DNA of 64,000 nucleotides, taken from positions 284,567 through 348,566 of the forward strand of contig CACVAS010000058.1 in NCBI GenBank assembly GCA_902727855.1, written 5' to 3'. The number at the start of each line of letters is the position of its first letter. Position 1 is the first letter of the stretch. Source of the DNA: an uncultured Sulfurovum sp. Lineage in GTDB: Bacteria; Campylobacterota; Campylobacteria; Campylobacterales; Sulfurovaceae. Shown one piece after another: positions 1 through 64,000 of this stretch. Both the position numbers and the translations under genes were made by a program. The notes beneath the pieces are model-generated. The model made no database searches, had not been told where the DNA came from, and saw only the letters and a program-made list of their open reading frames with translations.

Positions 1-726
1 TTTAAACATGTAAATAAAGAATATTCCAAAGATCCCAGCCCATGTTACTAAACAAGGACGCGTGCGTATGAGTCTATATGTACTTTTTACATACATTAAT
101 GCTAACACAAAGACATAAAGGAAATAATACAAAAGTTCCATAGCATGTGCCTGCAAAATAAACCATATTAACACAAAGACTTGCACAATAAAAAACAGTT
201 GTATTCTTCTAGATGGCTTTTCGAGCGTTAAAACCAGAGTCAAGCCTGTAATGTAAAAGAAAAGGGGTAACGTAATTTGGTAATTAATAGAGTACCACAT
301 CACCCATACTTGATGGTAATATATGGAAAAAGTGGCAAATATAGTCACCCAAATAATTACCGACCATAAAGATAAATACTTCACCATCACCGAATCAATA
401 TCTTTAAATACATTGCGTATCACAACATGTGAAAAATAATAAACACTAAAAAGAGCAATAAGTGTTTGAGTAATATGTATAATTTTTGTACGCAGTAGAA
501 ACTCTACACTTTCTATATGAAATATTTGAAAAATCGTTGCCCATAATCCGTGCCAAATAAGCCTTTTTGGAGGGATGCTGGTTGAGCTAACAGCCACATC
601 ATGATAACGTTCATCAATAGCCATAAGATGTGCGATTGCATCATAGGGAAGTCGAACAAAAGGATACGAGAAAAAAACAGACGCTATACCTATAATAACA
701 AGTATATAAAAAAAATAAAATGCCAT
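1..726 (-). CDS. Polytopic membrane protein, partial (runs off left edge); polysaccharide-locus membrane protein
   Basis: Not in ORF track because it has no stop inside the window. Minus-strand reading from ATG at 724-726 (MAFYFFYILVIIGIASVFFSYPFVRLPYDAIAHL...) stays open to base 1, hydrophobic throughout. Confidence 0.7.
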   Translation of the reverse strand, partial: MAFYFFYILVIIGIASVFFSYPFVRLPYDAIAHLMAIDERYHDVAVSSTSIPPKRLIWHGLWATIFQIFHIESVEFLLRTKIIHITQTLIALFSVYYFSHVVIRNVFKDIDSVMVKYLSLWSVIIWVTIFATFSIYYHQVWVMWYSINYQITLPLFFYITGLTLVLTLEKPSRRIQLFFIVQVFVLIWFILQAHAMELLYYFLYVFVLALMYVKSTYRLIRTRPCLVTWAGIFGIFFIYMFK

Positions 727-844
727 AGTATTTAGATATTCTTTTGACACACCTTTCCCTTTTATCCAATATTGTGCATGAATTGTATCACAAAACCTTG
801 ATTTTAGAGACAAGATGCTACCATTCTAACATATAAATAAAACT

Positions 845-1603
845 TTGTTCAAGGGTTCTACTTTGCTTGTTTCTATTATCACACCCTCTTACAATGCGCA
901 AGACTATCTTAAGCCCTGCATTGAATCAGTTTTATCTCAAACATATACAGATTGGGAAATGCTTATCGTGGATGATTGTTCATCGGATAACTCCCGTGAA
1001 ATTATAGAAGCATATGCAAAAAAAGATTCACGTATTAAGCCAACTTTTCTTCAAAAAAATGTTGGTGCTGCTATGGCAAGGAACGATGCTATCGCGACTT
1101 CAGAAGGTCACTACATTGCATTTTTAGACTCAGATGATACTTGGATACCTCATAAATTAGAAAAACAGCTCAAGTTTATGCAAAAAAATGATATAGCATT
1201 TTCGTACTCTTCTTACTACACTATGTCCGAGACGGGAGAAAATACAGGGGAGTTTATTGTCCCAGCGCGTATCAGTTATGAAAGTATATTAAAGACATGT
1301 AGTATAGGGTGTCTTACCGCGATTTATGATGTAAAAAAATTAGGTAAGACCTATATGATAAATGCTTCAAAAGGCGAAGACCTTGCGTTATGGCTCAATA
1401 TTATGAAACAAATTAAGGTAACAAAAGGGATAGTAGAACCCTTAGCACACTACAGAATCCAAAGCAATTCCCTCTCTAGTAACAAGCTCAACGCCGCCAA
1501 AGCACAATGGCATGTCTATAGAGAAGCAGAAGGCTTAAGCATTTTAAAGAGTAGCTACTACATGCTTCACTATGCCTACCATGGTTTTATGAAATACCGT
1601 TAG
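845..1603 (+). CDS. Glycosyltransferase family 2
   Basis: VSIITPSYNAQDYLKPCIESVLSQTYTDWEMLIVDDCSSDNS and AFLDSDDTW motifs typical of GT2. Confidence 0.93.
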   Translation: MFKGSTLLVSIITPSYNAQDYLKPCIESVLSQTYTDWEMLIVDDCSSDNSREIIEAYAKKDSRIKPTFLQKNVGAAMARNDAIATSEGHYIAFLDSDDTWIPHKLEKQLKFMQKNDIAFSYSSYYTMSETGENTGEFIVPARISYESILKTCSIGCLTAIYDVKKLGKTYMINASKGEDLALWLNIMKQIKVTKGIVEPLAHYRIQSNSLSSNKLNAAKAQWHVYREAEGLSILKSSYYMLHYAYHGFMKYR

Positions 1604-2429
1604 CCTTCTTCTTTTTTTCTGGCAGGAAAGAGATAAACAGTGCGAGTAAGGTTGATAAAATGAAAAAACCAACTATCCCCAATACCATAATCATAAATTT
1701 ACTTAGTGTAACCGGTTTATCTTCTACCTTTACATTATCTATCATCTGTGTTTCATAAGTATACTTCTTTAAAATTTGTCTTTTAGCTGTATTAATCTCT
1801 CTTATATACACATCACGACGATTATAAGCTCTTTCTAATATGCCATCACCTCTTATCATTTGTAATAAATTCATATTAATTAATGCCTGCTGATTATTAT
1901 CTAATGTAGACAATGCTTTATCATGTGACTTATGAGATAGCTTTATCTCTCTAATTTCATCATCAACTTTTTGCAGCATATCATTAGATAAATCAATTTT
2001 TTCATTTTTTGTTTTAATAAAATTATCTAATTGGGTATTATGCTCTGTAACAATCTCTGAAACTTTCTCTTCTAAGAATGCTGACAACTCTTCTTTATCA
2101 TACCCCTTTGCTTGCAAACGAATAATACCATTTTTTTTGTCACGAATCTTAATTTTATATACTCTTGGTAATGCTTTATTTGTCGCATTTACATTGTACT
2201 TATTAATTAGTTTTAACTCCAATGGTTTAATAGGCTCTATTAAAGACCTATTCTCTTTACCCACTTGTATCAATACTAATGCAGAGTAAATAGGTTTATG
2301 GACAACGCTTGCATATATTATTGATAATATAGTACCCATTATCGTTAATATAATGACCAATGTCTTATATGTTTTTATTAAAGTAAACAATTTATCTATC
2401 TCATTACGCTCTATTACATTATTATTCAT
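1587..2429 (-). CDS. wzz: Wzz-type chain-length determinant / polysaccharide co-polymerase
   Basis: N-terminal TM, coiled-coil centre, C-terminal TM (MIMVLGIVGFFILSTLLALFISFL), Wzz-like architecture. Confidence 0.8.
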   Translation of the reverse strand: MNNNVIERNEIDKLFTLIKTYKTLVIILTIMGTILSIIYASVVHKPIYSALVLIQVGKENRSLIEPIKPLELKLINKYNVNATNKALPRVYKIKIRDKKNGIIRLQAKGYDKEELSAFLEEKVSEIVTEHNTQLDNFIKTKNEKIDLSNDMLQKVDDEIREIKLSHKSHDKALSTLDNNQQALINMNLLQMIRGDGILERAYNRRDVYIREINTAKRQILKKYTYETQMIDNVKVEDKPVTLSKFMIMVLGIVGFFILSTLLALFISFLPEKKKKANGIS

Positions 2430-3186
2430 TCATACTCCTAAATTTTTTTATTCCCGTTAGCATTTTTTTTGTAAAAACTCCTATAGAAAAAGGAGATCTA
2501 TGATGTTTTTTATATGCATAAAGCAGTGTAGCCATATACCCCAATCTACCAAAAATTCTATAGAACATCGCACCCTTTGCTTCTAAAAGTCTTTCATTAC
2601 CGTAGTTACTGCCAGAACTCTCTTTTGGATGTGTCACTATTTTCTCAGGTATATATAAAACTTTCAAACCTTTATCTAATGCATCAGATAAAAATATAAT
2701 CTCTTCACCTGTAGGAAAATTGGAGGCAAGTCCAAAACGCTCATCAAAATACAGTTTGTTCGCTAAAAGTGACTCTCTTCTAAAAGCGATTTCAACAGAA
2801 CACACACTCATGATTGTTCTTTTTGTGTGCCAAAATTTATTTTTTTTATAATTATTAAATGGCTCTCCTTCTGGAGAAACCACTTGAAAAGTAATTATAT
2901 CTGCTTCTGGATTTTCAGAAAAGGCATTTTCAATCACTAAATCAAAATTTTTAATATACTCTAAATCATCATCACTTATATGACATATCTCTGCACTAGC
3001 CTTAGCAATAGCATAGTTTCTACTTTTTGCCAACCCTCTTCCCTTCATATTAAAAAGGTTCTCTTTATTTAAAAGCCTTAGTGACTTATCACCATATTGG
3101 TTAATCACAATAAAGTTACTCGAAGGCAATATATTTCTTTCAAAAAAATAATTATCCATAGTCGATATTAAAGTTTGAAACTTCAT
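2422..3186 (-). CDS. Glycosyltransferase, GT2-like
   Basis: GT2-like organisation with KASAEICHISDDDLEY acidic motif; embedded in GT cluster. Confidence 0.75.
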   Translation of the reverse strand: MKFQTLISTMDNYFFERNILPSSNFIVINQYGDKSLRLLNKENLFNMKGRGLAKSRNYAIAKASAEICHISDDDLEYIKNFDLVIENAFSENPEADIITFQVVSPEGEPFNNYKKNKFWHTKRTIMSVCSVEIAFRRESLLANKLYFDERFGLASNFPTGEEIIFLSDALDKGLKVLYIPEKIVTHPKESSGSNYGNERLLEAKGAMFYRIFGRLGYMATLLYAYKKHHRSPFSIGVFTKKMLTGIKKFRSMNE

Positions 3187-4349
3187 ATCTTGGCCTTTAT
3201 ATCTTGATACATTTTTAAGAGCCCATAGCTTGCGACAGGTAGCATAATCATTACTAAAGGCATACGATGTCTAGCAGCTCCAGTTATATGGAATTCCCAT
3301 ATGGAAAAAATTGAGGCGGCTAAAATAAATATAAATACATATACTTTAGAAACTCGTATACCAGCATATATTACAGCTATGTAAACTATTATTAAGAAAA
3401 TAGCATCCATAAATACAGCCAAATAATGTATAGGATTCATATCATGTAGTAAGGGTAAGGGGGAAAGTAAAAACTGCATGAGTAAACTTGGCATGTCTTT
3501 AAGTATATCCACATACGTATTCCATTCAACCTCGCCGTAACTCATAGGATAATATTTATTAAAACTACCATTTCTAATATATTCAAAAAAGTCAGGTGTA
3601 AACTTAAAAGATAATATCGTAGTAAATAGTACTGGAATTACAAATATGCTTCCTACTACTAATGTATATTTAATCCACTTAGTCTTTTGAAAAAGTGCAA
3701 AAAATATGATAACAATGACTATAAGTTGTGGTCTTCCAAACAACAACAATATTGAGCCCAAAACTATGTACATCAGTCCATTATTGTTATAATATTTGTC
3801 AATAAGTCCATAAACCATAACTGAAAACCCAAAAAGTATAAAAAATTCTCTTAGAGGTATAGGCATATAGAGTAAAAATGCTGGGTAGACTGCTGTTAAT
3901 GTTAAAAAGACATGTACACCTAAACTTTTACTGTAATTATTTTTTTCCAATACAATTTGCCAAGATTTCCATAAAACCATCAATGAAATAATAAAAATAA
4001 ATAGTTGAAATAAAATGAATAACTCTATCTTAAACAATGATATTATCCTAAAAGGATAAGTAATATAGTAAAATAACCGTACTCCTAAAGATTGGTCTGG
4101 GGGAAAATAATTTTCTGATATTATTAGGGAAAATAATCTAGTATCTGGAAAATCTGGGATTAATGGATTTAATGTTCCCACTAAAAAAAATAGATAATAA
4201 TAAAGAAATAAACTTGCTATTACCCTTGAAGAAAACCCAGCCTTCATACTATTGTTAATTTTAATTAAAACACTTGTTAAAATGATTATATAAATAGGTG
4301 CCAGTACAACTCCCCAAACATCCATCATAGGTATATATGATTTATCCAT
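3183..4349 (-). CDS. Polytopic membrane protein, possible polysaccharide polymerase (Wzy/EpsG-like)
   Basis: 388 aa with many hydrophobic segments; position next to GTs and wzz. Confidence 0.6.
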   Translation of the reverse strand: MDKSYIPMMDVWGVVLAPIYIIILTSVLIKINNSMKAGFSSRVIASLFLYYYLFFLVGTLNPLIPDFPDTRLFSLIISENYFPPDQSLGVRLFYYITYPFRIISLFKIELFILFQLFIFIISLMVLWKSWQIVLEKNNYSKSLGVHVFLTLTAVYPAFLLYMPIPLREFFILFGFSVMVYGLIDKYYNNNGLMYIVLGSILLLFGRPQLIVIVIIFFALFQKTKWIKYTLVVGSIFVIPVLFTTILSFKFTPDFFEYIRNGSFNKYYPMSYGEVEWNTYVDILKDMPSLLMQFLLSPLPLLHDMNPIHYLAVFMDAIFLIIVYIAVIYAGIRVSKVYVFIFILAASIFSIWEFHITGAARHRMPLVMIMLPVASYGLLKMYQDIKAKI

Positions 4350-5231
4350 CTAATTTTTTACCCACAATGTTTTTATACGGAACTTGATGTAACGTATTGT
4401 TTCAATAAACTTTAACCCTATATAAAACTTTTTTTTATTAAAATCAACATCTCTATCTACAATAATATTATCTACACTAGTAACATTATTCCTATGCAAT
4501 AGACTATACGGGGAAATCGTCTTAATCGGAAAATACTTTATTTGAGATTCTATAAGTACTTCTTCTCCTACAAATAAATCATTTGAGGATACTTCAACAT
4601 TTAGTTTTACTCTTGAAATCGGATCATTCCATCTAAAATATCCATAAAGACATTCTTCTACTATTTGGAAAGGATATTCACTCAGTCCGTTTGTCACAAA
4701 CCTATAGGTGTGTTCTGTATGTCCAAAGCGTTTATATTGTGCAAAATCTGTGTGAAAGCCTCCTACAATTTCTAAGCCTTTTTTAGTAAAAAAGTTAAAT
4801 TGTGCTGACCCATACATAGATTGAATGATATTATGTTTCCCATGAGACAAAGAATCTTTTCTACCTCTTATTCTTCTCTCTTCAAACAATGAGAAATGTT
4901 GAATATTTAGTTCTTTAGAAAGTTGTAAATGTAAATCGAAAACATCTGCATTTAACAATTCAACGTCATCTTCAATAAAAAAGTAATTATCATATTCACA
5001 AAACTCTTTTAAAACCCTATTTTTTGAAATACCAACGCCTTCGTTAGTTTCTGAATACAAAAGTGGGATATTATACTTATTACAATAGGCAATACTCTCC
5101 TTATCCATACCATCAAGACTTACAATAAAATCATATGCCTCATGATGCTTAGCAAATTCTATATAATCCCATATAAACGTTTTTAGAAGGCTGGGACTTT
5201 TGTAGGTATTGATACAGATGAGGTTTTTCAT
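4350..5231 (-). CDS. Glycosyltransferase-like protein
   Basis: MKNLICINTYKSPSLLKTF...YDFIVSLDGMDKES...NYFFIEDDVEL; internal ATG at 5231 preferred over 5273. Confidence 0.65.
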   Translation of the reverse strand: MKNLICINTYKSPSLLKTFIWDYIEFAKHHEAYDFIVSLDGMDKESIAYCNKYNIPLLYSETNEGVGISKNRVLKEFCEYDNYFFIEDDVELLNADVFDLHLQLSKELNIQHFSLFEERRIRGRKDSLSHGKHNIIQSMYGSAQFNFFTKKGLEIVGGFHTDFAQYKRFGHTEHTYRFVTNGLSEYPFQIVEECLYGYFRWNDPISRVKLNVEVSSNDLFVGEEVLIESQIKYFPIKTISPYSLLHRNNVTSVDNIIVDRDVDFNKKKFYIGLKFIETIRYIKFRIKTLWVKN

Positions 5232-5340
5232 TAAATTACAGATTCCTAAAAAATAATGCCATAATGATACCATAGTCGCCCTTTTAGGCTATCATTTTTA
5301 GCATAACTTAGATAAAATCCTCTATCTTACCAATTAAAAA

Positions 5341-6486
5341 GTGAATATTATGAAAATCCTTATGTACGCAGATGGTTTTGGTGTAAAGACACAAACCTTT
5401 ATTACACAAGATGTTACATACCTTACTAAAAAAAATGAACTTACTTTTGTATGTATTGAACAAAATAATACAGTCAATATTCCTCATGTAAATGTCCAAA
5501 AAATAGACTATAAAACAACTATTTTTAAAAAAATACAATCAAAGTTTATCCCCTATACTAATTTTAAAAATAAACACTTTAAAACAACTATTAATTCAAT
5601 CATTAATAAAATAAAACCTGATGTCATACACTGTCAGTTTGGTATAGAAGCACTTAGACTTATAGATAACCTTGATCAAAATACTTCTATTCCTCTTGTT
5701 ATTCAGTTTAGAGGCTATGATGCAAGTAGACTACTCAATCACCCTGCTTATGTAAAACGGCTACAAGAAGTACTTAGTAAACCACACAACTATGCCATTT
5801 TTGTATCTGAGTCCTTAAGAAAAAACCTCAATAAATACCATATAAATACCCAAAATAGTATGATTTTACATAGTGGCATAGATGTAAACAAGTTTGTACC
5901 TAACCCATCCATAGCAAAATCAGACATATTTACATTTTTACAAATATCTTCCCTGAAAAGTAAAAAAGGTCATACCTATACCATCAAAGCTTTTGCACAA
6001 TTTCTTAAAAAACAATCTTCCAAAAAATATAAACTGCAACTCACGGGAGATGGAGATGAAAAAAAGGCTCTTAAAAAACTGGTTACATCTCTAGGTATAG
6101 ATAATTTTGTTGAGTTTGTGGGCTTTGTTGACCACCAAAAAGCAAAAGAGCTTTTAGAAAAAGCCCATGTTTTTGTACACCACAGTATTACCCCTAAAGA
6201 TGGTGACGAGGAAGGTATACCCAATGCCCTTATGGAAGCTATGGCAATGGAATTACCCGTTATCAGTACCTATCATGCCGGTATACCTGAACTCATAACA
6301 AATGAAATAAATGGTTACCTTGTTAAGGAGAAAGATATAAATTCCTATGCTCAAAGGATGGAAGACATCCTTTCATGGGGAAGAACGCCAAAAAATAGAG
6401 TACGTATCAAAGAAAAGTTTGAGATAAACTATCATATTGAAAAACTTGAAAGTTTTTATCGTTCTATATCTTTACCTAAGTATTGA
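5341..6486 (+). CDS. Glycosyltransferase family 4 (colanic-acid WcaL-like)
   Basis: FLQISSLKSKKGHTYTIKAF...DGDEEGIPNALMEAMAMELPVISTYHAGIPELI, classic GT4 C-terminal motifs. Confidence 0.92.
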   Translation: MNIMKILMYADGFGVKTQTFITQDVTYLTKKNELTFVCIEQNNTVNIPHVNVQKIDYKTTIFKKIQSKFIPYTNFKNKHFKTTINSIINKIKPDVIHCQFGIEALRLIDNLDQNTSIPLVIQFRGYDASRLLNHPAYVKRLQEVLSKPHNYAIFVSESLRKNLNKYHINTQNSMILHSGIDVNKFVPNPSIAKSDIFTFLQISSLKSKKGHTYTIKAFAQFLKKQSSKKYKLQLTGDGDEKKALKKLVTSLGIDNFVEFVGFVDHQKAKELLEKAHVFVHHSITPKDGDEEGIPNALMEAMAMELPVISTYHAGIPELITNEINGYLVKEKDINSYAQRMEDILSWGRTPKNRVRIKEKFEINYHIEKLESFYRSISLPKY

Positions 6487-8212
6487 GATTGTGATTAAAT
6501 TCTGGCACAATTTTTTTAAGTGATACAAGCTTTACTTGACTCTTTAAAAGATTTTCGATATCTTTATTTAAATACTCTAAACTATATTGAGTAGGTGCAG
6601 CAACAGTAATTGACTCGTATTCCGTATGCATATCACTCTCATCTATAAGGAGTTCTTCGTAAAGCTTTTCTCCTGGGCGTAAACCTGTAATCTCTATTTT
6701 GACATCTTCTTTCTCACTAAGTTTTATCATTTTTTTGGCAAGGTCAACTATCTTAATAGGTTCACCCATATCTAATATAAAAATTTCACCGCCCTTTCCT
6801 ATAGCCCCTGCTTGTAGTACAAGTTCACATGCTTCATGCACAAGCATAAAATATCTACTTACCTCAGGATGTGTAACAGTTACATTTTGTCCATTTTCTA
6901 TTTGAGACTTAAACTTTGGTATTACAGATCCACTAGACCCCAACACATTACCAAATCGGACCGCAACAATATCTGTGCTTTGTCCATTTGAGTTTTGTGC
7001 GTAAAGTTCACATATACGCTTTGTTGCGCCCATCACATTTGTAGGTCGTACTGCTTTATCGGTACTTATTAATACAAATTTTTCAACACCATGAGCTACA
7101 GCAATATCTATACAATTCTTTGTCCCTACCACATTGTTTAAAATAGCTTCTTCTATGTTTACTTCTACCATAGGAACATGCTTGTAAGCTGCAGCATGTA
7201 TAACAATCTGAGGTCTATGTCGTTTAAAAGTCTTTTCTAGTTGCAGTTTATTTACCACAGATTGCATCACCGGTACAATTTCAACATTGGCTTTACCTAT
7301 TGCCTGTTCTACTGCATATAGATTATATTCACTATGATCTAAGAGTATTAACTTCTTAGCACCATACTTTACACACTGACGAACTATCTCAGAGCCTATA
7401 CTTCCACCTGCACCTGTAACAAGAATAGCTTTATGTTTTATAAATGTTTCTATCTTTTCATTATCTAAGTCTTTTGAATTACGTGCAAGTAAATCGACGA
7501 GGGAAATACTTTTTAATTGCGTTACAAAAGACCTGTCACTTAATATGTCATGCAATGATGGTAAAATCTTAATCTGTTTAAAACAGTTATGTAACTCTGT
7601 ATAAATTTCTTTTGTTCTTTTACTATCTACAGAAGGCATTGCAATAACCAAAAGATCCATTTTTTTATTGTTTAGCCGTTTTCTTAATATATCTTTAGAA
7701 ATAATATTTATAGTATCCACACTTCTTTTCTGTAGAGAACGTGCATCATCAACAAAGTATTTCACTTTATACTCTGTTGTTGTAAACTCCTCCCCCAATT
7801 TAAGTCCTGCTTTTCCTGCACCATAAATTACAACTGTTTTTGTTTTTTTTATGCTCCCTCTATTCACATAACTATAATAGCTATACATTAAAAAATTTAT
7901 CCCAAAAAGATAAGCAAATAACTCAGAAATGAAAAAATAAATATGTATCTGACTATAGAAAATAGGCATATATATAGCAAATGCAGCTATATATACAGCA
8001 CTTTTAAGTAAAAAAGTTTTTTGTGAAGCCTTACTCCAAGATAGAGAGTAGTCTTTATAGATTACAAGAGAAGCAACAATTCTTACTATACTTACAACAA
8101 TAATGACATCCCAAAGAATCTCTCTATGAAATATCCAAAAAGTCCAGGAGAATGTAAGTATAGTTAAAAGTACAATCACTGCTATATTTAAAAATCTTTT
8201 ATCTATACTCAT
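6476..8212 (-). CDS. Membrane-anchored nucleotide-sugar 4,6-dehydratase (WbpM/CapD/PglF family)
   Basis: N-terminal TMs; VTGAGGSIGSEIVRQ Rossmann; FVLISTDKAVRPTNVMGATKR active-site region. Confidence 0.92.
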   Translation of the reverse strand: MSIDKRFLNIAVIVLLTILTFSWTFWIFHREILWDVIIVVSIVRIVASLVIYKDYSLSWSKASQKTFLLKSAVYIAAFAIYMPIFYSQIHIYFFISELFAYLFGINFLMYSYYSYVNRGSIKKTKTVVIYGAGKAGLKLGEEFTTTEYKVKYFVDDARSLQKRSVDTINIISKDILRKRLNNKKMDLLVIAMPSVDSKRTKEIYTELHNCFKQIKILPSLHDILSDRSFVTQLKSISLVDLLARNSKDLDNEKIETFIKHKAILVTGAGGSIGSEIVRQCVKYGAKKLILLDHSEYNLYAVEQAIGKANVEIVPVMQSVVNKLQLEKTFKRHRPQIVIHAAAYKHVPMVEVNIEEAILNNVVGTKNCIDIAVAHGVEKFVLISTDKAVRPTNVMGATKRICELYAQNSNGQSTDIVAVRFGNVLGSSGSVIPKFKSQIENGQNVTVTHPEVSRYFMLVHEACELVLQAGAIGKGGEIFILDMGEPIKIVDLAKKMIKLSEKEDVKIEITGLRPGEKLYEELLIDESDMHTEYESITVAAPTQYSLEYLNKDIENLLKSQVKLVSLKKIVPEFNHNLNT

Positions 8213-8263
8213 TATATTTTCACTTCCTAATTATTGAAGTATTATATAATATTTGTTATCTTT

Positions 8264-9247
8264 TTACGATTTATCGTTAGGAAAACTTTTAAGGTTACAT
8301 TGAATATCAATATATTTTAAAATAGTAAACATTAAAAACATAGAAATAAAAAATACAAGATATATATTCGGAATAAAATATACTAATCCACACAACAATA
8401 TATTAATCATAATAGAAAATTTTACTATTTTATTAGGCTTCCATCCTTGTTGATTTAATCTTTGATAGGCATGTTTCTTATGTGCCTGGCTTAGTTTCTC
8501 ACCATTTTTATAACGCCTAAAAAGTGTTACCGTTGCATCAAACCAAAATAGACTAAATAATACAAGCCATATCCACATGTTAGTAGCTTCCACATTACTA
8601 TAATAGATTGTAAATATTGCAACAGTGTATCCAAGGAAAGTACTTCCAACGTCTCCCATGAATATTTTAGCTTTATGCCAATTCCACAGTAAAAAGCCTA
8701 ACACAGTTACTATTAAAACTAAAAAATGGGTACCTCCAAACAGTGTATATCCTGCAAAGCCAAGAAAAACCGCTTCGCTTCCCGCATACCCATCAATACC
8801 ATCTATAAAATTATAGAGATTAATAGACCATATAATTCCAATAATGGCAACAAGATTTACAATATATTGATTTTCTAACCTAAAGAAACCAAAGTCTAAA
8901 TAGTGCAACCCTCCAAGTAAATACAGTCCCCATAATGCGACAAAAAGTTGCACAAAGAATCTTATTCTTGATCCTAAATCGACAATATCATCCACGTAAC
9001 CAAGTATCGCAATGATTGCCCCACACATTAAAGCATAATAGAGAGAGCTTTCAATTTCATTGAAATAAAACAAATAACTAAGCCCTAAAAACCATGTAAT
9101 TGCTATCGCTACACCTCCACCATGAGGGGTAGGAATTGTATGACTACTTCGCTCATTGACCTCAGCAATAAGTGTATGTTTTATGGCATAATTTTTAATG
9201 ACATAGGTCAAAATAAAAGATAAAAGGAATAGGACAATATAGATCAT
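8264..9247 (-). CDS. WecA/WbpL-family undecaprenyl-phosphate glycosyl-1-phosphate transferase
   Basis: PHGGGVAI, GYVDDIVDL, NLYNFIDGIDGYAGSEA, FMGDVGSTFLGY motifs. Confidence 0.93.
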   Translation of the reverse strand: MIYIVLFLLSFILTYVIKNYAIKHTLIAEVNERSSHTIPTPHGGGVAIAITWFLGLSYLFYFNEIESSLYYALMCGAIIAILGYVDDIVDLGSRIRFFVQLFVALWGLYLLGGLHYLDFGFFRLENQYIVNLVAIIGIIWSINLYNFIDGIDGYAGSEAVFLGFAGYTLFGGTHFLVLIVTVLGFLLWNWHKAKIFMGDVGSTFLGYTVAIFTIYYSNVEATNMWIWLVLFSLFWFDATVTLFRRYKNGEKLSQAHKKHAYQRLNQQGWKPNKIVKFSIMINILLCGLVYFIPNIYLVFFISMFLMFTILKYIDIQCNLKSFPNDKS

Positions 9248-10098
9248 ACCTTCATACCCATAGTTGTAGCCTTTAGTCCTTCTTCAACACTATATCTATT
9301 TTTATATTCCAATATCTTTTGTGAATATTTATTGCATACTTCAAAGTTTCCATACAGCTGTTGATACAATGATGGTTTTACTTTTTTTAAAATCATTTTG
9401 AAAAATGGCACTCTAATCATATATACTCTACTTTCAAGACCTTGTGACAATAACTTTATAAGTTTAGATGTAGAGATACTCTTATCATCAGATGCTAAAA
9501 ACAAACCTTCTTTTTGTTTTTCTACTACCATCTCGATCATCGCTGTGAGGTTACGAATATAGACAAAACTTCTTTTATTTTGTGTATTATAAAAAGGTAA
9601 TATTGGCATTATTTTAATTATTTTTATAAGAGATACTATATTTCCTGGAGCACTTGCTCCATAGACCATAGGAGGTCGTATAACTGACACTTTAAACTCT
9701 TTATCGGACAGTTTATTCAACTTCTGTTCAGCTTCAAATTTACTTTTTGCATAAGGTGTCCTTGGGGTACATTCACTCTCTTCATCTACCTTGTCCATAC
9801 TATCTCCATATACAGCAATAGTACTTATAAAAATAAAATGTTTAACCCCATTAAGTTTAGCTTTTTTTGCAAGGTTTACCGTATATTCTGTATTTATTTT
9901 ATAGTACTTAACATAGTCAGTTTCATGTTTCTTATGTACCAGAGCAGCACAGTGCAATACAGTATCAATACCTTTTATGGACAATGATTCAAGAGAACTG
10001 TTTTGTAAAGAAAATACCGAAAATGTATATTTTTCTTTAAATGTTTCAATAAAGCTCTTACCTATGTAGCCACTACTACCTGTAACCAGTATATTCAT
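9244..10098 (-). CDS. NAD-dependent nucleotide-sugar epimerase/4-reductase (WbpV-like)
   Basis: NILVTGSSGYIGKSF; TPYAKSKFEAEQ (YxxxK). Confidence 0.87.
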   Translation of the reverse strand: MNILVTGSSGYIGKSFIETFKEKYTFSVFSLQNSSLESLSIKGIDTVLHCAALVHKKHETDYVKYYKINTEYTVNLAKKAKLNGVKHFIFISTIAVYGDSMDKVDEESECTPRTPYAKSKFEAEQKLNKLSDKEFKVSVIRPPMVYGASAPGNIVSLIKIIKIMPILPFYNTQNKRSFVYIRNLTAMIEMVVEKQKEGLFLASDDKSISTSKLIKLLSQGLESRVYMIRVPFFKMILKKVKPSLYQQLYGNFEVCNKYSQKILEYKNRYSVEEGLKATTMGMKV

Positions 10099-10126
10099 CT
10101 TGGGTATCCTATCTTAACCTATTGTC

Positions 10127-10885
10127 TCATAGTTTTTTGTATTTTGTGAAACTATAAACAACATAGTGAACAAAGTAAAAAAATGATTTCAATACCGATA
10201 ATTTTTCTTTATTTCTATAGATATTCCACACCCATTGTAAAGCTTGTATTTTATTACTTGAAAGACTATTATCATGTACTCTATATGCTGCCAAAGGTTC
10301 AAGTATCCCAACCGCTATTCCAATTCTTTTTAATATTTTTAACTTCAAGACATAATCTTCATGACCAATATTTTCAAAAAAATATTTACCTATCTTTTGT
10401 GTGTCATAGACTAATGTTAAAGTACCTATTATACTAGGGTATTTTAACAAATCGATATACCCTACTTCTCCTTTTACAGGATGAAGAGCAAGTTTCTTAT
10501 CTTGATCATCCATCGTATAGTATGCAGTATAACTTAACGCACTATTCTTTTCATTCATAAGACTTATTTGCCTTTCTAGTTTATTCTTATACCAAGTATC
10601 ATCACTGTCTAAAAAAGCTATATACCGCCCTAAAGAACGTTGCGTCGCAATATTTCTACTTTGTGCAGCTCCCATATTGTTTTGATTCCTAATAAAAATT
10701 ATTCTATTATCAAAATTGCTATATTTTTTTATTATCTCTAGACTATTATCATTTGAGAAGTCATCAACAATAATCATCTCCCAATGTATAAACGTTTGGG
10801 CTAAAACAGATTCAATACACTTATTTATAAATATCTCAGCATTATAACATGGTGTGACGATAGAGACAATGGGTATATTATTCAA
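10127..10885 (-). CDS. Glycosyltransferase family 2
   Basis: VSIVTPCYNAEIFINKCIESVLAQTFIHWEMIIVDDFSNDNS; paralogous to 845-1603. Confidence 0.93.
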   Translation of the reverse strand: MNNIPIVSIVTPCYNAEIFINKCIESVLAQTFIHWEMIIVDDFSNDNSLEIIKKYSNFDNRIIFIRNQNNMGAAQSRNIATQRSLGRYIAFLDSDDTWYKNKLERQISLMNEKNSALSYTAYYTMDDQDKKLALHPVKGEVGYIDLLKYPSIIGTLTLVYDTQKIGKYFFENIGHEDYVLKLKILKRIGIAVGILEPLAAYRVHDNSLSSNKIQALQWVWNIYRNKEKLSVLKSFFYFVHYVVYSFTKYKKL

Positions 10886-10903
10886 AAATAATTCCTCATT
10901 ATA

Positions 10904-11947
10904 TTAAAATTCAAAACTTGCTTTTTGCTTGAATTTCTCTTTAAGAGATTGCTCCAACATAGCAACAACCTCTTGAAATTCACTATCACTAATATCATTC
11001 ATTTGATCATTAAAACAAACAAAACTAAATGTGTCTCCATATTTTATTTCTTCTAATATATCCTTCATTTGTTGAAAACAATTCATCCTCACTACATACC
11101 CATCATCATAATTATGTGGTTCGAAGTCACCAGTCATTAAATGCCAATATCTATACAAATACTGTGTAATATCTGTATTAAGTTTAAACCTGTGCCTAGA
11201 TGTCTCTTTCATCTCTTTACTAAAAATACTACTTACATATTTCAAATTCTGTTTTACATATGGCTGAGGATGGTGCCAATGATTAATCCAAAAGACTTTT
11301 TTGTATAAAAATCTATATAAAAAATTACTTATCTTTTGCTTTAACCCATAAGAATGATGAAAATATTGGGAGTAACTCATCTTACCTAGAGAAACTTCAT
11401 TATTAATAAGATGAATATTATTTAAAATTGCATCCACCCAAACATCACTACTTCTCACAAGTTTATAGACTCTTCCTCGAGGAAGCCATCCATGATAAAA
11501 AAAGTCAACTGGCTTGTTATTCTTAAAAAACCTATCTATTTCTAAATATTTCCATATGATAGTATCATCATTCAAATAAACAAATTTTTCTGACAACCCT
11601 TTAATATTTACTAGATTCATCTCTATAGCATTTACATTAAATACTGGTAAGTCATTGTTATCCGGAAATATATCATCATGTGTAATAAGTTCTATTTTAG
11701 GATGATGTATATCAAGCCAACGTGGATAATGTCCAGTAGTAATAAGATAAATTTTATGATACCAAGGACAATTTTTCTCAATACTTCTTAGTACATACCT
11801 CAAGGTATTCGCATCTCGATATCTTGTGTTATTTTCTGTATCATGACTAGTGCTATTTAATGCATATTTTCCTTTTTCTTCTTGCCAGCTTAAATCGCTA
11901 CTATCAACCCATGGAAGCACAAAATCAATTTTATCTTCTTCATTCAT
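10904..11947 (-). CDS. Stealth-family sugar-1-phosphate transferase
   Basis: Conserved regions IDFVLPWVDSSDLSWQEEK and YRDANTLRYVLRSIEKNCPWYHKIYLITTG typical of Stealth proteins. Confidence 0.88.
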   Translation of the reverse strand: MNEEDKIDFVLPWVDSSDLSWQEEKGKYALNSTSHDTENNTRYRDANTLRYVLRSIEKNCPWYHKIYLITTGHYPRWLDIHHPKIELITHDDIFPDNNDLPVFNVNAIEMNLVNIKGLSEKFVYLNDDTIIWKYLEIDRFFKNNKPVDFFYHGWLPRGRVYKLVRSSDVWVDAILNNIHLINNEVSLGKMSYSQYFHHSYGLKQKISNFLYRFLYKKVFWINHWHHPQPYVKQNLKYVSSIFSKEMKETSRHRFKLNTDITQYLYRYWHLMTGDFEPHNYDDGYVVRMNCFQQMKDILEEIKYGDTFSFVCFNDQMNDISDSEFQEVVAMLEQSLKEKFKQKASFEF

Positions 11948-13125
11948 AGTTGCAAACTTTCGATGAGCCTATTACTAAAGCCTCTCTCATGTAAATGAAA
12001 CTCTTTTTTCACTTTATCTCGTTTATCAATGTAACAATCATTGCCCCTGACAATCAAATCGTCTAGCACATTAATTAACTCTGTATAATTCTCGACTATT
12101 GCCCCTGGCATAAAACCTTTAGGCTCTGAAAATACGAAATTTCTTGTTTTCTTATACACGTCAAAATCATCTATAGCAAAAATAATGGGTTTATTCAGTA
12201 ATAAAAAATCGATATATATCGATGAAAAATCTGTTAGTAAAATATCTACTTCAGATAGAAGGGAATAGAGTTGACAGCTATTTTCTAATAAATCCATCTT
12301 TTTGATAATTGTGATATTTGAATACTTTTCAAAATCATGTTTATTCAATGCATCCATAGGATGCAACTTTATAAGCATATAGGACTTAATAGATAACAGA
12401 TACTCATTTAACTTGCTTAGTTCCCCATTGTTTAATAAGGGTAAATGATTTTGAAAGTCTCCATCTTGCATTTTACCATCCTCTGTATTTCTATATGTTG
12501 GTGCCCAAAAAATGATTTTTTTATATTGTTCTTTTTTAATGCCCAGTGTAGTTAGACAACCACTCTGATTAAACAAGAAGTCACATCTCGGTTGTCCTGT
12601 AGTTAGTACACTATTGGATTTTAATAAAAATGCATCTGACATAATTTTTTGAAACCGTTTAGAAGTAGCAATTGTATAAGTACATTTTTGGATATCCATA
12701 GACTGATTAGCAGTATCCAAATAACCAATCGTTTTCAATGGCATCCCATGCCATAAATTAATACGAACTTGACTTTTAGGGAGACTCATCCCCGCATAAA
12801 ACCCATGTGTAAAAAATATATATCTTGAATTTATATAATTAAGCAATCCACAAAAAGACTTTTTATCAATTATTTTAATTTTGCAAAGTTCATTATCTTC
12901 TATATCAATATTATTTTTTATCATGTTAAAATATAAATTTTTATTTTCAATCTCATCTACAAGCCATATATACTTATACCCTATCGTTGCATTTTCAATT
13001 AAGTATTTAAACGTTGCAAAGCTATTATCAGAAAAGTCTGGGGAGCTAAGAAAAATAATTTGATTTAACTTTTTAGGATATGTAAGATTTAAAAATTTAA
13101 AAAAATTTAAAATTATATTTTTCAT
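11944..13125 (-). CDS. CDP-glycerol glycerophosphotransferase family protein (TagB/TagF-like)
   Basis: NLWHGMPLKTIGYLD; KIIFWAPTYRNTEDG; LLTDFSSIYIDFLLLNKPIIF. Confidence 0.9.
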   Translation of the reverse strand: MKNIILNFFKFLNLTYPKKLNQIIFLSSPDFSDNSFATFKYLIENATIGYKYIWLVDEIENKNLYFNMIKNNIDIEDNELCKIKIIDKKSFCGLLNYINSRYIFFTHGFYAGMSLPKSQVRINLWHGMPLKTIGYLDTANQSMDIQKCTYTIATSKRFQKIMSDAFLLKSNSVLTTGQPRCDFLFNQSGCLTTLGIKKEQYKKIIFWAPTYRNTEDGKMQDGDFQNHLPLLNNGELSKLNEYLLSIKSYMLIKLHPMDALNKHDFEKYSNITIIKKMDLLENSCQLYSLLSEVDILLTDFSSIYIDFLLLNKPIIFAIDDFDVYKKTRNFVFSEPKGFMPGAIVENYTELINVLDDLIVRGNDCYIDKRDKVKKEFHLHERGFSNRLIESLQL

Positions 13126-14135
13126 CTAAAACTACTTTTGGCATAAAACAAAAGATAGCGAATATACTTTTTTAATTTCACCCATTTATTTTTTGTATTA
13201 TTTTCTTTAGAAATATTTAAAAACTCTTCTAAAATAAGTTCTTTATCATGAATCTCTTCTAAAATAATTTTATCCACAAAATATTGCTTCTTATCAATTA
13301 GAGAGTCATATTTTATAAGAAAATTTTTATAAATTGTATATAATTCAGCCCTCTCTTCTAAACTATATATATGTATTTTGTTAATATACACTTTAAAGTC
13401 ATGCTTGATAATATTCTGACATAATACTTTTAATAATAACTGATCATTTATGTATTCCATGCATTGATAATTAACTTTCATTCTTTCTTTTAAATTATTA
13501 ATTGATAGTGAGTTTGTAATACTAGCACTATTATAATGTATATGCCAATGATAAACGACATCTTTAATATAGATAAACTTTTGACTATTTTCGAAAACCT
13601 TCAATGTAAATAGTTTATCTTCATAGAGTCCTACTAAAAAGTTAATATTATTTTGTACTAAAAAAATTTTCCTATACAGTTTATTCGTTGCAATAGTATC
13701 TATAATCAAATTATATTTATTATGCTTTTTATAAAAAATATTTTTCTTCCATATAACTTCATGATAAATATTTTGATGCCTATCATAATACACTCGTTTG
13801 CATCTACCTATTGCAAAATCATTTCCATCAATAATTTCTCTTAAAGTTTGGATAGCGCCAACTGGCAACGTATCATCTGCATCTAGAAAAAATATGTATT
13901 CCCCTTTAGCTAAACTCATACCTAAATTCCGTGTTCTACCTAAACCCTCATTTTGTTTACTAAAAAACTTAATTGTAGTGTGGAAAGCATGTATATATGA
14001 TACATCTAATCCATCAGTTGAGCCATCATCAATAACAATTATTTCTATATTTTTATAACTTTGATTTAAACAGCTTTCTATAGCATGTTTTATATATTTT
14101 TTTCCATTAAAAACGGGGATAATAATTGAAACCAT
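13122..14135 (-). CDS. Glycosyltransferase family 2
   Basis: VSIIIPVFNGKKYIKHAIESCLNQSYKNIEIIVIDDGSTD; FFLDADDTLP. Confidence 0.93.
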   Translation of the reverse strand: MVSIIIPVFNGKKYIKHAIESCLNQSYKNIEIIVIDDGSTDGLDVSYIHAFHTTIKFFSKQNEGLGRTRNLGMSLAKGEYIFFLDADDTLPVGAIQTLREIIDGNDFAIGRCKRVYYDRHQNIYHEVIWKKNIFYKKHNKYNLIIDTIATNKLYRKIFLVQNNINFLVGLYEDKLFTLKVFENSQKFIYIKDVVYHWHIHYNSASITNSLSINNLKERMKVNYQCMEYINDQLLLKVLCQNIIKHDFKVYINKIHIYSLEERAELYTIYKNFLIKYDSLIDKKQYFVDKIILEEIHDKELILEEFLNISKENNTKNKWVKLKKYIRYLLFYAKSSFR

Positions 14136-14164
14136 AACTTACTTAAACACTTATCCTCTGTATA

Positions 14165-14830
14165 TTATATACGACTTTCATCACTAAGTCTCTTCAAGTA
14201 TCGTTCAAGATTTACAAAATCATTAATAGATAGCATATTTTTATCTGTAAAAATATTTTTATTATTTTGTGTCCGACGTAGCAGAAAATGTATATTATTT
14301 TCTTTTGCTGCTGTATAGTCTGACATGGCATCACCAATAAAAAGTGTTTCACTCTTATTTAATTTATTTGTCAGTAATATTTCTTTAACCCAATCAATTT
14401 TTGATTTAGGTGACCCAAAAATAGCATTAAAATAACTATCAATACTTTTTTCTTTACAAATTTTTTTCATCTCTTCCATAGGTGTTGCTGACACTATAAA
14501 ACAATTATAATTTTCTGCATAACTCTTCAAAAAATTATTTACTCCTTCAACCAGTGGTGCCTCAATCACTTTAGTTAAAACTAAATTTGAAAAAACTTCT
14601 GAAAGTTTATCTATTTTAGATTGTGTAATTTCTTTTTTTAATAATTCTTGTTCATAAAAATTAAATTTATCAAACCTAGACATGCCTCCATTTTGTAAAT
14701 GATGTAATCTCACTTTACTTGCAATATCATCCCCATAAGATAAATACATTTCATAAAAAGCCTCTGTTTTTATATCAACAGACTCACAGAGAACACCATC
14801 AAAGTCAAAAATAATATTTTTAATTTTCAT
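14165..14830 (-). CDS. HAD-superfamily hydrolase
   Basis: NIIFDFDGVLCES; FIVSATP; ETLFIGDAMSDYTAAKE. Confidence 0.9.
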   Translation of the reverse strand: MKIKNIIFDFDGVLCESVDIKTEAFYEMYLSYGDDIASKVRLHHLQNGGMSRFDKFNFYEQELLKKEITQSKIDKLSEVFSNLVLTKVIEAPLVEGVNNFLKSYAENYNCFIVSATPMEEMKKICKEKSIDSYFNAIFGSPKSKIDWVKEILLTNKLNKSETLFIGDAMSDYTAAKENNIHFLLRRTQNNKNIFTDKNMLSINDFVNLERYLKRLSDESRI

Positions 14831-15521
14831 ACTGTTCTATCTCTGCAATAATAGTACAAGGTAAACCATCACACTTAGATATTCTAAGTGGTACAATATT
14901 CAGTTTTTGTATTGTAGAATTTTTATCTAGCAAAGTTAAATCCATATCTTCAAGTAAAAGAATAGGTTTTGAAGGGTCTAAAAATGCTTTATGTGCTTCC
15001 CTTCCTAATAATCTATTTGAAAAACTTGAAACAGACACACTATCAAAACCCAATACCCTTACATTGCTAAAGTTTTCTCTCAAATAATTAGCAAGAATTG
15101 GATCGAACCCATAATTTTTTTCCCAAAACTCTTCTGTATTTCGTCTTTCACATATACCTGTTTTTATCACGATTAGTTCATAACTATTTTTATTTTTCAC
15201 CTTCTCTAAATAGCTTATTAAATCATCTTTTATGATGATGTCATCAGGTATAATATCAATAAATAAAATAGTGCCAAACCTAAAATAATCTATATCAAAA
15301 TCTTCTATCGTTTGTCCATTATCAAAAAAATGGTATGGCATATCTATATGTGTACCGATATGTACAGTAGTGCTAATGGAAGTATCATTCGCAACATCAC
15401 CTTTTGAGATATCTGATTTTTTTTCACATATAAATTTATTTCTATTCCCATATGTGGGGGTGTTTTCATCCAATATATATGAAAGATATTTATATTTACT
15501 CTGATTCATGATTATCCTCAA
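14820..15521 (-). CDS. Cyclase family protein (kynurenine-formamidase-like metal hydrolase)
   Basis: STTVHIGTHIDMPYHF matches the HxGTHxDxPxH metal motif of the cyclase family. Confidence 0.87.
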   Translation of the reverse strand: MRIIMNQSKYKYLSYILDENTPTYGNRNKFICEKKSDISKGDVANDTSISTTVHIGTHIDMPYHFFDNGQTIEDFDIDYFRFGTILFIDIIPDDIIIKDDLISYLEKVKNKNSYELIVIKTGICERRNTEEFWEKNYGFDPILANYLRENFSNVRVLGFDSVSVSSFSNRLLGREAHKAFLDPSKPILLLEDMDLTLLDKNSTIQKLNIVPLRISKCDGLPCTIIAEIEQYEN

Positions 15522-16392
15522 TATCTTTCAGACAGTCCAACAGTCCTTGCCCCATATCAATATATGGGTTTGCTACCAATTTTTTACTCCTTGTCGGATG
15601 AAAGGAATAAGGCGTTGTTTTATAGTGATTACTATACCCATCATCTTGAAGAATAATTTTCAACTTTCCTCCCAATACTTCATTTATCATAGCGAAGAGT
15701 TCTTTTCTTTGCATACGTTCAACACCCGTTAATATAATATGCTCATTTATAAAGTCATCTGATTCTATTAAATCTACTGCCAATTTTGCAACATCTGCAG
15801 CATGTATATATTCTCTTATCTCTTCCCCATCACCACTATGACTTATTTCATTTGTACTTAATGACTTTTTTAAAAGATTGTAAATATAATTATTGTGATA
15901 GTCTCGTTCTCCATAGACTGAACCATAACGCACTATAGTAAATTCTAAGCCAAACTTTTTATAATACTCTTCTGTAAGCTTCTCCGAAGTTAATTTGCTT
16001 ATACCATAGAACGAACCCTTATCACTCATGGCATAGGCACTACTAGCATAGACAAATCGTTTAACATGGTACATTCTACATGCTTCTAAAATATTTAAAT
16101 TGCCCATTACATTTAACTCTAAGGCCTTGATAGGGTTAGCTATAGCATCATCTAAATTTGCAAAGCCTGCAAAATTATATACAATATCTGCACCTTCCAC
16201 TAGTCTATTTACATCACTTTTATCTAAAATATCACATGTTTTAAAATATTTATTGTCTACATATTTTGAGCTTTGTAAATCTGCAGATATAACCTCAAAC
16301 CCTTTAGATAAAAGTTCTTCAATCACATAACTACCTATAAACCCATTACCTCCAAAAACCACAACTTTTTTACGCATTGTTGTATACCTCAT
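15496..16392 (-). CDS. NAD-dependent epimerase/dehydratase
   Basis: KVVVFGGNGFIGSYVIEEL; FYGISKLTSEK (YxxxK). Confidence 0.9.
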   Translation of the reverse strand: MRYTTMRKKVVVFGGNGFIGSYVIEELLSKGFEVISADLQSSKYVDNKYFKTCDILDKSDVNRLVEGADIVYNFAGFANLDDAIANPIKALELNVMGNLNILEACRMYHVKRFVYASSAYAMSDKGSFYGISKLTSEKLTEEYYKKFGLEFTIVRYGSVYGERDYHNNYIYNLLKKSLSTNEISHSGDGEEIREYIHAADVAKLAVDLIESDDFINEHIILTGVERMQRKELFAMINEVLGGKLKIILQDDGYSNHYKTTPYSFHPTRSKKLVANPYIDMGQGLLDCLKDIEDNHESE

Positions 16393-17323
16393 TTTTCAAA
16401 GGTAATTCATTTTTATACCGTATCACTTCTTCGATAGCTTGTACTTCCATATCTGTTCTACTATCAATAGTACTAGCTCCCATATGGCAAGTTAACAAGC
16501 AGTTATCTAATTCTTTTAAATTTCCTTTGTACGGTTCAATTTCAAAAACATCAATCGCAGCAGAAGTGATCAAACCATTCTTTAATGCAAAGTATAAATC
16601 TTTTTCATTGACTATTCCCCCACGTGCACTATTAATGAGTATGGCATGATTTTGCATAAGTTCCAATTCAGGTAATGCAATATAATCTTTGGTCTTAACA
16701 TTTAAAGGCACATTGATGGATACAATATCGCTGGATGTTAAAAGTTCTTCTTTGGAGATAAACTCTACATTATAAAGTCTACCAAAAGCCAAGTCAGGTT
16801 CAATGTCATATACTTTAAACTTCATATTAAAAGTAGAAAGTAAGTGAATTAAACTTTTGCCTATCCGCCCCATCCCCAAAATACCTATGGTTTTTCCATA
16901 AAGTAAGGTACCCATATATCTGTGCCAAATGTCATTTTTAATATTGATATTTGTATCTGTTATTTTTCTAGCTACATCCAGTATCATCCCCACGCAAAGT
17001 TCAGCAACTGCCATAGTAGGAGCATCAGGGGTATAGGCTACACGTACACCATATTTTTTACATAAATCAAAGTCTATACCATCTAATCCTATGCCAACTC
17101 TAGAAATTAATTTTAAATGAGGTGCATTTTTAAAAACATCTTCCGTAATCTTTTCTGTACCAGCTACTAATACCTCTGCATCTTTTATATCTAGTGCTAA
17201 CTCTTCTGAGGTATTTTTTCGTCCATGTTCATTGACTGAGAGTTCAATACCATTGTCTTTTACAAGCTGCATTGGCAACGGTGATGTAGAGGAGAATGGA
17301 TGAGTAGAGACAAATACTTTCAT
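16370..17323 (-). CDS. D-isomer-specific 2-hydroxyacid dehydrogenase (SerA-like)
   Basis: GKTIGILGMGRIGKSLIHLL; LINSARGGIVNEKDL; CHMGASTIDS. Confidence 0.92.
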   Translation of the reverse strand: MKVFVSTHPFSSTSPLPMQLVKDNGIELSVNEHGRKNTSEELALDIKDAEVLVAGTEKITEDVFKNAPHLKLISRVGIGLDGIDFDLCKKYGVRVAYTPDAPTMAVAELCVGMILDVARKITDTNINIKNDIWHRYMGTLLYGKTIGILGMGRIGKSLIHLLSTFNMKFKVYDIEPDLAFGRLYNVEFISKEELLTSSDIVSINVPLNVKTKDYIALPELELMQNHAILINSARGGIVNEKDLYFALKNGLITSAAIDVFEIEPYKGNLKELDNCLLTCHMGASTIDSRTDMEVQAIEEVIRYKNELPLKNEVYNNA

Positions 17324-17324
17324 C

Positions 17325-18083
17325 TTAAAACCTTTTCACTTTTTGCATGCCATCTATAGCCGCATCTCGCATAAAGAAGTAGTCAATTCCATACGCAAGG
17401 AAAGTACAACCTTGTGCTATTTTTTGATTTAAATTTTCGGGATTTGTGTCAACCACATGAAAACCAGATGGTATATTATGCGCTTTACAGTTATCTAAAA
17501 CTTTTTGCACGGCTTCTTTAACATCTGCTCTTTCAAATTCTCCAGGGTAACCCATAGAACCCGATAAATCATAGGGTCCTATAATAGTTCCATCTATCCC
17601 CTCGACCTGTAGAATATCATCAATGTTGTTGACCGCATCAATATGTTCAATTTGTGCAATAATGACCAACTCTTCATCTACCCACTTCTTATACTCTTCA
17701 AATTTTGTACCAAATTTAGTCGATCGATATAAGCCTACCCCTCTTTTACCTACAGGAGGGTATTTAGCATAATTGACAGCTTGCTCAGCATCTTCTTTAG
17801 AAGAAACCATAGGAACGATGATACCATCTGCTCCCATATCTAATACTTTTTTAATAACCACTTCTTCATTTTTACTCACCCGTACCAAAGCTTTTATGTC
17901 ATTGGCTTGAATTGCTATAATCAATGTTTGCACAGTTTCCATGTCTATAGGAGTATGTTCTATATCTACTACCAACCATTCAAAGCCAGCTAACGCCATG
18001 ACCTCTACACTCATTGAATTCCCCATCATAATCCATGAACCTATGGTTAATTGATTATTATTTAACTTTTGTTTTAAAGTCAT
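17325..18083 (-). CDS. HpcH/HpaI-family class II pyruvate aldolase
   Basis: WLVVDIEHTPID; GADGIIVPMVSSKEDAEQAV; GKRGVGLYRSTKFG; IIGPYDLSGSMG. Confidence 0.93.
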   Translation of the reverse strand: MTLKQKLNNNQLTIGSWIMMGNSMSVEVMALAGFEWLVVDIEHTPIDMETVQTLIIAIQANDIKALVRVSKNEEVVIKKVLDMGADGIIVPMVSSKEDAEQAVNYAKYPPVGKRGVGLYRSTKFGTKFEEYKKWVDEELVIIAQIEHIDAVNNIDDILQVEGIDGTIIGPYDLSGSMGYPGEFERADVKEAVQKVLDNCKAHNIPSGFHVVDTNPENLNQKIAQGCTFLAYGIDYFFMRDAAIDGMQKVKRF

Positions 18084-18091
18084 TTTATTCC

Positions 18092-18832
18092 TTAAATAGT
18101 ATCTTTATGTATGTGTAATAGTTCTGCCAATTTAAAATCTTCTGGTTCGTCTATATCTATAGCCTCTAGTTTATTGACTTCAAAGATCTGTGGTTTTAAA
18201 CCTATACGTTTTTTACCAACATTATCAAAAGAACTTTTAGAGAATATGTAAAAGTTAGAGTTCTCTTCGTAGAGTGGTTCTAGATCTTGAGTTCTTAAAA
18301 GTTCTTCGGGGTTATGGTTCACAGGGGTTGCATCTTTATCATAAAAACGTGTTTGTATCTTAGTCACACCAAATAAAGAATCGTTTGTTTTCAATTGTCT
18401 AAAGTAAGCTTCTATAGCTCTATCTATTGTTTCACTTCGTACAAGTGGGTTGGTACTATGTGTTTGTAAAAAATGTTCACCCTCAAGTTTATTTAAATCA
18501 TAATCTATGATGATGTTCATAGAAACATCACCACCCTGTATAGATTCAGGCCTATCAATAATAATTACTTTATCCCCAAAGTGTTTTGTTGCATCTTCAG
18601 CGATGATAGGGCTATCGGTATTGATAACTACACTCTCAACATATTGAGATGCCAAAAGTGCCTTCATGACAGCATGATAAAGCGGTGCACCATCAAAATA
18701 ACGCATATTTTTATTGGGTACGCGTTCAGAGTTCCCTTTCATGGGCAAAAGAGCCGTTATTTTCATGCATAAATCCTTAATACTATATGTTAGAAGGATT
18801 ATACAATAAACTTTATAATGTTGTAGTACCAC
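18092..18832 (-). CDS. Acylneuraminate (CMP-sugar) cytidylyltransferase family protein
   Basis: ITALLPMKGNSERVPNKNMR; VVINTDSPIIAEDA; internal ATG (MKITALLPMK) is the likely start. Confidence 0.9.
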   Translation of the reverse strand: MVLQHYKVYCIILLTYSIKDLCMKITALLPMKGNSERVPNKNMRYFDGAPLYHAVMKALLASQYVESVVINTDSPIIAEDATKHFGDKVIIIDRPESIQGGDVSMNIIIDYDLNKLEGEHFLQTHSTNPLVRSETIDRAIEAYFRQLKTNDSLFGVTKIQTRFYDKDATPVNHNPEELLRTQDLEPLYEENSNFYIFSKSSFDNVGKKRIGLKPQIFEVNKLEAIDIDEPEDFKLAELLHIHKDTI

Positions 18833-18868
18833 AAAACTTTCAACGAGTGAGCTTTGTGGTAAAGAGGT

Positions 18869-20233
18869 TTATTTTAAGTTCACAGAAACTTTGTCTGCCT
18901 TAATGGTAGAGGTATCTAATGCCAAATTCGTAAGTAATGACTCTACTTTTACCAATCTTTTTTGCATAGCCTCAAGCTTGCTTATTTTCTCTTCCATTAG
19001 TTTCATCTGTACTGTTTTGGAAACAAGAGCCTCTTCTTGCTGAAGGGTATAAAGTGTTAATTCTTCTACTTTTTCAAGTAAGGTCATTTGAAGACCAGAA
19101 AGATTTATTACACCTGCTTTTCCTACTTCATCCGCAGAGACTACACCAGGTAAATGGTTGTTTTTGCTAATGTAGGTTTTTAACTCATGTAACGGCATAA
19201 GCTTATAATCTTCTTCAAAAACGTAATCAGGTACATTCATTTGTGTACCATTTACATAGAGATTACCATTTGGTATGATAACATCACCATGATTTTTTAT
19301 CTCAATACCTACTACAGCAGTTGTAGAGTTATAAGGGGTTGTTGCAATTTCAATTTTTGTTCCAGTATTGGTACCTGACCAGTCACCCACCGCACGCACC
19401 ATCATGTAGGCTTTTGCCCCAGTCCAGTCAGTACCATCATGTCCTCTCCATGCGAAAGAACCCAAAACATTTTTATTTTTTGTATTTGCCACATTTCCAC
19501 TACCATCAGACCCCCCGTGCCTACTGGTAAACTGTGGTGCATCATACTCACCTGCTCCAACTGTAGTCAAAACAAGTCTCGCACCATCTTCTTCTTGGTA
19601 TACATCAAGTTTTTCTACAGGTGCATTATTCCCTATCCCAATACCCTTTTCACCAACTACCAAACTATCGGTTTGAGCATTATTTAGTATCTTCATTGGT
19701 TCAGTGGAAGGGGAAGAAGTACGATTGATAATCTCTAAGGTATTATAGACAGAATGGGCATTTATTGCCCACTCAGAAGAGCCATCTTTTAAATCTATGC
19801 GACCATCAGATGCATCAAGTTTAATATAATCTAAATCATCCACTACATCTAAATCTGTTGTTGGGGTTGTTGTCCCAACTCCTAATCTATCTAAAGACCT
19901 ATCGATAAATACTGAACCATTTGCAAACGCAACATCACCGGATGAGTCAACCATAATACTATTTTCATTATTTAGTGAATGCATTATGCGAAAAACTGTC
20001 TTGGCATTATGGTTTACATCATCAATATCATCTTGGAGATAAAAACTAGCCGTCCCCCCATATAAATACCATTCTGCTCCTGAACCAGAGTCTGTTTCAT
20101 CAAACCACAGTGAAGGACTACCAGTTGAAACAATAGTTGCAGGAGATGCAATATCTTCTGCTTTACTCATAGAAATAGTCAATGTCGATACTAACAGCAC
20201 TGATGCCAACATAGATAATTTTATGTTTTGCAT
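18869..20233 (-). CDS. Secreted tail-fibre-like surface protein with Bacteroidota-type C-terminal assembly region
   Basis: Signal peptide; C-terminal DYVFEEDYKLMPLHELKTYISKNNHLPGVVSADEVGKAGVINLSGLQMTLLEKVEELTLYTLQQ resembles the conserved C-terminus common in Bacteroidota surface proteins. Confidence 0.72.
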   Translation of the reverse strand: MQNIKLSMLASVLLVSTLTISMSKAEDIASPATIVSTGSPSLWFDETDSGSGAEWYLYGGTASFYLQDDIDDVNHNAKTVFRIMHSLNNENSIMVDSSGDVAFANGSVFIDRSLDRLGVGTTTPTTDLDVVDDLDYIKLDASDGRIDLKDGSSEWAINAHSVYNTLEIINRTSSPSTEPMKILNNAQTDSLVVGEKGIGIGNNAPVEKLDVYQEEDGARLVLTTVGAGEYDAPQFTSRHGGSDGSGNVANTKNKNVLGSFAWRGHDGTDWTGAKAYMMVRAVGDWSGTNTGTKIEIATTPYNSTTAVVGIEIKNHGDVIIPNGNLYVNGTQMNVPDYVFEEDYKLMPLHELKTYISKNNHLPGVVSADEVGKAGVINLSGLQMTLLEKVEELTLYTLQQEEALVSKTVQMKLMEEKISKLEAMQKRLVKVESLLTNLALDTSTIKADKVSVNLK

Positions 20234-20236
20234 AAC

Positions 20237-20620
20237 TTACTCCTCTTCTTTTGTAATCATTTGACCATCTGTAACTTCAACTGAACCACCAGCATAATCA
20301 CTTTTTATACTTGTATCTACTTCTGATATTTCTTCCTCTCCCTCAACAGGGACTATATCTGTAGCTTTTGGAATGACTCTTACATCATATCTGTATGCAC
20401 CATCTGCACCTGAAGGAGTCCAGCTAAATGTGTTACCCTCATACTTTTCATTGACGATTACTTTATCATCCGGTCCGACTATCTTGGCTACCACTGTTCC
20501 GTCTATAGTAGAAGTTAGAGTTAGCATTTCTACTGACTTCTCTACTGTCATATCTGCAAGTGCACCCACACTTGATACTACTCCAACGAGTAGACATTTT
20601 ATTAAAATATTATTTTTCAT
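20237..20620 (-). CDS. Small secreted protein
   Basis: Signal-peptide-like N-terminus; 3 bp upstream of the tail-fibre-like gene. Confidence 0.65.
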   Translation of the reverse strand: MKNNILIKCLLVGVVSSVGALADMTVEKSVEMLTLTSTIDGTVVAKIVGPDDKVIVNEKYEGNTFSWTPSGADGAYRYDVRVIPKATDIVPVEGEEEISEVDTSIKSDYAGGSVEVTDGQMITKEEE

Positions 20621-20687
20621 ATGTTCCCCTTTAATATTGAGATAATATAACTATAACATATATTTGTGACAAAGTGTGACAAAATAT

Positions 20688-21665
20688 TTATTCATTTATA
20701 TGATATGTATATGTATTTTTAAGTATTTGTGACTTTATATTACTGTGAGTGTTTATGTTGCCAAATACTTTTTGTGTAAACTTCAAAGCTCCACTATGAG
20801 CTAAGTGAGTATCGTCCTTAAAGTCTTCATAGCTTAAGTTAAAATCTTCAGGCCAAAGGCTGCCAATTACCTTACTTTTTCCCAAATGCTTATTAAGCAT
20901 TTCTATAAGCATATTATCATAAGCTTTTGCTTCATTAGCATAAATTTTTTGCCATGTATATGTTGGAGTGAATACAAAAATAAAATCTGTACCTTGTCTT
21001 TCAAGTTCTTCTTTAAGTTCTTTTAAATATTTAATGCCATGTTCTGAAACAGGGAATAGTTCTAAGGGTTCATAAACTTGTTTTGAAACTTTCCTTTTAG
21101 AATATGTATTAAATTTTTTATGTTTTAATGCAGAATATCCATTGGTCCTAGAACGATTAGAGTTTTTAAACTCTAAAGACTTTACAAAAGTTTGGAAAGA
21201 AAAAAAGTAATTATTATGTTTATTATGATTTTTTTCTAAATATTTCCACTGTTCATAGCTTAAAAAAATCTCCTCGTATGTATTGTACGGATAATACTTT
21301 TCACCCAACATATGAGGTTCTAGCGTATAGTAAACCGTCTTTAATTTTGAAAACTTATCTCTATTTTTCATAAATGTTGTGTACATTCTAAAAGGACTTG
21401 CGGCATTTTCACCTATATTTACAATATCTTTAAATTCATAGCCCTTATTTAACTTAGCTATCTCTGATGGTATGATGTGATATCTTGCATGTGAACTCCC
21501 CATGATAGCTATTTTGGGTTTTCCTTTTACCCATGAGGCGTCATTATATAACTCAGTATATAAATTGAGGTTGTATATAGGAGTAAACTTAAAAAGTACA
21601 AATTGTCCAATAGGGCCAAACACAATAACAATGAGTAATATATTTAAAGTAAACTTTTTATTCAT
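20688..21665 (-). CDS. SGNH/DltD-like membrane-anchored protein, partner of adjacent MBOAT
   Basis: N-terminal TM; KIAIMGSSHARYHIIPSE and DDTHLAHSGA resemble SGNH Ser and Asp/His blocks. Confidence 0.65.
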   Translation of the reverse strand: MNKKFTLNILLIVIVFGPIGQFVLFKFTPIYNLNLYTELYNDASWVKGKPKIAIMGSSHARYHIIPSEIAKLNKGYEFKDIVNIGENAASPFRMYTTFMKNRDKFSKLKTVYYTLEPHMLGEKYYPYNTYEEIFLSYEQWKYLEKNHNKHNNYFFSFQTFVKSLEFKNSNRSRTNGYSALKHKKFNTYSKRKVSKQVYEPLELFPVSEHGIKYLKELKEELERQGTDFIFVFTPTYTWQKIYANEAKAYDNMLIEMLNKHLGKSKVIGSLWPEDFNLSYEDFKDDTHLAHSGALKFTQKVFGNINTHSNIKSQILKNTYTYHINE

Positions 21666-21676
21666 TATTCTTTCAC

Positions 21677-23089
21677 CTAGAAATTAAAATATAAAAATTC
21701 TGTTGGTCTATGCATAAAGTACATTGAAAACAATAGAGTTACTGCAGTTACAACCATATAGCGTGTTGTACCCTTAAAACTAACTCTCCACTGCATCGAA
21801 TTAGGTATAAAGAGACTTATAATAAGAGCTAAACTTAAAAAGATATATAATTTTTCACTTGGTTCTTTGGAAGATAAGACAGATAGTTTGGTCGCTAGTT
21901 CTGGTGTTGTCAAGAACATACCTTTTAAAACCTTAGTAGCATCACTCCATTCTTTAGCTCTAAAAAACACCCAAGCTATATTAATAAAATTAAAAGTTAT
22001 AAACCATGCCAAAAACTTAGGCATTGTAAAACCTAAACTTTCCCATAGTCTGTGTATGACTAATGCAAGTCCATGTAAAAATCCCCAAAAGACAAATGTC
22101 CATCCTGCGCCATGCCAAATGCCACCAAGAATGAATGTAGCCATAAGGTTTACATATGTTCTCAATGAACCTTTCCTATTGCCACCTAAGGGAATATAAA
22201 TATAATCTCTTAGAAATCTACTTAAAGTAATATGCCACCTTCTCCAAAAGTCTTGTATGTCTAAAGCTTTATATGGACTATTAAAGTTAATTGGGAGCTT
22301 TATATTAAATAGTAGTGCTGTACCTATAGCCATATCTGTATATCCACTAAAATCAAAATAGAGTTGAAAAGTATAAGATAGTGATGTCACCCAGGCTTCA
22401 ACGAATGTCAATATCTCTAGTGTATCAAAACCTTTAGTTGCCCAAACAGCAAAGGTGTCAGCGATTACAACCTTTTTGAACAACCCCATAGAAAAAATAA
22501 AAATACCCAAAGCTATATTTTTATATTTTTTAACTAAATTCCACTTAGACGCAAACTGTGGCATCATTTCGGAGTGATGTACTATTGGACCAGCAATCAA
22601 TTGAGGGAAAAAAGTAACAAAAAGTGCATAGTTTAAAAAATCATATTCTGCTGTTTCTCTTCTATATGAATCTACTAAATAGGCAATTTGTTGAAATGTA
22701 AAGAAAGAGATAGCAAGAGGTAAAGCAAGATGCAGTAAAGGAACTGAACCATCAAAAGCAAAGTTGAAATTTTCAATTAAAAAATCAGTATACTTGAAAT
22801 AGCCCAAAAGTGAGATATTTCCAATGATACCAAAAATCAATAATGATTTTTTATGTATCTTTACCTTTTTAAAGTTCTCATTTAAAGAGTTGCCAACCAT
22901 ATAATTAAAAAGCATTGAACTTAAAATTAATGGTAAATAGGCAATATCCCACCAACTATAAAAGAATAGAGATCCAAAAATGAGAAGACCTTTTGCACCT
23001 ACTATCAATCTTTTTTCTAATAAAAAAAAATATAGAAAAAAGGTTAGTGGTAAAAATGTAAATATAAATAAATAGGAATTAAAGAGCAA
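21677..23089 (-). CDS. MBOAT-family O-acyltransferase (AlgI/DltB-like)
   Basis: YIPLGGNRKGSLRTYVNLMATFILGGIWHGAGWTFVFWGFLHG, hallmark MBOAT motif with catalytic His. Confidence 0.93.
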   Translation of the reverse strand: MLFNSYLFIFTFLPLTFFLYFFLLEKRLIVGAKGLLIFGSLFFYSWWDIAYLPLILSSMLFNYMVGNSLNENFKKVKIHKKSLLIFGIIGNISLLGYFKYTDFLIENFNFAFDGSVPLLHLALPLAISFFTFQQIAYLVDSYRRETAEYDFLNYALFVTFFPQLIAGPIVHHSEMMPQFASKWNLVKKYKNIALGIFIFSMGLFKKVVIADTFAVWATKGFDTLEILTFVEAWVTSLSYTFQLYFDFSGYTDMAIGTALLFNIKLPINFNSPYKALDIQDFWRRWHITLSRFLRDYIYIPLGGNRKGSLRTYVNLMATFILGGIWHGAGWTFVFWGFLHGLALVIHRLWESLGFTMPKFLAWFITFNFINIAWVFFRAKEWSDATKVLKGMFLTTPELATKLSVLSSKEPSEKLYIFLSLALIISLFIPNSMQWRVSFKGTTRYMVVTAVTLLFSMYFMHRPTEFLYFNF

Positions 23090-23099
23090 TATTTACCTA

Positions 23100-24995
23100 C
23101 TAAAATAATTTATCATAATCTTTTCTCTCGAAAAGTTCAAGCTTCCCGCCAACAGTTGCATTATAAATTTTACGTCCATCTTCTTCAAACGCTTCTTTAC
23201 ATTTTTCATAGTTCATAAGCACTCTGTCAAGTTTTGGATCATGCCACTTTTTACCTTTTCCAAAGTAGTCTGGATGAAAGTGATTTGGATCATCTTCATT
23301 ACTTTCGTATGTATTTCCAGTAATTTCTGTACTTGTAGGTACATCATAAGAAAAGTCCATTCCTATAAGATAAACTTCAGTGAAACCTAAATAATAGGCT
23401 AATTGTAGTTGCATCATAGTAACAGATTGACCAGCATAAGCCTTCTCTGAAAAATCAGTAGAAAACTGTGCTATAGGGTTTTTGCTATTATAGAAAGATA
23501 AATCCGCATTAAAAAAATGTGTTTTTTTAGTCTTTCTAATTTTATTTTTATATATATAAGGAAAAAATCTATGTTCACAATCAAATTTATTTATTTCTTT
23601 GATATTATCATTTACTACATGACCATCTTCTACCATATAAAAGTTTGGTCTATATCCCATTTCTCTAGTTTTATAAAAAATTCCATTCACAGCGAAACTA
23701 TATTCATCTTTTAGTAATGATAAGTCACATTTATTTAAAGATGGGCCATTTCCAATTACAAAACATCTTTCTCCTTGAAACATATTATGATATTGTTTCA
23801 ATTCTATTTTATCTTTATTTGTAAAAGTTGGTTTTTTTAATTTAGGCATAATAGTATTTCCTAAAATTGTTTTAACAACTTGTCTCTTATTTGATTTTTT
23901 TGGTAAAATCTTATCGATTATCTTTTTCATATCTTTTTTAGATCCTTTGTATTTTTTCAACTCTTCTACTTGTTTCTCTAATTCTAAAATTCTATTTTTA
24001 TAATTGATAATATCTAAGCTATCAATTTGTAAATTTTTATCAAATTTTTCATTATAATATTTAGCACATTTCTTACTAAGATCATTATCATATTCCAATA
24101 ACATTTTAATGTTACTTTCTGTCAATATATTATCTTCTAGTAAGTTTTTTCTAACAATTGATTCTAAATAAGTTTTTTCTTTATCTAAAAGTGTTGAGTG
24201 TTCTATTCGACTAAAAAGCCCCATTGTAAAATGAAAATATCTTCGTAAATAATATAAGTAGTTTTTATCTAAAATATTATTTTGTAACAAATATCTTTTT
24301 GTATCTCTAACTATAAAGAAAATGTCATCAATGTGCTTTTGAGTAATACTTTTACTAATAGAATCTTTACGTTGTAGCCAATTATAAAAATTTTCAGAAA
24401 CTGAACCTATTTTTTGACTCTTTATAAAAAGTTTGTATGTTATTGCCACATCCTCATGATATAAATCTTTGGGGTATAACAATTTATTTTTAATAAAAAG
24501 ATCTTTTTTAAATATTTTATTACAAGCCATAGATGTAATCTTTGATGATAACATTCGAGAACAAATATAATCATTATCAAAAATTTCATTTTTCATTACC
24601 GTCTGATATAAAATATTGCCTTTAGTATCAACTTGGCTAAAACCACAAATAACAATGTCTAATTTATCATTTTTAGCCTTGTTGTACATAGTTTCAAGCA
24701 TAATACTATCTATATAATCATCTGAATCTAAAAATGCTAAATACTCTCCTTCACTATTCACTATACCACTATTTCTTGCTTCACTAAGTCCTTTATTTCC
24801 CTGATCGATAATTTTAATTCGAGAATCTTTTTTTGCATACTGTTCCAATATCTTAATACTATTATCATTGGATCCATCGTTAATGGTTATGATTTCAATA
24901 TTTTTAAGCGTTTGTATGACTACAGAGTCTAAACACTTTTCAAGATATTGTTCAACGTTATATACAGGGATAATTAAACTAATGTATGGTTTCAT
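23100..24995 (-). CDS. Bifunctional GT2 plus DUF115-like C-terminal domain
   Basis: N-term VSLIIPVYNVEQYLEKCLDS...FLDSDDY; C-term GERCFVIGNGPSLNKCDLSLLKDEYSFAVNGIF and YLIGMDFSY. Confidence 0.82.
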   Translation of the reverse strand: MKPYISLIIPVYNVEQYLEKCLDSVVIQTLKNIEIITINDGSNDNSIKILEQYAKKDSRIKIIDQGNKGLSEARNSGIVNSEGEYLAFLDSDDYIDSIMLETMYNKAKNDKLDIVICGFSQVDTKGNILYQTVMKNEIFDNDYICSRMLSSKITSMACNKIFKKDLFIKNKLLYPKDLYHEDVAITYKLFIKSQKIGSVSENFYNWLQRKDSISKSITQKHIDDIFFIVRDTKRYLLQNNILDKNYLYYLRRYFHFTMGLFSRIEHSTLLDKEKTYLESIVRKNLLEDNILTESNIKMLLEYDNDLSKKCAKYYNEKFDKNLQIDSLDIINYKNRILELEKQVEELKKYKGSKKDMKKIIDKILPKKSNKRQVVKTILGNTIMPKLKKPTFTNKDKIELKQYHNMFQGERCFVIGNGPSLNKCDLSLLKDEYSFAVNGIFYKTREMGYRPNFYMVEDGHVVNDNIKEINKFDCEHRFFPYIYKNKIRKTKKTHFFNADLSFYNSKNPIAQFSTDFSEKAYAGQSVTMMQLQLAYYLGFTEVYLIGMDFSYDVPTSTEITGNTYESNEDDPNHFHPDYFGKGKKWHDPKLDRVLMNYEKCKEAFEEDGRKIYNATVGGKLELFERKDYDKLF

Positions 24996-26241
24996 GTATT
25001 ACCTTTACTATGTTTATACACATTTTATATTTTTTTATAAGCCGCAAGGATAATCTACTATTATTAACATTACTTGCCATTTCTTTTAAACTCTTTATGA
25101 AATTATCTTTTTCGAAAATTTCTTTATCTCTAGTCTCTATTCTTTCTTTCTGTTTTTCTATTTCTTTATCTCTAGTCTCTATTCTTTCTTTCTGTTTTTC
25201 TATTTCTTTATCTCTAGTCTCTATTCTTTCTTTCTGTTTTTCTATTTCTTTATCTCTAGTCTCTATTCTTTCTTTCTGTTTTTCTATTATTTCTTTTTGC
25301 TTCATTGCATACATTTGATTATCTTCCAAAAACTTTAAATAATGTTGTATACGATGGTAATCATTAGATACGAGATTATTTCGAATATTTTTAATTTGAA
25401 AAACGGCTTCTACTTCTTCATTACCCTCTAGCAATGAAAAACTATTCTTTCCTAAGATATTGGTAAGTGTTATCAACGAAAAGTTGTACATGTGTGCATG
25501 CACAGCATAACCTAAAAATGAGAAATTATAGTAGGGTTTATTATGATTTTTTAATATACCTGGTACTTCTATATACAATAATCCATCATTATTAAGTAGC
25601 TTTACTAAAGTATTTAACTCATCTTCCAAATCAATAAAATGTTCAAATACATGGCTTAAGATAATAATATCGAATTTTTTATTTAATTTTAAGACAGAGG
25701 AAGCGTTACCTTCAATCATATTTAGGTTGCGCTTTTGACATTGTCTAATGCAATCATGTGAATATTCAGTTCCATATAACTCAATATCCATGAGTTTTTC
25801 AATAGATTTTTGTCTAAATTCATCTAGTACATTTCCTACTCCCGCTCCAATCTCAAGAATATCAAGGTGTTTTTTATCTTTTACATACGGATAAAGTGTA
25901 TTAAATATCTTCTTTCCTTGTCCTGACTTAAAGAGTGCAACTTGATTATCAAGATTTTCTTTACCATAATTAAGAGGGTGATAGTATTTTTCATAATAAT
26001 ACGGTAGAGAATCTTGTGTCATACGTGGACTTGTCATAATTAGCCCACAGTTTGTACATACATAACTACCAAAAGGTAAATCAAATCTATCAACTTCAAG
26101 TAGTTTTTCTAAATTATCATTATTGCAACAGATACAATAATTAACCTTTTCAAGCTTGATTTTATAGCTTTGTATATCTTGAATTAAAAGCTCTTTATAT
26201 TTTTTTGTAACATCACTTAATGTACGTAATCCTATTTGCAT
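24979..26241 (-). CDS. Class I SAM methyltransferase with N-terminal Zn-ribbon-like motif and C-terminal repeat coiled coil
   Basis: CICCNN...CTNCG; LDILEIGAGVGNVLDEF; FDIIILSHVFEHF; four tandem EKQKERIETRDKEI units. Confidence 0.87.
   Translation of the reverse strand: MQIGLRTLSDVTKKYKELLIQDIQSYKIKLEKVNYCICCNNDNLEKLLEVDRFDLPFGSYVCTNCGLIMTSPRMTQDSLPYYYEKYYHPLNYGKENLDNQVALFKSGQGKKIFNTLYPYVKDKKHLDILEIGAGVGNVLDEFRQKSIEKLMDIELYGTEYSHDCIRQCQKRNLNMIEGNASSVLKLNKKFDIIILSHVFEHFIDLEDELNTLVKLLNNDGLLYIEVPGILKNHNKPYYNFSFLGYAVHAHMYNFSLITLTNILGKNSFSLLEGNEEVEAVFQIKNIRNNLVSNDYHRIQHYLKFLEDNQMYAMKQKEIIEKQKERIETRDKEIEKQKERIETRDKEIEKQKERIETRDKEIEKQKERIETRDKEIFEKDNFIKSLKEMASNVNNSRLSLRLIKKYKMCINIVKVIHETIH
25121..25288. 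repeat. Perfect tandem repeat, 4 x 42 bp
   Basis: tctttatctctagtctctattctttctttctgtttttctatt repeated at 25121, 25163, 25205 and 25247 without mismatch. Confidence 0.97.
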
Positions 26242-28262
26242 TATACAATCCCTTTAGGATAAACCATAAGGTCACACCAACCTCTATCATTTTGGTTATG
26301 TCCAATTATATATGATATAAACATATCTACTTCTTCTAGCTGAATTGTATTTCTCAAGATATCATTTAGACTATCGTTTTTAAATTTGTTTCTCATAGGT
26401 AATTCAACAACATTATACTTACTTATTAATTCTTTTAAAAACTCATGAGGGTTAGTGCCTTGTGATCTTAACCAGTATGGAGCAAATTCAGTTTTTATTA
26501 ACCAGTTATTATTTTTTACTAAATAATTTTCTCCTCCATGAAATACATTTTCTTCATAACCTTGTGTGTCAATTTTTATAAAATAAAAATCACTATGATA
26601 CATTTCAAATAATTTATCAAGACTTATTGTGGGTATAACTTCTTGTCCCCATCTATCATTTTCAGCAACAACCCTATTATCTTGACTTCCAGAGGGATTT
26701 AATGAAAACTTTCTCTTTTCATCGAAATTTTCAGCACATATGGCATTATGAAGTGTGTAGGTATTGTTAATATTACATGATAGATTCTTATTTATGTAAT
26801 TACAAAGATCACTACTTGCCTCAACCAATACTATTTCAGCTTTTGGAAATGCTTTTGCAAAAACAATACTTGTAAACCCATAATTGGCACCAATATCAAA
26901 TATTACAGAGGGATTAAAATATTTCTGTATATCTGAATATAATTCTGAATTAAGTTCTTCGTACGAGGTTTTTCCTCCATACGTAAGAGCACTTTTATCT
27001 AAACTATTTACTGTCAATGATACATCGTTAATAAGAATGTCTTTATTAATGTTTTTTTTAGGTAACCATGTATGTTCCACTGTAACAAAACCAAAGTATC
27101 TAGTATCGGTATTGATGCTTATAAGATCATTATTTAAAGTCCTTGTTAAACATTCTGAACCATCATATATACTGATAATACTAATATATCTACCTGGATT
27201 AAAAATATTATTGAATGTACAAATTATTTCACATATTCCATTTTTAATGATGGGTTTATATTTTTGCATTTCATTTGAAATGCCTGTAATACATTCTCCA
27301 TTTTCTGTCCAAAATGGTATACCGACGATAAGATTTTTAGGTTCATATAATAGATTAAACATAATGATTAAAGATACTTTTTGGTTGGTTTTGACTTTTT
27401 CTAGAGTATTGCCACTACTATCTACCCATGAAAAGGTTATAGTTTGAATTTTATTTGCATTATGAAAAAGATCTCCATAAAAGGGTTTAGTAGAGATAGA
27501 TTTTTCTTTCATTTTAGTTTTTTTATTTTCTTCTTGCTCTAAATAATATTTAATCGCATCATCTGGCTTACCATTAAAGGTCAAATTCCCTTTTTCTAGA
27601 ACAATAACTCTATCACAAAAAAGACGTACACTATTCATAGAATGAGAAACAAATATCATAGATATATTTTCTCTCATGCCGTTTATCTTAGCTAGGCATT
27701 TTTGTTGGAAATTAAAATCACCAACTGCTAAAACTTCATCGAGTATAAGTATATCGGGTTCTACAGAAGTTGCTATGCCAAAACCTAGCCTAGACTTCAT
27801 CCCAGAACTATACACTTTAACAGGTTGGTCTATGAACTCACCTATCTCTGCAAAGTCTTCTATCTCTTTGGTTTTATCTAATATCTCTTTTTTAGATGTG
27901 AAACCTTGTACTTTTAGGTTGTAGACTATATTTTCCCGCCCAGTCATTTCAGGCTTTAAATTAGAAGTTAGTTCTAAGATAGCCGAGACCTTACCATATG
28001 TTTTTACCTTACCACTACTAGGGCTAATTACCTTTGCTATAATTTTAAGAAGTGTAGATTTACCATTACCATTACGACCTATAACCCCTAGTGCTTCCCC
28101 TCTTCTTAACTCTAGAGAGACATTATTAAGCGCATAAAACTTTTTATGGTATATTTTCTGAGAAAAACCCAATGACTCTTTTACTCTATCAAATGGTTTT
28201 TTATAAAGTCTATATGTTTTTGAAACTTTTTCAGCATATACTACCACTTCTCTCAAACTCAT
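26241..28262 (-). CDS. wzt: ABC polysaccharide export ATPase (Wzt) with C-terminal carbohydrate-binding region and fused FkbM methyltransferase
   Basis: GVIGRNGNGKSTLLKIIA, YSSGMKSRLGFGIA, DILILDEVLAVGD; C-term PSVIFDIGANYGFTSIVFAKAFPKAEIVLVEAS... YFIKIDTQGYEENVFHGG (FkbM). Confidence 0.93.
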   Translation of the reverse strand: MSLREVVVYAEKVSKTYRLYKKPFDRVKESLGFSQKIYHKKFYALNNVSLELRRGEALGVIGRNGNGKSTLLKIIAKVISPSSGKVKTYGKVSAILELTSNLKPEMTGRENIVYNLKVQGFTSKKEILDKTKEIEDFAEIGEFIDQPVKVYSSGMKSRLGFGIATSVEPDILILDEVLAVGDFNFQQKCLAKINGMRENISMIFVSHSMNSVRLFCDRVIVLEKGNLTFNGKPDDAIKYYLEQEENKKTKMKEKSISTKPFYGDLFHNANKIQTITFSWVDSSGNTLEKVKTNQKVSLIIMFNLLYEPKNLIVGIPFWTENGECITGISNEMQKYKPIIKNGICEIICTFNNIFNPGRYISIISIYDGSECLTRTLNNDLISINTDTRYFGFVTVEHTWLPKKNINKDILINDVSLTVNSLDKSALTYGGKTSYEELNSELYSDIQKYFNPSVIFDIGANYGFTSIVFAKAFPKAEIVLVEASSDLCNYINKNLSCNINNTYTLHNAICAENFDEKRKFSLNPSGSQDNRVVAENDRWGQEVIPTISLDKLFEMYHSDFYFIKIDTQGYEENVFHGGENYLVKNNNWLIKTEFAPYWLRSQGTNPHEFLKELISKYNVVELPMRNKFKNDSLNDILRNTIQLEEVDMFISYIIGHNQNDRGWCDLMVYPKGIV

Positions 28263-29050
28263 ATTACATCTCCAAAATGTGGTCTTAGCTTTTTATAAAC
28301 AAAGATACCTAAAAACATAAAAACAAGGGTAAAGCTAAGAAATGAGAATAAAAATGTACCATCTTCCCAAAACCAAACGTTATTAAGAAATGTATTTCTA
28401 TAGCCATTGACTATGTAAACCATAGGATTAAAATTCAATATCCACAGGTATTGTTCTGGTACACGAGAAAAAGACCAAAATATAGGGGTAACCCAAAACC
28501 CAACTTGTAGTAATGCTCCTACAAACTGTGCAACGTCTTTAGTAAAGACACTCAAACTTGCCAATAGTAATCCAAAACCGAAGAGTAATAGAGAAAGCAT
28601 CAAAATATAAAAAGGTAACTGAAACCAATAAATACTAGGATAAAAACCCATGATTAACATCATTACTACAACAATACTTAAAAAAATAAGATGCAATAAA
28701 AAAGATGAAAGTATTTTAACTACGGGCAATAATATTATCTTAAAGGACGGTCTCTTTACTAAGCTTTTGTTACCTGTGAATGCATTCATAGTACTGCTTA
28801 GTGAGGTAGAAAAAAACATCCATGAAGTATAACCAGTAAGTAGATAGAGTATAAAGGGTGCTTTGCTATCTATCAGATCATCTTTAAGTCCTACAGAGAA
28901 TATAAGCCAAATAACAAAGATAAAGATAAGAGGCCTAATAATTGCCCAAACAATACCTAGGTATGAACCCATAAACTGTTCGTTAAAGTCTAGTAATGCA
29001 AGAGAAATAAGAAGCTTGTAGTTCTTTAAAAGAGCATATATATGGTTCAA
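28259..29050 (-). CDS. wzm: ABC polysaccharide export permease (Wzm)
   Basis: ABC-2 permease features; 4-bp overlap with wzt. Confidence 0.92.
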   Translation of the reverse strand: MNHIYALLKNYKLLISLALLDFNEQFMGSYLGIVWAIIRPLIFIFVIWLIFSVGLKDDLIDSKAPFILYLLTGYTSWMFFSTSLSSTMNAFTGNKSLVKRPSFKIILLPVVKILSSFLLHLIFLSIVVVMMLIMGFYPSIYWFQLPFYILMLSLLLFGFGLLLASLSVFTKDVAQFVGALLQVGFWVTPIFWSFSRVPEQYLWILNFNPMVYIVNGYRNTFLNNVWFWEDGTFLFSFLSFTLVFMFLGIFVYKKLRPHFGDVI

Positions 29051-29171
29051 TAAACTCCCCCTTAAATAATATAGTCATCATAGGGTATATGATAATTAAA
29101 AGTATTTTATCATATTGTAGATAATATCTTACAAAAAGAGTGAGAGTCTTTAGCCGATATATTTGATATAT

Positions 29172-29196
29172 ACAGAAACTTATAAAAAGTTTCTGT
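29172..29196 (-). terminator. Hairpin downstream of 29200-29538
   Basis: ACAGAAACTT-ATAAA-AAGTTTCTGT, perfect 10-bp stem just after the stop codon. Confidence 0.55.
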
Positions 29197-29199
29197 CAA

Positions 29200-29538
29200 T
29201 TATTCAACCATACTTACCCCGTAAGCTTTTGGAACAGTTTCTGTAGCACTCCAATTTGCACAGTTTTTATATCCGAAACGTACCTTTTTCCCTGAGACAT
29301 ATGCAGAAAGTATTGCCGAATAAAGTCTATTTCCTCCAGCTGTATCTGTACTAAGAAGTAAATATTCTTTAGCTTTAGGGTGCGTACATATATCTGGATT
29401 AGTATGTTGATTTGCCAATTTAATTACAACTGATGTTTCATATACATAAATATCTTTTATTGTTGTGATAGGTGTTGCAGTTGCCATAGCAATTTGTGTT
29501 GTCGCAAGCACAGAAAGTGCAATAAGTATTTTTTTCAT
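29200..29538 (-). CDS. Small secreted hypothetical protein
   Basis: Signal peptide MKKILIALSVLATTQIAMATA; two further Cys. Confidence 0.65.
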   Translation of the reverse strand: MKKILIALSVLATTQIAMATATPITTIKDIYVYETSVVIKLANQHTNPDICTHPKAKEYLLLSTDTAGGNRLYSAILSAYVSGKKVRFGYKNCANWSATETVPKAYGVSMVE

Positions 29539-29570
29539 TTCTAAATCCTTTAGTTTTTATTTGCTTAAAT

Positions 29571-30017
29571 TTACCTAGCTAGTTCACTGGGGTCATATCC
29601 AAGATTTTCTGTTGACGCAGAAAAATCATCTTCTTGACTAATTTCTCCTGATGCGATCATATGTTTTTCAATAGCATCTAATTCTTTGTCACTTAATGGT
29701 TCATCAGATGTTCTATTGACATTAGGATGATATTCTTGATCTATTTCCAACTCAGTAGTATCTATTTCTTTAGAATCCTCTACCGAAGGAATAAGCTCTT
29801 TGACAGGAGCTTCTTTATTCGTAGAAGTATCTTGCTTTAGCTGAGTTACCTGTTGAGAAACTTCTTTTTTTACTTCTACTAAAGGTTCTTCAATGGGAGG
29901 AGTTGATACTTCTTTTTTTACTACAGTCTTAATGGTGGATTTATCCTTATCTATGTTTACATAGTAAGCAAGTCCAACAAAAACAATTGTAATGACGATG
30001 AGTATAAACTTTACCAT
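29571..30017 (-). CDS. Hypothetical protein with single N-terminal TM and Glu/Lys-rich tail
   Basis: 148-aa ORF, MVKFILIVITIVFVGLAYYV anchor. Confidence 0.6.
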   Translation of the reverse strand: MVKFILIVITIVFVGLAYYVNIDKDKSTIKTVVKKEVSTPPIEEPLVEVKKEVSQQVTQLKQDTSTNKEAPVKELIPSVEDSKEIDTTELEIDQEYHPNVNRTSDEPLSDKELDAIEKHMIASGEISQEDDFSASTENLGYDPSELAR

Positions 30018-30112
30018 TTTAGCCCTTTATTTGGTCACGCAATATTACAAATATTATATAATCAATATATAATATTTAATAACATAGCAACAGTATACAA
30101 CTTAAATGTTAG

Positions 30113-30460
30113 TCAAATGTTAGCTATACATTTGAAATATTGACAAAAAGTATGATGGACAAGAGTATATGCTTTGGGAGAAAGTGTGCCGTACTTTTTT
30201 GCTATGGCATTTTTGGAAACAACAAACGTTTTTCGCAACATAAGTTTTGAGTCTTTAGGAATACTACCTGTTTGAAAACTTTTGAAAGATAGTAACAATT
30301 CATCGTTATGCATTTTAGAAATTTGACTACTGATGGGGATAGCAATAAAGTCATTATGTGGCAAGTTGTCTTTGAAAACAAGAACTGGTCTTTTTTTAGA
30401 TCGTTTTAAATCTGAAAAATAAAATTCACACAATACAATGTCACCTACAGTTAGGTCCAT
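30113..30460 (-). CDS. PemK/MazF-family toxin of type II TA
   Basis: GDIVLCEFYFSDLKRSKKRPVLVF...IAIPISSQ typical PemK fold motifs; overlaps antitoxin by 10 bp. Confidence 0.87.
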   Translation of the reverse strand: MDLTVGDIVLCEFYFSDLKRSKKRPVLVFKDNLPHNDFIAIPISSQISKMHNDELLLSFKSFQTGSIPKDSKLMLRKTFVVSKNAIAKKYGTLSPKAYTLVHHTFCQYFKCIANI

Positions 30461-30717
30461 ATATCATCCTCTCTCTCATCTTTCCATTCTTCAATGAGGT
30501 TGGCAGAATGGTCTGAAAATGCATTGGTTTCCTCTTGTTCTTTAGCCTGCTTGCTAGGAAGCTTAATATCAAAAGGCATACCTCCTTCAAGACGTACCTT
30601 ATTTAAAAAGATATTGATAGCATCAGAGAGAGTTAAGTTATACTCTTTAAAAATATCTCTTGCCGCTTCCCATGCTTGAGGATCGACTTTAATTGAAGTC
30701 TGTTTTCGAACAATCAT
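30451..30717 (-). CDS. RelB/DinJ-family antitoxin
   Basis: MIVRKQTSIKVDPQAWEAARDIFKEYNLTLSDAINIFLNKVRLEGGMPFDIK. Confidence 0.87.
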   Translation of the reverse strand: MIVRKQTSIKVDPQAWEAARDIFKEYNLTLSDAINIFLNKVRLEGGMPFDIKLPSKQAKEQEETNAFSDHSANLIEEWKDEREDDIWT

Positions 30718-30747
30718 AATTTACTCCTTCTTTTCTATTTATTGGGA

Positions 30748-30775
30748 GTATACTTCAAAAGAATTATTTTGTCAA
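30748..30775 (-). promoter_or_regulatory. Near-consensus sigma70-type promoter of the TA operon, -10 overlapped by AGTATACT palindrome
   Basis: Minus strand TTGACA-17 bp-TATACT, about 30 bp upstream of the antitoxin ATG. Confidence 0.72.
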
Positions 30776-30818
30776 GTTTAATCCAAATAATGATACCATC
30801 ATACTTATCAACAAAAAT

Positions 30819-31460
30819 ATGGAGTCCTATTTGATTAAGATACTCTTACTGGAAGATGATCCAAACTTAGCAAAGTCACTTGTTAAATACTTACAGAGAC
30901 ACGACTATATAGTAGACTGGGCTAAACATGGAGAAGAAGCTATAGATTTAAGCTATGATCATAACTATGACCTTTACCTGTTTGATGTTAACGTGCCACT
31001 CATGAATGGTATAGATGTACTCACTGCTTTACGTCAGGCAGAAGATAGAACGCCTACCATTATCATCTCTGCTCAAATTGATCTTGACTCTATGAGTAAG
31101 GGGTTTGATGCTGGGGCAGATGACTATGTTAAAAAACCATTTGATCCTGAAGAGTTACTTTTACGTATAAAATCTAAAACTATGTTACTTCAAAAAAGCC
31201 TAACCGTACACGGGTATAGTGTAGATACGCATAACAATGACATCTACCATAATAATACACTCTGTGGGATGGGAGAGGTACAAAAAAATATTTTTATCCA
31301 ACTTTTAACTGCCTATCCTAACCCTGTAGCCAAAGAACTATTGATGGAATCATTGGTTACGCAAAATGATGGTGCCTTGCGTGTGAATATAGTGAAGCTA
31401 AAAAAAGAAACAGCCTTAGATATACAGGCTGTACGAGGAGTTGGTTATAAAATTCTCTGA
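30819..31460 (+). CDS. OmpR-family response regulator
   Basis: ILLLEDDPNLAKSLVKYL; LYLFDVNVPLMNGIDVL; DDYVKKPFDPEELLLRI. Confidence 0.93.
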   Translation: MESYLIKILLLEDDPNLAKSLVKYLQRHDYIVDWAKHGEEAIDLSYDHNYDLYLFDVNVPLMNGIDVLTALRQAEDRTPTIIISAQIDLDSMSKGFDAGADDYVKKPFDPEELLLRIKSKTMLLQKSLTVHGYSVDTHNNDIYHNNTLCGMGEVQKNIFIQLLTAYPNPVAKELLMESLVTQNDGALRVNIVKLKKETALDIQAVRGVGYKIL

Positions 31461-32568
31461 AAAAGAATCATTTATAAAAAGTTTTTTACTTTTTTTTAGT
31501 GTCATTATCCTTTTTCTATTGTATATCTTTTATGATAATGTACGTGATGAAACTGCACATATTCGAAATAATATTTTTTTAGAAATGAAAAGTTACAGCC
31601 TTGGCTTTAAAGATGCCCGCTTTAAAACAAGCAAAATAAAGAAAAGAAATACCCAAGTATTTTATACACTTTATGAAGACAAAGAAAGTCTTTATCTCTT
31701 AACACCTTTACCTGATAGTAATAAAAAAGAGATAATGATGATAGCCAGTCCTTTGGGTACTATTATGGTTCCCTATTCAAGTACAAATAGAGAAGTATTT
31801 AAAGTATCCTATCCTCAAGTAGACTATTCACAAAAAGTAACCCAAATGCAACGCCATCTACTTTGGCAGTTACTTTTCTTTGGTATAGGCGGAATCATTC
31901 TCTCTTTACTTGCTGCATGGTATACACTGAATCCTCTTCGGTCCTCATTGCGTCTATTGGAAGATTTTATAAAAGATATTATTCATGATCTTAATACGCC
32001 ACTCACTTCTATGATGTTAAATTTAAAAATGATTGACAGCAAAGAGGAAGAGATAGAAAGCATACGTACAGCCACCCAAACCATCGAAATGCTACATCAT
32101 AACCTAGATGCTTACCTTAGAGAACAAAAACAAACAGAAGAGATGTTTTCCCTTGATGAAATTGTCAATAGATATGTTTCATTTTTCACACCCTTATATG
32201 ACTATCTAGACTGGGATGTACAAATCAAAAACCTTACCTTATATACAGATAAACAAGCTTTTGAACGTGTCATATATAATCTTTTGAGCAATGCATGCAA
32301 ATACAACACCAATAAAGGGAAGATAGAAATAAGTGTAAAGGGAACAATATTATCTATACGTAATAGCAGTTACGGGGTAAGTAATCCTCATAGGGTTTTT
32401 GAACGTTTTTATAAAGAGAATGAAAGAGGTTTGGGCATCGGATTGCATATAGTAGACAAACTCTGTTTATCTATGGAGGTAGAAAAAAAGTTTAGTTTAG
32501 AAGGTACCGATGTCATTGTAGCATTGGAATGTAAAAATATTATTTCAAATACACATAATTCAGAGTAA
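31441..32568 (+). CDS. Sensor histidine kinase
   Basis: DIIHDLNTPLTSMMLNLKMI H-box; NLLSNACKYN N-box; GLGIGLHIV; overlaps response regulator. Confidence 0.9.
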   Translation: MVIKFSEKESFIKSFLLFFSVIILFLLYIFYDNVRDETAHIRNNIFLEMKSYSLGFKDARFKTSKIKKRNTQVFYTLYEDKESLYLLTPLPDSNKKEIMMIASPLGTIMVPYSSTNREVFKVSYPQVDYSQKVTQMQRHLLWQLLFFGIGGIILSLLAAWYTLNPLRSSLRLLEDFIKDIIHDLNTPLTSMMLNLKMIDSKEEEIESIRTATQTIEMLHHNLDAYLREQKQTEEMFSLDEIVNRYVSFFTPLYDYLDWDVQIKNLTLYTDKQAFERVIYNLLSNACKYNTNKGKIEISVKGTILSIRNSSYGVSNPHRVFERFYKENERGLGIGLHIVDKLCLSMEVEKKFSLEGTDVIVALECKNIISNTHNSE

Positions 32569-32700
32569 CTATAACCATACTCACGTAAAGATACTACAAA
32601 AAACATCTATTCAAGATTTTTCATCCTTCTTCTAATTGTATTCATTCTATATTTACAGCTTTATGTTATAATTTTTTCTATTACACCGTGAGGAGTGTCT

Positions 32701-33525
32701 ATGAAAAAAATGATGTTACTTTTGCTAACAGCTTTACTGTCTTTTAGCACACACAGTTATGCAAAGATGATAGACGGTATTGCCATTATTGTTGAAGGTG
32801 AGGCAATCACCACCGCAGAGATAAGCGCTGTAAGAAAACAACTTTCTCTCTCTAAAGACAAAGCAATTGATGTATTGATACAGGACAGGCTCCAAAAGTC
32901 TGCGATGAAAGACATTGTCATTGAAGAGAACCTCATTGACAAGAAAATTGAAAATATCGCTGCACAAAATGCTGTAACAATTTCTAAAATGCAAAAAATC
33001 CTCAAACAGCAAGGTACATCATGGACACAATACAGAGAAAGTATTAATGAATCTTTGAAAAAAGAAAAGTTTTATCAAGAAAAAGTTATTGCATCTATCC
33101 CTGTACCTACAGAAGATGAGATAAAGCTTTTTTACAAGAAACATAAAAAATCGTTTCATATACCTAGCAAAATAACAGCAACAGAGTATAGTGCTCCTAA
33201 TGAAAAAAAAATAACTACTTTTATAAAGACAAAAAAACATGCAGGTATAGAGTCTCGTAAAATTGTAAAATCGACTAAAGAGATGGATCAAACATTGCTC
33301 GGAATGTTTTTAGAAACACCTATAGGAAAATATACTAAAGTCATCAATGCTGGAGATAAGTTTATCACTTACAAACTACGATCAAAGACAGGAAAAGTAA
33401 TCATGCCTTTTGACGTGGCACGCCCTGCGATTATCTCTGCATGGAAACAGCAGCAACAAGGTAAAGCACTAGAGGACTATTTTAAAAAACTCCGTACACG
33501 TGCAAATATTCAAATACTACGATAA
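32701..33525 (+). CDS. SurA-like periplasmic peptidyl-prolyl isomerase/chaperone
   Basis: Signal peptide; [26 protein letters not shown] SurA_N-like; start moved to ATG 32701. Confidence 0.82.
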
Positions 33526-33542
33526 AGAAGGACTCAAAAAAT

Positions 33543-34109
33543 ATGGGATTAAAATCTGATGCGTGGATACGCGACAAAGCACTCAAAGAAAAAATGATCA
33601 CACCATTTTGTGAAGGACTTGTAGGAGAAGGGGTTGTCTCCTATGGACTTAGCTCATATGGGTACGATATTCGTGTCACAGATGAGTTTAAAATTTTTAC
33701 AAACATTAATGCTGAAGTGGTTGATCCCAAAGACTTCAATGACAATAATGTCGTTGACTTTCAAGGAGATGTATGTATTGTCCCTCCAAATTCCTTTGCT
33801 CTTGCACGTACCGTAGAGTATTTTAAGATGCCTAAAGATACCCTAGCTATATGTTTAGGTAAAAGTACCTATGCACGTTGTGGTATTATTGTCAATGTTA
33901 CACCCTTTGAACCTGGGTTTGAAGGTCACATTACCATAGAGATATCTAATACAACCCCACTTCCTGCTAAAATTTACGCCAATGAAGGCATCGCACAAGT
34001 ACTTTTTTTACAAGGTGATGAGCCATGTGAGGTAAGCTACTCAGATAGAAAAGGTAAATACCAAAATCAAACAGGTATTACACTTCCACGTATACTCAAA
34101 GAAACATAA
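33543..34109 (+). CDS. dcd: dCTP deaminase
   Basis: [66 protein letters not shown]. Confidence 0.97.
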
Positions 34110-34176
34110 TTTAAAAAACATAATAAAAATAGTGTATACTATAGGTGTAACAAATAACTATATAGAAGGAAAACAA

Positions 34177-34650
34177 ATGGCATTTTTTGATTTTTTAGGT
34201 TCAGCAGGAAAAAATATATTGGGTACAACACAAGATGATGCAGCAGCAATTAAAACTGAAATAGAAGGTGCTTTTTCTGAACTCCCTGTGCAAGGTCTTG
34301 TCGTAGAAGTTGAAGGTGAGACTGTAAACCTTGGTGGCGTAGCAACAGATGTTGCAACCAAAGAAAAAGCAATACTTATCGCAGGTAATATTGAAGGTAT
34401 TTCACAAGTAAATGCAGAGCAACTTGTAACTATGGTGCAAATAGCAAACGAAAATACTAGAGAAGAAGAGGTATTTGAACCTGTATTTTATACCATTGAA
34501 AAGGGTGACACACTATGGGGAATATCAACAGAGTTCTATAAAGATGGTAGTAAATATCCACTCATCGTAGATGCAAATATTGAAGTCATTAAAGATGCTG
34601 ATCTGATTTACCCAGGTCAAGCCATTAGAATTCCAGAGCTTATTGTATAA
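34177..34650 (+). CDS. BON + LysM domain protein (Kbp/YgaU-like)
   Basis: MAFFDFLGSAGKNILG... BON region and C-term YTIEKGDTLWGISTEFYKDGSKYPLIVDAN LysM; start moved from 34132. Confidence 0.87.
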   Translation: MAFFDFLGSAGKNILGTTQDDAAAIKTEIEGAFSELPVQGLVVEVEGETVNLGGVATDVATKEKAILIAGNIEGISQVNAEQLVTMVQIANENTREEEVFEPVFYTIEKGDTLWGISTEFYKDGSKYPLIVDANIEVIKDADLIYPGQAIRIPELIV

Positions 34651-34654
34651 AACC

Positions 34655-34683
34655 AAATATTACCTCTTAATGAGGTAATATTT
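34655..34683. terminator. Bidirectional terminator-like hairpin between convergent genes
   Basis: AAATATTACCTC-TTAAT-GAGGTAATATTT, perfect 12-bp stem. Confidence 0.75.
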
Positions 34684-35858
34684 TAACTATCGCTATTAAA
34701 AATATCTCTTGTATAAATCTTCTCTTCTACATCTTGTAGTTCCTCTGAGAGTCTATTGGCAACAATGACATCTGATATCTCTTTAAATGCATTTAACTCT
34801 TTAATCACTCTAGAATTGAAAAATTCATCTTCTTCTAGTACTGGTTCATAGACAACCACTTCTATACCTTTTGCCTTAATACGTTTCATAATGCCTTGTA
34901 TAGCTGAAGCCCTAAAATTGTCTGACCCAGATTTCATGACAAGTCTATACATCCCAACTACTTTAGGGTTTCTAGAAAGTATACTATTGGCAATAAAATC
35001 TTTTCTTGTCGAATTTGCATCTACAATGGCTGAAATTAAATTATTTGGGACATCTTTATAGTTTGCTTTGAGCTGCTTTGTATCTTTAGGTAAACAGTAT
35101 CCACCATAACCAAAACTAGGATTATTATAATGCTTTCCAATGCGAGGGTCAAGTCCTACACCTTCAATAATATCTTTAGTATTTAAGTCCAATGCCTCCG
35201 CATAAGAGTCAAGCTCATTAAAGTATGACACCCTCATAGCAAGGTATGTGTTTGAAAACAATTTGACAGCTTCAGCCTCCGTAGATTCGGTCAGTAATAC
35301 ATCTACATCTTCTTTAATTGCTCCCTCTACAAGTAAGTTTGCGAAGGTTTGCGCTCTGTCTGACTTCTCACCCACAATGACTCTTGAAGGGTAAAGGTTG
35401 TCATACAGTGCAGAACCCTCTCGTAAAAACTCTGGAGAAAAAATAATGTTATTCGTATTAAATTTTTGATTAATCCCTTTTGTATAACCCACGGGTACAG
35501 TAGATTTAATAATCATTGTTGCCTTTGGATTAATAGACAAAACATCTTGAATCACTACCTCTACCAATGAAGTATTAAAATAGTTAGTCTCAGGGTCATA
35601 ATCTGTAGGCGTAGAGATAATCACATAACTCGCATCTTTATATGCCTCTTCTTTATTTAAAGTGGCTTTAAAGTTTAATGACTTCTCTTTAAGGTATTCA
35701 CTGATTTCTTTGTCTTCAATGGGTGAAATTTTATTGTTAAGCATATCTACCTTTTCAGGCACAATATCCAGTGCCACCACTTCATTATGCTGCGCTAAAA
35801 GTAGTGCATTAGACAACCCTACATATCCTGTACCTGCTATTGCAATCTTAAAACCCAT
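34683..35858 (-). CDS. UDP-glucose/GDP-mannose 6-dehydrogenase family (Ugd-like)
   Basis: [37 protein letters not shown]. Confidence 0.93.
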
Positions 35859-35984
35859 ATTCTCTCTTCCTTATTGGTGCTTTTATATTTGAAACAAATT
35901 ATACCTCTCTTTCAATTTAATCTTACTTTTACTATTTTTTGTGCTACAATGCCAAAAATCCCTCATTATAAAAGTAAGGTATTA

Positions 35985-38183
35985 ATGAAAAATTTAATTA
36001 TTGTGGAATCACCGGCAAAAGCACGCACTATCACTAACTTTTTAAGTAAAGAATATAAAGTTATTGCTTCAAAAGGACATATTCGTGATCTTCCTAAAAG
36101 TACCTTTGGCATTACCCTAGATGATGATACTGGTGATTTAATACCTAAATACTCTATACCTAGAGATGTGAATCCAACAGTAAAAGAGTTAAAGAAACTT
36201 GCAAAGTCTGCCCAAACTGTTTTTATTGCTACAGATGAGGACCGTGAAGGTGAAGCGATAGGCTACCATATTGCAAAAGCTATTGGGAAAGAACCTACTG
36301 AGTTACCACGAATTGTCTTTCATGAGATTACAAAAAATGCTATTGTACATGCTGTTGAAAATCCAAGAAAAATAGACATGGATTCAGTTGATGCACAACA
36401 GACAAGACGTATGTTAGACCGTATAGTAGGATATAAGCTTTCACCCTTACTAGCAAGTAAAATTCAAAGGGGTCTAAGTGCCGGTAGAGTACAAAGTTCT
36501 ACACTTAAACTTGTTGTCGAACGAGAACGTGAGATTAAAGCCTTCATTCCTGAAGAATTTTGGACTATTGACGCACTCTTTGAGAAAAACATAGAGGCAA
36601 GTATTTATGACTATAATGGTCTTAAGATTGACAAACTTACCATTAAAACAGAAGCGGATGCCACAGAGATAGTTACATCTGCAAAAGATGAATCGTTTAG
36701 TGTAGAGTCTATTTCAAAAACCAAACGTAAAACGAAAACGCCTCCACCATTTATGACTTCTACGCTACAACAAGCAGCCTCCACACAACTTGGTTTTTCT
36801 CCAAAGAAAACCATGATGGTTGCACAGAAGCTTTATGAAGGTGTAAAAACAGACCAAGGGACTATGGGTGTAATTACCTATATGAGAACTGACTCCATGA
36901 ACCTTGCTAAAGAAGCAGTTGAATCTGCTCGTGATTATATTGAAAAAAATTATGGTAAAAAATATTTACCTAGCAAAGCAAAAAGTTATGTCACAAAATC
37001 TAAAGGGGCACAAGAAGCCCATGAAGCTATACGCCCCACAATGGTTAACTTTGATAGTAAAATGGCAGCAGACTATCTTTCTGTAGATGAATTAAAACTC
37101 TATAGACTCATCTATAACCGTTTTCTAGCCTGTCAAATGACAGAAGCAGAGATGGAGTCTCAAACTATTCTCTTTAAAGGTGATAAATGTACCTTTAAAG
37201 CAAGTGGAAGAAAACTTCTATTTGATGGTTTTTACAAAGTCACTGGGCATGGAGATAAAGATAAACTTCTACCTGACCTCACAAAAGGTCAAGCAGTAAG
37301 TTTAGATGACATTAAGCAAGAGCAACACTTTACAGAGCCTCCTCCACGCTATAATGAAGCAAGTCTCATTAAAAAACTAGAGTCTTTAGGTATTGGTCGT
37401 CCAAGTACCTATGCGCCCACTGTTACCACACTGCAAACCCGTAAGTACATAGAACTTGAGAAAAAACGTATCCATCCTACAGAAGTGGCGTTCACTGTAA
37501 CAGAGATGTTAGAAAAGCACTTCCCCGAAATAGTCGATAGCGGATTTACTGCTTCCATGGAAGAAGAGCTTGATGAAGTTGCAGAGGGCAAAACATCTTG
37601 GCAGACTATCCTTAAAGCATTTTATACCCCATTCTTGCAAAAAATTGAAGAAGGAAAAAAGGGGATTAAAAGCTTAAAAGTAGCTATTCCTACAGGAGAA
37701 AACTGTCCTAAATGTGATTCAGAACTACTCCTTCGAAAAGGACGTTATGGTGAATTTATAGCCTGTTCAAATTTCCCTAAATGTAAATACACTAAAAATA
37801 CTGATGGCACAGAGATAGAAGGTCCAGAAGAGACTGACCAAAAATGTGAAAAATGTGGTTCCATGATGGTCATAAAGAACTCCAAGCGTGGGAAGTTCCT
37901 CGCTTGTTCTGCCTACCCTAAATGTAAAAATGCCAAATCACTTGAACCTACAGTCGAATTAAAAGTACCTTGTCCTGAGTGTGGAGGGAAATTACAAGAG
38001 AGAGAAGGTAGACGTGGTAAATTCTTTGGTTGTGTGAACTATCCTAAGTGTAAATTTATTGCCAATTTCGAACCTACAGACAAAAAATGTCCTAAGTGTG
38101 ATTATATTATGGGTAAAAAAACACTTAAAGCAGGTGAAGTCTATGAGTGCTTTAAATGTAAACATAAAGAAGATGCAAAATAA
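35985..38183 (+). CDS. topA: DNA topoisomerase I
   Basis: MKNLIIVESPAKARTITNFL; TDEDREGEAIGYHIA; three C-terminal Zn-finger repeats; ATG 35985 preferred over 35874. Confidence 0.97.
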   Translation: MKNLIIVESPAKARTITNFLSKEYKVIASKGHIRDLPKSTFGITLDDDTGDLIPKYSIPRDVNPTVKELKKLAKSAQTVFIATDEDREGEAIGYHIAKAIGKEPTELPRIVFHEITKNAIVHAVENPRKIDMDSVDAQQTRRMLDRIVGYKLSPLLASKIQRGLSAGRVQSSTLKLVVEREREIKAFIPEEFWTIDALFEKNIEASIYDYNGLKIDKLTIKTEADATEIVTSAKDESFSVESISKTKRKTKTPPPFMTSTLQQAASTQLGFSPKKTMMVAQKLYEGVKTDQGTMGVITYMRTDSMNLAKEAVESARDYIEKNYGKKYLPSKAKSYVTKSKGAQEAHEAIRPTMVNFDSKMAADYLSVDELKLYRLIYNRFLACQMTEAEMESQTILFKGDKCTFKASGRKLLFDGFYKVTGHGDKDKLLPDLTKGQAVSLDDIKQEQHFTEPPPRYNEASLIKKLESLGIGRPSTYAPTVTTLQTRKYIELEKKRIHPTEVAFTVTEMLEKHFPEIVDSGFTASMEEELDEVAEGKTSWQTILKAFYTPFLQKIEEGKKGIKSLKVAIPTGENCPKCDSELLLRKGRYGEFIACSNFPKCKYTKNTDGTEIEGPEETDQKCEKCGSMMVIKNSKRGKFLACSAYPKCKNAKSLEPTVELKVPCPECGGKLQEREGRRGKFFGCVNYPKCKFIANFEPTDKKCPKCDYIMGKKTLKAGEVYECFKCKHKEDAK

Positions 38184-39052
38184 TGACTAAAAAACTATCA
38201 AGAAAAAAAGAGATTTTTTTATGTGCTATTAATAATATACTCTCAGGTACTTGTGCGGAAGACTGCAAGTTTTGTACACAATCTGTACGGTACAATGCAG
38301 ATATTGAACGGTATAAATTTAAAGAGATATCACAAATTGTAGAAGAAGCAAAAATTGCAAAATCAAATGGTGCCCTTGGGTATTGTCTAGTTACAGCCAA
38401 CAAAGGTCTAGATGATAAAAAAACAGACTTTGTAGCACGCGCCGCACAAGCGGTTAAGGCTAAGGTACATGACCTAAACCTCATTGCATGTAATGGTACT
38501 GCATCAAAAGAACAACTAAGCTATCTTAAAAAGCATGGTATAGACAGCTATAACCATAACCTAGAAACTTCAGAACGTTACTATGCAGATATCTGTTCCA
38601 CTCACCCATGGAGTGAACGTTATGAGACCTGTGAAAATGTCAAGTCTGCTGGATTGGCGCTTTGTTCAGGTGGTATTTTTGGTATGGGAGAAACCCATGA
38701 AGATAGAGAGAGCCTCTTATCTTCTATAGCCTCTCTTTCTCCAGAGTCAACACCACTTAATTTTTATCACCCCAATCCCGCGTTACCTATTAAAACAGCA
38801 AATATTACCTTTGATGAAGCCGTTCAAATTATACAAAAAGCTAGAACACTTCTAGGAGAAGGACGACTTCTTATGGTTGCTGGAGGACGAGAACTTCTTT
38901 TTAACGGAAAAGAGAAGGAGATGTTTGATGCGGGTGCAAATTCAATGGTCATTGGAAATTACCTCACTACGGAAGGATTATTACCACATAAAGATAAGAG
39001 TATGTTAGCCAAGTTAGGCTATGAAATAGCGACGTCTTGTGATACACTCTAA
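38183..39052 (+). CDS. bioB: Biotin synthase
   Basis: LSGTCAEDCKFCTQSVRYNADIERY radical-SAM CxxxCxxC; short Campylobacterota-type form. Confidence 0.93.
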   Translation: MTKKLSRKKEIFLCAINNILSGTCAEDCKFCTQSVRYNADIERYKFKEISQIVEEAKIAKSNGALGYCLVTANKGLDDKKTDFVARAAQAVKAKVHDLNLIACNGTASKEQLSYLKKHGIDSYNHNLETSERYYADICSTHPWSERYETCENVKSAGLALCSGGIFGMGETHEDRESLLSSIASLSPESTPLNFYHPNPALPIKTANITFDEAVQIIQKARTLLGEGRLLMVAGGRELLFNGKEKEMFDAGANSMVIGNYLTTEGLLPHKDKSMLAKLGYEIATSCDTL

Positions 39053-40187
39053 TATTACACTCATCTTAACACTCTCCTTACTTATTATAGGAAGTCCTTT
39101 TGTTGCAAAAATTTTACGACTCCCTATTCCCCCTGTGGAGATTATCCTAGGGTCAATTTTTACCTACCTTGGATTTATTGGACATAACGAATACTTTTAT
39201 CTCGTAGCAGAAGTAGGATTTTTATATCTTATGTTTTTAGCAGGTATGGAAGTAGACTTAAAACAAATTACAAATAGTCCTAAAGAGATTATACGAAAGT
39301 CTCTACTTTTTCTCTTTTTTATTGTTTTCTTCTCCATTGTAAGTGGTCTAATTTTTAACTTAAATACTATCATTATTATCTCTATGCCTCTCATCTCCAT
39401 CGGACTCTTAGCCGCGCTCTCAAAGACATACGGAAAAACACAACCTTGGATACGTCTCGCACTCATTGCAGGTGTTTTAGGAGAGATAGCAAGTATCGCT
39501 GCATTAACCATTTTAGATGCCGCTGTTGTATCTGCAGGTGGGAGTTTTGAACTTATCCTAAAAATTGGCTACTTACTTCTATTTATTGTTGTCATATATG
39601 TGCTTTATAGAGCAATACTTTTATTATTTTGGTGGTTTCCAGAATTTAAAAAAGTGCTTATGCCCAAACTAGATACCTCAGATCAAAAAATCCGACTCTC
39701 TATTGCACTCTTTTTTATTATGATTGCAATCATGCTCTCACTAGAATTAGAACTTGCATTGGGTGCCTTTATTGCGGGGGTGGCAATTTCTGCATTTTTC
39801 CATCATGAAAAAGAACTTGAAGAAAAAATGTCCAGTTTAGGTTTTGGTTTTTTAGTGCCACTTTTTTTCATTCACGTAGGGTCATCTTTTGATTTAAGGG
39901 CATTGCCTTTAGAAGGTGTCGTATCTGGTGCTTTACTCATCACATTTTTAATGCTTCTTAGCAGAGTTTTAGCAGCGATTGTACTTAAAAATATTAGTGG
40001 ATCTAGAGATGCCTTACTTATAGCACTTTCACTCTCTATGCCTCTAACATTACTCGTTGCTGTTGCGACCATTGGCTATGAAACAAAATTATTGGATTTA
40101 CTCAACTATTACCAACTCATACTTGCAAGTATCTTTGAAATTTTACTCTCTATGACTATCATAAAGATATTACACAAAACGAGATAA
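39039..40187 (+). CDS. Cation:proton antiporter (CPA2/Kef-like)
   Basis: Polytopic; ELALGAFIAGVAISAFFHHEKELEEKMSSLGFGFLVPLFFIHVG. Confidence 0.87.
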   Translation: MIHSNITLILTLSLLIIGSPFVAKILRLPIPPVEIILGSIFTYLGFIGHNEYFYLVAEVGFLYLMFLAGMEVDLKQITNSPKEIIRKSLLFLFFIVFFSIVSGLIFNLNTIIIISMPLISIGLLAALSKTYGKTQPWIRLALIAGVLGEIASIAALTILDAAVVSAGGSFELILKIGYLLLFIVVIYVLYRAILLLFWWFPEFKKVLMPKLDTSDQKIRLSIALFFIMIAIMLSLELELALGAFIAGVAISAFFHHEKELEEKMSSLGFGFLVPLFFIHVGSSFDLRALPLEGVVSGALLITFLMLLSRVLAAIVLKNISGSRDALLIALSLSMPLTLLVAVATIGYETKLLDLLNYYQLILASIFEILLSMTIIKILHKTR

Positions 40188-40210
40188 ACCAACCATTTAA
40201 AATGGTTGGT
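40188..40210. terminator. Terminator-like hairpin between convergent genes
   Basis: ACCAACCATTT-A-AAATGGTTGGT inverted repeat. Confidence 0.5.
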
Positions 40211-40220
40211 ACACTAAGTA

Positions 40221-41210
40221 TCAATCCATCATCCTCACAGCTTCTCTATACTCTCTCTCTGCATCTTCGTTTGCTAACCTTTTCTCTTTAGCAATATCTA
40301 TATCTACAATACTAGATTTTTCTTTCATTCTTTTTTGGGCTAATGCTTTTTTCTTAAGTGCTAACTCTTTTTTCTTTTGTTCAAATGCCTTTTTTTTCTC
40401 TTCTTCAGCCTTTTTTTGGGCTTCTTTTATTTTTCTCTTCTTCTCTTCATTTTTCTTTTTAACCTGAAGTGCTTTAATTCTTTGTTGTTCTTTCTTCGCT
40501 GCTGCTTCTTTTTTCTTTATAGCATTTTCTTGTTTTATTTTTTCAGCTTTGCGTTTTGCTTCTTCAATCTTTTTTAATCTTTCTTGCTCTTTTTTTGCTT
40601 TTGCTTTCTTTTTCGCCAAAGCTATTCCTTTTGCCTTTTTAGCTTCACGCTTTTCTCTTTCAATCTTTTTCTTCTCTAGGGCAATTTTTTTTGCTTTTGC
40701 TCTCTCTTCTTCACGCTTCTGCTTTAGCTCTTGGGCTTGTCTTTTTTTCTCTTTTAGCGCTTCTTCTCTCTTTTTTCGTTCCAAAGCTAGTTTTTGTTCT
40801 CTTTTAAGTTTAGCTTTTTGTCTTAATTCATTTTTAATTCTAAGTGCTTCTCTCTGTTTTTGCTTACGTGATTTTACAACATTTTGTTCTGGTTCAGACT
40901 GCAAAATAACATTGTTTTTGTCTAACTGTAAAGCTTCTTTTGCTCTTTTCTTCTCTAAAGCAATTCTCTCTAGTCTTTTCTGTCTATTACGTGCTTGCTG
41001 TGACTCTTTTTGTGCTTCTAATCTACGTGCCTTTTCTTTTATCAGTTTTGAACGATTTTCTTTTTCTGTACGTACTGAGTCCTCTTTTAGGTCACTTAAG
41101 AAACTCTCTTGACTCTTTTCAATTCTCTGCATATTATCTTGTAGAGCAAATGGATTTTCAGATGCAACGAGCGCAACTGTAAGTAACACAAACCATAAAT
41201 ACTTTTTCAT
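40221..41210 (-). CDS. Secreted/periplasmic Lys/Glu/Ala-rich helical protein
   Basis: Signal peptide followed by about 270 aa of charged helix (KKREEALKEKKRQAQELKQKREEERAKAKK...). Confidence 0.7.
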   Translation of the reverse strand: MKKYLWFVLLTVALVASENPFALQDNMQRIEKSQESFLSDLKEDSVRTEKENRSKLIKEKARRLEAQKESQQARNRQKRLERIALEKKRAKEALQLDKNNVILQSEPEQNVVKSRKQKQREALRIKNELRQKAKLKREQKLALERKKREEALKEKKRQAQELKQKREEERAKAKKIALEKKKIEREKREAKKAKGIALAKKKAKAKKEQERLKKIEEAKRKAEKIKQENAIKKKEAAAKKEQQRIKALQVKKKNEEKKRKIKEAQKKAEEEKKKAFEQKKKELALKKKALAQKRMKEKSSIVDIDIAKEKRLANEDAEREYREAVRMMD

Positions 41211-41212
41211 TT

Positions 41213-41464
41213 CTATTCCTTTGGTGTTAATTGCTTCAATTCAAAATACTCTTTTTGGAGCCTTTGATTTACAGTTTTTAATCTTATCCCTTCATTGCGA
41301 AGAGACTCTTTTTTCTCTTTTAAGTGGCTAAGCACGGTAAGAGAGTTTTCACCATAAATCAAAACCCCCACATAAATACCAAAAAGTAGTATGCCTATGG
41401 TTGCGATTAAAAGTGTTTTAACCGACAACCCAGCAAGTGCACCTACTTCTTGACCTCTATGCAT
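41213..41464 (-). CDS. Small membrane protein, FtsB/DivIC-like septum formation initiator candidate
   Basis: One TM plus short coiled coil; immediately downstream of eno. Confidence 0.6.
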   Translation of the reverse strand: MHRGQEVGALAGLSVKTLLIATIGILLFGIYVGVLIYGENSLTVLSHLKEKKESLRNEGIRLKTVNQRLQKEYFELKQLTPKE

Positions 41465-41471
41465 CTTTACA

Positions 41472-42746
<1,275 letters not shown>

Positions 42747-42921
42747 CTATATACCTTTATTTATAATTAATAGACTTATTTTATCGAAATGTTGCTGATA
42801 GCTCTTTTTAAAAATATATGAACAATTGTTCTTTTTCTTTCAAGTGCCTATTCATAGGCTACTTTAGAGGTTTATCCTTTTTAAATATTTATTAATATTA
42901 TTTTAGTCGTGTTTAGCTATT

Positions 42922-43317
42922 TTATGCCAAGAAAAGCTCTTTTTTCGCTCCATTTATAACACTACATTGTTCTACTTTTCCGAATATTCTGTAGCGATAT
43001 TTAGCGATAATATCGTAAACAAAATCTCGTATAAACGGCGGAATAATATATAATATTTGCAGTAAACTCCAAAGACCACCAAGTTCTTTCACTATCTTTA
43101 GAATGGCTGTAGACTTATAAAACACCTGATCATTCCTATAATAAATAAGACTATCAATGGACTCATTAATCTCTAAACTTTTCACATATTCACCCTGTAA
43201 AGATGTGTACTTAAATAGATTTTTTTTGTCTAACTTTATCAGTAATGCTATGGAACTATTACATAATCCACATACTCCATCAAAGATGATGACATTTTGT
43301 TTTTTTATTTTTTGCAT
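42922..43317 (-). CDS. DCC-family thiol-disulfide oxidoreductase-like protein (DUF393)
   Basis: VIIFDGVCGLCNSSIALLIKLDKKNLFKYTSLQGE, DxxCxxC motif. Confidence 0.87.
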   Translation of the reverse strand: MQKIKKQNVIIFDGVCGLCNSSIALLIKLDKKNLFKYTSLQGEYVKSLEINESIDSLIYYRNDQVFYKSTAILKIVKELGGLWSLLQILYIIPPFIRDFVYDIIAKYRYRIFGKVEQCSVINGAKKELFLA

Positions 43318-43325
43318 ATTTTACC

Positions 43326-44447
43326 TCATACAGAACTACTTATAATTTTATGCCTATCTTTCTCCGTGTTGGCTATCCTAAATACATACAACAATTTTTG
43401 TATCTCATCCTTTGAGTAAAACCCCATATAGGCAATTTGAAATATATTTTGTTCTTTTAAATAAAATGCTTCATCATACACACAAATAGCATACTTACCT
43501 AGCACTTGTTTTATTACCTTCCATCTATGTTTATCTGGATAATAGAAGGATAATATGTTTGAAGCATTGCAATTTTCTAAAATATCGATATTCATCTTTT
43601 TCATTTCCAAAATAATCATTTCCCGAAAAATTATATATTGTTGATAATGCTTTGATAACCCTACTGTATGTATAAGTTCATTTAAAGATATATAGAGTGA
43701 TTGAACTAAAAAATAAGATAATGTATTTTTAACCAGCCCTAAACTACTCTTACTCTCTAATAAATAAGCCATATCGATAGCAGTAGGAAGGTTACTGTTT
43801 TTTTTAGTCATGATACTATTTCGAACAAATATAATTGCTATACCAGAAATTGAAGCTAAATTCTTTCCACTACTTGTTGTTATATAAGAGATTTGTTTTG
43901 AAGTAAAATCAACTTGTTCTGCTCCCATAGCACTTATAGCATCTATACCAATTTTAATATCTAGCTTTTTACATATCATACAAATCTCTTTTACAGAATT
44001 CATCATCCCTGTGCTTGTCTCTAAGGCAACAAAAAATAGTGTATCAACGTTTTTTAATTTTTTCTGTAATGTGTCAAAATTTATACAATTTGCAAATCCA
44101 AAATCAATTGCAACTGTGTTCGCATTATACTTTAACGCTTGGTTAAATAATCTCTGACCAAATTCACCATTTACAATGACAGCAGGGTTTTTACTTAACA
44201 ACATGAGATTTGCAACCATAATTTCATTAGCTAAAGTACCATTGCCTGATAATAGAATAGGTGTAAATCTTTCATTACCTAGTATTTTCAAAAGTAAAGC
44301 ATCTACTTTCTTCATTGTCTCTAAATATACTTCTGTTCTATGTGGGACTAATGATTGTAAATCTATTTCATTTATTTTTTGGCTTAATCGTGGTAACGAG
44401 GGGTTAAAATACAAATCGTCAATAGCTGAGTTTAGTTGTTCATGCAT
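43326..44447 (-). CDS. Class V aminotransferase-like protein
   Basis: LLSGNGTLANEIMVANL; VALETSTGMMNSVKEI; GIDAISAMGAEQVDF; TTSSGKNLASISG (PLP Lys). Confidence 0.85.
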   Translation of the reverse strand: MHEQLNSAIDDLYFNPSLPRLSQKINEIDLQSLVPHRTEVYLETMKKVDALLLKILGNERFTPILLSGNGTLANEIMVANLMLLSKNPAVIVNGEFGQRLFNQALKYNANTVAIDFGFANCINFDTLQKKLKNVDTLFFVALETSTGMMNSVKEICMICKKLDIKIGIDAISAMGAEQVDFTSKQISYITTSSGKNLASISGIAIIFVRNSIMTKKNSNLPTAIDMAYLLESKSSLGLVKNTLSYFLVQSLYISLNELIHTVGLSKHYQQYIIFREMIILEMKKMNIDILENCNASNILSFYYPDKHRWKVIKQVLGKYAICVYDEAFYLKEQNIFQIAYMGFYSKDEIQKLLYVFRIANTEKDRHKIISSSV

Positions 44448-44994
44448 TGGTTAACTCCTTCTTACATTTTTGAATAAATCTATTTTGAATAATATGATTG
44501 AAACTTGCAAACATTGGATAAAAGATAGCCTTCCCCTCCTGTTTACCTTCAGCAAAAATACTAAAACCTAATTTTTGGTACAAACTAACTTGTTTTTCAA
44601 TAGCAGATACAACAATATAGTCTATTTCTTTTTTCAATAAGTAATCTATAGCTTGCGCTACAAGTCGCCATGATAAGAATGACTTTCTATATTCCTTCGA
44701 AACACTAAATAATCTTATCTCAACAATATTTGAGTCCTTTTTTATAGTCCCATAGAAATCTTCACACTTCTCTTCAACAGAATAAGGACTTTGACAATGT
44801 ATCGCCAAAAGACCAATCACTTTTAAATCTTTTACGGCTATGAAATAGTGATTTTTATCATGAAACTTATCAATTTTCATACCTTCTCTGTTCTTAGCGT
44901 ATTGTCCTATCTCTTCTGTAAATATTTGATAATTAAATTTAAAAATCTCTTCAAAATCTTTGGGTGTTGCTTTTTTTATTATAATATTCTTCAT
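44440..44994 (-). CDS. GNAT-superfamily acyltransferase, N-acyl-amino-acid-synthase/LuxI-like flavour
   Basis: VEIRLFSVSKEYRKSFLSWRLVAQAIDYLL...SLYQKLGFSIFAEGKQEGKAIFYPMFASF; overlaps aminotransferase by 8 bp. Confidence 0.65.
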   Translation of the reverse strand: MKNIIIKKATPKDFEEIFKFNYQIFTEEIGQYAKNREGMKIDKFHDKNHYFIAVKDLKVIGLLAIHCQSPYSVEEKCEDFYGTIKKDSNIVEIRLFSVSKEYRKSFLSWRLVAQAIDYLLKKEIDYIVVSAIEKQVSLYQKLGFSIFAEGKQEGKAIFYPMFASFNHIIQNRFIQKCKKELTNA

Positions 44995-45011
44995 ACCAGT
45001 AAATTCCTATT

Positions 45012-48000
45012 CTAATTACTAAGCTCCATAGCCATCTTCTTAGCCCCTTTAAAGTCAGCTTTTCCAGTACCTAACTTAGGCAGATCCTCTACTTTAAAAT
45101 ACTCAGATGGTACAAAAAGAGGATTCATTTCTATGGCTTTTATTTTCTCTTTTAAACTATCTATTTGCATTTCGCCCTCTAGTAAAAGCACCAGCTTCTC
45201 ACCCTTTTTTTCATCAGGTAAAGCAGAAATAGAAATTTGGTCATTCTCGCCTAAGACATTAGCTATTTCACGTTCTACGAGTCCTAGACTTACCATCTCT
45301 CCTGCGACTTTTGCAAAACGACTGTAACGGTCTACAATAGTAAGAAATCCATCTTTGTCTACACGCCCTTTGTCTCCGGTAACATACCAGCGTATACCAT
45401 CTATCTCTTTGATGACCGACGCCGTTTTTTCTGGGTCAGCTATATACCCTTTCATAATTTGTGTGCCCCCTATGAGTATCATACCCTCATCTCCAACTGC
45501 TAGTTCCTCAAAACTATCTGGATCTACTATCTTGAAACTTGACCCTGGTAGAGGTAGTCCCACTGTGCCTATTCGCTGTCCTTCTTGTACTTTCCATGAG
45601 TCCTGCATGAGTACATCCTGCATGTTTCCTGAGGCTACTGGTGTGGTCTCTGTAGCTCCATACCCCTCGTATACCTCTAGTCCAAACTTCTCTTTAAATG
45701 CATCTCGTATGCTATTTGGCAACTTTTCTGCTCCAGCAATGACCATACGTATATGAGAAAACATCTGAGGAAGTACCTTTTTATTTCGTGTGTAAAGTCT
45801 TAAGAAGGTAGCTGTACCTAGTAAAAAAGTAGCTTCATATTTAGCAGAAAGCTTCCCTATGCCTACACCGTCAGTTGGGTCAGGGTGGGCTGCTACAGGA
45901 ATGCCTTCTATTAGCGGTAAAAGTGTAGTAACCGTGAGTCCAAAAGAGTGAAATATAGGTAAGGTTCCCAGTATCAGGTCTTGTTCTGTTGGGTTAAGTA
46001 GCGTCACTGTTTGTTTAATGTTACCCATCATATTTTTATGGCTTAATTCTATGCCTTTAGGTGTACCCTCAGAACCTGAGGAAAAGAGTATCGCAGCAGT
46101 GTCATAACTCTTTGCATTTTTCACAAATAGCATAGAGAGTATCTTTGCAGGTAGCAACTTTACACTCATAAGCATCAGTAGACTTTTTACCTTAGAGAGT
46201 TTGGCTTTGACATCTTCTAAATAAATAACTTCAACATTTTTGAGTACCTCACTCATATCAAAACCTTTTGCTTTAAGTTTAGATAAAAATTGGCGTGAGG
46301 CAACGACTTTTGTGACGTTTGCTATGTTTATTGCATGATTAATGCTAGCATCACCTGCAGAGTAGTTTAAGTTGACAATCGTCTTACCCAAACTTAATAT
46401 CGCCATATTTCCCAAAGAACCCCCTACAGAAGTGGGTAATAATACGCCAATATTTTGACTACTTTTAAGCTTAGGTTTTAAAGCACTTGCCATCATCAAT
46501 GTACCTGTGATAAAACGATGCCCATTGACCTCTACCCCCGTAGAGTCTGCCATACAAAGTTTAGAACCTACACCTTTAGCTGACTTTATCCATGCTTTTT
46601 GTAATGAAGGTAGGGTATCTGCATAGGTATCCCAACTAGATACAGAGAGGTTAAATACTGACTTTTTCACCTCTGTTGCATTACTGTGTATATCTATAGG
46701 TTTTCCAAAATGTACAGAAATCTCTTTATTCCGTCTATTTTTCATCTTTTGTGAAGCGTAAGAGAAATTATCTTCCCATAAACCATGTAAGTAAAAAGGT
46801 ACAATCACGCCCTCATCTAACTCTTTTGTCGCCATTTCAAACCCACGTTGAAACTCACCTAGCTGCCCATTTCGAGAGAGATGACCTTCTGGAAAAAGCG
46901 CTACAGTCTCACCTTTTTTAAGTGCCCCTGTAACCAAAGAGAGTGCGGTTTTACTGCCCCTACTTGAGATAGGGATGACCTTAAAAAAGTTTAAAAATGG
47001 CTTCATGTACCACTTCTCATAATACGAACGCTCCATCACAAAGCGTATTTGCTTAGGGTATGCCATTTGCAATATAGCCCAATCCAAATAAGAAACGTGA
47101 TTTCCCAAAAGTAGTATGCCCTTATCTGACTCTACATTTTGCAATCCATCAACATGTAATTTATATCTAAACCGTAAGATAATACGAACAAAATAACGCA
47201 CCAATGATTGAGGTAATACATAGAGTGTATACCCCATACCCACAAAAGCTACTGTGGCTATAAAGTACAATAATAGCGTTGAAGACCAACCTAAATAACC
47301 AAAAAGGGCTGTAATAATTAAAAACCCAAACATACTGACATTTTGTACAAAGTTATTACCAGCTAGTACTTTGCCTAGTATTTTCCCAGGAGCTAGAAAT
47401 TGTATCATTGCATTGAGTGGTACTAAAAATAGTCCTGCTGAAAAACCAAATACAAACAATGCGACACCCAAAGAAGATAAGGTATTTAAGTTTGGTATAA
47501 AATAGAGTGATATTGCAACACCTAGCGCACCAATGGGTATAGTCCCCGTCTCAATATAATTCCTACTCATCCGTCCTGCAAACAATGACCCTACAATCAT
47601 ACCCAAACCTGCCAGTGTCAACAAACCTTGGACTATAACTGTATCGGTTATATCCATTGTACGTTTAAGATAGTCTCCAAAGACTGCCATAAGCACTTGC
47701 GAAACACCCCATAATATAGCCAAACCAATAATACTCAACCATACCGTTCTATGCTCTTGGAGTACGCCCAAATTTCGCTTAAGATAGTTTAGATTTTGAT
47801 ACTCCTTCACTTTAAAGACCATCTTCTCATCAATCTCTTGTTTTTTAAACTTTTTCACAAGCCTACGTGCAAGTATGTATTCAACTATACTGGCACCTAT
47901 TAGAAGATATCCTACAGGTGCAATGTAGCGGAGTATTTCAGAAGGTACCAAAGAACGATTGTCTAAAAAATACTCAAAAAATATAGAGTAGACTACTGCC

Positions 48001-48461
48001 CCTGCCAAAATAGAAACAATAGTCACCGCCTGCACCAATGCGTTTGCCAAAGCCAAATTTTGCGTGCCAGTCATCTCTTTAATAAGCCCATACTTTGCAG
48101 GTGAATAGATAGCAGACTGTGCAGCAAGTACAAAAGTAAGTCCAAAAGCTACCCAAAACCATCCCAAATAATAACTCAGTAAAATAAGCGTGGTAATCCC
48201 CACTGCTGCTAAAGAAGCGTACTCAACTACTTTTACTTTAGGGTATTTATCCGAAATGTGCCCAGCAGGAGAGAAGAGAAATATAAAAGGCAAAAGTATC
48301 AAAGCATTGACAATGGCTGTAAGCACTATCAGTTCAGAACCATCATAGGCTTTAAAAATAGTATTTTGCAAAATAATCTTGTGTCCTAAGTCGGTCATGG
48401 CATTAAGTAAAATAATCAATATATACGGGGTAAATCCAGATATTTTAAATAAACTTCTCAT
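45012..48461 (-). CDS. MFS (LplT-like) + PlsC acyltransferase + AMP-dependent acyl-ACP synthetase fusion (Aas-like)
   Basis: N-term MFS; LLGNHVSYLDWAI and FPEGHLSRNG (PlsC); AAILFSSGSEGTPKGIELSHKNM (AMP-binding). Confidence 0.93.
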   Translation of the reverse strand: MRSLFKISGFTPYILIILLNAMTDLGHKIILQNTIFKAYDGSELIVLTAIVNALILLPFIFLFSPAGHISDKYPKVKVVEYASLAAVGITTLILLSYYLGWFWVAFGLTFVLAAQSAIYSPAKYGLIKEMTGTQNLALANALVQAVTIVSILAGAVVYSIFFEYFLDNRSLVPSEILRYIAPVGYLLIGASIVEYILARRLVKKFKKQEIDEKMVFKVKEYQNLNYLKRNLGVLQEHRTVWLSIIGLAILWGVSQVLMAVFGDYLKRTMDITDTVIVQGLLTLAGLGMIVGSLFAGRMSRNYIETGTIPIGALGVAISLYFIPNLNTLSSLGVALFVFGFSAGLFLVPLNAMIQFLAPGKILGKVLAGNNFVQNVSMFGFLIITALFGYLGWSSTLLLYFIATVAFVGMGYTLYVLPQSLVRYFVRIILRFRYKLHVDGLQNVESDKGILLLGNHVSYLDWAILQMAYPKQIRFVMERSYYEKWYMKPFLNFFKVIPISSRGSKTALSLVTGALKKGETVALFPEGHLSRNGQLGEFQRGFEMATKELDEGVIVPFYLHGLWEDNFSYASQKMKNRRNKEISVHFGKPIDIHSNATEVKKSVFNLSVSSWDTYADTLPSLQKAWIKSAKGVGSKLCMADSTGVEVNGHRFITGTLMMASALKPKLKSSQNIGVLLPTSVGGSLGNMAILSLGKTIVNLNYSAGDASINHAINIANVTKVVASRQFLSKLKAKGFDMSEVLKNVEVIYLEDVKAKLSKVKSLLMLMSVKLLPAKILSMLFVKNAKSYDTAAILFSSGSEGTPKGIELSHKNMMGNIKQTVTLLNPTEQDLILGTLPIFHSFGLTVTTLLPLIEGIPVAAHPDPTDGVGIGKLSAKYEATFLLGTATFLRLYTRNKKVLPQMFSHIRMVIAGAEKLPNSIRDAFKEKFGLEVYEGYGATETTPVASGNMQDVLMQDSWKVQEGQRIGTVGLPLPGSSFKIVDPDSFEELAVGDEGMILIGGTQIMKGYIADPEKTASVIKEIDGIRWYVTGDKGRVDKDGFLTIVDRYSRFAKVAGEMVSLGLVEREIANVLGENDQISISALPDEKKGEKLVLLLEGEMQIDSLKEKIKAIEMNPLFVPSEYFKVEDLPKLGTGKADFKGAKKMAMELSN

Positions 48462-49123
48462 TAGACATCCTTTTTCATTTTTGCATGATGCGATTGAACC
48501 GTATGCATGTTGAAAATGTAAGGCTTAAGCTTGAGAATAAGATCAAAAATAAGTTCATACCTTGCATTATGAGAGCTTGTATCTTCATCTAAAAGGTCTG
48601 AGCCTACTTCATTTTCTCTGTCTGCTAAAACCTTGGCATCTTCTACATAGTCATCTAGAAGGGTAAAATCAAGTCCTAACGCTTTTGCTCTAGTAAGTAT
48701 TTCAGCAATCTCAATTTCTTGACTAGAAAAACCTTTTGCACGCTCAAACAAATATCCTCTGGCTTGATAAGCCATTAATGTTTCTTCATCCATCTCAACA
48801 ATTTCTAAAAAGTCACCCCTACTGTACCACACATTGTCACGCCCTCCAGAGATAAGCTCTAAGGACTGCACCATCGTTTCAAAAGAACCATCAAAATCAA
48901 AATGGTTGTCTTGAAAAATACTTTGTATCTGTGCAATGGAGTAAGAGAAGTTATGCTGTAGGTATTTTATAAACTTAAGTATCTGTACACAAGACTCATC
49001 ATAGAGGTGTACATTGGGTTTAGGTTTAGAAGGTTCAGGAAGTAACCCCTCTTTTATATAGTAGAGTATGGTAGATTTACTCTCTGAAGTTTGGAGCATT
49101 AAGTCTTTCATTTTAAGTGCCAT
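48461..49123 (-). CDS. MerR-family transcriptional regulator
   Basis: MKDLMLQTSESKSTILYYIKEGLLPEPSKPKPNVHLYDES. Confidence 0.87.
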   Translation of the reverse strand: MALKMKDLMLQTSESKSTILYYIKEGLLPEPSKPKPNVHLYDESCVQILKFIKYLQHNFSYSIAQIQSIFQDNHFDFDGSFETMVQSLELISGGRDNVWYSRGDFLEIVEMDEETLMAYQARGYLFERAKGFSSQEIEIAEILTRAKALGLDFTLLDDYVEDAKVLADRENEVGSDLLDEDTSSHNARYELIFDLILKLKPYIFNMHTVQSHHAKMKKDV

Positions 49124-49170
49124 CGCTAATCCTTTTAGGTTATTGATGACAGTATAAACTATTTTAACTT

Positions 49171-49197
49171 AAAGTGTAAAGTGATGCTTTACACTTT
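49171..49197 (-). terminator. recA terminator-like hairpin
   Basis: AAAGTGTAAAG-TGATG-CTTTACACTTT, perfect 11-bp stem downstream of recA. Confidence 0.65.
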
Positions 49198-49207
49198 TTA
49201 TATTTAC

Positions 49208-50248
49208 CTACTCTCCACTATCACTGGTGTCAACTTCAAGTCCTTCTCCCCAACCAAGCGCTTCTTTAATCTTGCCTTCTATCTCTGCCATCATTTCAGG
49301 GTTCTCTTTGATGGTTACTTTGGCATTCTCTTTACCTTGCCCTAACTTTTCTGTCCCATAGCTAAACCATGCACCAGATTTATCGACGATGTCCATTTTA
49401 ACACCATAGTCAATAAGCTCACCGACAAACGAAATACCCTCACCAAACATAATATCAAACTCTGCTTGTCTAAATGGAGGGGCAACTTTATTTTTAACTA
49501 CTTTTGCTTTAACACGGTTACCTATACTCGATTCTCCTTGCTTCAGTGTTGCAATACGTCTTACATCAATTCTTACAGAACAGTAAAACTTTAAAGCATT
49601 ACCACCTGTGGTAGTCTCTGGAGAGCCATATCCCATGGTGCCTATTTTCATACGAATTTGGTTAATAAATATTACGGTTGTATTGGTTTTATGTAAAATA
49701 GCTGTTAACTTACGAAGTGCCTGAGACATAAGTCTAGCTTGAAGTCCTACATGCGTATCACCCATGTCTCCTTCTATCTCAGTTTTAGGTGTAAGTGCTG
49801 CAACAGAATCTACAATAATCAAATCAACCGCGCCGGAACGTGCCAATGTTTCAAGTACATCCAAGGCTTGTTCCCCAAAATCTGGCTGAGATACTAGTAA
49901 ATTATCTGTATCTACGCCTAAATTTTTAGCATAGACTACATCAAGCGCATGTTCTGCATCTATAAATGCACAAACCATCTCTTTTTTCTGAGCAGAAGCA
50001 ATGGTCTGTAAGGCAAGCGTTGTCTTACCAGAAGACTCAGGCCCATAAATTTCAATAATACGCCCTTGAGGGATTCCTCCAATGCCTAACGCCATATCTA
50101 GTCCAAGTGAGCCCGTAGAGATAGACTCAATAGGTTCAAACTCTTTATCTCCCAATCTCATGAGCGTACCTTTACCAAACGACTTATCTATCTGCTTGAT
50201 TGCCATGTCTAGTGCTTTTTGTTTGTTTGCGTCCATTGCCATTGTCAT
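49208..50248 (-). CDS. recA: Recombinase A
   Basis: [51 protein letters not shown]. Confidence 0.98.
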
Positions 50249-50404
50249 ATCCTTAACCTTAATATTGAAGTAATTTTATCTAAATAATGCGGGTTTATTT
50301 AGTCATAGGAGTAGTTTAATAGAATTTTGAGAAAAAGATAGAAAAGATGTCAAATTGTCATGTTTTTGAAGTGATTTGTTTTATTTAAGAGAAAATAGAC
50401 GTGT

Positions 50405-50584
50405 CTATTTCTCTTCTGTAGGCTCTTTTTTAGGGATAATAGTATGTGTAGTATCTCCTTGATCTTTTCTAAATTTTTGCTCACTAGGATCTGCTCTCAT
50501 GACATTTAACATTAAAAACATATATCCACCCACAAAAAAGACCATAAAACAAAACGTGATAAACAATATCCAACCTAAACCCAT
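50405..50584 (-). CDS. Small single-TM protein, 59 aa (not in ORF track)
   Basis: Manual translation MGLGWILFITFCFMVFFVGGYMFLMLNVMRADPSEQKFRKDQGDTTHTIIPKKEPTEEK*. Confidence 0.65.
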   Translation of the reverse strand: MGLGWILFITFCFMVFFVGGYMFLMLNVMRADPSEQKFRKDQGDTTHTIIPKKEPTEEK

Positions 50585-50715
50585 AAAAACCCCTTCTAAT
50601 ACACTTTATATGTGCCTCATTATACTCTTTGTAGCCTTATGTTAAAATACTTCTACTAAAAACCAAATTTATATCGTTCAGCGTCACTAATTTGGGATAT
50701 AATGAAAGAGAAACT

Positions 50716-51582
50716 ATGTCTAAAACAATCCAGCTAGCCCACTCTCCAGATGCCGATGATATCTTTATGTACTTTGCTATTAAATTTGGCTGGGTTGATA
50801 CTAAAGAGTATGATTTTACCAATATTGGGCTAGACATAGAAACCCTCAATGTCGAGGCGCTTAAAGGTACCTATGATGTCTCTGCAATCAGTTTTGGTAT
50901 GTACCCACTCATAAAAGATGAGTACGCCATGCTCCGTACCGCTGTGAGTTTTGGTGAGGGGTATGGCCCTAAACTCATACGGCGTAAAGAGAAAAAGCTA
51001 AAACGAAACTTTAAAGTAGCCCTTTCTGGCAAATACACAACCAATGCTATGCTCTTTCGTATCTATTACCCAGATGCACGCCCCATATACATGGATTTTT
51101 TAGAGATAGAAGAAGCTGTAGTCTCTGGTAAGGTAGATGCAGGGGTGCTCATACATGAATCTATCCTAGATTTTGATGAAAGTCTAGAAGTAGAAAAAGA
51201 GCTATGGGATATTTGGGTCGAACTTGCAGGAGAGGGATTACCTCTTCCACTTGGTGGCATGGCAATTCGTCGTTCACTTCCTCTCAACCGTGCCATAGAG
51301 ATAGAAAATATTCTTATAGAAGGTGTCAAAGTAGCCAATGAGAAAAAAGAGGAACTCTGTACCAAACTTGAAGCAGACAATCTTGTACGAATCTCTGATG
51401 AGATGCTAACAAAATACCTAGACATGTACGCCTCAGATGAATCCGTAGAGCTCTCATCGCTACAACTGGAAGCACTAGACAAACTCTATGAACTAGGATT
51501 CAAACATGGCTTATGGGATACTGCTATAAAAACAGTGGATTATCTTATTCCTAAAGAGTATGCAGATTTACGGAATTCCTAG
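50716..51582 (+). CDS. mqnD: 1,4-dihydroxy-6-naphthoate synthase (futalosine menaquinone pathway, MqnD)
   Basis: TIQLAHSPDADDIFMYFAIKFG; DVSAISFGMYPLI; VDAGVLIHESILDF; ATG 50716 preferred over 50692. Confidence 0.9.
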   Translation: MSKTIQLAHSPDADDIFMYFAIKFGWVDTKEYDFTNIGLDIETLNVEALKGTYDVSAISFGMYPLIKDEYAMLRTAVSFGEGYGPKLIRRKEKKLKRNFKVALSGKYTTNAMLFRIYYPDARPIYMDFLEIEEAVVSGKVDAGVLIHESILDFDESLEVEKELWDIWVELAGEGLPLPLGGMAIRRSLPLNRAIEIENILIEGVKVANEKKEELCTKLEADNLVRISDEMLTKYLDMYASDESVELSSLQLEALDKLYELGFKHGLWDTAIKTVDYLIPKEYADLRNS

Positions 51583-53400
51583 ATGAGTAATAAGCAACAA
51601 ATAGAAGACGCTTTAAAAAGCTTAATCCTTAATGATGATAGAGAATTTGTTGCTATGCTTTCTGGGGAATGGGGTATAGGGAAGACTTATTTTTGGAATA
51701 AATTTAAAAATAATTTTTTGCAACCCGAACATGATTTTATGAGAGGAGATAAACCAAAAAATAAAGATGTTGTTTATATTTCTTTATTTGGTAAAAATTC
51801 TTTAGCAGATATAGAAACTGCAATTGTAGCGAAGCTATATAAATATAATAAAGGTTTAAAAAAATATACTAAACACTTAGACACTGTTAGCAATATGGCG
51901 TCAAAAGCAATCGGCTTGCCTATAAACGTTTCTTCTGGCTCACTTTTATCACTGTTTTGCCCTAGCAATTTTAAAAATATCATTATTTGTTTTGATGATT
52001 TTGAGAGATTGTCAGACAAAGTACCTTTAAAAGATGTCATGGGACTCATCTCTCAATTTAAAGAACAAAAAGAGTCTAAAGTTATTATGATACTCAATGA
52101 AAAAGAGCTCGATAAACTTTCAGATATTGATGGTAAAAAACATGATGAGATATTTTCCCTTTATAAAGAAAAGATTGTCGATTATAGTTTTCACTATATC
52201 CCTAGCCAAGACGAATTATTTGAGGCTATCAAAGAGGGTATAAAGGAAATAAGTTTTTGTGAACATGAAGTTATATATGCTTTTTTCAAGAAAATAGAGT
52301 TAAAAAATATTCGCATTATGAAGCAGGCACTTTATCAATTAGAATATTTTAACTTTATCAAGGATAATCATTTTGATGCAAAAGTAATTAATGAGTTTAT
52401 TGAGATAGCTTTGAATCTTTTTGTATTTAAGACTAAGAGTAATTATACTTATTCAGAATTTTACGATTTCAAAGCGTATACACCAAGTGGAATACTAGAA
52501 TCTGCAGCTAAAATTATGAATTCCCCTATAGATAAAGAAGATTATACAATAAATGAAAAGCATGAAATAAACTTTAAAAATTATTATATTCTCTCCACTG
52601 GCTACCATACTGAATTATATTATTCAATAAATAAAGATGTAATTGAAGAAATTGTATATGGATTTATAGATAATCATAGTTTAAGGAAGCAAGACCTACA
52701 AAAACAACTAGAAAAAAACAACAAAAGTCTTGATTCGTATGATATTAGAAATGAAATATCGGAACTGAATACAAGATTTTACACAGATTTCTCTGTTTCA
52801 AACAATGAAATAGCAAAACAATTATTTAACTTACTCAATACACATAAAGATGTTATGCATCGCCTATTTCATTATAGCGACTATAAGGCATTCATAGTAA
52901 ATATCAATACATTTTCACAAGAAACAACAAACGAGGCATTTGAACAAGAAATTGCAAAAAAGTATATAGTTTTCTATAGTGATAACCCCGATGAGGATAG
53001 ATGGGGTTCATTAGACATAGAAGGTGGCCAATTAAATTTACTAATTTCAGATTATTCTTTGGCACATACGTATATAAGTGAATATAAAAAAAAGACTCTA
53101 AAAATTACTCCCGAAGAACTTCTTTCAGTTATAGCAAATACATTAAATCAGAAATATCTTTCAGAAGACAATGCCTTCAAGTTTAATCAAATTTCTAGTA
53201 AGGACTATGAGAAACAAATAAAAGAAAATCCTGACTTTATTCAACCACTAGTTAGATTTTTAAAAATGCCTGATTCAAGGGAGGTGAGAAAAAACATTAT
53301 TAACGCACTAAAATCTTTACAGAAAGAAAATGATGACTATGCATGGAAGGTAGACAAAATATTTAAAAGTTCTGAAATTAAAATTGAGGATGAAGACTAA
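51583..53400 (+). CDS. KAP-family P-loop NTPase
   Basis: LSGEWGIGKTYFWNKF (Walker A); NIIICFDDFERLSDKV (Walker B, KAP-like). Confidence 0.85.
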   Translation: MSNKQQIEDALKSLILNDDREFVAMLSGEWGIGKTYFWNKFKNNFLQPEHDFMRGDKPKNKDVVYISLFGKNSLADIETAIVAKLYKYNKGLKKYTKHLDTVSNMASKAIGLPINVSSGSLLSLFCPSNFKNIIICFDDFERLSDKVPLKDVMGLISQFKEQKESKVIMILNEKELDKLSDIDGKKHDEIFSLYKEKIVDYSFHYIPSQDELFEAIKEGIKEISFCEHEVIYAFFKKIELKNIRIMKQALYQLEYFNFIKDNHFDAKVINEFIEIALNLFVFKTKSNYTYSEFYDFKAYTPSGILESAAKIMNSPIDKEDYTINEKHEINFKNYYILSTGYHTELYYSINKDVIEEIVYGFIDNHSLRKQDLQKQLEKNNKSLDSYDIRNEISELNTRFYTDFSVSNNEIAKQLFNLLNTHKDVMHRLFHYSDYKAFIVNINTFSQETTNEAFEQEIAKKYIVFYSDNPDEDRWGSLDIEGGQLNLLISDYSLAHTYISEYKKKTLKITPEELLSVIANTLNQKYLSEDNAFKFNQISSKDYEKQIKENPDFIQPLVRFLKMPDSREVRKNIINALKSLQKENDDYAWKVDKIFKSSEIKIEDED

Positions 53401-53504
53401 TGAAGTTCAATACCCAACGGCTACACCTCAAAGGATGCAGACTTACAAAGGGAATTTCATCTATATTATATACAAACGTAAATCATAAGTCAAGGTGTCT
53501 ATAA
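53400..53504 (+). CDS. Candidate 34-aa mini-ORF between KAP NTPase and Abi gene
   Basis: MKFNTQRLHLKGCRLTKGISSILYTNVNHKSRCL*; start overlaps KAP stop (TAATG) and stop overlaps Abi start (TAATG). Below ORF-track threshold. Confidence 0.35.
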   Translation: MKFNTQRLHLKGCRLTKGISSILYTNVNHKSRCL

Positions 53505-54097
53505 TGAACGAAATACTTATCAATACATTTATTTCACCCTCAAGGTTCTCAAAATATAAAACGCTTGCAAACTATGAAGAAAACCTTATTTCTTCTAAAC
53601 AATATTATATACCCCTATCTATACTAGAAGTTTCACTTAGAAATGCCATCAATAACCACTTTGAAAAAATGTATGGACGAGGATGGCTATTACATCAAGC
53701 AAGTTTCCTCCGAAATGATTTGGTACGCAAGATAGATGAAGCCAAATTAAAACTAAACGCACGCAATGAAAACATCAATAAAGAAAAACTTGTTGCTGAA
53801 TTATCCTTTGGTTTTTGGACTTCACTTTTTAAAGTGCCCTATGCTAAACAAATGAGAACCTATGACCTAAAAAGAATTTTTCCAAATCTTCCACCTAAAC
53901 ATAAAGAGTTAATCGATAGAGCTAAACTTTCGACTAGGCTAAATCATATCCGTGCTTTTAGAAATAGGATTTCTCATCATGAGAAAATTACAGATAAGTC
54001 TGAATTCAAAAATATAGGAATAGAGATAAACTCCATATTATTTTACTTTGATGAAGATATTTTGGCATTTTCCAAAAGGCTTAATCATGTTCACTAA
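53504..54097 (+). CDS. Abi-family (HEPN-like) protein
   Basis: SKYKTLANYEENLISSKQYYIPLSILEVSLRNAINNHFEKMYG; FRNRISHHE gives HEPN Rx4H motif; ATG 53504 preferred over GTG 53495. Confidence 0.8.
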   Translation: MNEILINTFISPSRFSKYKTLANYEENLISSKQYYIPLSILEVSLRNAINNHFEKMYGRGWLLHQASFLRNDLVRKIDEAKLKLNARNENINKEKLVAELSFGFWTSLFKVPYAKQMRTYDLKRIFPNLPPKHKELIDRAKLSTRLNHIRAFRNRISHHEKITDKSEFKNIGIEINSILFYFDEDILAFSKRLNHVH

Positions 54098-54863
54098 AAC
54101 CATAGACTTCTCCAAATATTCCAGTATCAAAGTAGGACAACCTACAGAAGTACTGATGATAGAAAAAGGAGACACTATTCCTGATGATAGATATCTCATT
54201 GGTGGTGCGAACAATCTTTTAGTCTCACCTAACCCCCCACCGCTGATGATGCTAAGTAAAGACTTTGCCTACATTACAGAAGAAAAAAACATGTTAGAGA
54301 TAGGTGCAGCCATGCCTACTGGGCGTATAGTCTCTTATGCTAAAAAGCACAATATAGCTGGCTTTGAGTTTTGTTCTAAACTTCCAGGTACACTGGGAGG
54401 TATGCTTGCTATGAATGCTGGGGTAAAAGAGTATGAAATCTTTAATATCTTACATAGTATAGAGATAAATGGAAAATGGGTTTTAAAAGAAAATATCCCA
54501 CATGGGTACCGTTTTGCACAACTCTCAGGTGTTGCTACGGCTGCTAAATTTAAAGTGAAAGAAGGCTTTAGTCAGAGTTTACTTGATAGCTTATTAAACC
54601 TACGTTCCAATCAACCCCATGACCCTTCAGCAGGTTCTGCGTTTAAAAACCCAGAGGGCGACGCAGCAGGAAGACTCATAGAAGCTGTGGGACTTAAAGG
54701 GTTTCAAAAAGGAAACATGGCATGGAGTGACGTACATGCTAATTTTCTGGTAAATCTAGGTGGAGGGACCTATGGTGATGCTTCCTATCTTATGGAACTG
54801 GCAAAAACCAATGTCTATAAAGAATTTGGTATTGTACTGAAAGAAGAGGTAAAGATTTTATAG
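54087..54863 (+). CDS. murB: UDP-N-acetylenolpyruvoylglucosamine reductase (short form)
   Basis: FEFCSKLPGTLGGMLAMNAGVKEYEI; SNQPHDPSAGSAFKNPEGDAAGRLIEAVGLKGF; start moved to ATG 54087. Confidence 0.95.
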   Translation: MFTKTIDFSKYSSIKVGQPTEVLMIEKGDTIPDDRYLIGGANNLLVSPNPPPLMMLSKDFAYITEEKNMLEIGAAMPTGRIVSYAKKHNIAGFEFCSKLPGTLGGMLAMNAGVKEYEIFNILHSIEINGKWVLKENIPHGYRFAQLSGVATAAKFKVKEGFSQSLLDSLLNLRSNQPHDPSAGSAFKNPEGDAAGRLIEAVGLKGFQKGNMAWSDVHANFLVNLGGGTYGDASYLMELAKTNVYKEFGIVLKEEVKIL

Positions 54864-54882
54864 ATTATTTTTATAATCTATC
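54861..54882. terminator. Hairpin between convergent murB and DUF1566 gene
   Basis: ATAGATTAT-TTTT-ATAATCTAT, perfect 9-bp stem. Confidence 0.55.
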
Positions 54883-55435
54883 TTCTCTCTTCTCCTGACA
54901 TTTCTTTGAAAATACTAAATAGCGTCGCATCTTTATGTATATCCTCTTCTGGAACACATCGTACACATCGTACATAGTTAGATTGCTTCATTTTTCTTTT
55001 GTAGCGCTGAGCATCTGTAGGGTATACGACATAATATCTGTTGTCTGTTGCAGGGGTTGATGACCAAAAATCATCACCTCTACCATACGTAAACAACTCT
55101 CCATCTTTTCCATACACGTGAGTCAGTTCATCTGAGGTAGGCAATCTCCAATCTGAGTACCCTAGATATGACAGTTGACGACAATAGTTTACTGCATGGT
55201 TCCAATTCCCAGCTTTACCCACAGAATGATTTCGCTTATATGCACCATCTTCAGCATCTACATAACTTTGATCTTGCCACATCAATTTAGTATCTTTTTC
55301 AAAAAAGTATTTATCTACTTTACATGAAGCCGCTGTGTTAGATATATCTGCCACTTCTGATACCATTGTATTTACATTGCTTCCCCCAAAAAGAAAAGAG
55401 ACTGAAACAGTCAATGCTAGATATAGGTTTTTCAT
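54878..55435 (-). CDS. Secreted DUF1566 (Lcl C-terminal domain) protein
   Basis: Signal peptide; LMWQDQ; WNHAVNYCRQLSYLGYSDWRLPTSDEL; YVRCVR. Confidence 0.87.
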   Translation of the reverse strand: MKNLYLALTVSVSFLFGGSNVNTMVSEVADISNTAASCKVDKYFFEKDTKLMWQDQSYVDAEDGAYKRNHSVGKAGNWNHAVNYCRQLSYLGYSDWRLPTSDELTHVYGKDGELFTYGRGDDFWSSTPATDNRYYVVYPTDAQRYKRKMKQSNYVRCVRCVPEEDIHKDATLFSIFKEMSGEERR

Positions 55436-55446
55436 GATGCATCCTT

Positions 55447-55482
55447 AAAGGTTATATTATTCAATATGATAATATAACCTTT
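55447..55482 (-). terminator. Terminator-like hairpin downstream of 55499-56086
   Basis: AAAGGTTATATTAT-TCAATATG-ATAATATAACCTTT, perfect 14-bp stem. Confidence 0.6.
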
Positions 55483-55498
55483 ATCATAATAAGCTAAA

Positions 55499-56086
55499 TT
55501 ATGCTTTTATTTCTATCTTCACACCATTTTTAACAGCAACCCACAATCTATCCATGGCTTTGTTTGGTACGGCTAAGCAGCCCTCAGTCCAATCATTTGC
55601 TAAAGTATATCTGTCTCCACGACCATCTGCATTCCACTTAGGTTGTCCATGTATGGTAATGTAGCCACCAGGGTTTACTCCACGTTTACGTGCTCTTTTT
55701 CTATCAGAATGGTTAGGATAAGAGATCATCAAAGACTTGTAGAGTCTATTGTCACACTTCTTACGTACTATCTTGTAATTTCCTTCTGGTGTCCTGTAGT
55801 CTCCCACTTGTACCTTATCGCCTTTGTCACCATTTTTACCTAAGGAAAAAGGAAATTCTCCTACAAGTTTACCCTGAGCATAGGCATAAAGACGTCTTTT
55901 TTTCTTAAATGCCACAAGCTTGTCTACAGGCTTACCACGAAGCTCAGCCCCCTTGGATAATTCCTTAATACACTCTTTCGTTGCATACGGTGTGTTGTCA
56001 GGCTTTCCATAATAGACAGGTTCTTTTTTACATCCACTTAACATCAGTGTCACTGCTATAATCATATATATTAATTTAATTTTCAT
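55499..56086 (-). CDS. L,D-transpeptidase (YkuD) lipoprotein
   Basis: MKIKLIYMIIAVTLMLSGCKK lipobox; YITIHGQPKWNADGRGDRYTLANDWTEGCLAV. Confidence 0.88.
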   Translation of the reverse strand: MKIKLIYMIIAVTLMLSGCKKEPVYYGKPDNTPYATKECIKELSKGAELRGKPVDKLVAFKKKRRLYAYAQGKLVGEFPFSLGKNGDKGDKVQVGDYRTPEGNYKIVRKKCDNRLYKSLMISYPNHSDRKRARKRGVNPGGYITIHGQPKWNADGRGDRYTLANDWTEGCLAVPNKAMDRLWVAVKNGVKIEIKA

Positions 56087-56099
56087 TCTTTCCTCTATT

Positions 56100-56486
56100 T
56101 TAACCCCAGTCTTCATTCTGGCTTTTTGTTTTATGTTTATCTTTTTTGTAACTTGTACCATTTTTGAGTTTTTGCAAGCGATTTAGGTTGCTCATCTCGG
56201 CATCTCTTATATCTGAAAACTCTTTTTCACTAAATGCTTCGTTGTTACATGTTTGTTGATGTAGCCTTATAATATATGCTTTAAGTTGCTGGTGATACTC
56301 TGAATCCAGATGTATCTCTATACGCTCATCAAACTTTTTCTTTAAAGCATCGAATTTTAACGTAAAAGATTCTACGGTGACCTTATCATCTCTAAGCATT
56401 CTAAAAAGATTTTTAGAAACTTTTTCCAATTCGCTAATATACTTTTGTCTGTTAAATTTATCTATCTGTTTTTGTGTATATGCCAC
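56100..56486 (-). CDS. Hypothetical helical protein
   Basis: 128-aa ORF between two LDT genes. Confidence 0.65.
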   Translation of the reverse strand: MAYTQKQIDKFNRQKYISELEKVSKNLFRMLRDDKVTVESFTLKFDALKKKFDERIEIHLDSEYHQQLKAYIIRLHQQTCNNEAFSEKEFSDIRDAEMSNLNRLQKLKNGTSYKKDKHKTKSQNEDWG

Positions 56487-56490
56487 TGTA

Positions 56491-57071
56491 TCACCTTATC
56501 ATCACAGGTACACCCTCTCTTACGGCATACCATAATTGACTCATTGTTTTATTGGTCACTGCCACACACCCCTCAGTCCAATTACGAGAGAGCATGTAGT
56601 TATCTTTATGCCCATCTGCATTCCATTTAGGTTGTGCATGGATGGTAATATTCCCACCAGGGTTCAGTCCTTTTGCCTGTGCTTTGACAATATCTTGTGG
56701 GCGCGGATAAGAGATGCACAAAGACCTATAATACTTAGAGGAACAAAGCTTTCTACTGATCCAAAACATCCCTTCTGGTGTTTTATTATCACCCTCTTTC
56801 TCTTTGGTTCCTATAGGGTTTTTCCCTAGAGAAATAGGTACAGAACTCTGTACTTTATTATGTTTATACAAGTACATCCGACGCTTTTTTTATTCACTAC
56901 TATATAGTCAACACTTTTTTCTTGACTATAGTCTTCAGCTTCAAGCAACTCTTGCTTACACTCCTCTAAACTATACATCTCATTTTGAGGTTGAACATTT
57001 TTTGTACATGCAGTTAAAAATAGTAGTAAAAATAGGTTTAAAAATAATAATATTATAGAATTTAATTTCAT
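56491..57071 (-). pseudogene. Second L,D-transpeptidase lipoprotein, split into two ORFs by a frameshift at an A7 tract
   Basis: N-part MKLNSIILLFLNLFLLLFLTACTKN...VDYIVVNKK in one frame; remainder (RR)MYLYKHNKVQSS...WTEGCVAVTNKTM in the -1 frame; junction at T7 (56885-56891). Confidence 0.82.
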
Positions 57072-57170
57072 GCTGTGATTGTAGCAAAAGTTGGGTAAAG
57101 AAAGAGGAGAGACTAATAAATAAAAAGGGTGCAAAACCCAAAAGGGTTTTACATAGTTACGCAAAAAAAC

Positions 57171-57686
57171 TTAACATGCTGCCTTAGCTGCTGTAAGTGC
57201 TTCTTCATAGTTTGGCTCTTCTGTAATTTCAGGTACTGTTTGCTTGTAAGCAATCTTACCATCTTTTCCTACTACAAAAATAACTCTAGCTGTCACACCT
57301 GCTAAAGGACCATCTGCAAGAAGTACACCATACGCATTAGCAAAGTCTTTATTTCTAAAGTCAGAACATACTTTAATGTTTTCAACACCAGCAGCTCCAC
57401 ACCATCTTGCTGCTGCAAATGGTAAATCCATAGAAACAGTAAGTACCTCTACACCATCAAGTGATGTTGCTTCTTTGTTAAATCTTCTAGTCTCAGCGTC
57501 ACATACCCCTGTGTCAAGTGAAGGAACTGCTACGACTAGTTGTACTTTACCTTCTCCACCTACTTGCTCATCTTGAAGCATTGGGTCACAGTTTACTACT
57601 GTCACTACTGGTGCCGTATCTCCTACGTTTACTTCTGTTCCACCAAGTGTACATACGATGTCATTTTTAAATGTTACTGTTGCCAT
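57171..57686 (-). CDS. tpx: Thiol peroxidase
   Basis: MATVTFKNDIVCTLGGTEVNVGDTAPVV; VVAVPSLDTGVCDAETRRFN. Confidence 0.95.
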   Translation of the reverse strand: MATVTFKNDIVCTLGGTEVNVGDTAPVVTVVNCDPMLQDEQVGGEGKVQLVVAVPSLDTGVCDAETRRFNKEATSLDGVEVLTVSMDLPFAAARWCGAAGVENIKVCSDFRNKDFANAYGVLLADGPLAGVTARVIFVVGKDGKIAYKQTVPEITEEPNYEEALTAAKAAC

Positions 57687-57779
57687 TTATTATCCTTAAA
57701 ATTAATTTGTGAGAGATTATGACTTAAATAGGATAAATTTTATCTTAATTAAAAAAATTTACCAATCTGAATTGACTTT

Positions 57780-58331
57780 TTACCTAAATCTATCAAAGAT
57801 AGCAGAAAAGTTAAAGTTCACTTCACATTTTGTATCATCAAATTTCAAGACTTCAGCATCAAATTCACCTATTTTCTTGAAGTTGAAATCATCATTTTTA
57901 TATACTTTTGCTACCAAGTCATTTGGATAGACCAATATATAATACTTTACACCCTCATTTGCATAGATATGAAACTTTAACCCTTCATCCTTACTCGCAG
58001 TAGATGGACTAATCACTTCAAATATTATTTCCGGCGTTTTAGAGATGTACTTTTCATTTTTATCATTACAGACTACAGCAACATCTGGTTTGAGTATGTT
58101 TTCTGAGTTTACTTTCCAATCAGAGTCCATAAGCACTTCGCACTCTTTACACATATCTGTCTGTTGCAAAAGTTCACTGCCTATACTTAAGACTAATTTT
58201 TGATGCTTCTTTACAGGTGCAGGAGCCATAGCATAAGCTATACCATCCAAGAGTTCCCACTCACCTTCCCACTGCACGTAGTCTTCATAAGTATAATGAG
58301 GTAAATAATCATATTTTTTTAAAGCTTCCAT
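57780..58331 (-). CDS. Uma2-family (DUF820) endonuclease-like protein
   Basis: YTYEDYVQWEGEWELLDGIAYAMAPAP; KPDVAVVC; PEIIFEVISPSTASKD. Confidence 0.87.
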   Translation of the reverse strand: MEALKKYDYLPHYTYEDYVQWEGEWELLDGIAYAMAPAPVKKHQKLVLSIGSELLQQTDMCKECEVLMDSDWKVNSENILKPDVAVVCNDKNEKYISKTPEIIFEVISPSTASKDEGLKFHIYANEGVKYYILVYPNDLVAKVYKNDDFNFKKIGEFDAEVLKFDDTKCEVNFNFSAIFDRFR

Positions 58332-58448
58332 TTTGTCGCCTTTTTGTTTATTATAACACAATTGGACAGGGTGGTTTTTTAGCCCACCACACAATACCAC
58401 ACAGCAAAATATAAAAAAATAAAACTCTCTCCGTAAGAACCAATCAGT

Positions 58449-61400
58449 TTAATCCCTCAACGGCACCATGATAACCATATCATTCATCATGATAGGCACA
58501 AATCTCTTAGGTTTCTTCGTATCATCAGGGTCAAGTGGATCAGAACCTGCTTCTATTTCATCTGCATTAGAGACACCATCACCATCTGCATCATCATCTC
58601 CACCATCACTGGCATCGAGTGGGTCTAATCCCCATCTATTTTCATCTACATCACTTATGCCATCATTATCATCATCTCTGTCTGCATTGTTACCTGTGCC
58701 ATCACCATCAGTGTCAACAGATTCATTAGGATTTAGAGGGAAGTCATCTAGACTATCTACAACTCCATCATTATCATTGTCATCATCTTCACTATCTGGT
58801 ATGCCATCATTATCTATATCCATGTCACTGTTAATAGCTATAGTCATCATCCCAACATATGAGATACCATAATCATCTAATATTCTAAATTCTACAGTTT
58901 TATAGCCTGCAATATCAAATCGTCCATTATATATCCATGAAATCTGATTTGAACTAAGCATATCAAACCAATTGTTTTCTAATTTTATTTGTACTCTATA
59001 ACTATTATCCAAAAGATCTGTCTCTACAGCAAATTGAACATTTTCACCTACTGTCATAAATCTACTAGAAATATTTATATGAAACTTTGGATTTGTTACT
59101 TTAAGTGCTAATGTTTTGTCAGATATTCCATCATTATCTATGTCAACATAACATGTAGTATTACCTTTTATACCTACACTTCTAGTATAGGTCCATGTTT
59201 TTCCTCCATTACTTGCTGTAGCTTTATGCCATGAACCACTACCAAACCTGAACGTAACACTATTCCTTGCAATACTTGTTGTAGCACGCAATGTAATAGC
59301 TTGGAGTTTTCTAGGCACAGATGGGCTAGAGACAAAAGAATTCACTACACCTATCTCAGGTTTTGTTACACTCATAGTTATAGATTCTGAACCAGTAATG
59401 GCAACCCCCCCTGCTATTTCTTTTAGATAAAACCTTTGTGTATCTCCCACAACATCTGCTCTACAATTAATGGTAACACTACTACCTCCACCAGAAATAT
59501 ATTGACAGTGTCCTATTGAGCCTTCTATGTTACCTACTATTGTTCTAGGTAAATTTGTCCCTACGATAGTATAGTTTTTATACTCTCCTTGTATAGCTGT
59601 TAGTGGAGTAACTCTAGTGATGGTAACCTCTGTATTTTGCTCTTCTCCTCTTGGGTCTGTTCCTGCTTTAATTTCATCTATATTACTAATACCATCATTA
59701 TCTGCATCTTTCAATGCATCAGAGCTATCTAAAGGGTTTAATCCATAGCGTATTTCATCTATATCACTTATGCCATCATTATCATCATCTGTATCTGTAC
59801 TGTCCGGTGTTCCATCCTTATCTGTATCTACATCATTTACTGTCACATCTGCTTTTCCTACTACGAGTTGTGCTGCATAGTCATATCTTCCATTAGGATT
59901 ACCTAGTATTAGATCTCCATTTTGTGAGATATCTGCTATTTCATATATGTCTTCCGTACTACCAGCTTTATTGCCTATGATTATAGATTCTATTTCATTT
60001 GTTATTCTATTGTAAACCACAGTTTTAAATTTATTGGTGTCATCAATATATATTGTAATCACTTTACCACCATATATAGATATAGTAAATTTATAGTCAT
60101 TATTTGATGCATCTAAGACATCAAAAAGGTTTTCTTTTGTTCCATCTTGCTTTAAAAGTATAAGTTTTTTACTAGCATCCAATAGGATTTCTTTTACATT
60201 ATGATCATAGATATTAACATCACCGGATACATAATTCTGTACTTCTATCTCTTCTTTACTTGATGGTATCACCTTCATATCGTCAGATAAAGTATAAAAT
60301 ACACCTTCTTGATAAAAATAAATATTATCATCATGAATTCTATGATAGTTACCTAAGTACTCCTCTAAAATATTTTCATCACTTCCACTAAAAGTTGGAT
60401 AAACTTCTTTTCGTTTAAATCGTCTATTCTCTTGCACTGCATCCCTTGTTTTGTATGCAATGTATGTTTTACTCTTATAATTTATCAGATCCCCATATCC
60501 ATAGATATCAGTTATAAAAGGAGAGGATGTTTGTAGACTATTACTCTTTAACGTATATAGTTTTGCTTTATTCGTTTCAGAATTTCGTGTTAAAACCATC
60601 GCTATATTTCCATTCATTATAAAGTCTCTATATTGTTCATCTGGAAGATTACCCGTATCTAAGCTTTGATTTTCGAACATTAAGATTGGGGTCGACTTTT
60701 GTTTTGTTTTAGGATTGTATGTTAAATAATAATAATTAAAGGCTCTACTCTGCTGTGTTGAAGCCTTACTGTCTTTTTTCCACCAAGCTATCTGTTCAAC
60801 TATAATATGGCTTATCCCATTCGTATCAACTTTAATCTTTTTAATATAATTTTCAGTTTTCTGATTTGTAGAGCCTGATGGAAAATTATTATACTGCTGT
60901 GTAAATATGTCTTCCTCATTACCAAGTGTAAGTATCTCTCCATTTCCTGTATCTTCAACTTTTGTTGTAACACTTACCACATTTGTAGCACATTCTTTAC
61001 TGATACCTTTAACTGCACACAACTCAAAACTATATGTCTCTCCTGCTTCTAGCCCAACTATAGTTTTACTTGTGGAGTTTTTAAACATCTCATAATTGTC
61101 TGATGTGTACCCTATTTGGGTCAACTCATAACTATCTTCATTATTACTATCGTCCCACGTCAATACAACACCATTTTGTGTAATAGAGTTAGTATATACT
61201 TTAAAGTTTACTGGTGCATCTAAGCTGGCTGTTTCATCTAAGTTTGGATTTGTTCCTCCATTTATCTCATCTATGTTACTTACACCATCTCCATCAGAAT
61301 CATACGCTGCATCATTAGGATTAAGCGGGTCTAATTTATATTTTATTTCATCTATATCTGAAATACCATCATTATCATCATCAGGGTCTCTACTGTCAGG

Positions 61401-64000
61401 AATACCATCACCATCTGTATCTACTTCAGTTGTGCTTTTAGCAGGTACTATCACTGTAAATGCTCTAGTGTCAACAGCATCACCTTTTCTTAGGGTAGCA
61501 GTGAGAATTACTGTTCTTTCCGTACTCTGTTGTGTTACTTTACCTGTAGTGCTTATAGTGGAACTATCACTACTACTCCATGTGATGTCTACCTCGAATA
61601 AACTTTGTACAAGGTAAATATCTTCGCTAGTATAGTTTGGAAAATTCAATGCATTTTTCGCACTCTCTATAGGGTCTGTATCATTCAGGTTTCTATCAAC
61701 TACTATAGTACTACTTGTTACCCCTGCGTAGATATTGTCTGATTCTACACTCATGTAACTATGTACTATAGTATCTGTATTGACTGTGGTACAAGTAATA
61801 CTTACCTCCTTCGTCCCCAATCCACTTGGAGTATTACAAGCACTTCCTTCCAACGCTATCGTTGTATCTGATGGTATATCTATACTTGAGGTTAATGTAA
61901 ATGATACAGACTCATTACTAGGTACATGTATAGGTAAAACTTGAAGATTGAGAGATGGTCGTGCATCTTCACCTAAAAGCACCACGTATTTACTTGGTGA
62001 CTGATAGGTTAATTCTACATCTACAGGCTCAAAACTATTTTTGACACTATTTTGGCTGGTTCGCACAGTTATAGTGTTGGTTGCTCCCGTGCTCTCCAAC
62101 ACATAAAAGAACTCTCCTTCATCATTGAGGTTTACTGTCTCCGAACCTATGACTATAGAAGTGACCTGAGTACCCTCTTCTTCATTATAGACTTTTCCTC
62201 TAAGCGTAAATTGCGGTACGTACCTAACATTAAATATCTTTGGACTACCTAGTTTCACTTTGTGACTATAGAGTTCCACTTCTATATCGACATACTCAGC
62301 ATAGAGCTCAGGGTAGTCTCCCATTACAAATCTTGCTTGTTTATCGAATACTGAATTATTAAAGAGTTGGTGCCTTTTACCACTGTTATCTACCATCGTG
62401 ATAGTAACATGGTCTACACCAAGTTCTATATTTGACTTTTTAACACTTACATCACTTAAGTCTAGGGTAATCAGCTTACCACTTACTATGGCATTTCCTG
62501 CCAATGAACCACTAGTGAAATCTACTCCTACTATGTCAGCATCGATGCTATCTACATTATCATCTATCTCATCATAATCAAAACTTGATGCGTCTAACGT
62601 AAGAGTATAGCTATCTACATGCCCTAAGTTATCTCCCCCAAATACTGTGATAGTATAATCACTGTCTGGCTCTACACTCATAGGGTAAAAGTGTACTGTT
62701 TTATAATCACTACTACTGCTTACTTCTTTAAAGTAACCTTTATCTGTACTCCACCAGTAGTATGCTACAGCCCCATTGGCTGTGTCAAGTGTACTTGTAT
62801 TGACTGTAAGATCTACATACTTTCGACCAATATAATCTGTCGATACACTACCTATCTCTATAGGGTCAGCATTAGGATTATATGTTGCTGGTGTGAGTTC
62901 AAAACCAATAGTTTTAGAGAAAAGGGCATCTAAATCTAAACTCTCAGGTGTTTCATAGCGGCTAGTAGTACATGGATAATTTGGTGCAAATTTATCTTTG
63001 ATTCTTCTTAGAATTTTCAGTGCATCTTTGACAAGAAGGTACTCTTTTGGCTTAAGTTCATTATTCTCATTCCCAAAAAGTAATTCGTTGGCTACTGCTG
63101 TCTCTAAATATTTTTTTGCCCAATCTGACATATTTGTCTTGCCATCTATATAGTCATCAAATACAGAAAGGTCGTAAGATTGTATTGGTATATCAAAAGC
63201 ATTCATAGTGATCTTTATAAACTCTTCACGACTTACTTTTCGCATAGGTTTAAACAGTGTGTCCTTTTCGATGACAGTTTGTCCAAAATTACTTTTATAA
63301 TACGACAGTCTCATCAACGATGGCAAATACTCAGCATCATCTGCTACATCTACAAAAGGATTATAGTATTCATCTAAATCTAGGCTTTTCATGCTGCTAT
63401 TGCCCAAATTACGCATAGTATCTGATAAAATAATGGCATCTGAACGGGACAACTCTTCTTCTAGGTTGTTTGATAGTTGCATTTTTTGTATGAGAGAATC
63501 AACTTTTAAATAGTTTATGATGGCACTAAAATCTTCGTTTAAAGTGACTTTAGTAAATTCATATCTTATTTCTGCTGCCTTTCCATTACTTAAGTCTCCA
63601 TCTGTTGCAAAAAAGATTACTTCATACTTACCATCATTGAAACTAGAAACATCTAACGTAAATGTATGCGTTTCAGTAGGATCTTCACTCTCGTTATTGT
63701 ATGCATAGAGTAATTGTGTCCCACCAGTATCACCATCATTATATACCTTTACAGAAAATTTACTAATTCCTAATTGGCTATACCCGCTTAAAGAAACATC
63801 AAAACTATCTGTGCTTATCTGGTTTGAAGAGGGTTGGTTTGTGATTCTTATCGTCTCTTGTGGGACTTGTGGTGTGACTTTAGTAAATTCATATCTTATT
63901 TCTGCTGCCTTTCCATTACTTAAGTCTCCATCTGTTGCAAAAAAGATTACTTCATACTTACCATCATTGAAACTAGAAACATCTAACGTAAATGTATGCG
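58449..64000 (-). CDS. Very large multidomain surface protein (110-aa repeats, SLH-like, Ig-like, FN3, three TSP3 blocks), partial at right edge
   Basis: ORF track starts at internal Met 63482, but the same frame is open to base 64000 (...HTFTLDVSSFNDGKYEVIFFATDGDLSNGKAAEIRYEFTKVTLNEDFSAIINYLKVDSLIQKMQLSNNLEEELS...). Confidence 0.87.
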   Translation of the reverse strand, partial: HTFTLDVSSFNDGKYEVIFFATDGDLSNGKAAEIRYEFTKVTPQVPQETIRITNQPSSNQISTDSFDVSLSGYSQLGISKFSVKVYNDGDTGGTQLLYAYNNESEDPTETHTFTLDVSSFNDGKYEVIFFATDGDLSNGKAAEIRYEFTKVTLNEDFSAIINYLKVDSLIQKMQLSNNLEEELSRSDAIILSDTMRNLGNSSMKSLDLDEYYNPFVDVADDAEYLPSLMRLSYYKSNFGQTVIEKDTLFKPMRKVSREEFIKITMNAFDIPIQSYDLSVFDDYIDGKTNMSDWAKKYLETAVANELLFGNENNELKPKEYLLVKDALKILRRIKDKFAPNYPCTTSRYETPESLDLDALFSKTIGFELTPATYNPNADPIEIGSVSTDYIGRKYVDLTVNTSTLDTANGAVAYYWWSTDKGYFKEVSSSSDYKTVHFYPMSVEPDSDYTITVFGGDNLGHVDSYTLTLDASSFDYDEIDDNVDSIDADIVGVDFTSGSLAGNAIVSGKLITLDLSDVSVKKSNIELGVDHVTITMVDNSGKRHQLFNNSVFDKQARFVMGDYPELYAEYVDIEVELYSHKVKLGSPKIFNVRYVPQFTLRGKVYNEEEGTQVTSIVIGSETVNLNDEGEFFYVLESTGATNTITVRTSQNSVKNSFEPVDVELTYQSPSKYVVLLGEDARPSLNLQVLPIHVPSNESVSFTLTSSIDIPSDTTIALEGSACNTPSGLGTKEVSITCTTVNTDTIVHSYMSVESDNIYAGVTSSTIVVDRNLNDTDPIESAKNALNFPNYTSEDIYLVQSLFEVDITWSSSDSSTISTTGKVTQQSTERTVILTATLRKGDAVDTRAFTVIVPAKSTTEVDTDGDGIPDSRDPDDDNDGISDIDEIKYKLDPLNPNDAAYDSDGDGVSNIDEINGGTNPNLDETASLDAPVNFKVYTNSITQNGVVLTWDDSNNEDSYELTQIGYTSDNYEMFKNSTSKTIVGLEAGETYSFELCAVKGISKECATNVVSVTTKVEDTGNGEILTLGNEEDIFTQQYNNFPSGSTNQKTENYIKKIKVDTNGISHIIVEQIAWWKKDSKASTQQSRAFNYYYLTYNPKTKQKSTPILMFENQSLDTGNLPDEQYRDFIMNGNIAMVLTRNSETNKAKLYTLKSNSLQTSSPFITDIYGYGDLINYKSKTYIAYKTRDAVQENRRFKRKEVYPTFSGSDENILEEYLGNYHRIHDDNIYFYQEGVFYTLSDDMKVIPSSKEEIEVQNYVSGDVNIYDHNVKEILLDASKKLILLKQDGTKENLFDVLDASNNDYKFTISIYGGKVITIYIDDTNKFKTVVYNRITNEIESIIIGNKAGSTEDIYEIADISQNGDLILGNPNGRYDYAAQLVVGKADVTVNDVDTDKDGTPDSTDTDDDNDGISDIDEIRYGLNPLDSSDALKDADNDGISNIDEIKAGTDPRGEEQNTEVTITRVTPLTAIQGEYKNYTIVGTNLPRTIVGNIEGSIGHCQYISGGGSSVTINCRADVVGDTQRFYLKEIAGGVAITGSESITMSVTKPEIGVVNSFVSSPSVPRKLQAITLRATTSIARNSVTFRFGSGSWHKATASNGGKTWTYTRSVGIKGNTTCYVDIDNDGISDKTLALKVTNPKFHINISSRFMTVGENVQFAVETDLLDNSYRVQIKLENNWFDMLSSNQISWIYNGRFDIAGYKTVEFRILDDYGISYVGMMTIAINSDMDIDNDGIPDSEDDDNDNDGVVDSLDDFPLNPNESVDTDGDGTGNNADRDDDNDGISDVDENRWGLDPLDASDGGDDDADGDGVSNADEIEAGSDPLDPDDTKKPKRFVPIMMNDMVIMVPLRD
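63544..63670. repeat. Direct repeat copy A (127 bp)
   Basis: Identical to 63874-64000 over the visible length; 330-bp offset. Confidence 0.95.
63874..64000. repeat. Direct repeat copy B (127 bp visible, runs off window)
   Basis: Identical to 63544-63670. Confidence 0.95.

Follow-up and report, generated by a model that had tools for sequence, protein, structure and literature searches.

Tandem-repeat coiled coils beside wzt suggest that surface polysaccharides may be resized through repeat gain or loss

What might a perfect tandem repeat do inside a gene that lies next to wzt? In the window (the whole stretch of 64,000 nucleotides that was analysed), a methyltransferase gene contains such an array, and the initial annotation had read it as a coiled coil of variable length that could serve as a molecular ruler, by analogy with WbdD of E. 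coli O9a. Tandem Repeats Finder (TRF) gave the array a period of 42, 100% matches and a score of 342, which makes it by a wide margin the strongest in the window (runner-up score 63). It is in frame with the methyltransferase ORF on the minus strand and is translated as (EKQKERIETRDKEI)x4. In the phase 25121-25288 all four units are perfect, confirming that they are identical; in the EKQ...EI phase the units run from 25117 to 25284, and the copy nearest the C-terminus carries one silent change, ATA to ATT. The repeat had been placed at the C-terminus of the protein. It does lie inside the coil, but 45 residues come after it. Because the four copies agree at every base, neither chance nor heptad constraint alone is enough to account for them. 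Their identity at the DNA level indicates recent tandem expansion, as had been proposed, or else homogenisation. Searched as a DNA pattern with up to 3 mismatches, the 42-bp unit was absent elsewhere in its own genome and in 396 other genomes of the class. An antisense ORF at 24986-25318 was considered and taken as a by-product of repeat composition.

The genes between 23.1 and 29.1 kb are arranged on the minus strand in the order wzm, wzt, methyltransferase-coil gene and GT2/MptE-like gene (Table 1). The methyltransferase gene starts where wzt ends, the two having one base in common, so that the position directly downstream of wzt held as first described; at its other end it shares 17 bases with the next gene. 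The Wzt protein carries a C-terminal Wzt_C domain of the carbohydrate-binding type. Its C-terminal FkbM domain (Methyltransf_21) puts a methyltransferase domain on the exporter ATPase, and the operon thus contains two adjacent methyltransferase domains. Elsewhere in the polysaccharide cluster, a Stealth-type protein is found beside a CDP-glycerol glycerophosphotransferase-like protein (10904-13125), a pair suggesting a phosphodiester-containing polymer. Two secreted-looking proteins are also encoded in the cluster (18869-20620); one of them, of 454 aa, was matched by no Pfam family, and by eye its C-terminal end looks similar to tail-fibre-type chaperone regions.

Table 1. Features of the methyltransferase-coil gene and its neighbours, with positions in the window.
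Feature	Position	Strand	Basis or detail
wzm, ABC-2 membrane protein	28259..29050	minus	Pfam
wzt: ABC ATPase + Wzt_C + FkbM methyltransferase fusion, 673 aa	26241..28262	minus	Pfam
Wzt_C domain (PF14524), residues 275-368	27159..27440	minus	36 bits, cut-off 30.4
Methyltransferase with coiled coil, 420 aa, proposed chain terminator and ruler	24979..26241	minus	ORF, Pfam, model
Two Cys pairs, C36xxC39 and C62xxC65, probably zinc-ribbon-like	26047..26136	minus	Read from translation
Methyltransf_23 domain, residues 122-270	25432..25878	minus	Pfam, E 1.3e-16
Predicted continuous helix, residues 292-392, array inside	25066..25368	minus	AlphaFold2, pLDDT 82-88 in repeat
Perfect 42-bp tandem array	25118-25288	minus	(EKQKERIETRDKEI)x4, residues 320-375, 4.1 copies
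Predicted C-terminal amphipathic helix, residues 398-419	24985..25050	minus	AlphaFold2, hydrophobic moment
GT2 + MptE-like (DUF115) protein, next gene	23100..24995	minus	ORF, Pfam

Only methyltransferase families were matched by the 420-aa protein in Pfam, and no kinase domain was found there. The Methyltransf_23 domain, N-terminal to the coil, is the predicted capping domain. Foldseek related its fold to general class I and sugar methyltransferases, including the sugar C-methyltransferases KijD1 and MtmC. A sequence search of the PDB returned BamL-type methyltransferases only, with WbdD unmatched, and WbdD was not among the 50 Foldseek matches listed. Homology to the WbdD family was rejected on these grounds, in agreement with the earlier description of the methyltransferase as unrelated-looking. 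The matches to KijD1 and MtmC could point to an enzyme that acts on internal residues or on a nucleotide-sugar precursor, with no role in termination and with a coil that arose by accidental repeat expansion. Compatible with such an enzyme are the sugar-modifying genes of the same cluster and the N-terminal Cys pairs, which may resemble the zinc-binding region of KijD1 and MtmC. We nevertheless consider this improbable, because precursor enzymes are soluble and would have no need of a 15-nm coil with an amphipathic end, and because the repeat-coil recurs at one operon position on unrelated heads, as described below.

We then consider the structure encoded by the array. AlphaFold2 predicted a single 101-residue helix, a break and a second helix, in a monomer model made from a shallow five-sequence alignment (mean pLDDT 64.6). 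The first helix covers the whole array, so that the repeat region is predicted to be helical, as the initial annotation had claimed, and the non-helical outcome that would have spoken against it did not occur. Within the array heptads, Ile occupies every a position and Gln or Arg the d positions, and 7 of 10 g-e' pairs are attractive while 1 is repulsive. The charge alternation has a period of 14 residues, which would explain a unit of two heptads rather than one. Reading the array as a single alpha-helix (SAH) was rejected, since its SAH score is negative and reaches only the 17th percentile of shuffled 14-mers. An extended coiled coil is thus predicted; at a rise of 0.1485 nm per residue, each unit would contribute 2.1 nm, the four units together would span 8.3 nm, and the whole helix would reach about 15 nm. 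Judged by its hydrophobic moment (0.51 over residues 395-412), the C-terminal segment is amphipathic. An end of the NSxSWKITKPLR type follows several related coils; in the window protein it is degenerate at best (NNSRLSLRLIKKYK).

No orthologue of the window gene was found among 60 relatives (best about 30% identity), in a scan of genome contigs (12 weak matches to the methyltransferase core only) or in the plasmids searched. Nor did the repeat-unit DNA pattern reveal a copy-number variant of it in 397 genomes of the class. As the window protein lacked an orthologue in these searches, we examined the locus class instead, namely the gene after wzt. Loci were defined by Wzt_C (PF14524) matches in the window's genus and in the 397 class genomes, which comprise one per species and are often drafts. 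ORFs around each locus were called by a simple script and repeats by TRF; the ORF caller and the coil predictor are both simple, and some genes may be misassigned to the position after wzt where small ORFs were called. We counted 73 loci with a following gene on the same strand (the +1 gene), and the 815 other genes at these loci, excluding wzt itself, served for comparison.

Tandem repeats with a period of 21n bp, n being a whole number, were present in 18 of 73 +1 genes as against 11 of the 815 others (odds ratio 24, P = 6e-14); this and the following P values are approximate because wzt loci are not phylogenetically independent. The enrichment was unchanged without the window (17/72 versus 10/757). 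Since the pattern was first noticed in the window's genus, the other genera serve as an independent test, and there 10 of 44 +1 genes and 7 of 419 others contained such repeats (P = 3e-7). Since even a diverged coil shows some weak 21-bp periodicity, a match of at least 90% between copies was also demanded. Under this threshold, repeats remained in 10 of 73 +1 genes against 5 of 815 others (P = 2e-8), and in 3 of 44 against 4 of 419 when only the other genera were counted (P = 0.02). Three of these five other genes are +2 genes, but the one at L142 in fact belongs to the +1 gene, which a frameshift has split. (At L142 the methyltransferase-coil gene after wzt, 8180-9455, lies in two frames and is either a pseudogene or the product of a sequencing error.) Among genes scored as coil-positive by the crude predictor, near-perfect repeats occurred in 8 of 31 at +1 and in 2 of 110 elsewhere (P = 8e-5), so that the enrichment is not fully explained by the presence of a coil. 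About three quarters of the +1 genes in the class have no detectable 21n-bp repeats; the feature is thus recurrent but not required.

The heads joined to these repeat coils are of several kinds. Methyltransf_23-type heads were found in the window and at L075, L087, L158 and L165, and other loci carry FkbM (L078), Methyltransf_24 (L091), GT4 (L092) or GT99 (L182) heads. Sulfotransferase-like heads, recognised by the motif GMHRSGTSAL and without a Pfam match, are present at L090, L177 and L178. The GT99 domain of L182, in a protein encoded directly after wzt with a 42-bp repeat, matches the WbbB structures 5fa0/8cse (E = 4e-68). At most loci the repeat unit has a sequence of its own, unrelated to those of the others, and the expansions therefore look independent. 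An NSxSWKITKPLR-like motif ends the coil in 6 of 73 +1 genes, compared with 2 of 815 others.

Further repeat proteins were noted in passing. At L149, the second gene after wzt (7374-11297) encodes a 1307-aa RgpF-domain protein with a 105-bp (35-aa) repeat of 2.7 copies, 98% matched, followed by a motif of the SFSWNITKPIR type. A related methyltransferase type at L213 (616-2136) and L076 (11280-12719) has its repeat coil N-terminal to the head, with units of 33 bp (11 aa) and 27 bp (9 aa) that are not heptads. In a relative, L105 (11730-13595) encodes an acidic 622-aa protein with a 99-bp repeat of 3.8 copies, 95% matched. On the window's own contig, L111 (6167-11092; C58:222666-227591) encodes a 1642-aa repeat protein of the ASGxxSxA type, with periods of 42, 84, 210 and 252 bp, up to 97% matched; it resembles the head repeats of trimeric autotransporter adhesins.

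If repeats are gained and lost in frame, the coils of close orthologues would be expected to differ by whole heptads. The +1 proteins of L141 and L143, from separate species (94.4% identity, 1201 aa), have a sole indel of at least 3 aa, which is of 7 aa and lies in the coil. Those of L144 and L148, again from separate species (91.5% identity, 352 aa), have a sole such indel of 14 aa, also in the coil, L144 being the longer. The six other gene pairs above 90% identity contain no indel of at least 3 aa. In the sulfotransferase-coil family (head identity 62-64%), 154, 203 and 252 residues separate fixed flanks, giving differences of 49, 49 and 98; L190, compared within this family, contains a 42-bp repeat of 12.1 copies by TRF. 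In the RGSR methyltransferase family the corresponding lengths are 37, 51 and 58 for L075, L158 and L142, and 34 and 55 for L148 and L165, which are offset by 3 from the other members; discontinuities of this kind are common in coiled coils. Among more distant orthologues, several pairs differ by numbers not divisible by 7 (18 aa for L099/L100, for example), so that heptad steps are a strong tendency and not a rule. In this locus class, the coils of close orthologues thus differ in length by 7-residue steps.

The same comparisons bear on whether the coil needs to measure anything. It could be a tether or scaffold that oligomerises the methyltransferase and docks it to the membrane or to glycosyltransferases, its exact length being neutral; repeats would then persist since any length that keeps the heptad register works. 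The wide range of lengths in the sulfotransferase-coil family and the few orthologues almost without a coil (L099 as against L100) are consistent with this, and conservation of the heptad register is expected of any functional coiled coil. We think a tether unlikely, given that near-perfect heptad repeats concentrate after wzt even among coil-positive genes, and that the characterised coil-terminators at wzt, WbdD and WbbB, are rulers (PMC5082667, PMC11231755).

Repeats of this kind also leave traces in assemblies. Four contigs terminate inside +1 arrays (L078, L091, L173 and L178), and a contig end cuts 5 of 18 repeat-bearing +1 genes but 1 of 55 other +1 genes (P = 0.003). Array lengths in drafts are accordingly lower bounds or uncertain, and because repeats break draft assemblies, repeat-built coils are probably under-reported. 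The window's own genome consists of 170 contigs, and if it is a short-read assembly, the copy number of its 168-bp perfect array is uncertain. Could the array then lack a selected function, being the product of recent slippage or of an error in the assembled copy number? Its perfect identity, the fragmented genome and the relatives' contigs that end inside such arrays are in keeping with that. Yet assemblers mostly collapse or break repeats and seldom invent them, breaks are commoner at repeat-bearing than at other +1 genes, and the positional enrichment after wzt is strong; we regard this explanation as very improbable.

For the window gene itself, we lean towards a WbdD-like (O8/O9a) chain-terminating methyltransferase whose coil is a resizable ruler built from DNA repeats. 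The N-terminal methyltransferase would cap, presumably by methylation, the growing lipid-linked glycan of a surface polysaccharide exported by the ABC transporter. The coil would oligomerise and dock to the membrane, and a chain would be capped only if it had grown far enough to reach the methyltransferase; capped chains would then be picked for export by the Wzt_C domain of the neighbouring Wzt. Because perfect 42-bp repeats code for the coil, each unit gained or lost through slippage or unequal recombination would alter its length by exactly two heptads (about 2.1 nm) with frame and register intact, and such resizing could shift the modal chain length. While the ruler idea is plausible for this gene, the better-supported claim concerns the locus class, in which heptad-period repeats recur after wzt on unrelated heads and coils vary in length by heptad steps. 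This pattern suggests that many related bacteria with repeat-built arms after wzt may resize their surface sugar chains through repeat gain or loss. A stronger version, tentative but possible, is that the +1 position throughout the class serves as a contingency-type ruler locus, in which unrelated terminators have repeatedly gained DNA-repeat coils and slippage resizes the polysaccharide. If true, chain length would change within populations in quantised steps of one or two heptads, and O-chain length would be tunable with the enzyme unchanged. Should the coils indeed act as rulers, chain length would be readable from sequence, repeat number should predict modal glycan length in natural and engineered alleles alike, and quick, reversible tuning of surface-polymer length would be explained.

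The concept of a coiled-coil ruler is already established. A trimeric parallel coiled coil keeps the catalytic domains of WbdD at about 200 Å from the membrane; insertions into this coil raise the modal chain length and truncations lower it (PMC5082667). The polymerase is recruited by the C-terminal part of WbdD, and Wzt recognises capped chains through its carbohydrate-binding module (PMC3482155). WbdD of E. coli O8/O9/O9a and K. pneumoniae O5/O3 shares with the window a wzm-wzt partner whose Wzt has a carbohydrate-binding module, an N-terminal methyltransferase, an extended coiled coil (predicted in the window) and, putatively, a C-terminal membrane or partner region. The window protein differs in having no detectable sequence relation to WbdD and no kinase, the kinase being of the O9/O9a type. 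Exact 42-bp tandem repeats make up its coil at the DNA level, and the coil is shorter (about 15 nm, compared with about 20 nm between catalytic domains and membrane in WbdD; PMC5082667), and it was modelled as a monomer only, whereas WbdD is a trimer. WbdD of E. coli O8 is a simple methyltransferase (PMC3482155), so that the missing kinase is no obstacle. The O9a analogy drawn in the initial annotation survives as a plausible ruler idea, but it was too narrow: a methyltransferase-only WbdD exists, the extended coiled coil is a characteristic marker of terminators in this assembly strategy generally (PMC11231755), and the closest precedent for slippage, the FutA/FutB proteins of H. pylori, was missed.

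WbbB (O12) is an established GT99 terminator with a coiled-coil ruler (PMC11231755). The proteins of K. pneumoniae O12 and R. terrigena resemble the window protein in their terminator-coil architecture, and a relative has the GT99-coil of L182 after wzt; the window head is instead a methyltransferase, with no glycosyltransferase fused to its coil. The methyltransferase-coil protein of E. coli O101/O162, for which a ruler role is proposed, has like the window protein a single N-terminal methyltransferase domain and a C-terminal coil and belongs to an O-antigen locus; a tandem-repeat coil is not mentioned in the available part of that source, unlike the window (PMC13168486). FutA/FutB of H. pylori, which judging from gene content probably belongs to the same bacterial class as the window genome, likewise have coding repeats with a 21n-bp period; in FutA/FutB the number of repeats changes in frame. 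In futB, a 168-bp deletion reduced 12 heptads to 4 (PMC5358919), and the FutA/FutB heptad repeats have been called an enzymatic ruler (Nilsson 2006, as cited in PMC5358919). These enzymes fucosylate the O antigen and are not ABC-export chain terminators, and their catalytic domain is unrelated to the window methyltransferase. Our literature search found no description of variable heptad repeats in ABC-pathway O-antigen terminators. A small number of E. coli and Klebsiella proteins are known coiled-coil rulers of O-polysaccharide length, and H. pylori fucosyltransferases are known for heptads prone to slippage. What is new here is the combination of ruler and DNA-repeat slippage, recurring at wzt: the putative rulers beside it are repeatedly repeat-built on unrelated heads, and their lengths in close orthologues shift by whole heptads.
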